Origin: a virus
Length of the DNA stretch: 41,893 nucleotides
Virus record (IMG/VR): IMGVR_UViG_3300008259_000199
Location: 1-41,893 of that record
Strand: one strand, 5' to 3'
Shown: piece after piece, positions 1-41,893 of the stretch
Position numbering within the stretch: position 1 is the stretch's first letter
Layout of the letters: each line of letters begins with the position of its first letter
Position numbers and translations under genes: made by a program
Notes under the pieces: generated by a model
What the model saw: only the letters and a program-made list of their open reading frames with translations
Told to the model about the DNA's origin: nothing
Databases searched by the model: none

Positions 1-477
1 ATATTCACTGTCCACTTCATTTCTTACTTCATCATATTTTTCATATGCTTCATTGTATTCCTCTTCAGTAGCATAATCACTTTCAACTGGTTCAGATACA
101 CTACTATCAAATGTATCTACACTCATTGGACCATATTCTTCATCATATCTATCAATATTGTCAATGGTTCCATAACGACTCCATCTTTTTGCTGCTTCAT
201 TTCTTTGTTCGTCAACCCATGAATTATAAGCATCAGTTAATCCATTATCATAACTGTATGATGTACCCATCATATCTGATAACTTTTCTATGATTTGATC
301 AGTTGATAAATTCTGTTCTTCTACAACAGGTTCAAATTCAAATTCTACACCAAATGTATAATCACCCAATTCATCATATTTGGCTTTTAGTCCATATTCA
401 ATATCAGTTGCTTTATCAAATGGTACCGCTTCAAGTAATACTTCTTTTATTAATTCTTTTAATTCTGTAAGTTTCAT
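1..477 (-). CDS. Amidoligase-like protein with capsid-targeting-like N-terminus (3' end outside window)
   Basis: The frame is open from the ATG at 477 to the window edge, giving 159 residues without a stop, so the C-terminus is missing. The first 17 residues, MKLTELKELIKEVLLEA, form a basic/amphipathic helix ending in L14-L15-E16 before A17, like the prohead-protease sites of T4 internal proteins. Residues 40-49 read YTFGVEFEFE, which resembles the GVE(I/F)EF motif that opens the amidoligase (COOH-NH2 ligase) fold. The rest is acidic and rich in Tyr, Asp and Glu. The start lies 3 bases downstream of the stop of the preceding gene (481-1092), so the two are probably co-transcribed. An AAAGGAAA stretch lies about 12 bases before the ATG, inside that upstream gene. 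The amidoligase assignment rests on one motif and is tentative; the rest of the protein would be needed to confirm it. Confidence 0.6.
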   Translation of the reverse strand, partial: MKLTELKELIKEVLLEAVPFDKATDIEYGLKAKYDELGDYTFGVEFEFEPVVEEQNLSTDQIIEKLSDMMGTSYSYDNGLTDAYNSWVDEQRNEAAKRWSRYGTIDNIDRYDEEYGPMSVDTFDSSVSEPVESDYATEEEYNEAYEKYDEVRNEVDSEY

Positions 478-480
478 ATT

Positions 481-1092
481 TTACCAATATTTTCCTTTAC
501 TCTTAGTACCTAGTGATTTGATTCTATGACTTCTGCAACTCCAATATCCAGCTGTAGTACGATCTTTCTTTTGACTGCATCTGTGTCTAGCTCTGAAACT
601 TTTTCTACGTGCTGCACTACCAGCTCTGATTCTCATGTTTGGATCACCAAAGGTAACTTTCTTTATTTTACCTGCCTTTGATTTAACGTATACAGCAAAT
701 TTCTTTGGTCCTCCTGGAGTTCTAAATGGTCTATTAAGATTTACAGTTCTACCTCTGTGTTTGACTTCATTAATGTACTCATCATCTTCTATTTCAATTG
801 GTGCGTCTAAATATACTTCTATACCTTCATATATTGCTTTACTACCAAGATCACTTTCTATAATATCTACATCATTATCATTCAACTCAATTAAATCTTG
901 ATTATATAATTCACGTACTTCATTTACTAAATGAAAATATCCTTCACTATAAATTCTAAATACATTTTCTTCTAAAGTGAGATTTCTATCCAAATGATAT
1001 TTCAATTGATCACTGATAGAGGCATCTTTGACCAACTTCATTGGTTCTCCCCTTTCAACCATTTCATCTAGAATGTCAGTTAATTTAATCAT
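481..1092 (-). CDS. Conserved phage protein with basic, Cys-containing C-terminal motif
   Basis: The 203-residue protein begins MIKLTDILDEM, a short helix with an L8-D9-E10 site. The middle (about 40-120) is acidic. From about residue 125 it switches to a strongly basic domain containing KKFAVYVKSKAG, FGDPNMRIRAG, ARRKSFRARHRC and GYWSCR. That C-terminal pattern (GDPxM, RRKSFRARHxC, YWSC) is one I recognise from head-region proteins of many T4-like and other phages; its role is not known to me. The two Cys and the His could bind a metal or nucleic acid, but that is inference. The gene follows the capsid gene terminator. Its ATG lies only 3 bases after a TATTTATA element with no Shine-Dalgarno sequence, suggesting its own promoter and possibly a leaderless transcript. 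Confidence 0.75.
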   Translation of the reverse strand: MIKLTDILDEMVERGEPMKLVKDASISDQLKYHLDRNLTLEENVFRIYSEGYFHLVNEVRELYNQDLIELNDNDVDIIESDLGSKAIYEGIEVYLDAPIEIEDDEYINEVKHRGRTVNLNRPFRTPGGPKKFAVYVKSKAGKIKKVTFGDPNMRIRAGSAARRKSFRARHRCSQKKDRTTAGYWSCRSHRIKSLGTKSKGKYW

Positions 1093-1095
1093 AAA

Positions 1096-1103
1096 TATAA
1101 ATA
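1096..1103 (-). promoter_or_regulatory. TATTTATA element before the 203-residue protein gene
   Basis: The coding strand reads C-TATTTATA-TTT-ATG. It lies just downstream of the capsid gene terminator and 3 bases before the start codon. It is one of ten coding-strand copies in the intergenic regions of this window. Confidence 0.45.
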
Positions 1104-1110
1104 GAATTAA

Positions 1111-1141
1111 AAAACAAAAAACCCCGGCATTTCTGCCGGGG
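1111..1141 (-). terminator. Rho-independent terminator after the major capsid gene
   Basis: Positions 1122-1129 and 1134-1141 form an 8-bp GC-rich stem (CCCCGGCA with TGCCGGGG) with a 4-base loop that reads GAAA on the minus strand. A T-rich tail follows on the minus strand (TTTTTTGTTTT). It lies 25 bases after the capsid gene stop. Confidence 0.9.
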
Positions 1142-1166
1142 TGCGTTTAATTATTTACCTTATTGA

Positions 1167-2858
1167 TTAGACTTGGTTCAAGTCACCAACATAGATTTTC
1201 CCATAAAATTCTGGGCGGACTACTTTCTTAGCGTAGCGGGTCATTACACCTCTACGTGGAGTGAAGTTGATTGGATCATATACCAATGGAGTTTGTACCA
1301 ATGGAATATATGGAGCATAAACTGCACCGGTTTCTAGGAAGTTGTTACCACGGAAACCAAGCAAGATTGTGTTTTCTTGCATGTATGGATTCTTGTAAAC
1401 TTGGAAACGGGAAGCAAAAGAACCAACACGGCTTACGCCCATTGCGAACTTAGCACTATCACCGTCAGTGTTTACAACGTATCCTGGGATGGATTCCAAT
1501 ACAGTGGCTACGTCTGGTCCTACAACCAAGAAGTTAGCACCACCACGTAGGGTCAATTGGTGAATCTTGTTAGATACCTTTTGGATCTTGTTACCAAGAG
1601 TTTGGTACCAAGTGCTCTTTACGTAAGCAGTACGATTGGTTGAATCGTTGTTTACGGTGAAGGTTGGTAGACCTGCACTGTCATTTGCACCCTTGACTAG
1701 TTCCTTACCAATTACGGCGGACCAAGCTTCAGTGGTCAATGCTGGAGCAGCACTGATCAACATGTCCATGATTTCAAGATCAATTTCCATTGATACATAT
1801 TCACTCAATAGAGCAGTCAATTCTGCTTCTGCGTCAATGCTGTGGTAAGCATTCAAGTCTTGAGCCAATTCTGGGGTCCAGACTGCCTTCAACTTACGGG
1901 TCTTAGCAACAATTGGTTCACTCTTTAGTTCCAAGTTAACTTCTGGAATGTTGATATCAGTACCCTTGTCAATACCGTTATTAACAGCTTCACCCTTGAA
2001 TGGATTGGTATCTTCAAAGTCACCACGGGTTTGATCAGTTGGTTGCTTTGTATAAGTTAGGACTGCGGCACCACTGGCGTTACCTGCAGCAGTTGAACCA
2101 GTTACAATGAATTGTACAATGTAGTAGTTAGCAGTAGTTAGAGAACCAGTGTTATATACCTTGGTCAATTCATTTAGTACGTTAACTGGATTGATACCAG
2201 AAGCACTGATGGTGAAGCTTCTTACAGCATTCAAGTCAGTGTTAATTGTGTTAGTACCAACTAGAACATTGATCTTTTGACCAACGAATGGCAATGTACT
2301 TGATGTAATTGAGCTATCAAAGTTTAGATCACTCAAGGTTGCGGAACCTGAGGTGGTGCTCAATGATTGGGTGAAATAGTTACTGGTGTATGAATAACGG
2401 CCAACACCATATAGACCGTTTTCTGGAGAATCAGTAGAACCTAGCTTGATGCCAGTACCACCGAACATTGATGAACCACTGAATGGGTTAGATCCTGGTA
2501 GACCGTTACGGTTGGTGCCGTACTTGAAGTCTAGATAGAAGATTAGACCAGATGGTAGGTTCATTGGTTGAACTGAAACGAATTCCTTAGCGGAGATTTC
2601 AGCGAATACACGGCGAACCAATGGAAGAGCTACGCCAGCCCATTGTTCACTGTTTTGGGAAGTACCTGTAGAGGTAGATTCATCAAGCAATTGCTTGGCT
2701 TGGTTTTCCAATAGGATAGACATATTGGCCTTTTCAATGCCTTCTAGACCTTCAAGAAGACCTGTCTTGTCCCATTTGTTTTGCAATCCACGAGTTTCAG
2801 TCATCAACTTAGCTTGTGGGTTCATATTGTTTGTCAATAGACTCTTAATATCACTCAT
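1167..2858 (-). CDS. 23: Major capsid protein, T4 gp23-like
   Basis: This 563-residue protein forms the capsid shell (T4 gp23 has 521). Recognisable features are the segment around 73-112 (WAGVALPLVRRVFAEIS, then VQPMNLPSG and FYLDFKYG) and the C-terminal part with YVPYIPL-like, PLVYDP and RRGVMTRYAKK motifs. L58-D59-E60 before S61 matches the (L/I)xE prohead-protease rule and would remove a propeptide close in length to the 65 residues removed in T4. Codons end in C or G far more often than in neighbouring genes (AAC, AAG, ATC, TTC), as expected for the most abundant virion protein. The start is preceded by AGAAAG. A 50-base gap separates it from the scaffold gene, with which it is probably co-transcribed, and a strong terminator follows. 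Confidence 0.96.
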   Translation of the reverse strand: MSDIKSLLTNNMNPQAKLMTETRGLQNKWDKTGLLEGLEGIEKANMSILLENQAKQLLDESTSTGTSQNSEQWAGVALPLVRRVFAEISAKEFVSVQPMNLPSGLIFYLDFKYGTNRNGLPGSNPFSGSSMFGGTGIKLGSTDSPENGLYGVGRYSYTSNYFTQSLSTTSGSATLSDLNFDSSITSSTLPFVGQKINVLVGTNTINTDLNAVRSFTISASGINPVNVLNELTKVYNTGSLTTANYYIVQFIVTGSTAAGNASGAAVLTYTKQPTDQTRGDFEDTNPFKGEAVNNGIDKGTDINIPEVNLELKSEPIVAKTRKLKAVWTPELAQDLNAYHSIDAEAELTALLSEYVSMEIDLEIMDMLISAAPALTTEAWSAVIGKELVKGANDSAGLPTFTVNNDSTNRTAYVKSTWYQTLGNKIQKVSNKIHQLTLRGGANFLVVGPDVATVLESIPGYVVNTDGDSAKFAMGVSRVGSFASRFQVYKNPYMQENTILLGFRGNNFLETGAVYAPYIPLVQTPLVYDPINFTPRRGVMTRYAKKVVRPEFYGKIYVGDLNQV

Positions 2859-2908
2859 ATTTTCTTTCTGTATTTTAGTTTTTTGTTTACTTGCCTTGTT
2901 TTAATTTT

Positions 2909-3898
2909 TTACTTCTTAATTCCGGCAAGTCTTTGGAATCTTGAAGCCATCACGTTGCTGTTTTCAACAATCAATTCCTTCTTAGGAGCTGTTGATGCAA
3001 CTGGTTTACTTGCCAAACCTTCGGTGATAGTTTGTGCAGCTGTATTTGGTTTCTTGACAGCTGATCCACCTGAACTAAGTGATTCGGACAAAATTTTATA
3101 ACTCAACTTAACTTCACGGATGGAGCTGGTTAAGTCGAAAGTTTCTACTACCTTCATCTTTTGAGCTTGGTTCAATGAGAACTTATTGAACAACTTGTTG
3201 GTGTACAACAACTTAGCATTCAAAAGATTGATTTCATTCAATTGATCACGTAGGAATTGAACGGTATTTAAAGCTTCAGCCAATTGAACAGATTCTTCAG
3301 TTTGTTCTTTTACTTCTTCTTTATCTTCTTCTTCTTCTTCAGAATCATGTTTCTTAGCTTCATCTACTTCTTCAACTTCTTCACTCAAGGTGTCTAGAAG
3401 TTCTTGTAGATTGATTTCTTCATCAACTTCTTCTACTTCTTCAGCAGCTACTGGAGCTTCTGGAGCAGGAGCTGGTGCAACTGGTGCTTCTGGAGCAGGA
3501 GCTGGGGCTGGTACTTCAGCAGCAGGTTCAGCAGCTACTGGAGCTTCTGGAGCAGGTGCTGGATCAGCTGGTGCATCTCCCATTTCTCTTTCAAGTTCAG
3601 CAAGAATTTCATCAAGTTCTTCACTTGTTACTTCTTCATCTGATTCTTCAAACATTTGATTTGCGCCTGGATCTTGGTTGGTAGATTGTGTACCAAGTGG
3701 TGCTACACTTTTACCTGAACCAATATCAGAAGAATGAACTGCTTCATCTTCCATACCAATTTCACTCTTTAGTTTTTCAGCTAACATTGCTTCCAATGTT
3801 GGCTTGAATGATTCTTCTAATGCGGCTTTTGCATTTGCTAGAGCAGTAGCACGTACAGCCTTAGCGTCAGCAATAGCTTCCTTTAATAAATCTGACAT
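2909..3898 (-). CDS. 22: Prohead core scaffold protein, T4 gp22-like
   Basis: The 329-residue acidic protein lies immediately upstream of the capsid gene, the position of gp22 in T4. Residues about 1-50 are helical and Ala/Lys/Glu-rich with several LxE sites. A low-complexity middle (about 110-190) consists of Pro-Ala-Glu repeats (PAPAPEAPVA) and Glu-rich tracts. A helical segment follows, and the protein ends VMASRFQRLAGIKK. Scaffold proteins of this family form the temporary prohead core and are cut to peptides by gp21; the many Glu sites fit. The ATG has a good ribosome site, AAAGG 7 bases upstream. The long leader (3899-3998) has two small hairpins. Assignment rests on position, composition and length rather than on a catalytic motif. 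Confidence 0.85.
   Translation of the reverse strand: MSDLLKEAIADAKAVRATALANAKAALEESFKPTLEAMLAEKLKSEIGMEDEAVHSSDIGSGKSVAPLGTQSTNQDPGANQMFEESDEEVTSEELDEILAELEREMGDAPADPAPAPEAPVAAEPAAEVPAPAPAPEAPVAPAPAPEAPVAAEEVEEVDEEINLQELLDTLSEEVEEVDEAKKHDSEEEEEDKEEVKEQTEESVQLAEALNTVQFLRDQLNEINLLNAKLLYTNKLFNKFSLNQAQKMKVVETFDLTSSIREVKLSYKILSESLSSGGSAVKKPNTAAQTITEGLASKPVASTAPKKELIVENSNVMASRFQRLAGIKK
3441..3556. repeat. Direct repeats in the scaffold gene low-complexity region
   Basis: A 29-base exact direct repeat occurs at 3441-3469 and again at 3528-3556, with partial copies of GCTTCTGGAGCAGGAGCTGG between them. It encodes the Pro-Ala-Glu repeats of the gp22-like protein. It is in frame with the gene, so copy-number changes would keep the protein readable. 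Confidence 0.85.
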
Positions 3899-3905
3899 AA
3901 TATTT

Positions 3906-3910
3906 CCTTT
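3906..3910 (-). promoter_or_regulatory. Shine-Dalgarno site of the scaffold gene
   Basis: The minus strand reads AAAGG followed by AAATATT and ATG, a 7-base spacing. It is one of the few clear Shine-Dalgarno sites in the window; the sheath gene and the gene ending at 36180 have the same AAAGGAAA core. Confidence 0.6.
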
Positions 3911-3918
3911 GGGTTTCC

Positions 3919-3943
3919 TGAAGTTATTAGAGGGTAAACTTCA
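3919..3943 (-). other. Hairpin in the scaffold gene leader
   Basis: TGAAGTT at 3919-3925 pairs with AACTTCA at 3937-3943, a 7-bp stem with an 11-base loop. It lies in the leader of the gp22-like gene just upstream of its ribosome site. There is no T-run, so it is not a terminator; a role in mRNA stability or translation is possible. Confidence 0.4.
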
Positions 3944-3966
3944 ATAATAATTTTTATTAATTTATG

Positions 3967-3981
3967 CGACAAAGAATGTCG
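3967..3981. other. Small hairpin in the divergent intergenic region
   Basis: CGACA at 3967-3971 pairs with TGTCG at 3977-3981 around a 5-base loop. It sits between the scaffold gene and the divergent TATTTATA elements. It could be an operator or a leader hairpin; the sequence does not decide. Confidence 0.3.
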
Positions 3982-3998
3982 TAATACTGTTAAATAAA

Positions 3999-4006
3999 TA
4001 TAAATA
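3999..4006 (-). promoter_or_regulatory. TATTTATA element upstream of the scaffold-capsid operon
   Basis: The minus strand reads TATTTATA at 4006-3999, exactly 100 bases upstream of the scaffold start. With the plus-strand copy at 4035-4042 it forms a divergent pair 28 bases apart, which would make this a two-way promoter region. Confidence 0.45.
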
Positions 4007-4034
4007 AAAAAATGAAAGTAATAAAAATTTTAGA

Positions 4035-4042
4035 TATTTATA
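4035..4042 (+). promoter_or_regulatory. TATTTATA element before the plus-strand cassette
   Basis: The plus strand reads TATTTATA-CTATT-ATG(4048). This is the only gene unit on the plus strand, and it has the element on its own coding strand with the same short spacing as minus-strand genes. This supports a directional function and selects ATG 4048 as the start. Confidence 0.5.
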
Positions 4043-4047
4043 CTATT

Positions 4048-4659
4048 ATGCCATATAAAATAAAAGGTAATTGTATTTACAAAAAAGATACTGGTAAAAA
4101 AGTTGGATGTACCAAAGGTAGTATTAAACGATATTTAGCTGCTCTTCATGCGAATGTTACCAATGAACAAAAGATTCAAATAAAGAGTAAATTGAAAGAA
4201 GTATTGCGTAGATCTCTTAAAGAAACATTACTAAGTGAAACAGCAAATTCTGAAGTGAATGACGTAACACTAAAAGCTGAATTGACAAAAAACAAAGGTA
4301 TTAATTTTGAACAGTTTGAAATTGATAAAATTAAAGAAATTGTACAGATTAACAATGAAGATACTGACAGAGGTATGGAGTTAAGTTTTGAAAAAACTAT
4401 TGGTGAAAATACATTCTATTTTGTAATTAAAAAACTAATAAATGAAGCTGATAGTAGTAAAACTAGTTTTAAGTATATTATATTTTATGTAGAAAAGAAA
4501 AATGCTGCTAGTTTAGAAGAAAAAACCATAGTATATTCTAAATTGTCTGATCCAATCAAAGCATTAATTGAAGGAGAAAAAACAGATTTAAGTAAAAAGA
4601 GTAAAATTGAAAGTAAATTGTATAATTTTATTAACCGTTCAATGAAAGTAAATATATGA
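4048..4659 (+). CDS. Conserved phage protein with N-terminal MPYKIKGNC motif
   Basis: The 203-residue protein is basic at the N-terminus: MPYKIKGNCIYKKDTGKK, then VGCTKG and KRYLAALHANV. That short Cys-containing module resembles ones I recognise in other phage proteins of unknown function. A helical stretch (about 41-66, KLKEVLRRSLKETLLSE) follows, with an L62-S63-E64 site. The rest is a mixed Lys/Glu-rich domain without recognisable motifs. An upstream in-frame ATG at 4012 is open but was rejected: ATG 4048 begins the conserved motif and lies 5 bases behind a TATTTATA element. It is transcribed against all its neighbours and its stop overlaps the next start (ATGA). Function unknown. Confidence 0.75.
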   Translation: MPYKIKGNCIYKKDTGKKVGCTKGSIKRYLAALHANVTNEQKIQIKSKLKEVLRRSLKETLLSETANSEVNDVTLKAELTKNKGINFEQFEIDKIKEIVQINNEDTDRGMELSFEKTIGENTFYFVIKKLINEADSSKTSFKYIIFYVEKKNAASLEEKTIVYSKLSDPIKALIEGEKTDLSKKSKIESKLYNFINRSMKVNI

Positions 4660-4976
4660 CCCATTTAAAATCATTTATTAAAAAAGAAGGTTTTGATGAT
4701 ACCAACGGTGAATATAAAATTGATGATATTGACCATCCAAATGGTTGGGATTGGAAAGAAGTAGACATGTTAATTGGTATGGGATTTGAACCTGATGGTG
4801 ACACAAGGTTCAGACTAAAAGTTGACAGAAATAGTGATATGACATCATTAAACTTTGTTATTTATAAAACTGCCCAAGGATATTGGTTAGTAATGAATGA
4901 TAGAAAACATGTGTATAAAAACTTTGATCAAATGATGGATATGATTAACACGTTTGGTTCAGTTGAAACACCTTAA
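4656..4976 (+). CDS. Small unknown protein, second gene of plus-strand cassette
   Basis: The 106-residue acidic protein starts MTHLKSFIKKEGFDD and contains aromatic-rich segments (HPNGWDWKEVDML, YKTAQGYWLVMNDRKHVYKNF). I do not recognise a family. Its ATG overlaps the stop of the previous gene as ATGA (4656-4659), indicating translational coupling. A strong bidirectional terminator begins 6 bases after its stop. With the previous gene it forms a self-contained transcription unit inside the head gene cluster, as morons do in other phages. A host-takeover or accessory role is possible but not shown. Confidence 0.75.
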   Translation: MTHLKSFIKKEGFDDTNGEYKIDDIDHPNGWDWKEVDMLIGMGFEPDGDTRFRLKVDRNSDMTSLNFVIYKTAQGYWLVMNDRKHVYKNFDQMMDMINTFGSVETP

Positions 4977-4981
4977 AAAAG

Positions 4982-5012
4982 AAAACCCCGCCAGAAGGCG
5001 GGGTTTTCTTTT
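4982..5012. terminator. Bidirectional terminator between convergent genes
   Basis: AAAACCCCGCC (4982-4992) pairs with GGCGGGGTTTT (4997-5007), an 11-bp stem with a 4-base loop. The plus strand continues TTTTCTTTT and the minus strand TTTTCTTTTTT, so it can stop transcription from both sides: the plus-strand cassette ending at 4976 and the minus-strand gene ending at 5032. Confidence 0.92.
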
Positions 5013-5031
5013 ACCACAGTTTAGCGTTTAG

Positions 5032-5439
5032 TTATTTAGGATCATTAATTTCAAAATACTTTTCATAAATGTGTCCCATATCTTCATATAGAGCAGTCAT
5101 TTGTTTGTTATTTTCATAACATTCAGATGCTAATTTACGAAATCCTTCAGACAACTTCTTCAATTCAGCAAAGTGTCTCTTAGCTACATTGGCTTGCATC
5201 CAATCACCACATTCTTGTAATGCATAATTTTCTGCCATGCCAGCAATCTTACAAAGCTTTTCAGATACTTGAGCAATTTCATTTACATTACGTAATACTT
5301 TGCCGTACTCATTGTATTCTGCTACCATTTTAGCCAACATCTTTTTGTCTTCTTTGGTCATTTTTTGTGGTTCTGTACTAACAGGTTGTTGACCAGCAGC
5401 AGCTGCATTTTCTTCAATTAAAGTTTTTAGTTTAATCAT
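5032..5439 (-). CDS. Small helical head-region protein
   Basis: The 135-residue protein begins MIKLKTLIEENAAAAG, with L7-I8-E9 and I8-E9-E10 sites like those of gp21-cleaved proteins, followed by an Ala/Gln/Pro-rich linker. From about residue 28 it is almost entirely helical (KKMLAKMVAEYNEYGKVL, FAELKKLSEGFRKLASE) with three Cys. No family is recognised. It lies directly downstream of the protease gene, where T4-like phages keep core or internal head proteins, so an internal head protein is a reasonable guess. A TATTTATA element sits 4 bases before the start and the bidirectional terminator follows. Confidence 0.75.
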   Translation of the reverse strand: MIKLKTLIEENAAAAGQQPVSTEPQKMTKEDKKMLAKMVAEYNEYGKVLRNVNEIAQVSEKLCKIAGMAENYALQECGDWMQANVAKRHFAELKKLSEGFRKLASECYENNKQMTALYEDMGHIYEKYFEINDPK

Positions 5440-5443
5440 ATGT

Positions 5444-5451
5444 TATAAATA
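5444..5451 (-). promoter_or_regulatory. TATTTATA element before the 135-residue protein gene
   Basis: The minus strand reads A-TATTTATA-ACAT-ATG, 4 bases before the start, inside the 27-base gap between the protease gene and this gene. Confidence 0.45.
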
Positions 5452-5466
5452 TAAAATATTTTGTGT

Positions 5467-6087
5467 TTATGACTTAATTTCACCAAGAATATCTCTAATA
5501 ATATTCTCAACACTGTCCCATTTATTTGTTTCAGGATTCTTAACTACACCTTCTTGTAAAGATTGTTGATCCTTTGGATATAAAAAAGCACCTCTGGTAG
5601 ATGGATTGCTTACAAAGTCAAATGCAATCAATTCAAAATCATCTTGAACTTCATCAGCAGATTCATAAACATTCTTCTTTACACTGCCCATTCCTCTAGA
5701 ACTAATACCTAATCTAATTCCAGATGCAAATAATTCTTTTAGAATATTACCACTTGGTGTAGGTAATACTTCTACTTCACCGATCAAATCATCACCATCC
5801 CACATTACTTTTGTTACGTTGTGACTTACATTTTTCAAGTTGACAACGCTACTATCTGGATGATCTAATTCACCCAAAGCTCTACGTTCTTTGATGAAGT
5901 TTTCATTGTATTTATTTGCTTCACGTTCCAAAATTTCTTTTGGATAAATTCTACCATTTTGGTTTTTTGCGCCAGCTCTTTGCAAAATTCCTTTTACAAT
6001 AAATGGTCCGCCTTTTGACATGGCTTCATTTATTACGTCTTTTGAAATATCAAATGTTATACAATCTACTATTAATTTTCTTTCCAT
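5467..6087 (-). CDS. 21: Prohead core protease, T4 gp21-like
   Basis: This 206-residue serine protease would cut the scaffold, capsid and internal proteins during head maturation. Family motifs are in order: NQNGRIYPKEIL (42-53), LGELDHPDS (71-79) with H76 as likely catalytic His, and LGISSRGMGSV (126-136) with S129/S130 as the catalytic Ser region, then IAFDFVSNPS (154-163). I19-N20-E21 before A22 matches its own cleavage rule, as does L-Q-E-G near residue 178, fitting self-processing as in T4. Length is close to T4 gp21 (212). The ATG directly follows the stop of the previous gene, with AAAGGG upstream as a ribosome site. Confidence 0.94.
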   Translation of the reverse strand: MERKLIVDCITFDISKDVINEAMSKGGPFIVKGILQRAGAKNQNGRIYPKEILEREANKYNENFIKERRALGELDHPDSSVVNLKNVSHNVTKVMWDGDDLIGEVEVLPTPSGNILKELFASGIRLGISSRGMGSVKKNVYESADEVQDDFELIAFDFVSNPSTRGAFLYPKDQQSLQEGVVKNPETNKWDSVENIIRDILGEIKS

Positions 6088-6088
6088 A

Positions 6089-6673
6089 TTACAATCCCTT
6101 TGTTGCAGTGTTTTGTGGTGTTTGAACTGGTTTTGGAGCAGCTGGTTGTGTTTGTTTTTTAGATTTAGATGGTTGAGCTTGTCCCATAATCTTTATGACA
6201 TATGGAGCAGTCAAATGGAAATCACTTTCCTTTTGTTTGTTTTGTTCTCTACCAGTAATTACAACAACGTACTTTTGATACCAAAATTCAATTTTGACAT
6301 CCGCAACATTAACAACATATTCTCTTTCAGGTTGACCAAAACCTTTTGCGGCTCTAACCAATCTTACTTGTTTGTTTGAAATCTTTTGCAAAATTTTGCT
6401 TTGAAAATCATTTTTTGCTTGTTCAGTTGAGTTAGAAACCTTGGTTTCAAAGTCATCTAAATCAAACTTAACATTGAATGTATTTGCATCACCTTCACCA
6501 CCAGATGGAGCAGATGGTTGTTTTTCTGCTGCTGGAGCTGGTGTTGGTGGTGATTTTGGTGTCGGAGCAGCTTTTGGAGCAGCTGCTGGAGCCTGTGTAG
6601 GTGGTTTTGCACCCTTTTGTGGTGGTACATCACCTTCTGCTTCAAATATAAGTTTTTTAAGACTGATATTCAT
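6089..6673 (-). CDS. Head-region protein with cleavable N-terminus and Pro/Ala linker
   Basis: The 194-residue protein starts MNISLKKLIFEAEGD, with I9-F10-E11 before A12 matching the prohead-protease rule. Residues about 17-60 are a Pro/Ala/Lys-rich disordered linker. A compact domain follows (about 65-165, with DLDDFETKVSNSTEQAK, REYVVNVADVKIEFWYQKYVVVITGRE), then a second Pro/Gln/Lys-rich tail. The family is not recognised. The start at 6673 was preferred over an in-frame ATG at 6730 because the latter would run 56 bases into the previous gene and hide the shared N-terminal motif. Its position between portal and protease matches the small core proteins (gp67/gp68) of T4, but no homology can be claimed. 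Confidence 0.75.
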   Translation of the reverse strand: MNISLKKLIFEAEGDVPPQKGAKPPTQAPAAAPKAAPTPKSPPTPAPAAEKQPSAPSGGEGDANTFNVKFDLDDFETKVSNSTEQAKNDFQSKILQKISNKQVRLVRAAKGFGQPEREYVVNVADVKIEFWYQKYVVVITGREQNKQKESDFHLTAPYVIKIMGQAQPSKSKKQTQPAAPKPVQTPQNTATKGL

Positions 6674-6674
6674 A

Positions 6675-7097
6675 TTATTTCTTTTTGCTTGCGCCTGGCT
6701 TATAACCCAATTGTTTTTCACCTGTAGCAATCAAATTGTCATAATGTTGTGTGTCTTTTTTATCATTCTTAGAAGCGGCAATTGCTCTTCTTTTGTGAAG
6801 AATATAAAGATCATCTGACTTTACTCCCTTACTTGTTGGACCTTTAACTACGTCAGGTGTTTTTTCTTTACCTACTGGTGCAAGTTTCTTTTCACCCTTC
6901 TTTTCTGCTAGTTTATATCCGTCAAGAGATTTTGTAGCTATATCTGGACGACCCTTTGCATTTTTACTTACCCAATTTGGTACTGCGGTAGGACCAACAC
7001 CACCGGTTGTGCTGATTTCATCCATTACTTGTTTTACCAATTCTTTTAGGGCCTTTTTGAAATCACCAACGATTAGTTTTTTGTTTTTATCACTCAT
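6675..7097 (-). CDS. Small basic head-region protein
   Basis: The 140-residue, Lys-rich protein starts with a helical segment (about 8-29, GDFKKALKELVKQVMDEIS) followed by TTGGVGPTAVPNWVSKNAKG. This helix followed by a TTG-G-PxA patch is similar to the start of other small virion proteins of T4-like phages that I recognise without a known function. The rest is basic and low in hydrophobics, ending GASKKK. It could bind DNA or the core; this is inference. It lies 4 bases after the preceding gene and 1 base before the next, within the portal-protease operon. Confidence 0.7.
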   Translation of the reverse strand: MSDKNKKLIVGDFKKALKELVKQVMDEISTTGGVGPTAVPNWVSKNAKGRPDIATKSLDGYKLAEKKGEKKLAPVGKEKTPDVVKGPTSKGVKSDDLYILHKRRAIAASKNDKKDTQHYDNLIATGEKQLGYKPGASKKK

Positions 7098-7101
7098 AAT
7101 A

Positions 7102-7974
7102 TTAAAGTTTATTTTTGATTTCTTTTAGAAGTTCATATGAAAGCAACAAAACCATGATTTGGTTATCTTTTACATTTGAAGAAGGTTTTACGTTATTCAA
7201 TTGTTTTACTACTTCATTGATTTTAATTTTGATAATATCATTATCAATTTTTGATAAGCACTCTGTTAATTGAGATTTAACATTTTCAATTTCACTTACA
7301 ATCAATTTATTAAGTGAATTTGTATTTGAAATGTTATTGATATATTCTTTTAACAGATTCTTTTGATTTGTATCTAGTCCTTTATATTTTTCATTTAGAC
7401 TTTCAATCAAAAGTTTATAACTTAATAAACGTACTTCTTCACTTTGTTGTTTATAGATGTTTATTAAGTTATCTTCAGATTCATTAATTTGTTTTTTCTT
7501 ACCGCATAAATTTTCAGTGATGACTGTTCTGGACTGAATGATCTCATTCATGTCAAACTTCACTTTGTCATTTACATGGTCTTCAAATACTTTGTAAATA
7601 GATGCAAACGTCTTATAATTTTTTAGATTTGACTTCAACAAATCTTCAATAGGATAAGTTTCCTTTATTTCTTTGATTAAATTATATTTTTCTTGAACTA
7701 ACTTTTTATCATCAATTTTTTCTCTTTGTTTCAAGACGACATTGATGTATTTTTCAGCTTGTACTTCATCTTTTGCTTTTTCATTTAATAAAAAGCTATA
7801 TAATTGCCATTCTTTTCCTAATTCTTTGTTTTCTTTAAAGTATTTAAAGAGAAGGGTTTTAGCAATAGATTCATCCTTTCCGGCAAGGATATCAGCAGTA
7901 ATTTGCCGAGTGAGCAGTTCAAAAAGAATGCCTGTGTTCCTAAATTTAGAGTGCTTAGCTTTAGCTATTTGCAT
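7102..7974 (-). CDS. Conserved portal-protease region protein (KFRNTGILFELLTRQIT)
   Basis: The 290-residue protein is helical throughout and rich in Lys, Leu, Asn and Ile. Its N-terminal stretch (KHSKFRNTGILFELLTRQIT at about 7-26) resembles one I know from marine T4-like phages, where the gene also lies between portal and protease. No catalytic motif is visible. The context suggests a prohead-core or assembly role, unproven. A TATTTATA element lies 21 bases before its ATG in the 88-base gap after the portal gene, with AGAAAAAGAA near the start. Confidence 0.8.
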   Translation of the reverse strand: MQIAKAKHSKFRNTGILFELLTRQITADILAGKDESIAKTLLFKYFKENKELGKEWQLYSFLLNEKAKDEVQAEKYINVVLKQREKIDDKKLVQEKYNLIKEIKETYPIEDLLKSNLKNYKTFASIYKVFEDHVNDKVKFDMNEIIQSRTVITENLCGKKKQINESEDNLINIYKQQSEEVRLLSYKLLIESLNEKYKGLDTNQKNLLKEYINNISNTNSLNKLIVSEIENVKSQLTECLSKIDNDIIKIKINEVVKQLNNVKPSSNVKDNQIMVLLLSYELLKEIKNKL

Positions 7975-7995
7975 ATATTCTTTTTCTAGTTATTT

Positions 7996-8003
7996 TATAA
8001 ATA
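7996..8003 (-). promoter_or_regulatory. TATTTATA element before the 290-residue protein gene
   Basis: The minus strand reads CTA-TATTTATA-AAATAAC, 21 bases before the ATG at 7974. This spacing would allow a conventional short leader if the octamer acts as a -10 element. Confidence 0.45.
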
Positions 8004-8062
8004 TAGTTATTTTTATGTAAAAATCATTTTATATACAATATTTATGAATCCTTTCAGTGATT

Positions 8063-9928
8063 TCATAGTATATTACTTTCATCCAAGTAACTTGGTTTGT
8101 TTTTTGATTTAAATTCCTTCAATAATTCTCTATTTTCAGTCTTGTAATCCTTCAAATAAGAATCAAATCTTTCAAGACTTAATGGAGAATCATTTTTAAA
8201 TTTATGTCCAATAGTATTTTTAACAGATCTATTGTTTTCTAAGTTACCAAGAACATCTTCTCCAAATGAATAATCACTTGCTTTTTTCTTTCCTGCTTGA
8301 GAAGGTCTTTCATATTCTGCCAACTTTTCTGGTGGTTTTTCAGATGCACCTCCTTCAGGACCGGCACCAGGTTCAGGTCCTGGACCTGCTCCACCTCCTG
8401 AACCTCCTTCAGTTTCACCTTCTTCTGGCTTAATTTTATTGAATGGTTTAGCTGGATCAATACCTTCATCTTCAATTTGTTTGAATCTATAATTTTGTTT
8501 AGCGTCATCAACAATATCATTTTTCTGAACTTCAATGTCATCCTCAGAAATTTTGAATACGTTGTTATAGATCCATCTTCTGCTAAATAACTTATTTTCT
8601 ACCATGTCCTTTGCAACGGCTACTTTATCACTCCAAATTGCAACTTTTTCTTTTTCAAAAATTACGGATGGGTTTGTTAATTCCAAGCTAAAATTGACTA
8701 GAGAAGAATCTTTATATCCTTGTGCATACAAATGAATGATTGCAATCTTTGTCAATTCACTAACTAAAATTCTTTGTACTCTATTAACAGTCTTAGCAAA
8801 TCTTACGTCTTCACTTGCAAGAGTTGCTTTACCACTCAAATCTTCTTCATAACCCAAAAATGCTTTAGGAATCTTTAATGCGGCTAACATCTTGTTACGA
8901 AGATATTGAATGTCATCAATACCAGTAAATTCCATACCACTCAAGGGTTCAATGCTAGTACCACTATCACTGCCACGTACTGGTAGATAAAAGTCTTCTA
9001 CCATGTTTTGTAAATTAAAACGTAAATTATAATCACCTGTTTTTTCATCAATATATGGAACCTTTTTCATCTTGTCCATCAACTTTTGCATATATTGATC
9101 TACTTCTTGTGGCGGAATATTACCAACGTCAACTTTAAACACTCTCTTTTCTGGAGCACGCATTACACGGTGGATTAACATTGCGTCTTCCATCAATGAT
9201 AATTGTTTCCATACTCTTCTACCACCTTCAATAATACTCTTACCATATGGCAAGAAGTTACTGTCACTCAATAATCTAAAGTGTGCAATTTGATAATTTT
9301 CAAGTTCTTCAATCTTACCACCTTCAGGCAAATTAACTTGGAATTTTGTATAATTCTTGTTATTTAAATCACTATTTTCAACCCGGGTAACATTGTAAGA
9401 ACTCATTGGTTCAACAAAGTATACACCATATTCAGGACTAATGTATAACTTCAAATAAAAATCACCATATTTAACTAAGTTTCTAGTCCAACTCCACATA
9501 TTAAACTCAATATTTAATATGTCATAAAACAAATTATTTAAAATTTCTTTGATGTTTTGATCTTCTGAATGGACTGTTAAAATATCACCCAATTCATTTT
9601 TAGTAACGCATTCATCTGCATAAATGTCTAGTGCAGATGAAATGATAGGGTCCATATCCATTGTATCATAATCACGGAATAATTCAATACGTGCAGCTTG
9701 ATAACTTAATGTAAAATCTCTGCTGTATTGATTATATGCACTGGTTCTGATTCTATTAAAACGATCTCTAAGTGTATTACGGTCAGTTGCATACATTGCT
9801 TGATCTGTATCAACTACCTTCAATTTCTTACCACCTACATTGCGTACAATTGTATCAGTGGAAAACAGTCTTCTTAACTTGGAGAAAAGAGATCTTTGTT
9901 TTAATATTTGAAATTCTTCATTTGCCAT
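8063..9928 (-). CDS. 20: Portal vertex protein, T4 gp20-like
   Basis: The 621-residue protein would form the dodecameric portal through which DNA is packaged. Family features include the N-terminal LRDRFNRIRTSAYNQY and DPIISSALDIYADECV (about 95-110), WSWTRNLVKYGDFYLKLY, and the segment with EGGRRVWKQLSLMEDAMLIHRVMRAPEKRVF (about 230-260), followed by KMLAALKIPKAFLGYEED. T4 gp20 has 524 residues; the excess is mostly C-terminal, including a Gly/Pro/Glu-rich linker at about 495-535 and a charged tail. The linker suggests a flexible extension, perhaps inside the head. It is followed by the 290-residue gene and preceded by the terminase gene 20 bases upstream. Confidence 0.95.
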   Translation of the reverse strand: MANEEFQILKQRSLFSKLRRLFSTDTIVRNVGGKKLKVVDTDQAMYATDRNTLRDRFNRIRTSAYNQYSRDFTLSYQAARIELFRDYDTMDMDPIISSALDIYADECVTKNELGDILTVHSEDQNIKEILNNLFYDILNIEFNMWSWTRNLVKYGDFYLKLYISPEYGVYFVEPMSSYNVTRVENSDLNNKNYTKFQVNLPEGGKIEELENYQIAHFRLLSDSNFLPYGKSIIEGGRRVWKQLSLMEDAMLIHRVMRAPEKRVFKVDVGNIPPQEVDQYMQKLMDKMKKVPYIDEKTGDYNLRFNLQNMVEDFYLPVRGSDSGTSIEPLSGMEFTGIDDIQYLRNKMLAALKIPKAFLGYEEDLSGKATLASEDVRFAKTVNRVQRILVSELTKIAIIHLYAQGYKDSSLVNFSLELTNPSVIFEKEKVAIWSDKVAVAKDMVENKLFSRRWIYNNVFKISEDDIEVQKNDIVDDAKQNYRFKQIEDEGIDPAKPFNKIKPEEGETEGGSGGGAGPGPEPGAGPEGGASEKPPEKLAEYERPSQAGKKKASDYSFGEDVLGNLENNRSVKNTIGHKFKNDSPLSLERFDSYLKDYKTENRELLKEFKSKNKPSYLDESNIL

Positions 9929-9948
9929 AAGTTATATATATAAGTATA

Positions 9949-11544
9949 TTAGAGTAACCAAGTTAGATTTTCTTTTTTATCATTTGTTAATCCAACGTTC
10001 ATTTGCCAAGCTTCTTGACTCTTTAATGATTGTGGTTTATATACATTCTGACTACCACCTGCTCTAGATATTCCACCTAACATTGATCTATTTAAATCCA
10101 TAGTTTGTTGTCTTAATCTTAATGCTGTATCTCTTACCCACAACCCAATACTCAATGACATAACTAAATCATCATTATATCCTCTCATTGCAGTTGCTTT
10201 ATTTGAATCCCAAATAAATACTGATAATTCATCAATTAATCTAATTGAACGTACTTCTACTAAATTTTCTCTAAAATAACTTTCCAATTTTGAAATCAAT
10301 AGTGGTCTTGTTTTTTGACTATTTGTAAATCCAGGAATCATCTTTTTTTCATCTCTATTGATCTTATTTGTTAATTGTTTTTCTACATCTACATATTGTA
10401 GATCTGCACTACTATAGAACGTATTTGGATATTGTCTATCTATTATTTGTTGTAATACTGCCCATCCAATATTTGCATTTTCTACTATCAATAAAGCATT
10501 ATTATACTCAGTAGCTACACTAACCAACATATTACCATAATCTTTGGTACCTATCTGTCCTTTATATTCTGCAACTTGAGTCATTGTTTCAACATCAATA
10601 ACATGAAAGGCACTATAATCCGCACCATCACCTCTTGCAACGTCCGCAGCAACTATATAATCTCTACTATAATCAGGATAATCCCATATCCAATATCCAT
10701 GATCTCCTCCACGCATTTCTACTGGACTTTTACATTTGTTGTGTCTATAATTTTCAATAATTGCAGTATCAACTACAGTATTACCAGAAGACAAAAATTC
10801 AGTATCACATTCTTGTGCAGCACGTTTAATACCCAACTCAGCAGTTTGTCTATCTCTCCAAGATTGATCTCTTTCTGGATGTCTATCCCACTTCAATCTA
10901 ATGGTTTTAAAGGTATTCTTCTTTGATTCTGCGTCAACCCACATTTGATGGAAGAAATTACCTACACCGTTTGGTGTACTTAACAAAATAGCTCTACCAC
11001 CAGTAGCCATTGTTTGTTGAGCAGATGTCCAAACTTCTTCTGCATTTTCAATGAACGCACATTCATCCATTACAAGCAAATAAGCGCTGAAACCACGTGC
11101 GCTATCAGCGGCTGAAGATGCTGCAAGAACTCTTGATTCATTTTTAAACTTCAATGATAGTCTATTATCTTCAACGGTTGGAACTTTCAACCAACTGGGG
11201 AGATTATTATTTGCAAGTCTTATTTTTGATACAATTTCTTTTGAGGTGTTTTGTACAGTAGATAAAATTAGTACGTTTTTGCCTGGATTAAATATCATTG
11301 TCCATAAAGCATATGCACTAACAAGTGTGGAAATACCCATTTGACGGGATTTTAATACAATATTTCTATCATAGTCAATAAAGTCTTGTAATGTTTCTTC
11401 TTGGAATGGATACAATTCAAATGGAATAATACCTCTTGTTTGATGTTGAATTTTTACGTATTTCTTCATGAAATACATAGGTTCTACAAGACATCTCTTG
11501 TATTCATCTTTGATTACATCTTTTAATGTTTTCTGTACACTCAT
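9949..11544 (-). CDS. 17: Terminase large subunit, T4 gp17-like
   Basis: The 531-residue packaging ATPase-nuclease translocates DNA into the prohead. The N-terminal ATPase shows a Walker A-type motif K65-SRQMGIST, Walker B YLLVMDECAF (155-164) and the coupling motif LLSTPNGVG (187-195). The C-terminal RNase H-like nuclease begins with VAADVARGDGADYSAF (298-313), where D301 is a likely metal ligand. Length is close to T4 gp17 (610) without its N-terminal extension. The ATG overlaps the stop of the upstream zinc-ribbon gene as ATGA (11541-11544), so translation is probably coupled. Confidence 0.96.
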   Translation of the reverse strand: MSVQKTLKDVIKDEYKRCLVEPMYFMKKYVKIQHQTRGIIPFELYPFQEETLQDFIDYDRNIVLKSRQMGISTLVSAYALWTMIFNPGKNVLILSTVQNTSKEIVSKIRLANNNLPSWLKVPTVEDNRLSLKFKNESRVLAASSAADSARGFSAYLLVMDECAFIENAEEVWTSAQQTMATGGRAILLSTPNGVGNFFHQMWVDAESKKNTFKTIRLKWDRHPERDQSWRDRQTAELGIKRAAQECDTEFLSSGNTVVDTAIIENYRHNKCKSPVEMRGGDHGYWIWDYPDYSRDYIVAADVARGDGADYSAFHVIDVETMTQVAEYKGQIGTKDYGNMLVSVATEYNNALLIVENANIGWAVLQQIIDRQYPNTFYSSADLQYVDVEKQLTNKINRDEKKMIPGFTNSQKTRPLLISKLESYFRENLVEVRSIRLIDELSVFIWDSNKATAMRGYNDDLVMSLSIGLWVRDTALRLRQQTMDLNRSMLGGISRAGGSQNVYKPQSLKSQEAWQMNVGLTNDKKENLTWLL

Positions 11545-12212
11545 TGATCTTGACTATTAAGTTTATCCAAAGTCATTTGTTTTGCTTTTTCTTCAATAGA
11601 TGAATCATACTTAAGTTCACTTATTTTTTTGTTTAACTCATCAATTTTTTCATTGACGTTTATTAAATCCTTTTTAAGATCAGTTAATACTTTACTCTTC
11701 ATATCAGTATCATCTGTCCAAAACTCTTGTGATCCATCTTCATTGAAATATTGTAATTTAGGCATTGAATTATCAGCTTCAAGATAAGTGATACTTTCTA
11801 CAATTTGTTGTTTAAAGTCATTCATTTCTGAAAGCATACTTTTACAAATTTTATGCTTTTCATAATCTACAAATGCGCCTAGTATTTTTAGTTTGCTATC
11901 AAAAATAATATTACAATCATAACATCTGCCTGTTTTTGGATAAAATTTTTGATCCAAATAATTTCCCCATTTAGTATCTGCATTACAAATACTACATCTT
12001 TGTTCAATTTTAATTTGAGCAAGTTTAGGTACTTTTCTTTTGCTGCCATTTTTCCACATCCATTTATTGCCTTGACCATCCTCCCAAATTTCACCTTCTT
12101 TTCTTTTACCATTATCTAAATTTGGATCATAACCAACTTGAATAAATGGTCTATTTCCGTCCAAATAATCTTTTACAATGGACAAATTACTTTTACCTGA
12201 TGCTCTTTTCAT
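11541..12212 (-). CDS. Zinc-ribbon and coiled-coil protein next to terminase
   Basis: The 223-residue protein has a conserved-looking start region (KRKEGEIWEDGQGNKWMWKNG, 37-56), a four-Cys zinc ribbon (C73, C76, C97, C100) and a C-terminal coiled coil (about 165-220). It overlaps the large terminase start, where T4 has gp16. Small terminases usually carry a helix-turn-helix and an oligomerising coiled coil; here the DNA-binding part could be the zinc ribbon. I cannot show it is a small terminase, and no other candidate lies in the window. The upstream 36-base gap contains AAAGG about 14 bases before the ATG. Confidence 0.75.
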   Translation of the reverse strand: MKRASGKSNLSIVKDYLDGNRPFIQVGYDPNLDNGKRKEGEIWEDGQGNKWMWKNGSKRKVPKLAQIKIEQRCSICNADTKWGNYLDQKFYPKTGRCYDCNIIFDSKLKILGAFVDYEKHKICKSMLSEMNDFKQQIVESITYLEADNSMPKLQYFNEDGSQEFWTDDTDMKSKVLTDLKKDLINVNEKIDELNKKISELKYDSSIEEKAKQMTLDKLNSQDQ

Positions 12213-12248
12213 ATTATTTAATAACCTTTATATTATATATAACTAAAT

Positions 12249-13532
12249 TTATCTTTGATATTTTAATAATCCTAAAATTTGATTTACAGGAGCAAAAAGA
12301 CCAGTCAATTTATATATTTTATCATTATAAAAGAATGTTAATCCTTCTGAACCTACTATTTTTTTCAATCCACCAACAACTTTTAATCTTTGTAATTCAT
12401 TCTTTAATTTATTTAATTGATCTTCAGTTGCACCTTTGGACTTGATTGTTTTTGCTTGTATCAACACATCACTTGCTATTTGTTTAGCAGCATCATCAGG
12501 TGAAGCAGCCATGTAACCAGCAGCATTTTTCAATACTTCAACTCCTAATTTTAAAAATAATTCTTCAAACGGTCTGATGTTATTTTTATATTGCTGTTCA
12601 TGACTTTCTTTATCAAAGGCACTAACAAAATTTTTAAATTCTTCATTGTCAATTTGTTTTAAAATGGTTTTTATGCTAACACTTTTATCAAATTCTGCCC
12701 ATCTTTTAACTAATAAACTCAATACTTCAGGTGAAATTGAATATCCAAATGAATCTGCCTTTTCTCTGATAAAATTATTCCACCAATTTTTATGATACTC
12801 AATAATTTTTGTTTGATCACTGAATGATCCTTGCAATTGATCAATCATTGTCATGAATTGTTTTCTTTTTTGTGGTAAATTCTTTACTTTAGATAACAAT
12901 AATTTGTTTGGTCCTCTGATAGTAAATGTATTTTGTACATCTGCATTTACATTTTTAATTAAATTGCCAAGTATAATACCAGATTCAGCATCTCCACCTG
13001 CAATTGGTTCACCTAAATCATTATATTCAATAATTCCGTGAAATACCAACATACTTAAGTTGTATGGAATTACATTCTTTGTAGCTGGATAAATTACTTC
13101 AACACTTGCAAACTTTTTACCATTACCAAACATTTGATTCAACTCTTCTCTTGGAACTTTTGATAGGGCATTTGATAAATCATCCACTGCAAAACTAAAA
13201 GCATCTTGAATATTTTGTGGTTTATCAGAAAACATTACTTTAATACCATCTTTAGTCAAAGCATTTTGACCTTGATTTTTTAGATGTCCTTTGTTTCTTG
13301 CAAGTCTCAATTGTCCATCTTTCCATGTAAAGGAAAGTTGTTGACCGTCTGTTTTTTCAAATGCTTTTAAGTCACCTAATAGTGATTGATCCACCATGTT
13401 TCTTAAATCTTGGAATGTTAATTCCATATCTTCATATGGATGTGCTAAATGTCCATAAGCACCACCTTCATTTAATGTTGGTTTTGGATCATTTAATAAA
13501 CTGTCTACTAAAAATTGAGTTAATTTATTCAT
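12249..13532 (-). CDS. Ligase-like nucleotidyltransferase
   Basis: The 427-residue protein carries motifs of the covalent nucleotidyltransferase superfamily (DNA/RNA ligases, capping enzymes). Motif I is E59-K60-T-D-G63 with K60 as the likely nucleotide-accepting lysine, then RLARNKG (76-82). A motif III-like strand FASVEVIYPA lies at 141-150. SEGLTFFY (395-402, motif IV) and KIYKLTG (405-411, motif V) sit at the very C-terminus. About 245 mostly helical residues separate motifs III and IV, an unusual insertion. The N-terminus (GGAYGHLAHPYED) resembles proteins of marine T4-like phages; L20-N21-E22 before G23 is a candidate prohead-protease site. No OB-fold or zinc domain follows, so the substrate (RNA, DNA or other) is open. 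Its stop is 37 bases from the zinc-ribbon gene and its start overlaps the previous stop (ATGA). Confidence 0.75.
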   Translation of the reverse strand: MNKLTQFLVDSLLNDPKPTLNEGGAYGHLAHPYEDMELTFQDLRNMVDQSLLGDLKAFEKTDGQQLSFTWKDGQLRLARNKGHLKNQGQNALTKDGIKVMFSDKPQNIQDAFSFAVDDLSNALSKVPREELNQMFGNGKKFASVEVIYPATKNVIPYNLSMLVFHGIIEYNDLGEPIAGGDAESGIILGNLIKNVNADVQNTFTIRGPNKLLLSKVKNLPQKRKQFMTMIDQLQGSFSDQTKIIEYHKNWWNNFIREKADSFGYSISPEVLSLLVKRWAEFDKSVSIKTILKQIDNEEFKNFVSAFDKESHEQQYKNNIRPFEELFLKLGVEVLKNAAGYMAASPDDAAKQIASDVLIQAKTIKSKGATEDQLNKLKNELQRLKVVGGLKKIVGSEGLTFFYNDKIYKLTGLFAPVNQILGLLKYQR

Positions 13533-14296
13533 ATTTCAAATGTGTTATCAAATACAGTAATTGCTTTGTTGTAAGATCTGGATGTTTCATCAAGTGGATT
13601 GTCAGTAAATTGCCAGTTCCAAAACAATTCATCAGGTGTTTTAAATCCAAAAAATTCAAGAACGGCTTTTTGTGTTTTTGTAACGTCTCTACCATTCCAA
13701 TTTTGTCCAACGGCAATAAAACCTGCATCAATATCTTTTACTATGTTACTTTCACCTAAAGTTGAGTGTCTATTTTCAATCCAAGTTAATCTTTCAATTA
13801 ATTTTTGGTAGTATCCATTAGCCTGACCCCATCTAATACTAGCAAAAAATACTATACAATCACTTTCAAACAATTCCTTGGTAATTTTCCATAGTTCATC
13901 ATTTTTTTCATTTACACTAGCCCAACAACGATGATATCCACTTGGATTTTGCTCTTTATTTTTCAATAATGCCTTTGCAGTACCACAATGATTTCCGCCA
14001 AATTCTCTGTTACTACTTACATTACCTTCACATGGAAATATGTTTAACTTGGTTGTATCAATTAAAGTTACTTTTTCCTTGCCAAGCAATTCTTGTATTT
14101 TGAGAGCTAATTGAGTACTCTTTGGTACATCTTCCTTGTGTTTGACCCATCTATTACTGGTTGTTAATAGTAATACTTTATTCTTACTACGTAAATAATC
14201 AATGGTCTTTTTATACTTTTTAGCATATAAATCCATTTCTTGTTCACTAGCTGGAATTTTAGCTTCTTGTAATAATAAATCTGTCAGCTTAATCAT
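13529..14296 (-). CDS. Flavodoxin-fold (NADPH-dependent FMN reductase-like) protein
   Basis: The 255-residue protein has flavodoxin-like features: strand and phosphate loop KVLLLTTSNRW (40-50) and KST (59-61), CEGNVSSN and GGNHCG (89-105) and a second FMN-contact region CIVFFASIRWGQ (147-158) followed by YYQKLIERLTWI (162-173), as in the PvYw...lK.fiDR stretch of FMN reductases. Cys89, Cys104 and Cys124 lie in the central region; an iron-sulfur site is conceivable but unproven. Residues 1-12 (MIKLTDLLLQEA) carry L9-Q10-E11 before A12, a likely prohead-protease site. An upstream in-frame ATG at 14335 was rejected because it lies inside a terminator; ATG 14296 follows a TATTTATA element by 7 bases. 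An oxidoreductase within a terminase-sheath gene block is unusual. Confidence 0.78.
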   Translation of the reverse strand: MIKLTDLLLQEAKIPASEQEMDLYAKKYKKTIDYLRSKNKVLLLTTSNRWVKHKEDVPKSTQLALKIQELLGKEKVTLIDTTKLNIFPCEGNVSSNREFGGNHCGTAKALLKNKEQNPSGYHRCWASVNEKNDELWKITKELFESDCIVFFASIRWGQANGYYQKLIERLTWIENRHSTLGESNIVKDIDAGFIAVGQNWNGRDVTKTQKAVLEFFGFKTPDELFWNWQFTDNPLDETSRSYNKAITVFDNTFEI

Positions 14297-14303
14297 CGTA
14301 CAA

Positions 14304-14311
14304 TATAAATA
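14304..14311 (-). promoter_or_regulatory. TATTTATA element before the flavodoxin-like gene
   Basis: The minus strand reads TC-TATTTATA-TTGTACG-ATG. It lies between the sheath gene terminator and the start, with no Shine-Dalgarno sequence. Confidence 0.45.
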
Positions 14312-14323
14312 GATTTTATAAAG

Positions 14324-14351
14324 AAAAAACCCCACTTATTTCTAAGTGGGG
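14324..14351 (-). terminator. Rho-independent terminator after the sheath gene
   Basis: CCCCACTTA (14330-14338) pairs with TAAGTGGGG (14343-14351), a 9-bp stem whose loop reads GAAA on the minus strand, followed by TTTTTT on the minus strand. Same design as the terminator behind the capsid gene. Confidence 0.92.
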
Positions 14352-14372
14352 TTCTGTTTAATTATTTACCAA

Positions 14373-17300
14373 TTAGGCATTAGGGAATGTAGCACCAGTT
14401 GGTAAGAGGTTGAAATCAAGCACTATGAATTCAGCAGTCTTGGTTGGTTGTAGATAGATTTGACCGTATAGGATGTTTCTATCAACAATGTCTGGTGTAT
14501 TGTTTGTATCATCCATCTTAACTTGGAAGGCAAACAATCCACTACGTTGTTGTACGTTTTCTAGGTATGGGTTAACAATACTCAAGAAACGGTTACGTGT
14601 AGCAGCTACGTTTTGTTCAAATACAAGGTACTTACTGGTTGAAGCAATGTACTTCTTCAAGTTGATCAACAATCTACGGACGTTGATTCTGTCTAGAGCA
14701 CTTGATTCAACTTGTAGTGTCTTTTGACCCCATACACAGATACCTTGACCTGGGAATGCGGCAATTGGATTTACACGACCTTCATAGAGTGTATCACGTT
14801 CTGCATGAGTCAATCTATCAAGAGTTTGTACAGCTTGTGGAATACCACCACGGTTTAGACCGGCTGGAGCAAACCATTCTGCACTTGCTTTGTCATTAGC
14901 AGCATAAACTGCTGGTAATACTACTGAAGGTGGTACACTTACAATCTTGTTGGTGTTAGTATCTAGGATCTTAACCCAAGGATAATAAGTACCTACATAA
15001 TTACTGTCAATTGTAGCTACGTTACTTACAGCAGCATCAATCAATCCTACACTTTGATTGCTTGATGGGAATGTTACGTTATCCATGATATAGAAACAAT
15101 CACCACGGGCTTCACACATATCAATTGTTAGTGTTGTTACGTATGAATGATGTTGATTGAAAATACCTGGTAGAGCAATCAAGTTGATGTCAAATTCATC
15201 TGCATTTCCAAGAGCACCAATACATTGTTTGTATGCTACTGAACCTGCACTAGAAATTGTTGTACAATCTAGACCTTGAGTGTTACCTGGAGTAATTGAA
15301 CTTCCTACATTAATTGGAATTGTTGGTGATTGACCATCAAATCCACCTTGGAATCCAAGAACAAACTTACGTAGTTTAACATAAGTTGATTCAGAAGCAC
15401 TTGGTGTACTTGGAATGCTACCACTCAAACTTGCGGCAAGTATTGAACCGGTACCACTTCCAACAATTACATCATCCAAAGCAAATCCAACGTTATTACC
15501 GTTAGTTGCACCACTTGGAACTGGAGCAAAATATTGAATGTTGTCATTATAAGTTTCTACTCCAGTTGAAGCAGTTGGATATAGAGCAACCAATTCAGAA
15601 TCTGTGTTTGGAATTGCATCAAATACAACACCAGATGGATACTTACCAAGTTGTGTACCATATAGAGAAGCTCTACTATACTTCATAGTGGTAGCAACAT
15701 TATCAAGATCACCTGCAACTGGTACATCATATGGATTAAATCCGTATGGTACGGCAGTTATTGGATAATCACTGGTGGTCATTTCAATTCTGATATTCTT
15801 ACTGACATTGGCATAAGTACCAAATTCAATAATCTTACCGGAGTAACTGATGTAGTTGTATCTGTCACCAATTCTACGTGCAATGAAATTGCTAGAATCT
15901 GGATCTAGTGACAAGTTTGTGAAGGTTTCAATATACTTAGGACGTTTTGTTGTATCATTGTAATCACGTACAGATAGAGTAAATGTACCCCAATCTGTTC
16001 CTGATACTGTACCAGCTAATTTAACATCACTAATTTCAATCTTATATTGTTTATTAGTATTTGTACCATCAGATAGTGTATGAACTTTGAACAATTCATA
16101 TCTTGATGTGGCACCATTTACTGCGGCAACTTTTTGAGATACAATAAATGGTGTATAAGCATTGGTTAGACCAAAGTTACTGTCACCATTTGCTGGGTTA
16201 AATGAATTTGCATCAGTGAAATTCAATGCTTTTGATCCAGAGAAAATTCCGCCTGGTAGAGCAGCAATTCCTACTCTATAACTGGTTGAATTATTTGCAA
16301 TTCTCTTGATTGTATCAGAGAATGTAGTATAACGATAAGCAGGATTCAATTGAATTGTTGTACTTACTGCTGTTGGGTCTGTACCAAATACATTTTCAAT
16401 ATACTTAGGACTTGTTGAATCCAATGAGAATTCAAATACACCATATGAACCCAAGTTACTTCCACTTAGTGTCAAGAAATAATCTTGTTCAATACTTGAA
16501 CTATTTGAAGTTAGTACACTTGCAGAGGTAAGTACAGATCCAGAGAATCCTGGTGAGGATAGATTTGTAATTGTAGCATTTCTAGTATCAGCTAGAACTG
16601 CCAACAAAACAGTTTCAGAAACAGCACTTCCAGAACGCCATACGTTACAATCATCAACATATGGAGCGCTACCAGTTACACTGAAGGTACCATTATATTG
16701 ACCAAATGAGCCTGATATAATGCCTTGTACTCTTAATACTGGTGAATCACATGTACCTTTAAAAGATACTATACTACCACTAATTAATGTTGCATTAACA
16801 AATGGTGTAGATGTTCCTTGTAATGTTACACTTAGTGGTAGTGTAAATGTTACACTTGTGTTTTGTAAACCATAATCCAATAATTGTTTACCGGTATAAC
16901 TACTACCAGAAACCAAAGTGCTATTATATGTCCAAGATCCAGTTAAGGAAGAGACAAACGCAGTATATGCAGCTTCAGTTGTTGTTACGGTTTGTCCTGA
17001 ATACAATAAACTTCCACTTGGTCCGTTTATTGATTCAAAACCTTCTCTAGTTGCAGAACCTGCTGCTGATGCAAATGTAAATGTAAATGATGCAGTAGGA
17101 ATTGATCCTGTTAGATTACTGACTGAAGTTATAAAATTACCTGTTGAAGCAGTAACGTATGTATTAGTAACTGTTACACCTGCTAAATAACCAGCAGATC
17201 CTGATACTAATGAACCAGATGGTGTTAAGAATGATGATCCACTAGCAAGTGAACCAATATCCCCGTTTCTGTTCCAAGTACCTTTTTGAGCATAAATTGC

Positions 17301-17618
17301 TAATGGATAATCTTGATTATAACCAGTCAAAGCACCTACTCTGACTACGGTTACAAATCCTTTTTCATTTAAGTATTCTTTTGCAGTATATGGACCATAA
17401 TATACTCCATCTGCAACACCAAACTTAGTTTCCAAGTCATAAACGTTGGTTACTAGTGTTGGAGCAAAGCCAGGGCCCTTTGGGAATGGTGCAACAATTG
17501 CTGCACCAATATCAGCTACTCCCTGCGTAATACCTGATAAATCTAATTCCCTTGTAAATACCCCAGGACTTACAATTGTGTCCTGCGGCGTAAATCTTCC
17601 ACCTTCTTGAATTGGCAT
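14373..17618 (-). CDS. 18: Contractile tail sheath protein, T4 gp18-like
   Basis: The 1081-residue sheath protein is far longer than T4 gp18 (659). The N-terminal core is recognisable (SPGVFTRELDLSGITQG, AAIVAPFPKGPGFAPTLV, then VDLETKFG-like and AKEYLNEKGFVTVVRVGAL). The C-terminal core, about the last 250 residues, contains AFPGQGICVWGQKTL, LDRINVRRLLINLKKYI and NILYGQIYLQPTKTAEFIVLDF, the usual sheath-subunit end. Between them lie several hundred Ser/Thr/Gly-rich residues with GS-type beta-strand spacing, likely surface-exposed domains on the outside of the tail. Codon use leans towards C/G-ending codons at the C-terminal end, fitting high expression. It has a clear ribosome site (GAAAGG) and a TATTTATA element 42 bases upstream, and ends in a strong terminator, so it is probably a single-gene transcript. 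Confidence 0.95.
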   Translation of the reverse strand: MPIQEGGRFTPQDTIVSPGVFTRELDLSGITQGVADIGAAIVAPFPKGPGFAPTLVTNVYDLETKFGVADGVYYGPYTAKEYLNEKGFVTVVRVGALTGYNQDYPLAIYAQKGTWNRNGDIGSLASGSSFLTPSGSLVSGSAGYLAGVTVTNTYVTASTGNFITSVSNLTGSIPTASFTFTFASAAGSATREGFESINGPSGSLLYSGQTVTTTEAAYTAFVSSLTGSWTYNSTLVSGSSYTGKQLLDYGLQNTSVTFTLPLSVTLQGTSTPFVNATLISGSIVSFKGTCDSPVLRVQGIISGSFGQYNGTFSVTGSAPYVDDCNVWRSGSAVSETVLLAVLADTRNATITNLSSPGFSGSVLTSASVLTSNSSSIEQDYFLTLSGSNLGSYGVFEFSLDSTSPKYIENVFGTDPTAVSTTIQLNPAYRYTTFSDTIKRIANNSTSYRVGIAALPGGIFSGSKALNFTDANSFNPANGDSNFGLTNAYTPFIVSQKVAAVNGATSRYELFKVHTLSDGTNTNKQYKIEISDVKLAGTVSGTDWGTFTLSVRDYNDTTKRPKYIETFTNLSLDPDSSNFIARRIGDRYNYISYSGKIIEFGTYANVSKNIRIEMTTSDYPITAVPYGFNPYDVPVAGDLDNVATTMKYSRASLYGTQLGKYPSGVVFDAIPNTDSELVALYPTASTGVETYNDNIQYFAPVPSGATNGNNVGFALDDVIVGSGTGSILAASLSGSIPSTPSASESTYVKLRKFVLGFQGGFDGQSPTIPINVGSSITPGNTQGLDCTTISSAGSVAYKQCIGALGNADEFDINLIALPGIFNQHHSYVTTLTIDMCEARGDCFYIMDNVTFPSSNQSVGLIDAAVSNVATIDSNYVGTYYPWVKILDTNTNKIVSVPPSVVLPAVYAANDKASAEWFAPAGLNRGGIPQAVQTLDRLTHAERDTLYEGRVNPIAAFPGQGICVWGQKTLQVESSALDRINVRRLLINLKKYIASTSKYLVFEQNVAATRNRFLSIVNPYLENVQQRSGLFAFQVKMDDTNNTPDIVDRNILYGQIYLQPTKTAEFIVLDFNLLPTGATFPNA

Positions 17619-17630
17619 AGTTATATTTTT

Positions 17631-17636
17631 CCTTTC
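17631..17636 (-). promoter_or_regulatory. Shine-Dalgarno site of the sheath gene
   Basis: The minus strand reads GAAAGG then AAAAATATAACT and ATG (12-base spacing). Together with the scaffold gene it is among the clearest ribosome sites here, matching a highly expressed gene. Confidence 0.5.
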
Positions 17637-17660
17637 AAAATTTGAGTTTTAAAAACTAAA

Positions 17661-17668
17661 TATAAATA
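17661..17668 (-). promoter_or_regulatory. TATTTATA element before the sheath gene
   Basis: The minus strand reads GCAA-TATTTATA-TTTAG, 42 bases before the sheath ATG, in the 87-base gap after the Mre11-Rad50 fusion gene. Confidence 0.45.
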
Positions 17669-17705
17669 TTGCTAAAAAATTCAAGATGTTAATATTTATC
17701 AGATT

Positions 17706-20700
17706 TTATATAAAACTTATTTTACTAAATCCGTTTTCTTTCTTAATTTCAATTCTGTTGTCAACCATATCTCTCATAACATCCAAGTGACTTATAATCC
17801 AAACAAAGTCAAAATTAGTCTTCAAAAAGGCAAATAGTGTACTCATAGATGACAGATTATCAGCATCAGCACATCCAAATCCTTCATCAATAGCTATAAA
17901 ATTAGGTCTTGGTAAGTTACTTACATTAATTAATGCTACTCTAATAGCCAGTGAACTGATAAATCTTTCCAATCCACTAGCTAATTCTAATGGCCACTTC
18001 TTATCTTCATAATTAATATGTGTAGTTACATTTTTACCATCAGTCTGTAGAGTTACAGTAAATTCAACGATCTGATTTAATATGTTATTAACTTCCTTTT
18101 CAATTGTAGGAAGAGCTTTACTGATCAAATCATATGGTATACCGTCTCTTGAAATTGCAGAAGTGTACAATTGATATGCTTCATATTGAGTTTCTAATAA
18201 TTTAGTGTCTTCAATATTCTTCTCAATTGTTTTCTTCTGTTCAATTGAGTTTGATAACTTGGTAGTATGATTAATTATACTATTATTTTTATTTTTAATA
18301 TCAACGTCAATTGATTTTATATTAAGTTTGATACTTTCAATTGTTTGTTTAATAGTTTGATTAAACTCAATTGCATCTTTTTGTTCATAATATTCTTTAA
18401 TCTGTGATTCTACATTAATCAAACTGTTTTGATCAGTAGAAATCTTATTTTCTGTTTTTAGAATATCATTGCTTAACTTTGAAATCTTAGATTCTAATTC
18501 AGCTTTTACTCTATAAGCCTCATTATATTTTTTATAATCATCACCAATAAATGTCAGTTCATTTACTTTATTTTTAGACTGTGTATATTCTGTAACAAGA
18601 GTTTGAGCTTCATGTTTATCAACTTCTAACTCTTCTCTGGTCTTGATTGCATCTTTTACGAATACATTGGTTGTACAGTAAATACAATTTGGATCATATT
18701 TATGTTCCTCTAGTTTTTTTAATTTATCTAGTTTAGATTTTACAACAATTTTTTTCTTCTCAATCAACTGTTCTGTTTGTTTTAGTGAACTTGATAGTTC
18801 AGTAAACTTTTCATACTTGGTAGTAATGTCATCATTTTCATAATTTGAAATGATTTGATTATTTTCTTTTAGAGAATTTTGAAGTTGAACGTCTTGATTT
18901 TTAAAAGTCAATAGACTAGAAGAATGTGTAGAAATATTATTCTCCAACATGATCTTCTTTGATTCCAATGATGTAATATCAGTGAAATTGCCTGTGATAT
19001 TAATCAATTTCTTAGTTTCTTCTAACAGTCTATTGTTTTCATCTTCACGTTGTTGTGTTAGATCATCCAGTAGTTTATTTTCAGACTCCACCATACTAGA
19101 TGAAATCTCAATAGAATTAGTCAAATCTAATAACTTCTGTGTATAATCATTATTTTTAAAATTCTTCAACAATACATTGATTTCTTTGGTCTTATCTGAT
19201 GCATCATTATACAAATTATCAAATATAGTTAGTCCCATGAATTGTGCCAATAGATCTTTACGTTCTGTTTGACCCATATCAACAAATGAACCTACTTTAT
19301 TATTTTGAATACTCAATACAGTCAAAATAAAGTCATCATAAGTACCTACATAATCTCTGATAATGTCATTAGTTGATCTACGTGCTTCACCATTAAGTTC
19401 AATTACTTTACCACCCTCTTCTTTCCAGAACTTAACATCCACTTTGACATTACCCTTCTTATCAGCTTGACCTTTTCTTTCAATAAAGAAATCAGTTCCG
19501 TTAACTTCAAAGTTAAACTTACATTTGAAGTTCATTTTTTGACTGTTAAGAATGTGAGATGCTTTAAATGCACGGTCACATTTATCAAAAATACAAAATG
19601 ATAGTGCAGATAATACACTAGATTTACCTGATGCATTGTTAGCAAACAAACCAACTACATCATGCATCTTAGTGAAATCAATTACATTATCTTCACCATA
19701 ACTAAACATATTATCAAATTCAAACTTCTTAGGTTTCCATCTGATATTTTTTACAATATGTTCTTTTTCTAAAGTAGCATTTAAATCCTTGTTTATTTTA
19801 TAAATTTGTTCAAAGGTATCTTTGGTTACATTATTATTTTTTGATGTGATGTAGTCAGTAATTAATTTATTTTGATAATCAACGTCTGATACGTCATTCA
19901 AATTAAAGTCAGTACTATTAATGATATTTTTTGATGAAATATCACCAGCATCTACTCTAACATAAGACACTTCTGTAACTTCACACACTTCTCTTACCTT
20001 TGAAAGTGCAGACTTAACTTCAGTAGCTACACTTTCCATACACTTCATTCTGAGTCTTGCCTTTTTAGGAATATCAGAAAAGTCTGTAACCAATTTACCT
20101 TTGTTTACTTCAACTGTATAAAATCCATAGTCATTGACCACTTCAAAATGTTTGAATGCTTTGGTCTTTAGATCCCAAAAAACAAATCCGTGACCCTTTA
20201 ATTCTTCTCCATGGTTTTGTTGAATCAATGAACCAGCATAAACAATGGTAGTTTCATCTCTTTCTAGAACTTGGTGTTTATGAATATCACCTAATAGAAC
20301 AATTTGGTGTCCTTCAAACAACTTGTTTGTGATTGTTCTACTGGTTACCTTATAACCAACATCCGTAATTGCATCATTTACAGGTCCATGAAACAGTGCA
20401 ATGTTGTATCTGGTTTCATTTAGATATACTTTTGGAATGTCTTTGAACTTAATGTAATTTTCTGGTTCATCAAAGACACTATAGTGATTAAATAGAATAT
20501 CTCCCAAGATATAAAGACCGGAATCTTTTAAATAAAATAGGTTAGGATGATTAATTGCGTTAACAATAGGACTCAGACTGTCTAGTCTATTTTTATTAGC
20601 TAGAGTAGCATCATGATTACCGGCAATCAATACGGTTGGTCTTCTGTTGGCAAGATTTTGAAGAAAATCAGATGCCATTTTAACGCATTCAGGTGAAAGA

Positions 20701-20891
20701 TCACTCTTTGAATGAAAGAGGTCACCCAATACCGCAACAACTGTTTCAGTTGGTGTTTTTTCAACTGCTTTGTATAACTTTTCAAACACCTGTTGATATT
20801 CATCATGTCTCTTTGTAAGACGTAGGTGAATATCTGCAATGTGAAAAATATTCTTATACTCTTGTATATCTGATTTTAGATATGTTGCCAT
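17706..20891 (-). CDS. Single-chain Mre11-Rad50 (gp47-gp46 / SbcD-SbcC) fusion
   Basis: One uninterrupted 1061-residue frame joins both subunits of the DNA-end processing complex. Residues about 12-260 are an Mre11/SbcD/gp47-type phosphoesterase: D20-x-H22 (HIADIHL), GD57LFH60, GNHD (91-94), H168 (LFHGP) and GDIHKH (201-206). After a linker (about 270-385), residues about 386-1061 are a Rad50/SbcC/gp46-type ATPase: Walker A GLFANNASGKSS with K423, a long coiled coil with the zinc hook C736-I-Y-C739 at its tip, signature ASGLE (971-975), Walker B FIAIDE (998-1003) and H-loop H1035. In T4 these are two genes, 47 and 46. The complex would process ends in recombination-dependent replication. It lies 1 base after the primase TOPRIM frame and is followed by the sheath gene. 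All catalytic positions look intact. Confidence 0.95.
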   Translation of the reverse strand: MATYLKSDIQEYKNIFHIADIHLRLTKRHDEYQQVFEKLYKAVEKTPTETVVAVLGDLFHSKSDLSPECVKMASDFLQNLANRRPTVLIAGNHDATLANKNRLDSLSPIVNAINHPNLFYLKDSGLYILGDILFNHYSVFDEPENYIKFKDIPKVYLNETRYNIALFHGPVNDAITDVGYKVTSRTITNKLFEGHQIVLLGDIHKHQVLERDETTIVYAGSLIQQNHGEELKGHGFVFWDLKTKAFKHFEVVNDYGFYTVEVNKGKLVTDFSDIPKKARLRMKCMESVATEVKSALSKVREVCEVTEVSYVRVDAGDISSKNIINSTDFNLNDVSDVDYQNKLITDYITSKNNNVTKDTFEQIYKINKDLNATLEKEHIVKNIRWKPKKFEFDNMFSYGEDNVIDFTKMHDVVGLFANNASGKSSVLSALSFCIFDKCDRAFKASHILNSQKMNFKCKFNFEVNGTDFFIERKGQADKKGNVKVDVKFWKEEGGKVIELNGEARRSTNDIIRDYVGTYDDFILTVLSIQNNKVGSFVDMGQTERKDLLAQFMGLTIFDNLYNDASDKTKEINVLLKNFKNNDYTQKLLDLTNSIEISSSMVESENKLLDDLTQQREDENNRLLEETKKLINITGNFTDITSLESKKIMLENNISTHSSSLLTFKNQDVQLQNSLKENNQIISNYENDDITTKYEKFTELSSSLKQTEQLIEKKKIVVKSKLDKLKKLEEHKYDPNCIYCTTNVFVKDAIKTREELEVDKHEAQTLVTEYTQSKNKVNELTFIGDDYKKYNEAYRVKAELESKISKLSNDILKTENKISTDQNSLINVESQIKEYYEQKDAIEFNQTIKQTIESIKLNIKSIDVDIKNKNNSIINHTTKLSNSIEQKKTIEKNIEDTKLLETQYEAYQLYTSAISRDGIPYDLISKALPTIEKEVNNILNQIVEFTVTLQTDGKNVTTHINYEDKKWPLELASGLERFISSLAIRVALINVSNLPRPNFIAIDEGFGCADADNLSSMSTLFAFLKTNFDFVWIISHLDVMRDMVDNRIEIKKENGFSKISFI

Positions 20892-20892
20892 A

Positions 20893-21579
20893 TTATATTG
20901 TTATCTTTAATTTAAACAGTCTCTCAAAGTCTACTGTATCAGTAGCATCTATCATTTGCCAAGTTTTTTCAAAACCAATTACGTTTGGATCTTTACCGTC
21001 TAATTGAACTAATTTTACTGGAATATCATGTTTTGTTAAAAACTCACATATTTTTATAGAATCTTCCAACGCATCATTGTCCAACAAGACATTTACCATT
21101 GGTACATCATATTCCAACAGTTTCATCTTTAGTTTTTTACTCATTGTTTTTCCAAATAATGGAATACAATTTGTTCTTACTGCAATAGCATCAAATGGAC
21201 CTTCAACTAATGTGACTGGTTCATCAAAATTGATTAACATTTCAAATCCAATGATGTTTTTTGAATAGTTACAACTTACATATTTCAATGATTTGGTTTC
21301 ATAAAAACTTCTTGCGGTAAAGAAATTTAAATTGCCATTACAATCATAAGAAGGTACTACAATTCTGTTTTTATATTGTCCTTCTGTACAATATCCAATG
21401 TTATATCTAAGAATATCTGACTTTGTAATTCCTCTGTTCTTTAAATATACCAAAGCATGTCTATATTCCAATTCAGTTGATGGTTGATACATTGGTTTAT
21501 ATTCTTTTGGTAAATAGTGTAGTTCAACCTTTTCAGGTTCTTCATCAAAAGAAATTAAGAAATCTTTTGTTTGCCACAT
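20893..21579 (-). CDS. DnaG-type primase catalytic (TOPRIM) part
   Basis: From ATG 21579 this frame gives 228 residues; a TTG two codons upstream (21585) is also possible. It contains the primase core: YRHALVYLKNRGITKSDILR, then VTLVEGPFDAIAVR with the VEG and Asp of TOPRIM motif 1, and VLLDNDALED with the paired Asp, then DGKDPN. Such primases make RNA primers for lagging-strand synthesis. The zinc-binding domain expected at its N-terminus lies upstream in the -1-related frame (21555-21743), overlapping this frame by 25 bases. So the primase is either made as two polypeptides, joined by a -1 frameshift, or broken by an indel in the sequence. The stop is 1 base from the Mre11-Rad50 fusion start. 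Confidence 0.85.
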   Translation of the reverse strand: MWQTKDFLISFDEEPEKVELHYLPKEYKPMYQPSTELEYRHALVYLKNRGITKSDILRYNIGYCTEGQYKNRIVVPSYDCNGNLNFFTARSFYETKSLKYVSCNYSKNIIGFEMLINFDEPVTLVEGPFDAIAVRTNCIPLFGKTMSKKLKMKLLEYDVPMVNVLLDNDALEDSIKICEFLTKHDIPVKLVQLDGKDPNVIGFEKTWQMIDATDTVDFERLFKLKITI

Positions 21580-21743
21580 ACCCAACAGTTGTATTTGCCA
21601 GTTACTAAACTTACTTCAAACTTTCTTTTGTAGTGTTTACAAATTGGACAATAGTACACCGCATCAGTTCCCTTTCTGATCTTGGGGATCTGATTTAACA
21701 CTTCATTCAAAGTAGATAAAATTTGTTCTTGTTGTAACAACAT
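21555..21743 (-). CDS. Primase zinc-binding domain frame
   Basis: The 62-residue frame contains a helical start (MLLQQEQILSTLNEVLNQIP) and a four-Cys zinc ribbon: C32-P-I-C35 and C53-W-V-C56 in GKYNCWVCGKQ. This is the pattern of DnaG/T7-type primase zinc domains, which recognise the template priming site. It stops at 21555, 25 bases inside the TOPRIM frame. A continuous protein would need a -1 shift in the overlap; the sequence GGC AAA CAA AAG ATT TCT TAA there has no classical X-XXY-YYZ heptamer. It may be a separate small subunit, a frameshift product, or a sequencing indel. Confidence 0.75.
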   Translation of the reverse strand: MLLQQEQILSTLNEVLNQIPKIRKGTDAVYYCPICKHYKRKFEVSLVTGKYNCWVCGKQKIS

Positions 21744-21769
21744 TTAAAACAGATCATATCTCAATAGTT

Positions 21770-22417
21770 CTATTCTATCAAGTTATTATCTAACGGTTTT
21801 TTCCATGGTTTTTGGTCTAAAGAAACTGCAACTTTCATCAATTTTATTGGATCAATAGGATCTTCAGAAACATCTTCATTTTTTTTGTCATTCTGTTCAA
21901 ATTCTTCACCATTATCTTCAGTTTCCGTATCTTTTTCTTGTGAACCAACATCTTCAGTTGGTGATGGTGGTGTCATGTCTTGTTGAACATTTGCTTGAGT
22001 ATAACTTTGTGGTTTTGGAACGTATCCTATTGCATTTCTCATTATTATACCTTGCATAATGTATCTTTTATAATCATTATACATTTTTTTATAATATTCA
22101 AATGCATTGTATATATCTTTATAGTTTTCATGTGTGATTGTCATCTTCACACAATCATTTTTTTCTTTCCATTTGAGACCAGGAACATCCAATATCATAC
22201 ATGAAACATTTATCAATAAATCTCTTTCATTAGAATCATGTATAATAAAATAAAAGTCTTTTGTTTCTATTGAAGGTGTTAACTCACTGGATGATATATT
22301 GTATTTTAAACAAATTTTTTCCAACTTTTCTTTAGCCACATTTTTTTCACCATCCTTACCTTTCTCAGCTAAGGCTTTTATTTTTTTTGCTAACTCTAAT
22401 ATTTTGTTGCGGTTCAT
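21770..22417 (-). CDS. DUF2786-like protein with acidic tail
   Basis: The 215-residue protein begins MNRNKILELAKKIKALAEKG and continues to a helix ending KICLKYNISSSEL, similar to the N-terminal helical domain called DUF2786 (K-lxLA-K-x(n)-EAx-A-x-K-L-x-KY-xI-x-xxL). A mixed domain follows (about 55-135), then an acidic, probably disordered region rich in Glu, Asp and Thr (about 145-190) and a short C-terminal motif KVAVSLDQKPWKKPL. ATG 22417 was chosen over an in-frame ATG at 22435 because it overlaps the previous stop as ATGA. It lies in the replication block between the homing endonuclease and the primase; its function is unknown. Confidence 0.7.
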   Translation of the reverse strand: MNRNKILELAKKIKALAEKGKDGEKNVAKEKLEKICLKYNISSSELTPSIETKDFYFIIHDSNERDLLINVSCMILDVPGLKWKEKNDCVKMTITHENYKDIYNAFEYYKKMYNDYKRYIMQGIIMRNAIGYVPKPQSYTQANVQQDMTPPSPTEDVGSQEKDTETEDNGEEFEQNDKKNEDVSEDPIDPIKLMKVAVSLDQKPWKKPLDNNLIE

Positions 22418-23232
22418 TGAATATATTTTTTCCAACCTTTATGTTGTATTCTTTTTCCTTGATTAACCGCAACCATATTACTTTGTTGTAAATTGTTTTT
22501 TTTGCAAAATTCTTGTAAATTATTAAATTCAATAACTTCTCCGTTTGGATTGATAAACTTCCATGTTTTAGAATTATTATATTTTCCATCTTCCCATAAT
22601 TTTTTTTGTATCTTTGATAGTATTTTTTTATGATTTGGATTTTTATTATAAAAATTTAATCTAGATATTGAATGTTTCTTTTTTACTTTTTCTGATGAAT
22701 TTGACATTTTAATACGAATTCTATGATTTTCTAAAAAATTAATATCATTTTTAAATTTTTCTTTTAATGTAATAGATTGTTTTTTTCTTACTTCATTCCA
22801 ATTCACTTTTTCTCGGCCATCCCAATATTTTTTAATAAATTTTTCATCTTTATATTTTTTCAATAATGCATCTGAAATTATTTTTTTAGATTGAATTTTA
22901 TGTTTAAATCCAGACATACCTTCACCGCCTTCAGTCAAATTGCATAAAATTCCAGATTTATCAACTATTCTTCCATAAGTTTTTATTTCTTCTATTTCTA
23001 ATAGAAGAGCAGAATATTCTGAAATATTTTCTTTAATTTTTTTATATATTATATGTCCGTTTAAATCTATAATTTTTTTAATTTTGTAAAATAATAATTT
23101 GTTATTATTTGGTATTTTATTATTCCTCACCATTTTTTCATGATGATACATTCTGTTTTTTATTCCTTTTCCTATATAAAACGGAAGATTATTATGTGAA
23201 TTTATTAAATGATATACATAAAAATTGTCCAT
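22414..23232 (-). CDS. GIY-YIG homing endonuclease, free-standing
   Basis: The 272-residue protein has the GIY-YIG nuclease fold: YVYHL (5-9), FYIGKG (18-23), R27, a catalytic Glu in the ALLLEIEEI stretch (75-83) and the family pattern NLTEGGEGMSGFKH. The C-terminus (about 225-272) is a DNA-binding repeat: WKFINPNGEVIEFNNLQEFCKKNNL then GWKKYIQ, as in NUMOD/intron-encoded-nuclease repeats. Such enzymes cut an allele lacking the gene and spread by repair. It is very AT-rich and its stop overlaps the next start by ATGA, which is unusually tight for a mobile gene. A TATTTATA element lies 31 bases upstream. No intron or intein is visible around it. Confidence 0.9.
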   Translation of the reverse strand: MDNFYVYHLINSHNNLPFYIGKGIKNRMYHHEKMVRNNKIPNNNKLLFYKIKKIIDLNGHIIYKKIKENISEYSALLLEIEEIKTYGRIVDKSGILCNLTEGGEGMSGFKHKIQSKKIISDALLKKYKDEKFIKKYWDGREKVNWNEVRKKQSITLKEKFKNDINFLENHRIRIKMSNSSEKVKKKHSISRLNFYNKNPNHKKILSKIQKKLWEDGKYNNSKTWKFINPNGEVIEFNNLQEFCKKNNLQQSNMVAVNQGKRIQHKGWKKYIQ

Positions 23233-23263
23233 ATATGAATCCTATACCATCATATATATCATT

Positions 23264-23271
23264 TATAAATA
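23264..23271 (-). promoter_or_regulatory. TATTTATA element before the homing endonuclease gene
   Basis: The minus strand reads TTAT-TATTTATA-AATG, 31 bases before the ATG at 23232, within the 52-base gap after the resolvase-like gene. Confidence 0.4.
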
Positions 23272-23284
23272 ATAAAAATTCAAT

Positions 23285-23791
23285 TTATTTGAAAAGAGAT
23301 GCAACGATTGCATCATACATATCACCGTTTCTTTCATCCCAATTACCCTTTTTGTTAAGAACAGTAAATTTAATTACATCTGGACATAGAGATTCTAACT
23401 CAGATTTAACAAAGTCTTTGGATTTGATGCCTTTAATTCTACACTTACCAAATAACTGTTTACGCATAGTGTTTACTGATAACAGATTTACTTTTACCTT
23501 GAAGTGTTCTTCAATAATATAAGCAAAAACAGCGTTATGACGGGCTAATGTAATAATAACTTGTTGACTGGTAAATCCACCAGCAAATCCACTTAAAGCA
23601 GCTTCTAAATTAATGGTGGTTACGTCTTTTATTAATGGATTTTTCTCCAATTCTGATATAACAAAAAACGTTTTTTCTTTGGTTGTTTCAAGCTTTTTGG
23701 TGTCAATATAACCAGCATCCAAGACTTTGCCGTCTTTACTAAATGCCCAACCAGTAACTGATGTAGATGAATCTAAACCTAATATAACCAT
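23285..23791 (-). CDS. RuvC-like Holliday junction resolvase
   Basis: The 168-residue protein matches RuvC in size and pattern: MVILGLDSST (D7, first metal ligand) with SVTGWAF, NLEAALSGF (E63), a helical core with QQVIITLARHNAVFAYII, and the C-terminal GDMYDAIVASL with D157 and D160. These four acidic residues form the RNase H-like active site that resolves four-way junctions. ATG 23791 was chosen because it places D7 correctly and leaves a 22-base gap; an upstream in-frame ATG (23887) would run well into the next gene. It neighbours the primase and the Mre11-Rad50 fusion, fitting recombination-dependent replication and debranching of DNA before packaging. Confidence 0.88.
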   Translation of the reverse strand: MVILGLDSSTSVTGWAFSKDGKVLDAGYIDTKKLETTKEKTFFVISELEKNPLIKDVTTINLEAALSGFAGGFTSQQVIITLARHNAVFAYIIEEHFKVKVNLLSVNTMRKQLFGKCRIKGIKSKDFVKSELESLCPDVIKFTVLNKKGNWDERNGDMYDAIVASLFK

Positions 23792-23813
23792 ATACCAATA
23801 TATAGTATATGTA

Positions 23814-24092
23814 TTATCGTTTGTATGGTTTATTATTGAAACCTTGCATGTAAAGTGAAAGTTGTTTGGAACTAGCACCGGCAGCATCTTTCAATTCAGT
23901 TACTCCTGTAGCCATTTTTGTTTTAAATCCCTTTGTAACTGTATAATTTGTTTCAAATGTACTACCTCCTAGAGATACAACGTTGCCACCTTGTCTTACA
24001 ATGTCTTTGGCATTATAAGCACCACCAACAGGTTGTGTTTGATATCTTGTTTCCAAGTTTTTTTCTAATGAAGGTCTATCAATTGTTGCCAT
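23814..24092 (-). CDS. Small unknown protein
   Basis: The 92-residue protein starts MATIDRPSLEKNLETRY and contains GGAYNAKDIVRQGGNVVSLGG, ending MQGFNNKPYKR. It is Gly- and Thr-rich, with no signal peptide, membrane segment or motif I recognise. The TATTTATA element 17 bases upstream and the resolvase gene 22 bases downstream suggest that it starts the replication/recombination transcript, but its composition would also suit a minor tail protein. Confidence 0.65.
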   Translation of the reverse strand: MATIDRPSLEKNLETRYQTQPVGGAYNAKDIVRQGGNVVSLGGSTFETNYTVTKGFKTKMATGVTELKDAAGASSKQLSLYMQGFNNKPYKR

Positions 24093-24109
24093 ATAGTTAT
24101 ATTATTAAT

Positions 24110-24117
24110 TATAAATA
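24110..24117 (-). promoter_or_regulatory. TATTTATA element before the 92-residue gene
   Basis: The minus strand reads ATCA-TATTTATA-ATTAATA, 17 bases before the ATG at 24092, inside the 28-base gap after the propeller-adhesin gene. Confidence 0.45.
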
Positions 24118-24120
24118 TGA

Positions 24121-26421
24121 TTAGACATCCCATTTTACTAAAATATTTATCGGGAAATCTTTACTATTTTTAATTGGTGTTCCTAATTTACCTATTGCAA
24201 CCAACTCTGTTCCACTATACAAACCAACGGTAGTAATATAAGGTGCTAAATAAGAACCCGTTGTATCTACTGATGAACTATATTCATAGTCAAAAAATTC
24301 TGGTTTTATATAACTTCTATTATATTTTCCAGTTGCATTATCCAAATAATTAGATACGTCTTGATATTTGGATCTCATACATTTGTTTGTAATGAATGGT
24401 TTCAAAGAATTTTCATCCAATTCTGATATGAAATATTTCCACAAAATAAACATATCATTGATATTAACCATTTTATCATTGTTTACATCCAATTTTGAAT
24501 CTATAGATACTAAATTGGTATATTCTGGCATGTTTATTACTGACTTACTTACATAATAATTATTATCTTGACCTAATGATCCAGTATAATAACTGAATAA
24601 GTTTTCTTCATATGAACTATCTACAACTATTTCCCACCATCTTTGATTATTTGAATTCTTGGATGAAATATAACGTAAAATTAAATCCAAATCATTGAAA
24701 GTAAAGTGTTTGTCACCATCAATATCATAATCAAAATTATTTCTATATACCGCAGTTGGATTGGTACTTACATTAAATTCCCCAGTTTCAATTCTACAGA
24801 TAATTTGATTTTCATAGATTGAAAAGTTGGATTGATATTCTACGTCATAATATGAACCTGTAAGTGGATTTTGTTTCAACATCATGTTGTCAAAAATAGA
24901 TCCACTGGTTTTCATTACCAACAATCCATTTCTATAGAATACATTACCAATATGATAATCTTTTAGATCAGTGTTTAGATTGTATATATAAGAATATCCG
25001 TGAATATTATTATAATTAGATATACTTGTTTCTACTGTTCTGTTAGTATCTGCAAATAAACATGGTGATCCTACCACAATAGATTTATCTGAAATTGCAG
25101 CATCAAATCCAAATACTGTATATGGAATTCCATATGTTTTGTATCTGAATATATTTTTACTTACATTCCAGTTACTTTCAGTATTTTCGTACAACAAAAC
25201 TTGACCTAATAAATTAAAAGGTCTTTCATAATCTTCTCTGGTCAATACTTTGTTTAATGATCCAGTTATAAAACTAGAAGAAAATGGAAAAATATATTTT
25301 GGTGCGGATACAATTGTATAGTTGTCAAATATATCAACGTTATATCCTAACTTGTTATCTTTAAATGTATTATCATCACCATATGACTTTTTATCAAATA
25401 CCCATTTGTTATTTAAATTACATTTATAATAAAAATAAACAGCACCACGTTTTCTTAGTTGTTGTGATGAAGTATATTCATAATACTCTGATTCATATGG
25501 ACAACCAACAACTGCATTATCACCATAAATTGATACTGAATATCCAAATCCATCAAATGATTGTGAATATGATGCGCTTGGAGGATAGTTTACATAAGTA
25601 AGATTATAATTAAAATCTTGATTAGCATTTACATAATTTACTTCATTCCATCCTGTAGAAGAAGATGCAAAGAAATAAACTGAACCAGTTCCACTTCCTT
25701 TGTAATCACTAACAATCAAATCTCTGCTTCCGCTAGGATCAATCTTTAAAGAATACCCAAAATAATCACCTACATTACTTTTACTTCCGGTTAAAGTTTG
25801 CGCATAAGTCCAATTATTATTTACTTTTTGGTAAATATAAACAGCACCTTTATTATTAAATTTTTTGGTACATCCTATTGCCAATACATTTTGACCAAGT
25901 GAAATTGATCCAGCAAAACTACCGGTTTCATCATTAAATGAACTGCTTATACTTGTATATGGATATATTGATCCTGAAGATAATTCATAGATATCAACAC
26001 ATGATCCTGTAGTAAGAGTTTGTCCGGATAAATTATCTGGACTTACAAATGAACAACTAAAAAATCTAGTACCTACTGCTAGTTCAGTTCCATAAATTGA
26101 AAGTGAATTTCCGTATTCATTTTCCAATTTTACAATATCAGTTTCATTTAGGTCACTGTCAAGTGATTCACCGTTTTCAGTTAACAAATCAGAAAAATTT
26201 GTGTCACTTAATGCAACATCTAATTGTTGTAAATTTAAAGTTTTTTGTAATTCTAAATATGGAACATATTGATCAACAGATGAATCATATTTTTTAACAT
26301 TCACCATTCCAATTGAAAATCCTTGATTTTTTCTAAATGAAGGCGGTGATCCAATTGCAACATAGTCACCATATGTTGCTACTGAATATCCGTAATTTTC
26401 ATTTTTTATTGTTACACTCAT
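24121..26421 (-). CDS. Tail adhesin: FG-GAP-like propeller with dockerin-like EF-hand loops
   Basis: The 766-residue protein has an N-terminal half of FG-GAP/integrin-like repeats, each of the form F-G-Y-S-V-S-I-Y-G-D..VG.P followed by GAVYFYYK and an aromatic W strand, at least five copies over about residues 9-480 (for example GYSVATYGDYVAIGSP, GNSLSIYGTELAVG, GYSVSIYGDNAVVGCP). Two calcium-loop sequences follow: D566-I-D568-G-D570...D577 and D645-V-N647-N-D649...D656, each with a downstream helix (DLDLILRYI, DMFILWKYF), the form of type I dockerin. The C-terminus (about 727-766, PYITTVGLYSGTELVAIGK) matches the end of the tail protein at 29686-30312, suggesting a shared attachment end. It is probably a surface-exposed, calcium-binding receptor- or glycan-binding tail protein. 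Confidence 0.75.
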   Translation of the reverse strand: MSVTIKNENYGYSVATYGDYVAIGSPPSFRKNQGFSIGMVNVKKYDSSVDQYVPYLELQKTLNLQQLDVALSDTNFSDLLTENGESLDSDLNETDIVKLENEYGNSLSIYGTELAVGTRFFSCSFVSPDNLSGQTLTTGSCVDIYELSSGSIYPYTSISSSFNDETGSFAGSISLGQNVLAIGCTKKFNNKGAVYIYQKVNNNWTYAQTLTGSKSNVGDYFGYSLKIDPSGSRDLIVSDYKGSGTGSVYFFASSSTGWNEVNYVNANQDFNYNLTYVNYPPSASYSQSFDGFGYSVSIYGDNAVVGCPYESEYYEYTSSQQLRKRGAVYFYYKCNLNNKWVFDKKSYGDDNTFKDNKLGYNVDIFDNYTIVSAPKYIFPFSSSFITGSLNKVLTREDYERPFNLLGQVLLYENTESNWNVSKNIFRYKTYGIPYTVFGFDAAISDKSIVVGSPCLFADTNRTVETSISNYNNIHGYSYIYNLNTDLKDYHIGNVFYRNGLLVMKTSGSIFDNMMLKQNPLTGSYYDVEYQSNFSIYENQIICRIETGEFNVSTNPTAVYRNNFDYDIDGDKHFTFNDLDLILRYISSKNSNNQRWWEIVVDSSYEENLFSYYTGSLGQDNNYYVSKSVINMPEYTNLVSIDSKLDVNNDKMVNINDMFILWKYFISELDENSLKPFITNKCMRSKYQDVSNYLDNATGKYNRSYIKPEFFDYEYSSSVDTTGSYLAPYITTVGLYSGTELVAIGKLGTPIKNSKDFPINILVKWDV

Positions 26422-26433
26422 AAAATTTAATTA

Positions 26434-29400
26434 TCATTTAAATGATCTTTCATCACTGCCAAATTTAATAGGTTGACATATTGCAGGATAAACAATTTCT
26501 ACAATTTGTTCAGTAGGATTTATATAAATCAAACCGTCATTTAATATACCTTCAGCATCTGCAAAACCCATAGCAGGAGTATATAACTCATCAGATGTAA
26601 TTGTTGTTGGATTATTATATTCATCATATATAACCATTTTATCCGTTTGAAATTCAAATCTTGAATTATCAATTAATGTATTTGTTATAGCCAAATTAAC
26701 AAAAGATTTCAAAAGTGATCGTTGTATTTCTCCATTTGTAACGGATGTTTTAGGTGATAAAAACGTATCTTTAAACTCATCACTATTAATTTGTGATATT
26801 AATTGTGTTTTTGCATCTTGTACATCAAATGTAACATTTGTTCCTTTATATCTAAACCAATGACAATCAACTACAAGAGACCCTGGATTAATCCTATTCT
26901 CTAAAGAATTTCCTAGTCTTTTATATGTTAAAGTAATTTGATAGTAAGTTGTGCCATATGAAATACTTAAGTTAAAATTTAAAATTATTTTTATATTTGT
27001 AGTGGAATCCTGTAAAGTTTGATCTCTAGGAGTAATTCGTATGTTCTTATTTATATAAAGTATATTACGAATTCCATCATATTCATATGGTGATAAAGAT
27101 CCCTCAAGAACTTTTGATTGTAGTTGACTAATTAAACTCCATTCCGTGTTTAATGATTCATAATTTACAATACCCCTTGAATAGGTGGTAATTACAATAG
27201 ACTGATTATATATATCATTAATTCCTAATGAAGGTTGCACTACAGGAGGAGGTGCATTAACGCAACTTATAGAATAATTCCAGGCATTATTATTTGTTGT
27301 GGAATATACAGTGACCAAACATTTATCACTATCTATACCATTCAATGATCCTTTTTTATCCTTATCAAAAGATATTTGAGGATTATTATTTGGTGCTGAT
27401 ATTAATCCTGAGTCATATACAGTTTTACGTGAATTTAATGGATATTCAATTTTAAACTGTGATGTACCACTATTTATGCTATATTTGAAATTTATTTTAC
27501 CAACTGATGATGTTAAATCAATAATATTTTTTTGTTCTTGTTGATAACTAGGTTCATTTGTAATATTAGTTTCACAGTTATTTGTTGGAATCTGTTTTAT
27601 TATTAATGTAACTGTATTGTTATAATAAACATTTGGATTTTTAAACTTTACATTTACTTCATATACTCCAATTGCAGATGGTATCGTAGATGAACCATTA
27701 TATGTAATTGTCAAATCTTCTTCATTAGGTGATTTAGATAATATTTGAACTGGTTTTGGATTTCCATCAAAATAAAATACATTTGTTCCAAATTTAACGT
27801 CTCCCTTTATAGATGTAATAGTTAGAGTTGCAGATACAGGTGAAACTGTATACTTTGTTGTTGTAGACACTTCAGTATCTAATTCAGCGGTAACATCATA
27901 TCTTCCAATATCTTTTGGATATTGTCCTTCTGTAACTGTTCTGATTCCACCGTATAATGTAACAATGGTTATTACATTATTGTTGTTTTTATATGTAATT
28001 TTTATTGGTATATTAGAATCAACTATTACGTCTAATGATTGTAGCTCACCATTATATATTACAGTTGCACTGTTCATAGTAATAGTACCACTTGAACCAC
28101 TAGATTTTATAGCTGCAGTTGTAGTTGGTTGAACCAAAGTATATTTACTTGCGTCTGTTCCTGAAATAGTTAAACCAGAAACGGTAACGGTTTTTCCTTC
28201 ACCTACTGAATCACTTGAAAATTCTCCTAATGCACTTCCAACATTTAATGTTACATTATCCCTTGTTCCGTTTGGATATGTTACTACACCTTGTAATGCG
28301 GCATTTGAAGTGTTTAATGTAGCTGTGATATCACCATTATATACTTTATCAGCTGCGGTTATCCCAGTCACAGTTAATAGTTTAGGACTTATTGTAATTG
28401 AGGAACAATTTACACTAGTAACAGAATAATTTCCTGATGCGGCTTGATTTACTGTTACATCAAGAGTACCAACTCCAGTGATATGAATTTTACCATTTAC
28501 AATTGTTGCTGGTCCACTATTGATTGTATAAGAAATTGCACCGTTACTAACACTATTTACTGGAATAGTAAAATCATCATCACCATAAGTTTTTGATGGA
28601 CATTGTGTTGTTATACTTAATGTTTGTGGTGCAATAGTCAATGTAGCGGTTTTTGTTCCTTGATAATTAGGATCATTAATTGTTACAACTACATTATAAG
28701 TACCAACATCAGTTGGTGGTGTCATAGACCCATTATAAGTTACTGTATAATTTATATTTGTTAATGGAATACTAATAGTTACAGGTTTAGGGTTTCCATC
28801 ATAAGTTTGAGTTAAATTACTAAGTGTAATTGTTGTTAAAAGTTGTTCAATTGTAAAAGTACCTGTGACTGATCCTTGATAAAAATTATCATTAATAGTT
28901 GCTACTACAGTATATGTACCTGCATTAGTTGGAGGTGTTGTAGATCCATTATAAGTTACAATATAAGATAAATTTGTTGGTTTAGTAGTAGCAGTTATTT
29001 CATATGGATCACCGTCATAGTCATATGTACCTGGCAAAATATTCAATGTAATATTTGCTGCAACTTTATCAATATTTGAGTCTTGATTATTGATAAATGT
29101 TTTATCACTTACTACCAGATTAGAGTTGCCGTCATCAACAACGTTATAAGTTTGTCCTTGAATTTCATGTTTAATAACAACTGACTTTGGAATTACTTTT
29201 TCACCAAATTTGTTTTGTGGTATATTAAATGTAGAAATCTTATTTGGAAGACTTCTGTTTACGTTGGATGAATCTAGTGATTCCAATCCAAATATTTTTG
29301 AAGGATCTTGACTTTCTTTATAAAATAAATGTTTTGTGGTAGCATATAAAACGGTTTTATATGTACCATCCACATTCTTTTCAGATAAAACAGGATCATA

Positions 29401-29682
29401 ATAAAAACTTCCGGTTGGAGATATTGATCCTGTTAAATTAACACCTTCTCTGAATCTTAAAAAGTCATCTTGTTGTTGTTGAAGAGCAATTGCAGATGAA
29501 ATGTATGTATAAGGTGCTACTGTTCCGTCATTGTATTCTTTAAAAGTCAATGACAATGATCCACTAACAGATCCACTTTGCCACAGTATTAAATCCTTGT
29601 GAAGTTTATTCTGAGGATTCCATTTTTTAGCAGCAGTGAAAGGTGTGGTTCTAATGTCATTTTTTTTAAGTGACTTTATCAT
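26434..29682 (-). CDS. Tail adhesin with MBG/YDG-type Ig-like repeats
   Basis: The 1082-residue protein has an N-terminal part (1-205) resembling other phage tail proteins (WNPQNKLHKDLILW, GSVSGSLS). It is followed by tandem Ig-like repeats at about 210-705: ANITLNILPGTYDYDGDPYE, then YTVTYNGSMTPPTDVGTYNV, a variant around 353-432 and a YDG-like unit around 435-526 (VYNGDITATLN...SDSVGEGKTVTVSG). The repeats carry the typical YDG.P..V..T..P..L.Y.VTYNGS..PPT.AGTY.V signature of MBG/YDG adhesin domains, common in Bacteroidota surface proteins. The C-terminal third is not recognised. It lies 3 bases from the tail protein gene at 29686 and probably forms a long fibre-like adhesin. The repeats are the strongest hint of host identity. 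Confidence 0.8.
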   Translation of the reverse strand: MIKSLKKNDIRTTPFTAAKKWNPQNKLHKDLILWQSGSVSGSLSLTFKEYNDGTVAPYTYISSAIALQQQQDDFLRFREGVNLTGSISPTGSFYYDPVLSEKNVDGTYKTVLYATTKHLFYKESQDPSKIFGLESLDSSNVNRSLPNKISTFNIPQNKFGEKVIPKSVVIKHEIQGQTYNVVDDGNSNLVVSDKTFINNQDSNIDKVAANITLNILPGTYDYDGDPYEITATTKPTNLSYIVTYNGSTTPPTNAGTYTVVATINDNFYQGSVTGTFTIEQLLTTITLSNLTQTYDGNPKPVTISIPLTNINYTVTYNGSMTPPTDVGTYNVVVTINDPNYQGTKTATLTIAPQTLSITTQCPSKTYGDDDFTIPVNSVSNGAISYTINSGPATIVNGKIHITGVGTLDVTVNQAASGNYSVTSVNCSSITISPKLLTVTGITAADKVYNGDITATLNTSNAALQGVVTYPNGTRDNVTLNVGSALGEFSSDSVGEGKTVTVSGLTISGTDASKYTLVQPTTTAAIKSSGSSGTITMNSATVIYNGELQSLDVIVDSNIPIKITYKNNNNVITIVTLYGGIRTVTEGQYPKDIGRYDVTAELDTEVSTTTKYTVSPVSATLTITSIKGDVKFGTNVFYFDGNPKPVQILSKSPNEEDLTITYNGSSTIPSAIGVYEVNVKFKNPNVYYNNTVTLIIKQIPTNNCETNITNEPSYQQEQKNIIDLTSSVGKINFKYSINSGTSQFKIEYPLNSRKTVYDSGLISAPNNNPQISFDKDKKGSLNGIDSDKCLVTVYSTTNNNAWNYSISCVNAPPPVVQPSLGINDIYNQSIVITTYSRGIVNYESLNTEWSLISQLQSKVLEGSLSPYEYDGIRNILYINKNIRITPRDQTLQDSTTNIKIILNFNLSISYGTTYYQITLTYKRLGNSLENRINPGSLVVDCHWFRYKGTNVTFDVQDAKTQLISQINSDEFKDTFLSPKTSVTNGEIQRSLLKSFVNLAITNTLIDNSRFEFQTDKMVIYDEYNNPTTITSDELYTPAMGFADAEGILNDGLIYINPTEQIVEIVYPAICQPIKFGSDERSFK

Positions 29683-29685
29683 TTT

Positions 29686-30312
29686 TTAGAAATCCAATCT
29701 TACCTTAATGAGAGATTCATTATCAAAACTCTTCATCACAGGTTGACTTACTTTTGCAACAGCAACCAATTCATTTGAATCATTATACAAACCAACAGTG
29801 GTTATATAACTTTGTGGATTTGTAAAGAATTGATTGAATCTTATAGTACCTGCTTGTTTTCCGTCTGTACCATCTGAAACAAATGATGGATTGTTTGAGT
29901 AATTAAATTCTTGATTTTTAACTCTTACAAAGTAATGTTTAGAAGGTAAAAATTCTGATTTTCTTGCCTTGAAATATTTTGTGGTACATCTTGTTATTCC
30001 TGCAATCAAATTCTTTTGATATAAACCATATGATGTAGGATTTGTACCAGTAAAATCAGTAATACCTGTTAATGCACTGATTTTTGATGAATTTAGTATA
30101 ATTGTACCTGTTTTTGGATACAATGTACCAATACCATAATATACAGCGGTTACTGTTCCACCGTTTGTGAATGGTGTAGGAATTCCGTTGACAATACTTC
30201 CGGAGATAAGATTGTAAGAATCTGCAATTTTGCCTGTTACTGATGAATCATCAATAAATGTAAATTGTCCTTTTGATCCGCTAAGGCTAAATTCAAGTTG
30301 ACCTTCATCCAA
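29686..30312 (-). CDS. Tail protein, C-terminal part (frame-shifted from 30390-30608)
   Basis: This frame gives 208 residues only if a TTG start (30312) is used; no ribosome site precedes it. The frame is open further upstream to about 30408 and would translate as LSTVTANSITTITGSS, then IYAISFTVNKYKDKLDEGQ. That overlaps and continues the frame ending at 30390, suggesting one ancestral protein of about 307 residues. Content includes KGQFTFIDDSSV (about 14-25), NLIAGITRCTTKYFKARKSE and the C-terminal ITTVGLYNDSNELVAVAK (170-187), then LIKVRLDF. This end is shared with the adhesin at 24121-26421. I recognise the overall pattern from tail proteins of marine T4-like phages. Either the gene is broken, it is shifted -1 during translation, or the assembly has lost a base near 30390-30405. 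Confidence 0.75.
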   Translation of the reverse strand: MDEGQLEFSLSGSKGQFTFIDDSSVTGKIADSYNLISGSIVNGIPTPFTNGGTVTAVYYGIGTLYPKTGTIILNSSKISALTGITDFTGTNPTSYGLYQKNLIAGITRCTTKYFKARKSEFLPSKHYFVRVKNQEFNYSNNPSFVSDGTDGKQAGTIRFNQFFTNPQSYITTVGLYNDSNELVAVAKVSQPVMKSFDNESLIKVRLDF

Positions 30313-30389
30313 TTTATCTTTATATTTGTTTACAGTAAAAGATATTGCATAAATGCTTGAACCTGTAATTGTTGTGATTGAGTTTGCAG

Positions 30390-30608
30390 TTACAGTAGAA
30401 AGAATGGTTCACCTGAATAATACACATTGTTATAATACAATCCATTGTAAACATTAAACACTCCTGAACCTGTTGCAACAGTTTGTGTTGGTGATGTGTA
30501 AAATGCAGATTGTAACGCAGCAATATCACCTGATGTCCACATTGGAGATGATACTTGATTTACTCTTCCTACAACTATATCTGTTGAATCAAATTTTTTA
30601 AATATCAT
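30390..30608 (-). CDS. Tail protein, N-terminal part (VVGRVNQVSSPMW)
   Basis: The 72-residue frame begins MIFKKFDSTDIVVGRVNQVS, then SPMWTSGDIAALQSAFYTS, a start I know from conserved tail or baseplate proteins of marine T4-like phages, where the protein is several times longer. It ends abruptly at TAA 30390 after GEPFFLL, which is not a natural end for such a protein. The following open frame (-1 relative) carries the expected continuation at 30389-29686. At the junction, CCA TTC TTT CTA CTG TAA has no canonical slippery heptamer. The 12-base gap before it and its ATG look normal, so the N-terminal part is expressed. Confidence 0.8.
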   Translation of the reverse strand: MIFKKFDSTDIVVGRVNQVSSPMWTSGDIAALQSAFYTSPTQTVATGSGVFNVYNGLYYNNVYYSGEPFFLL

Positions 30609-30620
30609 ATTTCAAAAAGG

Positions 30621-31247
30621 TTATACAGTTACGGTTACAGGTATAGTAATACTTCCACCGCTTTCATTTCCAATTATAGTCAAATTTGTGGTTGTTGTTG
30701 TACCTACACCAGTATTTGGTATAAACTTAAATTTCAATCCAACTACAACTTGTGATGTTTCAGCAGAAACTCCAGCAAAAGTAGTAACTGTACTTGATAA
30801 TGTATTAGATGTTACTGTTTCAGTCACAACCAATGTACCAACGTTCTTGTTTGCTAATATTGCAGTATAACCAAGTGTTTGATTGTATGTTGGGTTGGTT
30901 GATGGTGAGATGGATAAGTCACCAGTATAAGTGGCTGGTACAGAAATCTTATCTATATTTAGAGAAATAATTGGAATTACAGTGACACCTTGATTTAGGG
31001 TAACCAATTTATACTTCATCAATTGAGTTTCATCAAAGAAAGCTTCAAAAATTGGTGTATTTCTCAAAGCAAAATCATTATAAGCGGTACCTTGAGGGTG
31101 ATTTGGTTGGTATAATCCATAATCAATTTCATCATCCGCTAATGCAAATGCGGTAATGTTCAAATTTCCATTTGTAGCCAACAATTCTCTTCCTTTTTTG
31201 GTTAGAGTAGCATCTACAATGATTGTTTTATTGTCTAAATATGCCAT
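30621..31247 (-). CDS. Conserved tail protein (MAYLDNKTIIVDATLTKKG)
   Basis: The 208-residue protein begins MAYLDNKTIIVDATLTKKGR, followed by ELLATNG, FALADDEIDYGLYQPNHPQG and FFDETQLMKYKLVTL. This start is one I recognise from virion proteins near the tail genes of marine T4-like phages; its exact location is unknown to me. The C-terminal half (about 100-208) is a Thr/Val/Ser-rich beta structure with an Ig-like look (NVGTLVVTETVTSNTLSSTV). A TATTTATA element lies 4 bases before the ATG. The frameshifted tail protein gene follows after 12 bases. Confidence 0.8.
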   Translation of the reverse strand: MAYLDNKTIIVDATLTKKGRELLATNGNLNITAFALADDEIDYGLYQPNHPQGTAYNDFALRNTPIFEAFFDETQLMKYKLVTLNQGVTVIPIISLNIDKISVPATYTGDLSISPSTNPTYNQTLGYTAILANKNVGTLVVTETVTSNTLSSTVTTFAGVSAETSQVVVGLKFKFIPNTGVGTTTTTNLTIIGNESGGSITIPVTVTV

Positions 31248-31251
31248 ATTC

Positions 31252-31259
31252 TATAAATA
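31252..31259 (-). promoter_or_regulatory. TATTTATA element before the MAYLDNK tail gene
   Basis: The minus strand reads AAC-TATTTATA-GAAT-ATG, 4 bases before the start and in the 38-base gap after the 1496-residue gene. It would begin a new tail transcript after the baseplate operon. Confidence 0.45.
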
Positions 31260-31285
31260 GTTTAAAATTAAGATTTCTTATTATT

Positions 31286-34200
31286 TTATATAACAAAAAC
31301 GCTTTGACTCAAACTAAGACTCTGAGTTAACACTGGATTATAATCATTTACAATACCAGATCCGGTAATTTCATATGGACTTAGTATAGTAGTAGTATTA
31401 GTATTTCTTGACTTTACATAAATACTACCTTCATCAAAGTTGGACAATCCAAGATTGGTGTTTGTTATTGAAAATGTTATCTGAGTACCATAATTATTGG
31501 TTCTAAATTCACCGTTTGGAGGATAAAATAGATTAACTCTTTCCAATGAAGATGTTAAATAAACTGAAAACTTAGACAGCGGTTTGTTTTTATATGATAG
31601 ATGTTGAACAGGCAATAAATTGTATATATCAATAGAAGATGATATATTGGTTATGTACGGGTCACCATACAAATTATTGGCATTATATGACATTCCATCA
31701 GGAACTGAAATAATTTTATTTATTGGATAAGAAACAGGGCCGGTATTACCGTTATCAGTATATACATCTTGGTTATCAATTACTTTATATAAATAAGACG
31801 TTGATAAATTTCTTGAATCAAAGTATTTATATCCACCTTGATTATAAACAAATAGATAATAATCATCCAATGTATCAGGAATATATCCTTTGTTTAAATT
31901 AGATGGTCTTGAGAATCCAACTTTTTCCGCACATGTTATTGTGGATTCATATTTATCAGAAGTTTGTAATTCAATTTTGATTGGAGATGGATTTTTTTCT
32001 ATAGTTGCATCTATTGGAGGAACTACTTCTCTCACAATTAGTTTAGATTGAAACTTTGGTCTTTCAAGAATTGATGGTTCAATTAGTACACCGGTCAACA
32101 ATTTAACTCTTGCTGGTATGACGTTATTAATTACATCAAATACAGAAACATCAAAATAACTTCTAAATACCGTCATGAATTCTTGATACAATACTGTTTC
32201 TCCCCTATATGTGTAATAAGTCTCTGATAAAGTTTGTAAACTCTTATAACTTGATTCATATAGATAACCAGGATCAGCAATATCATTAACAATGTCATAA
32301 TCACCTAGAAAATCAATTATATCATCATCTTTTACTTTGAATGGAGAAATAAATACACCCAATAAATTAGAATCAGGAGTTAATTGACTCAAATTTTTTG
32401 CTACACTTTGAATTGGAGATGGTTGAGTCAATAATGTTTGTTCTACTTTTCTAACCTTTTCATTATTGTACTTATTTGGTCCATATTGTGGAATTATAGA
32501 TGCTTGTACAACATCAACTTCTTCAAATTGATATGGAAATACTGATTGTGAATAGTATGTACATGAATTAGATTGTGTTACACTATTATAATTAAAATTA
32601 TATGCACTTCCACTAATACCAACCTTACCTTCAGGAAAATCAGGACTTATTGATACTGGATTACTTATCACAGGACCGTAATTAGTCCAAGGACCAATAA
32701 AATTTGAAGCATATTGTAATTGATATGTGTTTCCATAATATAAAGGATACCAATATAATCTTACATAATTAGGATCTGGAAGTGAAACTACTGATACATT
32801 TAAAGATGGTTGCGTGTATGTAGCTAATGCTCTATAATAAACTGCACTGACTTCTACAGGCAATATTACACTACCACTATTGGTACTTGCAATTAATTGA
32901 GTAGAAGATGAAATTGGTCCTAAATTTATTGGATAATCAAAGTTATATCTGAACAATAAATTGGTCCATGTATCTTCTACAGCAGGATTGCCATAAAAAT
33001 TATAATTCTTTGAATATTGATCAAAGTGAGAATCTGATATTGGATTTTTTATTACATTAATTTTGTCTAAAAGACCTGTAAATTTATTTGTAGAATTGAC
33101 ATAATTACCAAAATACAAAAATCCATTTTCAGCAAATAATTCATTATATGTTCTAGTCAAGAATATACTTCCTGATTTTGAAAAACATTCTCTGTCATCT
33201 TGATTTGATTTAACTACTAAATTATATTCAGTTGGAACATAATTTTCACCAATTGTTGTATCATAAAAAGATGATGTAGTATTACGTCTTAGTAATACGT
33301 TATAAAATCTGTCTTTATTAAAAATTGGTACATTTTCAATTTCAATTGATTTATCTAATATTGAAAAATATATGTTTCCATATTCATTTTGTCTTGTTTT
33401 CTTTAAATATATCTTCCAATCAGTATCTTTTGATGCTAAATCAACTACATCATTTAAATTATAATCTTTGTTTAATTTGAAAGTAAACTCTAATGATTTT
33501 GCAGAATCTTGATATGGAATTTCTACATATTCATTATTTGAACTATATTTGGTGAAGAAATATTTTTCATCATACAAATAACTTGATACTTTTGAATTTT
33601 CAATTTTACTGCCACCAAATTCTCTGATACTTAAAATATTCAACGGAATGCCATAACAAGACATTAATAAGTTTATACATTCAGTTGTACCTTTTGTTTT
33701 ATAAATGTATGGAAGTGTATCAAGAATACGTTTCCATATCATTTCATTTTTATCTTTAGCTGATATTGATTGAGAACCTGAATCTGCACTGTTAAGATAA
33801 TTTGTAACCAAACTCTTGTTGGCAAAATCAGTGGAAGTATTCCAACCAAATGAATTTAATAGATAATAAATGATATCAGGCAAGTAACTGTCTCCTGAAT
33901 TTGTATCCTTTGAATTTAAAATTGGAAATGACTTGATGTATTGATAGATATTATCAAAATGGTGTCCAACCATTGACAAAAATACCAAATAATCATTGTT
34001 ATTTTCATCCATCTTGATATATTCTGGAGTATTATTTACTAGACTGTCCCTATTGTTTATATCATATTCTTCAGCATCATAAACATAAGTATAATAATTG
34101 GAATTGGTATCTGATATACTACCTGAAACCAAACTTTGACTTCTATACAAGTAACATTCAAACCCATCAAATCCATTTTTGATTGATAAACTTTCCGCAG

Positions 34201-35776
34201 TATATGTGTTGTATTCAGTTGCATATGATGCACTTAAAACAGTTGTACTAGAATTAGATGCGGATGTAATTGTTTCTAACGTATTATCTAACGTATCAAG
34301 TCTATTTAATTTGTTCTTGAAAATCTTTATTCTTAGAGCGGCGGATGAAAATAATACAAAGTTTGAAAAATCAGAATAATCAACATCTAATGTTGCTAAT
34401 TTTTTATTGATGTTAATTTCTGTTTGAGTATCTGCACTTAAATCTGGATCTAAGGAAGAAACGTTATCAATCGTATTTTGATTTGAATTTATAATCTTGA
34501 TTGAAAAATTAGGGCCGGAAATCTTATAATTTTTAGATACTGTTTCTTTTATTAGAATTACATTTTGTACAAATGGCGTAATACTAATATTTGATATCCA
34601 ACATATTGACTTTGTACTATAATTAAATGATAGTGGCGCATCTAATTTCACTAACAATGTTGCGTGTACATCAGTTGATTCATTGCTTGAATCATATGAA
34701 TGATCTATAAATTTAAGAATTACACCGTTACCAAAATTTATTCCGTTCTTATAATAAGAATAAAATTTGTTAGTAAAATTAAATTCTAATTTCTTGATTT
34801 CAACTTGTACAAATTGATCCCAAACAATTGTTGTGATTAAATTTATTGCATCTGTAAGATCAACGTTGAAGAAATTAATAACGTTTAACTGGTTTACATA
34901 TTCCTTTTGTACAATATACTTGAGTTGTACATATAAATCATCAAATGTAATTATGTTCTTTGAGTATGTGTATAACCAGTACTTTATAAAGTTCTTAACA
35001 CCAAATAAATTCTTGAATGTAATCTTATTGAATAATTCAATTGTAGAAGAATCAACGCCATTATAAACGTTATTTATAAAAGTTATTGCGTCTTGATCAC
35101 TCTTAAAACCAAATGATTTTTTGAATGTATTTATTGATTCAGGTGAAGTTTGTAATGTAGACTTATATGTAGAATCACAGTTATAATTAAACAATTGTGA
35201 ATTTAATGTATCAGTGATGTCATTTACCAATACTAATTTTCTAATAAATGATTCATAGTACAAATTTTGATATAGCTCTTCATCTGTTTTTGGTACTTTA
35301 TTGAAAGCAGGCACCAATTTTAATTCAGTTCTTGATGGAGAAATTTCAGAAATGATTAATGGAAATGATTGATTACCCGCAACGTTTCTTAGAAAGTTAT
35401 AAGATGCAACATGTTGACCGTCAAATACATTTGATGAAGAAAAATCAGATTGAATATCAATCAAAAAGTTATTTTTATAACTGATATAATCAGTCTTTGT
35501 TTTTCTGTATGAGTAATTTACTTTTTTATAATCAACGTCTGTATAACTTCCTACATCTGATATATAAATAATTTTTGGTTGTTTATACGTCCATCCATTT
35601 TGTACCCCACTTAAATTATAATAAGAAAATTCTACTACGTCTTTCTCTGATTTACCAAAGAAACTTTCACTTATGTTTGTGTTTACGTTATATACACTAA
35701 CATCCGTCTCATTAAAATAATAAGCGGTGTTAACACTTGATGTAAAATTTGTTACTGTTGGATATGGAAAATTCAT
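31286..35776 (-). CDS. Very large baseplate/tail protein with LamG-like segment
   Basis: The 1496-residue protein follows gp25, gp6 and two other baseplate genes and is probably a baseplate wedge component of the gp7-gp8 region. At about residues 690-720 it has YIYKTKGTTECINLLMSCYG, then IPLNILSIREFGG, a pattern I recognise from large baseplate proteins of T4-like phages. Directly after (about 735-900) a jelly-roll stretch resembles LamG/concanavalin domains (SLEFTFKL, DWKIYLKK, FYNVLLRRN). Later regions carry fibronectin-like strands (YVRLYWYPLYYGNTYQLQYA). It is very rich in Asn, Tyr and Ser. Its ATG overlaps the previous stop as ATGA (35773-35776). The link to a specific T4 gene is not certain. 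Confidence 0.75.
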   Translation of the reverse strand: MNFPYPTVTNFTSSVNTAYYFNETDVSVYNVNTNISESFFGKSEKDVVEFSYYNLSGVQNGWTYKQPKIIYISDVGSYTDVDYKKVNYSYRKTKTDYISYKNNFLIDIQSDFSSSNVFDGQHVASYNFLRNVAGNQSFPLIISEISPSRTELKLVPAFNKVPKTDEELYQNLYYESFIRKLVLVNDITDTLNSQLFNYNCDSTYKSTLQTSPESINTFKKSFGFKSDQDAITFINNVYNGVDSSTIELFNKITFKNLFGVKNFIKYWLYTYSKNIITFDDLYVQLKYIVQKEYVNQLNVINFFNVDLTDAINLITTIVWDQFVQVEIKKLEFNFTNKFYSYYKNGINFGNGVILKFIDHSYDSSNESTDVHATLLVKLDAPLSFNYSTKSICWISNISITPFVQNVILIKETVSKNYKISGPNFSIKIINSNQNTIDNVSSLDPDLSADTQTEININKKLATLDVDYSDFSNFVLFSSAALRIKIFKNKLNRLDTLDNTLETITSASNSSTTVLSASYATEYNTYTAESLSIKNGFDGFECYLYRSQSLVSGSISDTNSNYYTYVYDAEEYDINNRDSLVNNTPEYIKMDENNNDYLVFLSMVGHHFDNIYQYIKSFPILNSKDTNSGDSYLPDIIYYLLNSFGWNTSTDFANKSLVTNYLNSADSGSQSISAKDKNEMIWKRILDTLPYIYKTKGTTECINLLMSCYGIPLNILSIREFGGSKIENSKVSSYLYDEKYFFTKYSSNNEYVEIPYQDSAKSLEFTFKLNKDYNLNDVVDLASKDTDWKIYLKKTRQNEYGNIYFSILDKSIEIENVPIFNKDRFYNVLLRRNTTSSFYDTTIGENYVPTEYNLVVKSNQDDRECFSKSGSIFLTRTYNELFAENGFLYFGNYVNSTNKFTGLLDKINVIKNPISDSHFDQYSKNYNFYGNPAVEDTWTNLLFRYNFDYPINLGPISSSTQLIASTNSGSVILPVEVSAVYYRALATYTQPSLNVSVVSLPDPNYVRLYWYPLYYGNTYQLQYASNFIGPWTNYGPVISNPVSISPDFPEGKVGISGSAYNFNYNSVTQSNSCTYYSQSVFPYQFEEVDVVQASIIPQYGPNKYNNEKVRKVEQTLLTQPSPIQSVAKNLSQLTPDSNLLGVFISPFKVKDDDIIDFLGDYDIVNDIADPGYLYESSYKSLQTLSETYYTYRGETVLYQEFMTVFRSYFDVSVFDVINNVIPARVKLLTGVLIEPSILERPKFQSKLIVREVVPPIDATIEKNPSPIKIELQTSDKYESTITCAEKVGFSRPSNLNKGYIPDTLDDYYLFVYNQGGYKYFDSRNLSTSYLYKVIDNQDVYTDNGNTGPVSYPINKIISVPDGMSYNANNLYGDPYITNISSSIDIYNLLPVQHLSYKNKPLSKFSVYLTSSLERVNLFYPPNGEFRTNNYGTQITFSITNTNLGLSNFDEGSIYVKSRNTNTTTILSPYEITGSGIVNDYNPVLTQSLSLSQSVFVI

Positions 35777-36177
35777 TGTGGTTCAAGTCTTGAAATTATA
35801 TCATTTAATTTCTTGTTTGCGTCATCTCTTTCAGATTGTAACTTTTGTATAATATATTGAATTTCATCTGCATTTTCAGTTGTGATTGCTAGTTTATTAA
35901 CTGCAGGATCATTATCTGTAGGTTGATTAAATATATCATTCATATTAATATCAATAACCGTATTAGACTGTACTGTAGGTATAAACTCTTGAAATGTAAC
36001 TTGATTCAATTGTTCAATTTTTTTAGAATCATAAACAAAATCATTCAATGTAAAAGAAATATACTCAGAATTAAAACTAGGATTGTTGGCATCAATTGTA
36101 AAGTTTCCAAAAGAATCAACTTTATAATCATAGGTGCCATTGTTAACATAATCCTCAATTTCTTTTTGGTATGACAT
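35773..36177 (-). CDS. Small baseplate-operon protein with coiled-coil end
   Basis: The 134-residue acidic protein starts MSYQKEIEDYVNNGTYDYKV and is beta-like to about residue 70. A C-terminal helix (about 100-134, ADEIQYIIQKLQSERDDANK and onwards to SRLEPQ) is likely a coiled coil. No family is recognised. It is translationally coupled to the 1496-residue protein gene by an ATGA overlap and starts 2 bases after the preceding gene. It could be a small wedge or fibre-attachment component. Confidence 0.75.
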   Translation of the reverse strand: MSYQKEIEDYVNNGTYDYKVDSFGNFTIDANNPSFNSEYISFTLNDFVYDSKKIEQLNQVTFQEFIPTVQSNTVIDINMNDIFNQPTDNDPAVNKLAITTENADEIQYIIQKLQSERDDANKKLNDIISRLEPQ

Positions 36178-36179
36178 AA

Positions 36180-37841
36180 TTATCTTGTTATTTTAAATAT
36201 ATTACCATTATCAAATATATCAGTTTGATTATTAAATGTTGTTTTAATTAAAATTCTATAAAATCTTTCAACAGGCAAACCAGTTGTGTCTATTTTAAAG
36301 TAATGAATGTTACCGTCAGAACTTAGTTTTGTATTATCATCAAAATCAATTACAATGTTTTCACTTTCATTATCTTTGATACAATAATAAGATGCAGATG
36401 GCAACAAACTTGAGCTCAAATAACTAATTTGTTGATATCCCTTTATAAAATTCTTCAATGGATATTTTTCTCTAGCAAATACATTAATTCTTGGAATGTT
36501 TCCAAACTTATATTCTTTTGATAGATTTTGTATTACAACTGTATATGGTATAATTCCAGTTAAAGGAACCATACTTCCTGTTGTATATACACTGTCATCC
36601 CATGAAATGTCAATATAAGGTTGATAAATTGTATTTGTTTCTTTACTAAAAAATTTGATTGTGCTATCAATTCCATTAGTTGCAACTGTTTCAAGTGAAC
36701 TTACCAAAATTATACCTTCATTTGGCACGCATCCACATAACCATCCTTTAACAATATTTGTGATGTCCATATTGATATCAGATGTAGTATAATCAAATGA
36801 TTGTGAACAAATCAAAGAACTACCAGTTGTAACATTCAAACAGAATGATGAAGATTTGTATTGATATGTTGACGGTACCGTTTCATACCATGTACCTCCT
36901 TCATTTACAAATGATGATGTATTTGGTACTGGACTATCACTTACATCAAACCATAAAGAACCACTGTCTCCGGCATAATTTTTGTAATTCCAACTTGCAC
37001 CTACTAAATTTCCTCCTGTTGAGTATCTACCAGTTCCCATAGTCCAACTTTGACTTATAGGATATCCGTAAACTATATAATCAACAGGAATTTCACTTAC
37101 ACTAGATGCTTTTAGTTTTAAATTAAACTTTGCATTGTTGTTTATTGAGTTATTTGCAATAGATGCTGAAATAGTATTCAAATCAAATCTAATCAAAATT
37201 CTACTATAATCAGGAACATCAGTATATACTGTATAAGGAACATATAAGCTCTGTGAACCTACTGCATAACCATATATTTCTCCTGTAAAATCACGTACAC
37301 TTCCAGTTACATTATAAATTGATCCTGTGAAATTACCAATTAATTCATTAAACTCAGCAATAGGAAAATTATGTTCAATAATACTACCAGAAAAACTTCC
37401 ACTAAAACCACTTATTGTACCACTTACGTTTGTTAAAACTACGTTTTGTGGTCCAAATTGACCATAATTAATTCCGTTCAACGTTGAAAATCCGTAGAAA
37501 GGTGATCCAATAAACAAGCCAGTAAAGCTACCTGTTCCACTTGCATTACTAAGCAATGATCCAGTAAATGTAATAGATGCAGAACTATGAAATCTTAAAT
37601 TTCCGTATCCATATGAAGTGCCGCCATCTAAATTTGAAGCACTAACAGATCCAGAAAATCCCGCCACGTAACGATCATAAAAAGACGCAGTTAAAGATGC
37701 AGATTGATATAACAATAAATCTTTTTTAACGTGTGGATAAGATCTTAACTCCAAAATTTCATCAATACCAAAGTTTTTGTTGGCATATCCAACTTCATTG
37801 GTTATGTATGTATCTTTTTGTGGATATAAAAATGTATGCAT
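36180..37841 (-). CDS. Baseplate/tail protein with DNRLRE-like domain and FTGS repeats
   Basis: The 553-residue protein begins MHTFLYPQKDTYITNEVGYA, then NKNFGIDEILELRSY, and at 211-220 reads DYSRILIRFDL. This is the split pattern of DNRLRE/CBM96-like beta-sandwich domains (KDTYI...NFG...L.(V/L)...R.LIRFDL). Between the two halves (about 60-200) an insertion is built from short F-[ST]-G-S units (for example at 91-94, 106-108, 147-152, 171-174 and 185-187), suggesting stacked beta turns. The C-terminal half includes W-x-W-D-V type strands and NMDITNIVKGWLCG. AAAGGAAA lies 11 bases before the ATG, inside the end of gp6. Its role in the baseplate, or as a fibre, is inferred from the operon. Confidence 0.75.
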   Translation of the reverse strand: MHTFLYPQKDTYITNEVGYANKNFGIDEILELRSYPHVKKDLLLYQSASLTASFYDRYVAGFSGSVSASNLDGGTSYGYGNLRFHSSASITFTGSLLSNASGTGSFTGLFIGSPFYGFSTLNGINYGQFGPQNVVLTNVSGTISGFSGSFSGSIIEHNFPIAEFNELIGNFTGSIYNVTGSVRDFTGEIYGYAVGSQSLYVPYTVYTDVPDYSRILIRFDLNTISASIANNSINNNAKFNLKLKASSVSEIPVDYIVYGYPISQSWTMGTGRYSTGGNLVGASWNYKNYAGDSGSLWFDVSDSPVPNTSSFVNEGGTWYETVPSTYQYKSSSFCLNVTTGSSLICSQSFDYTTSDINMDITNIVKGWLCGCVPNEGIILVSSLETVATNGIDSTIKFFSKETNTIYQPYIDISWDDSVYTTGSMVPLTGIIPYTVVIQNLSKEYKFGNIPRINVFAREKYPLKNFIKGYQQISYLSSSLLPSASYYCIKDNESENIVIDFDDNTKLSSDGNIHYFKIDTTGLPVERFYRILIKTTFNNQTDIFDNGNIFKITR

Positions 37842-37842
37842 A

Positions 37843-39822
37843 TTATACTACGTTTCCTTTGATATCTATGTCAGGGTATTTGACTTCAAAAACGCATGGA
37901 TCTAATGAAGGATATATTATTTTGTTTTTTGTTGCAGATAAAATATCATATTCATGTGGTGAATAGTTACCGTCTTTAGCAGTTAAGTTTACAATTTCAA
38001 CATTTGTTAAAGATTGTACACCTTCTACTCTTGCAATTTCTAGTTCCAATTGACTCAAATTAATTGGTTGTGAAAAACTCCACTTGTCAATATCAAAAAA
38101 GTCTTTTACTTTAGTAATACAATTATTTAACACTTCTTTTTTGTTATAATTGTTGTATGTTAAAATTTTAAAATTTACACCAATATTAATAATATATCCG
38201 TCAATAATATTCACACCGTCAGTTAAAAGTCTATACTTTTTCAAATACTCTTTTATGTTATAAAATAAAGCTTCATTAATTTGTGTTAAATTTTTGTTTT
38301 CATTGTATCCAAGAACATACAAATTAACTGAAAATGGATTAGTTACATCATAATTAATTTTTCTAAAATAATTATCTACTGAATTATTTGTGTCAGTAGT
38401 ATTGTTATTGTAATCTACAAATCCAGATACATCATTTTTCAAATTCAACACCAAATCTGTATCAGATGTTATATAAGCTTTAGCAATTGAACCGTATTTT
38501 GGTGGCATTGCATAAGTTCTAATCAAATAATCATCCTTAGTTACAGATCTATTTTGTGTGGTGAAATTCAAAATAGCATTTTGTTTGATTTGATCTACAG
38601 ATTCTTCATCTGCACCACCAACTGCAGCAGTATAATTATTTACTCTTAAAGTTTGTTGTACTGTATTAAATAATGTTTGTTCATTCGGATTTAAAGATGT
38701 TGCATCATTCAACAATTGATATGAACTAATTCTAGTAATTTCATTTGCATTACAATTTGAAAGTGACCCTCCTCCAATTATGTAATTAATAGTTAAAACT
38801 GTATTTGCCGGAGCAGCTCCAAATGTATTTGTTTTTAAGAAATTGCTTCCATCCAATGAAATATCAGTATTTCTTATATTTGATAATCCAATACCAACAA
38901 TAGAAGCATTTGGATAAACTATTTCATCAGAATAATTATCTAAACCAGGACCAAATTCTAAGTAAGTTGTATTATCCGCAGTAATACTAGTTATATACTT
39001 TCTTGAAGTCTTCAATGATTTTATAATCTTTGATACTTCTGCTTTGTAGACGTAGAAATTTTCATCAGTAACTTGAGAGTTATCTACATCAGTAAAAATT
39101 ACATCTTGTGCCAAATAGTCAGCTTCATACCATTTATTGTTATCTTCATCAATAACTGAAATTATGTTGACTACATTTTTTTCTTCCAATACAATCTTGT
39201 AGTATGGAGTAGCAGCACCAACAGTAAAATTCTTAGTTACAATCTTACCGGCAAATGCTTTAGCGGTTTTTCTTAACAAGAAAAATTGTGGAACTCCCAA
39301 TGAATCTCTGGAGTACACACTAACTTCTCTAGGAGAAAATCTAGTATCAACTGAAAAATCTACTGGTTCGCTTATAATAAAATTTTGATTAGAGTTATTT
39401 ATTAACTCCATGTTTTCTCTAATTGACAAACAATATTTTTCATCAGGTACATAATTTCCATCAGCATCAACCTTTGATGGAATCAATTGAAATAATTCAA
39501 TCTCAGTTATAGATGATTTAGTTGGAGTAGTTTTGTATCCAAGATATTTAGACAACGCAATTACATTTTTACGTTCTTCAGAATATGGCATCAATGATTC
39601 TTTAAACTGATAATCAATATAGTATGATAATACATCACCTATATATGAGGCTTGTTCAATAAACATTGTACCTGGTGAACTTTCACTAAAATCTTTGTAA
39701 GTTTTAGGAAAATAGTTCTTTGAAAACTCAATCAAACCAGCTTTAAATGACGCAAAATCTTTATTAAGATATCTGATATCTTTATTAAGAGGTTGAAAGG
39801 ATTTTGGTTGTTTTTCTGCCAT
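37843..39822 (-). CDS. 6: Baseplate wedge protein, T4 gp6-like
   Basis: The 659-residue protein is the same length as T4 gp6 (660). Conserved features are the N-terminal YLNKDFASFKAGLIEFSKNY (19-38), then FSESSPGTMFIEQASYIGDV (44-63) and LSYYIDYQFKESLMPYSEE, then ALSKYLGYKTTP. Gp6 forms the inner ring of the wedge and contains a baseplate J-type fold in the middle. The C-terminal section (ITKVKDFFDIDKWSFSQPIN, then LSQLELEIARVEGVQSL) resembles the end of baseplate J-family proteins. It directly follows gp25 in the operon (4-base gap), the common order in T4-like marine phages, and the DNRLRE-like gene comes next. Confidence 0.93.
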   Translation of the reverse strand: MAEKQPKSFQPLNKDIRYLNKDFASFKAGLIEFSKNYFPKTYKDFSESSPGTMFIEQASYIGDVLSYYIDYQFKESLMPYSEERKNVIALSKYLGYKTTPTKSSITEIELFQLIPSKVDADGNYVPDEKYCLSIRENMELINNSNQNFIISEPVDFSVDTRFSPREVSVYSRDSLGVPQFFLLRKTAKAFAGKIVTKNFTVGAATPYYKIVLEEKNVVNIISVIDEDNNKWYEADYLAQDVIFTDVDNSQVTDENFYVYKAEVSKIIKSLKTSRKYITSITADNTTYLEFGPGLDNYSDEIVYPNASIVGIGLSNIRNTDISLDGSNFLKTNTFGAAPANTVLTINYIIGGGSLSNCNANEITRISSYQLLNDATSLNPNEQTLFNTVQQTLRVNNYTAAVGGADEESVDQIKQNAILNFTTQNRSVTKDDYLIRTYAMPPKYGSIAKAYITSDTDLVLNLKNDVSGFVDYNNNTTDTNNSVDNYFRKINYDVTNPFSVNLYVLGYNENKNLTQINEALFYNIKEYLKKYRLLTDGVNIIDGYIINIGVNFKILTYNNYNKKEVLNNCITKVKDFFDIDKWSFSQPINLSQLELEIARVEGVQSLTNVEIVNLTAKDGNYSPHEYDILSATKNKIIYPSLDPCVFEVKYPDIDIKGNVV

Positions 39823-39826
39823 ATTA

Positions 39827-40219
39827 TTATAAATTGCTTGTTACAGTTAATCCAAGTACATCAGTTTGATTGTTTACCGTAAATTGTATTTTTATGTTTA
39901 TTATATAATTATCAGTGTTCTTGTTTTTTTGGGCGGTTGTAATGTCTAAAAATACAGTATTTACAATTACATTTGGAAACCAATAATTCATGTCATCTTT
40001 AATAACATTCTTTAAAATTTCATCAAACCCTTCAATATTTTGTTCAAATAGATAGTTATATAATTTTGTTCCAAACTGAGGGTTAAATCTTCTTTCACCT
40101 GGTCTAGTATTGAAAAAATTAGTGATGTTGGCTTTAATTTGGGTTAGAGTGTCATATGACTGCTCAAAATACCCATTTATGCCAGATTTTAAAGGTAATG
40201 TTAAACCAATTGGATTCAT
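39827..40219 (-). CDS. 25: Baseplate wedge protein, T4 gp25-like
   Basis: The 130-residue protein matches the gp25/IraD-like wedge family (132 in T4). The diagnostic segment is LPLKSGINGYFEQSYDTLTQ with IKANITNFFNTRPGERRFNP and QFGTKLYNYLFEQN (about 8-62), containing the RPGER-x-x-x-P-x-x-G signature. Gp25 links the wedge to the hub and starts sheath polymerisation. The gene lies 1 base after the previous conserved gene and 4 bases before gp6. Confidence 0.95.
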   Translation of the reverse strand: MNPIGLTLPLKSGINGYFEQSYDTLTQIKANITNFFNTRPGERRFNPQFGTKLYNYLFEQNIEGFDEILKNVIKDDMNYWFPNVIVNTVFLDITTAQKNKNTDNYIINIKIQFTVNNQTDVLGLTVTSNL

Positions 40220-40220
40220 A

Positions 40221-40703
40221 TTATGACATTGATACTAAACCACCACCAACTCCTGATGACTTTTTCTTATCAACTGCTTTCATTAATTTTCTAAAGTCTC
40301 TATTAATGACATTAAGTACTTTAGATTGTTCTTCATTAACTGGTGTGATTTGTTGCGGCATTTGTACTGATTCATTAATATTAATACCACTAGAAGCTTC
40401 ACTTTGTAATGCGCCCATCAATCCTACATAAGCACCTTCTCTTGGAACTCCTCCTACAGTTTCATTCAAGACAGCATTTAAAGCATCATTATTTGTATAT
40501 TTCTTAAATGTCTTTTTTGCTGGTTGTACATTTTCAATTGGTTTTTGTGAAACTTTTGGTTTTTCAAAGTTTTCACTGACCGTTGGTTTACTTTGACCAG
40601 TTAATATTTCACTCAAAATATTAGGAATAAGAGTTGGAAGAGACTTTTGAAGTTCTTCCTTTACTACTGATCTGATTATCTCTTTTAATTCTTGTGTTTT
40701 CAT
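40221..40703 (-). CDS. Conserved baseplate-operon protein with helical N-terminus
   Basis: The 160-residue protein begins MKTQELKEIIRSVVKEELQK, a charged amphipathic helix of the kind that starts several small virion proteins in this window. A Pro/Lys-rich linker follows (about 45-75), then YTNNDALNAVLNETVGGVPR, then VLNVINRDFRKLMKAVDKKK near the C-terminus. Those two motifs resemble a small protein I know upstream of gp25 in other marine T4-like phages. Its role is unknown. V14-K15-E16 is not a good (L/I)xE match, so cleavage is doubtful. It is 1 base from gp25. Confidence 0.78.
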   Translation of the reverse strand: MKTQELKEIIRSVVKEELQKSLPTLIPNILSEILTGQSKPTVSENFEKPKVSQKPIENVQPAKKTFKKYTNNDALNAVLNETVGGVPREGAYVGLMGALQSEASSGININESVQMPQQITPVNEEQSKVLNVINRDFRKLMKAVDKKKSSGVGGGLVSMS

Positions 40704-40766
40704 ACTTGTTGATGTTATATAATTATATTTTACTATATACCAAAATGTTTTATTTATTTACCAAAA

Positions 40767-41261
40767 TTAACTTGGTTTTATCATAGAGGCTTGTACTGAA
40801 AGTGGTGTACCAGGCACAATAGGTACAATTTTAAGTTTAGGTATCGTTGGAAATGCAGGTGGTTTGATAATAGATGATATTGGAGGTACATTTGGTACTG
40901 GAACCTTTGGTATTGAAGGAATACTAGGAGCAGTAGGCAAATTTGACATACTTGGAAGTGTTGGTGTAGGTGGTATAGTAGGAATTGATGGTACTGATGG
41001 CACTGAAGGAGGTGATGGCAGTGAAAACTTTGGTACTGATGGAACAGACGGAACTGATGGCAATGTATTTGGTATATTTGTCTTTAAATTTTTATATGTT
41101 GACGTTTCTGTGAATGTCTTTTTATAATCAAGTCCAGATACTCTTTTTAAAGGCAATTTTGGTGCACTTGGAAGAGGAGGAATACTTGGCAAACTAGGAG
41201 TTGGTACAGAACCTAGTGGATTTTGTAAGTTTAATGATGGTGGTGTGGGTAAAGTATACAT
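40767..41261 (-). CDS. Pro-Ser repeat virion protein
   Basis: The 164-residue protein is about one-third proline. Short repeats of P-S-V-P-S-V-P and P-S-I-P run through almost its whole length (for example LPSVPSVPSVPKFSLPSPP at about 68-86), broken by a Lys/Thr-rich insertion at about 40-65 (GLDYKKTFTETSTYKNLKTN). Such a sequence cannot fold as a usual globular domain and would form an extended polyproline helix. No homology is claimed. It sits 3 bases after the gp5-like hub protein and 63 bases before the next gene, so it may be a rod or linker in the baseplate hub or spike. Complementary-strand Gly/Thr/Asp frames are not genes. Confidence 0.75.
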   Translation of the reverse strand: MYTLPTPPSLNLQNPLGSVPTPSLPSIPPLPSAPKLPLKRVSGLDYKKTFTETSTYKNLKTNIPNTLPSVPSVPSVPKFSLPSPPSVPSVPSIPTIPPTPTLPSMSNLPTAPSIPSIPKVPVPNVPPISSIIKPPAFPTIPKLKIVPIVPGTPLSVQASMIKPS

Positions 41262-41264
41262 AAA

Positions 41265-41893
41265 TTAACTCCAAGTTGATGGATTTGGACCTCTTGTTTT
41301 ACCATTATAACCTCCAGGAACACCACTTCCATTAAATACATTAATATCAGTTGGAGGAGTTCCGCCTTCAATAGAACCACCATTTCTTCCTGGGGCATAA
41401 CCACCTCCAGTTAAAAATACTCTTTTACTTAAGATTTTATCAAGACTATCTCTCCAAGCTTTCAATTTTTCTTGTGGTGTTGGAATTTGAGTGGTTAATT
41501 GTGTTGGATAATCTGCTATTTGACCAGATTGATCCGCAGGAGTGTTTGTTGTGGATGTGACATGTTCATGATATTGCCAATGAACGTGATCTAATATTAA
41601 ATCTGCAAGGTCATACAGAAAGTCAACAGTTGTTTGACCCAACAAAGCGGGTTCATTTGTTTGATCATATTGACCTAGATATATTGCCGGACTGTTAATC
41701 ACTGTTTTTGTGTTTGTGGTCATTACTATCTGACCATGAGAGTCTACTGTATATTCATTGTCTGTTACAATTCCATATCTCTTTTTGGAATAATGTATAG
41801 TTTCTCCATTTCTACTACTTACAATTATTCTATCACTATTAATTACAATTTGATCTCCGGTAAGTATTGGCGGTCTAAATTTAGTACAACCTG
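41265..41893 (-). CDS. C-terminal part of a gp5-like baseplate hub or spike protein (N-terminus outside window)
   Basis: The frame is open to the window edge, giving 209 residues of a larger protein; ATG 41723 is an internal Met, because the frame continues upstream as PPILTGDQIVINSDRIIVSS, then RNGETIHYSKKRYGIVTDNE and SHGQIVMTTNTK. These short alternating strands (G-D-Q-I-V-I-N-S, R-I-I-V-S-S) suggest the end of a beta-helix. INSPAIYLGQYDQTNEPALLGQ, then TVDFLYDLADLI (about 66-99) matches the segment I.SP.I.LG....EPA.LG..TV..L..L that closes gp5-like spike and baseplate assembly proteins. The tail is Gly/Pro-rich and ends NPSTWS. It is the first visible gene of the baseplate operon. Confidence 0.75.
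   Translation of the reverse strand, partial: GCTKFRPPILTGDQIVINSDRIIVSSRNGETIHYSKKRYGIVTDNEYTVDSHGQIVMTTNTKTVINSPAIYLGQYDQTNEPALLGQTTVDFLYDLADLILDHVHWQYHEHVTSTTNTPADQSGQIADYPTQLTTQIPTPQEKLKAWRDSLDKILSKRVFLTGGGYAPGRNGGSIEGGTPPTDINVFNGSGVPGGYNGKTRGPNPSTWS

Follow-up and report, generated by a model that had tools for sequence, protein, structure and literature searches.

Two separate genes encode the Mre11-type nuclease and the Rad50-type ATPase in T4 (gp47 and gp46) and E. coli (sbcD and sbcC), as the initial annotation of this locus rightly pointed out, whereas here a single open reading frame appears to carry both. We therefore asked whether this frame is real, how its product might be organised, and what role it could play in the phage. 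The window, by which we mean the whole stretch of DNA analysed, is a virus contig of 41,893 bases from a lake-water phage, in which tail sheath and terminase genes are present.

One open reading frame encodes both domains

The frame comprises 1061 codons, from an ATG at 20891 to a stop at 17706-17708, and encodes a fused Mre11/SbcD nuclease and Rad50/SbcC ATPase, both of them complete. The extent 17706-20891 had been given correctly in the initial annotation, which did not name the strand; this proved to be the minus strand, stops being found throughout the same interval on the plus strand. Using Pfam, we identified Metallophos at residues 14-205 (E 2.5e-12), the Rad50-type AAA_23 at 393-629 (2.4e-8) and a weak match to SbcC_Walker_B at 972-1020 (0.014), while the PHROG profiles for SbcD (phrog_100, residues 13-375, 9.8e-25) and SbcC (phrog_77, residues 260-1059, 1.8e-45) correspond to the two halves of the chain. 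All the motifs cited in the initial annotation lie at the residues given there, as confirmed with a motif script and, for His1035, by its invariance in the family (Table 1). The product is a true one-chain fusion of Mre11 and Rad50 in which the active-site motifs are complete, and the original proposal of one 1061-residue frame was borne out by profiles, predicted folds and the single frame seen in relatives.

Table 1 Features of the fusion gene and its upstream neighbours, in window coordinates
Feature	Position	Strand	Basis
Mre11-Rad50 (SbcD-SbcC) fusion ORF, 1061 aa	17706..20891	-	Pfam, PHROG, motif script, relatives
Mre11/SbcD half, residues 1-373	19773..20891	-	Pfam/PHROG; predicted structure; SbcD/Mre11 structural match Z ~25
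Linker, residues 374-385, ~12 aa	19737..19772	-	Lies after predicted helix 357-373 and before predicted strand 386-393
Rad50/SbcC half, residues 386-1061: split ABC head, coiled coil	17709..19736	-	Pfam/PHROG, predicted structure, Rad50 head match Z ~20
Phosphoesterase motif D20xH22	20826..20834	-	Motif script; D20 and H22 invariant
Phosphoesterase motif GDLFH 56-60 (GD57xxH60)	20712..20726	-	Motif script, family alignment
Phosphoesterase motif GNHD 91-94; intein site in relative L143	20610..20621	-	Motif script, alignment
Phosphoesterase motif GDIHKH 201-206; L084 and L146 interrupted just 3'	20274..20291	-	Motif script, alignment
Walker A ANNASGKS 417-424 (K423)	19620..19643	-	Motif script, fused/unfused alignment
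Zinc hook CIYC 736-739 (C736xxC739)	18675..18686	-	Motif script; both Cys invariant
ABC signature ASGLE 971-975	17967..17981	-	Motif script, fused/unfused alignment
Walker B FIAIDE 998-1003, DE at 1002-1003	17883..17900	-	Motif script, alignment
H-switch His1035	17787..17789	-	Invariant in family alignments
DnaG-type primase/TOPRIM gene, directly upstream, 1 nt gap to fusion ATG	20893..21743	-	Pfam, PHROG
RuvC-like Holliday-junction resolvase, same gene cluster	23285..23887	-	phrog_827

Predicted fold of the two halves

A structural model of the fusion was generated using AlphaFold2 with 35 family members as input (mean pLDDT 79.7, pTM 0.39); since the pTM is this low, the mutual placement of the two halves in the model is unreliable. 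Taken separately, each half matched its own family: residues 12-312 superimposed on SbcD/Mre11 nuclease-capping structures (Z ~25, rmsd ~3 Å over 278-285 residues), and residues 385-1042 on Rad50 heads (Z ~20). The phosphoesterase and capping domains are predicted to occupy approximately residues 1-312, with the strands and helices at 235-312 forming the capping region. Two further predicted helices, 337-351 and 357-373, lie at the place expected for the Rad50-binding helix-loop-helix of Mre11, and the Mre11 alignments to 3tho_B and 6s6v_A extend over them to residue 373-375, with a high rmsd in that part. In the Rad50 half, the key residues of the ABC head are present (K423, S972-G973-E975, D1002-E1003 and H1035), and the helices at ~555-941 are predicted to form the coiled coil, with C736xxC739 at its apex.

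In the model the linker separates the last Mre11 helix from the first Rad50 strand. It has previously been estimated that 9-12 residues would bridge Mre11 to Rad50 in cis (PMC3175470); the ~12 residues found here agree with this estimate and would allow cis assembly.

Gene neighbourhood and probable function

The primase gene precedes the fusion in all 129 testable relatives, and the RuvC-like resolvase gene lies upstream in 104 of 120. The window's own primase gene is frameshifted, with ~90 nt missing relative to the near-identical relatives L001-L004, which may be a lesion of the phage genome itself or a fault of the assembly. Between the resolvase gene and a gene for a 221-residue protein lies a further gene (22414-23232, minus strand) with weak Pfam matches to homing-type GIY-YIG/NUMOD endonucleases, which is not found at the corresponding place in relative L036. 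The terminases nearest to that of the window come from Flavobacterium phage immuto (51.7%) and Microcystis phage Mel-JY01 (50.7%), so that the host is uncertain.

The reading that we favour, with a probability of roughly 0.85 for the whole, is that the protein brings together a complete Mre11 and a complete Rad50 in one chain to form an M2R2 end-processing machine that does the job of T4 gp46/gp47. Two fusion chains would most likely dimerise to give the usual M2R2 assembly, with each nuclease sitting in cis at the base of the coiled coil of the same chain, and ATP-driven opening and closing of the heads would allow the processing of double-strand DNA ends. The covalent link would fix the stoichiometry at 1:1 and tether the nuclease to the ATPase. 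Dimerisation, cis pairing, the nuclease and ATPase activities and a role in resection are all features that we infer for the fusion. The processed ends would then feed the recombination-dependent replication and repair of the phage, as in T4, where gp46/gp47 act in end resection for recombination-dependent replication (PMC3016280). A role in replication and recombination is our best inference by analogy, since the gene is linked to those for a primase and a RuvC-like protein, its T4 homologues act in resection, and the complete genome of Mel-JY01, which also encodes such a fusion, contains no convincing second SbcC or SbcD gene. The window being a 41.9-kb fragment, a second copy may lie elsewhere in its source genome.

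We give little credence to recruitment of the fusion to another job, such as host-DNA degradation, defence or counter-defence, in place of the processing of the phage's own DNA ends. T4 gp46/47 are also annotated as required for host-DNA degradation, and the fold matches included SMC-like ATPases from JetABC and Lamassu defence systems; against this, the neighbouring genes encode a primase and a RuvC-like resolvase, the domains are exactly those of Mre11 and Rad50, and no defence-specific partner was found in searches outside the PADLOC library.

Conservation of the single frame among relatives

IMG/VR yielded 199 relatives with the protein query and at least 577 with the alignment query; 80 were kept from each, the contigs being partly shared between the two sets. 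Loci were then scanned with separate profiles for each half, and a locus was scored as fused where both halves lay in one frame of >1000 aa. By this measure, both domains share a frame at 155 of the 170 loci scanned, representing more than 90 distinct proteins with identities down to ~40%. The remaining 15 comprise the four records that served as unfused controls (T4, Staphylococcus phage K, E. coli and Lak), five loci clipped by contig ends and six, on four contigs, that are broken elsewhere. L036 and L105 have a frameshift in the coiled coil (at about residue 770 in L036) and L076 and L138 a single in-frame stop near residue 943 in the Rad50 half, each of which may be a sequencing error or mark a pseudogene; in L084 and L146 the gene breaks at residue 207-211. 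A stop or frame break in relatives between residues ~270 and 385 was the refuting observation named in the initial annotation, and no locus shows one.

Comparison of the window fusion with four relatives gave a dN/dS of ~0.05-0.15 overall, of 0.08-0.20 across the junction (residues 372-400, which hold few sites) and of ~0.24 in the coiled coil against the more distant of the four. On these substitution patterns, purifying selection is indicated along the whole fusion gene. The stretch just past the junction, NIRWxPKxFEFxNMFSYGE, is among the best-conserved parts of the protein. In the Mre11 half, D20, H22, G56, D57, H60, G91-D94, H168 and G201-H204 are invariant in 35 diverged members, across which the catalytic residues, hook cysteines, Walker A and B motifs and H-switch likewise show no change.

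These comparisons bear on the idea that the chain is later cleaved, or that an internal start adds free Rad50, so that the subunits are separate in the functional complex. Residues 381-401 show a modest dip in synonymous codon change (0.347 versus a mean of 0.436, ~2.3 SD); however, windows as low occur at 783-803, at 825-853 and at the gene start, and there is no in-frame ATG from the linker to Met395, which is already within the Rad50 domain. We rejected an internal start on these grounds, and, with the halves remaining fused over deep divergence, the chance of separate subunits of either kind appears slim. That the frame is an artefact of assembly or sequencing, with two adjacent genes joined through a missed stop or frameshift, has a negligible probability and is refuted by the relatives: the frameshifted primase gene shows that such errors or lesions do occur in this very window, but the fusion frame is unbroken in many metagenomes and in the complete Mel-JY01 genome, with the junction intact everywhere.

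More distant carriers were also sought. The only cellular matches were three fusion relatives (L170, L171 and L172; 38-42%) on metagenome-assembled contigs from a Chloroflexi bin, a Nitrosopelagicus bin and the bin of an unnamed bacterium, which are possibly misbinned phage DNA. No plasmid relative of the window fusion was recovered by tblastn, implying that the known fusions of Clostridium and Deferribacter, if in the searched set, are too distant for this query. Lak phages were considered as carriers and rejected, Mre11 and Rad50 lying in separate frames there even when code 15 was included. Positions 1-150000 of Flavobacterium phage immuto contain no annotated SbcC or SbcD, and a short 'exonuclease' follows the primase of this phage.

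Walker A and signature sequences

The initial annotation had singled out the Walker A and signature sequences as variants. When 25 fused and 8 unfused sets were aligned, both turned out to be ordinary features of the lineage. The Walker A of the clade reads [A/G]xNxxGKS[S/T], the first residue being Ala in most members and Gly in the L131/L133/L142 subclade. Nearly all fused phage rows have the signature SG[L/M/Y/F]E, with GGME in L121, so that SGLE rather than SGGE in the window is a clade feature; the Rad50s of other phages have SEGE (T4 type), S[A/E]GE (Herelleviridae) or STGQ (T5-like). A changed mechanism based on these motifs was rejected, both being ordinary across the clade.

Relation to known fusions and unfused systems

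In 2011, Yoshida, Claverie and Ogata reported Mre11/Rad50 fusions from bacteria, eukaryotes and plasmids as well as from two viruses, Mimivirus (R555) and Bacillus phage 0305phi8-36, the listed carriers including plasmids of Clostridium kluyveri and Deferribacter; R555-like fusions were found to be abundant in aquatic metagenomes and ascribed to viruses, probably in part phages, and fusions were concluded to have arisen several times across life (PMC3175470). The initial annotation had left room for such fusions proving to be common and well studied. They are common in aquatic phages, and the class has long been described, but our literature searches turned up no biochemical study of these proteins, including for this phage clade. 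The window fusion is thus a well-supported further example of a class known since 2011, not a new kind. It shares with the published fusions an N-terminal Mre11, a C-terminal Rad50, a single chain and a short linker, and, like that class, which is borne by viruses and plasmids, it is abundant in aquatic viromes. The present data support the 2011 prediction of many aquatic-phage fusions, the whole gene now being seen beside tail, terminase and primase genes.

Individual members differ in size and completeness. Compared by description, Mimivirus R555 is longer (1351 aa versus 1061), its coiled coil being as long as those of cellular proteins, and its motifs carry substitutions (GDxxH, and a His replaced by Asp242), where the window protein has GDxxH and is otherwise complete in its motif residues. 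The fusion of Bacillus phage 0305phi8-36 lacks the capping/helix-loop-helix region and one P-loop segment, whereas that of the window is complete. Microcystis phage Mel-JY01 encodes a full-length fusion (WWT39521.1; 38.8% identity over 99% of the query) with a primase-like gene upstream, as in the window, and its record is named for the ATPase half only ('AAA domain containing protein') and makes no functional statement. In Tenacibaculum phage pT24, a 1310-aa protein annotated as 'DNA repair' (BAV39141.1) also has Mre11 and Rad50 motifs in one chain, but is very diverged and long-branched, with changes in several of the catalytic motifs (DFQ for DxH). A 735-kb huge phage (LR756501) carries a separate gene for a 566-aa Rad50-like protein (L181:1003-2703) besides a 1202-aa Mre11-Rad50 fusion.

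T4 gp47/gp46 belong to the same two domain families, in the same nuclease-then-ATPase order and with the same probable role in end resection, but are encoded separately, two small genes lying between theirs, and the T4 Rad50 has the signature FSEGE and is shorter (560 aa). The T5-like Vibrio phage D13 likewise has the nuclease followed by the ATPase, but in two genes with a 4-nt overlap. An overlapping, unfused sbcD-sbcC pair of this kind is an arrangement from which the fusion could arise, and we envisage that it did so by stop loss in an sbcD-sbcC operon with touching genes. In a quick tree, one branch (SH-aLRT 99) had all 25 fused rows on the same side; this tree included 8 unfused sets and no plasmid or eukaryote fusions, with pT24 and LR756501 on long branches, and does not establish a single origin. 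Because fusions from plasmids and eukaryotes are absent from it, the set is compatible with the multiple origins proposed earlier (PMC3175470).

At 1061 residues, this natural fusion is much smaller than E. coli SbcD and SbcC together (1448 aa), and a small protein with a locked 1:1 stoichiometry would suit structural work on the gating of the nuclease by the ATPase.

An intein and re-split genes in relatives

In one relative, L143:4959-9122 (IMGVR_UViG_3300037042_006844), the fusion contains an in-frame intein of ~326 aa right after the GNHD motif, which begins with Cys, ends in ...SICGN|C and matches Pfam Intein_splicing at E 1.5e-7, under the curated cut-off. In two others, L084:1441-5663 (LR756508.1) and L146:4971-8308, the fusion is split inside the nuclease active site, just past GDIHKH/GDIHKRQ. 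The two gene pieces of LR756508 are separated by an ORF (2162-3076) with a TnsA-like endonuclease domain, and L146 has an insertion of ~110 nt at the same position, without an endonuclease. The first pieces share a similar added C-terminal tail (EEDELEKYLNSG / REDELESYLSSG), and the second pieces each have their own ATG. A group I intron was considered for both and set aside, there being no Rfam match in either.

Genes-in-pieces are known from T4-related phages, and the splits in LR756508 and L146 resemble them. We tentatively suggest, as a possibility with somewhat less than even odds, that homing elements have repeatedly invaded the fused gene at its nuclease motifs and that it has been re-split in some phages. 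If true, these would be genes-in-pieces for Mre11-Rad50, of which we found no earlier description in the literature, and a working enzyme would be rebuilt from a bare phosphoesterase piece and a capping-Rad50 piece.
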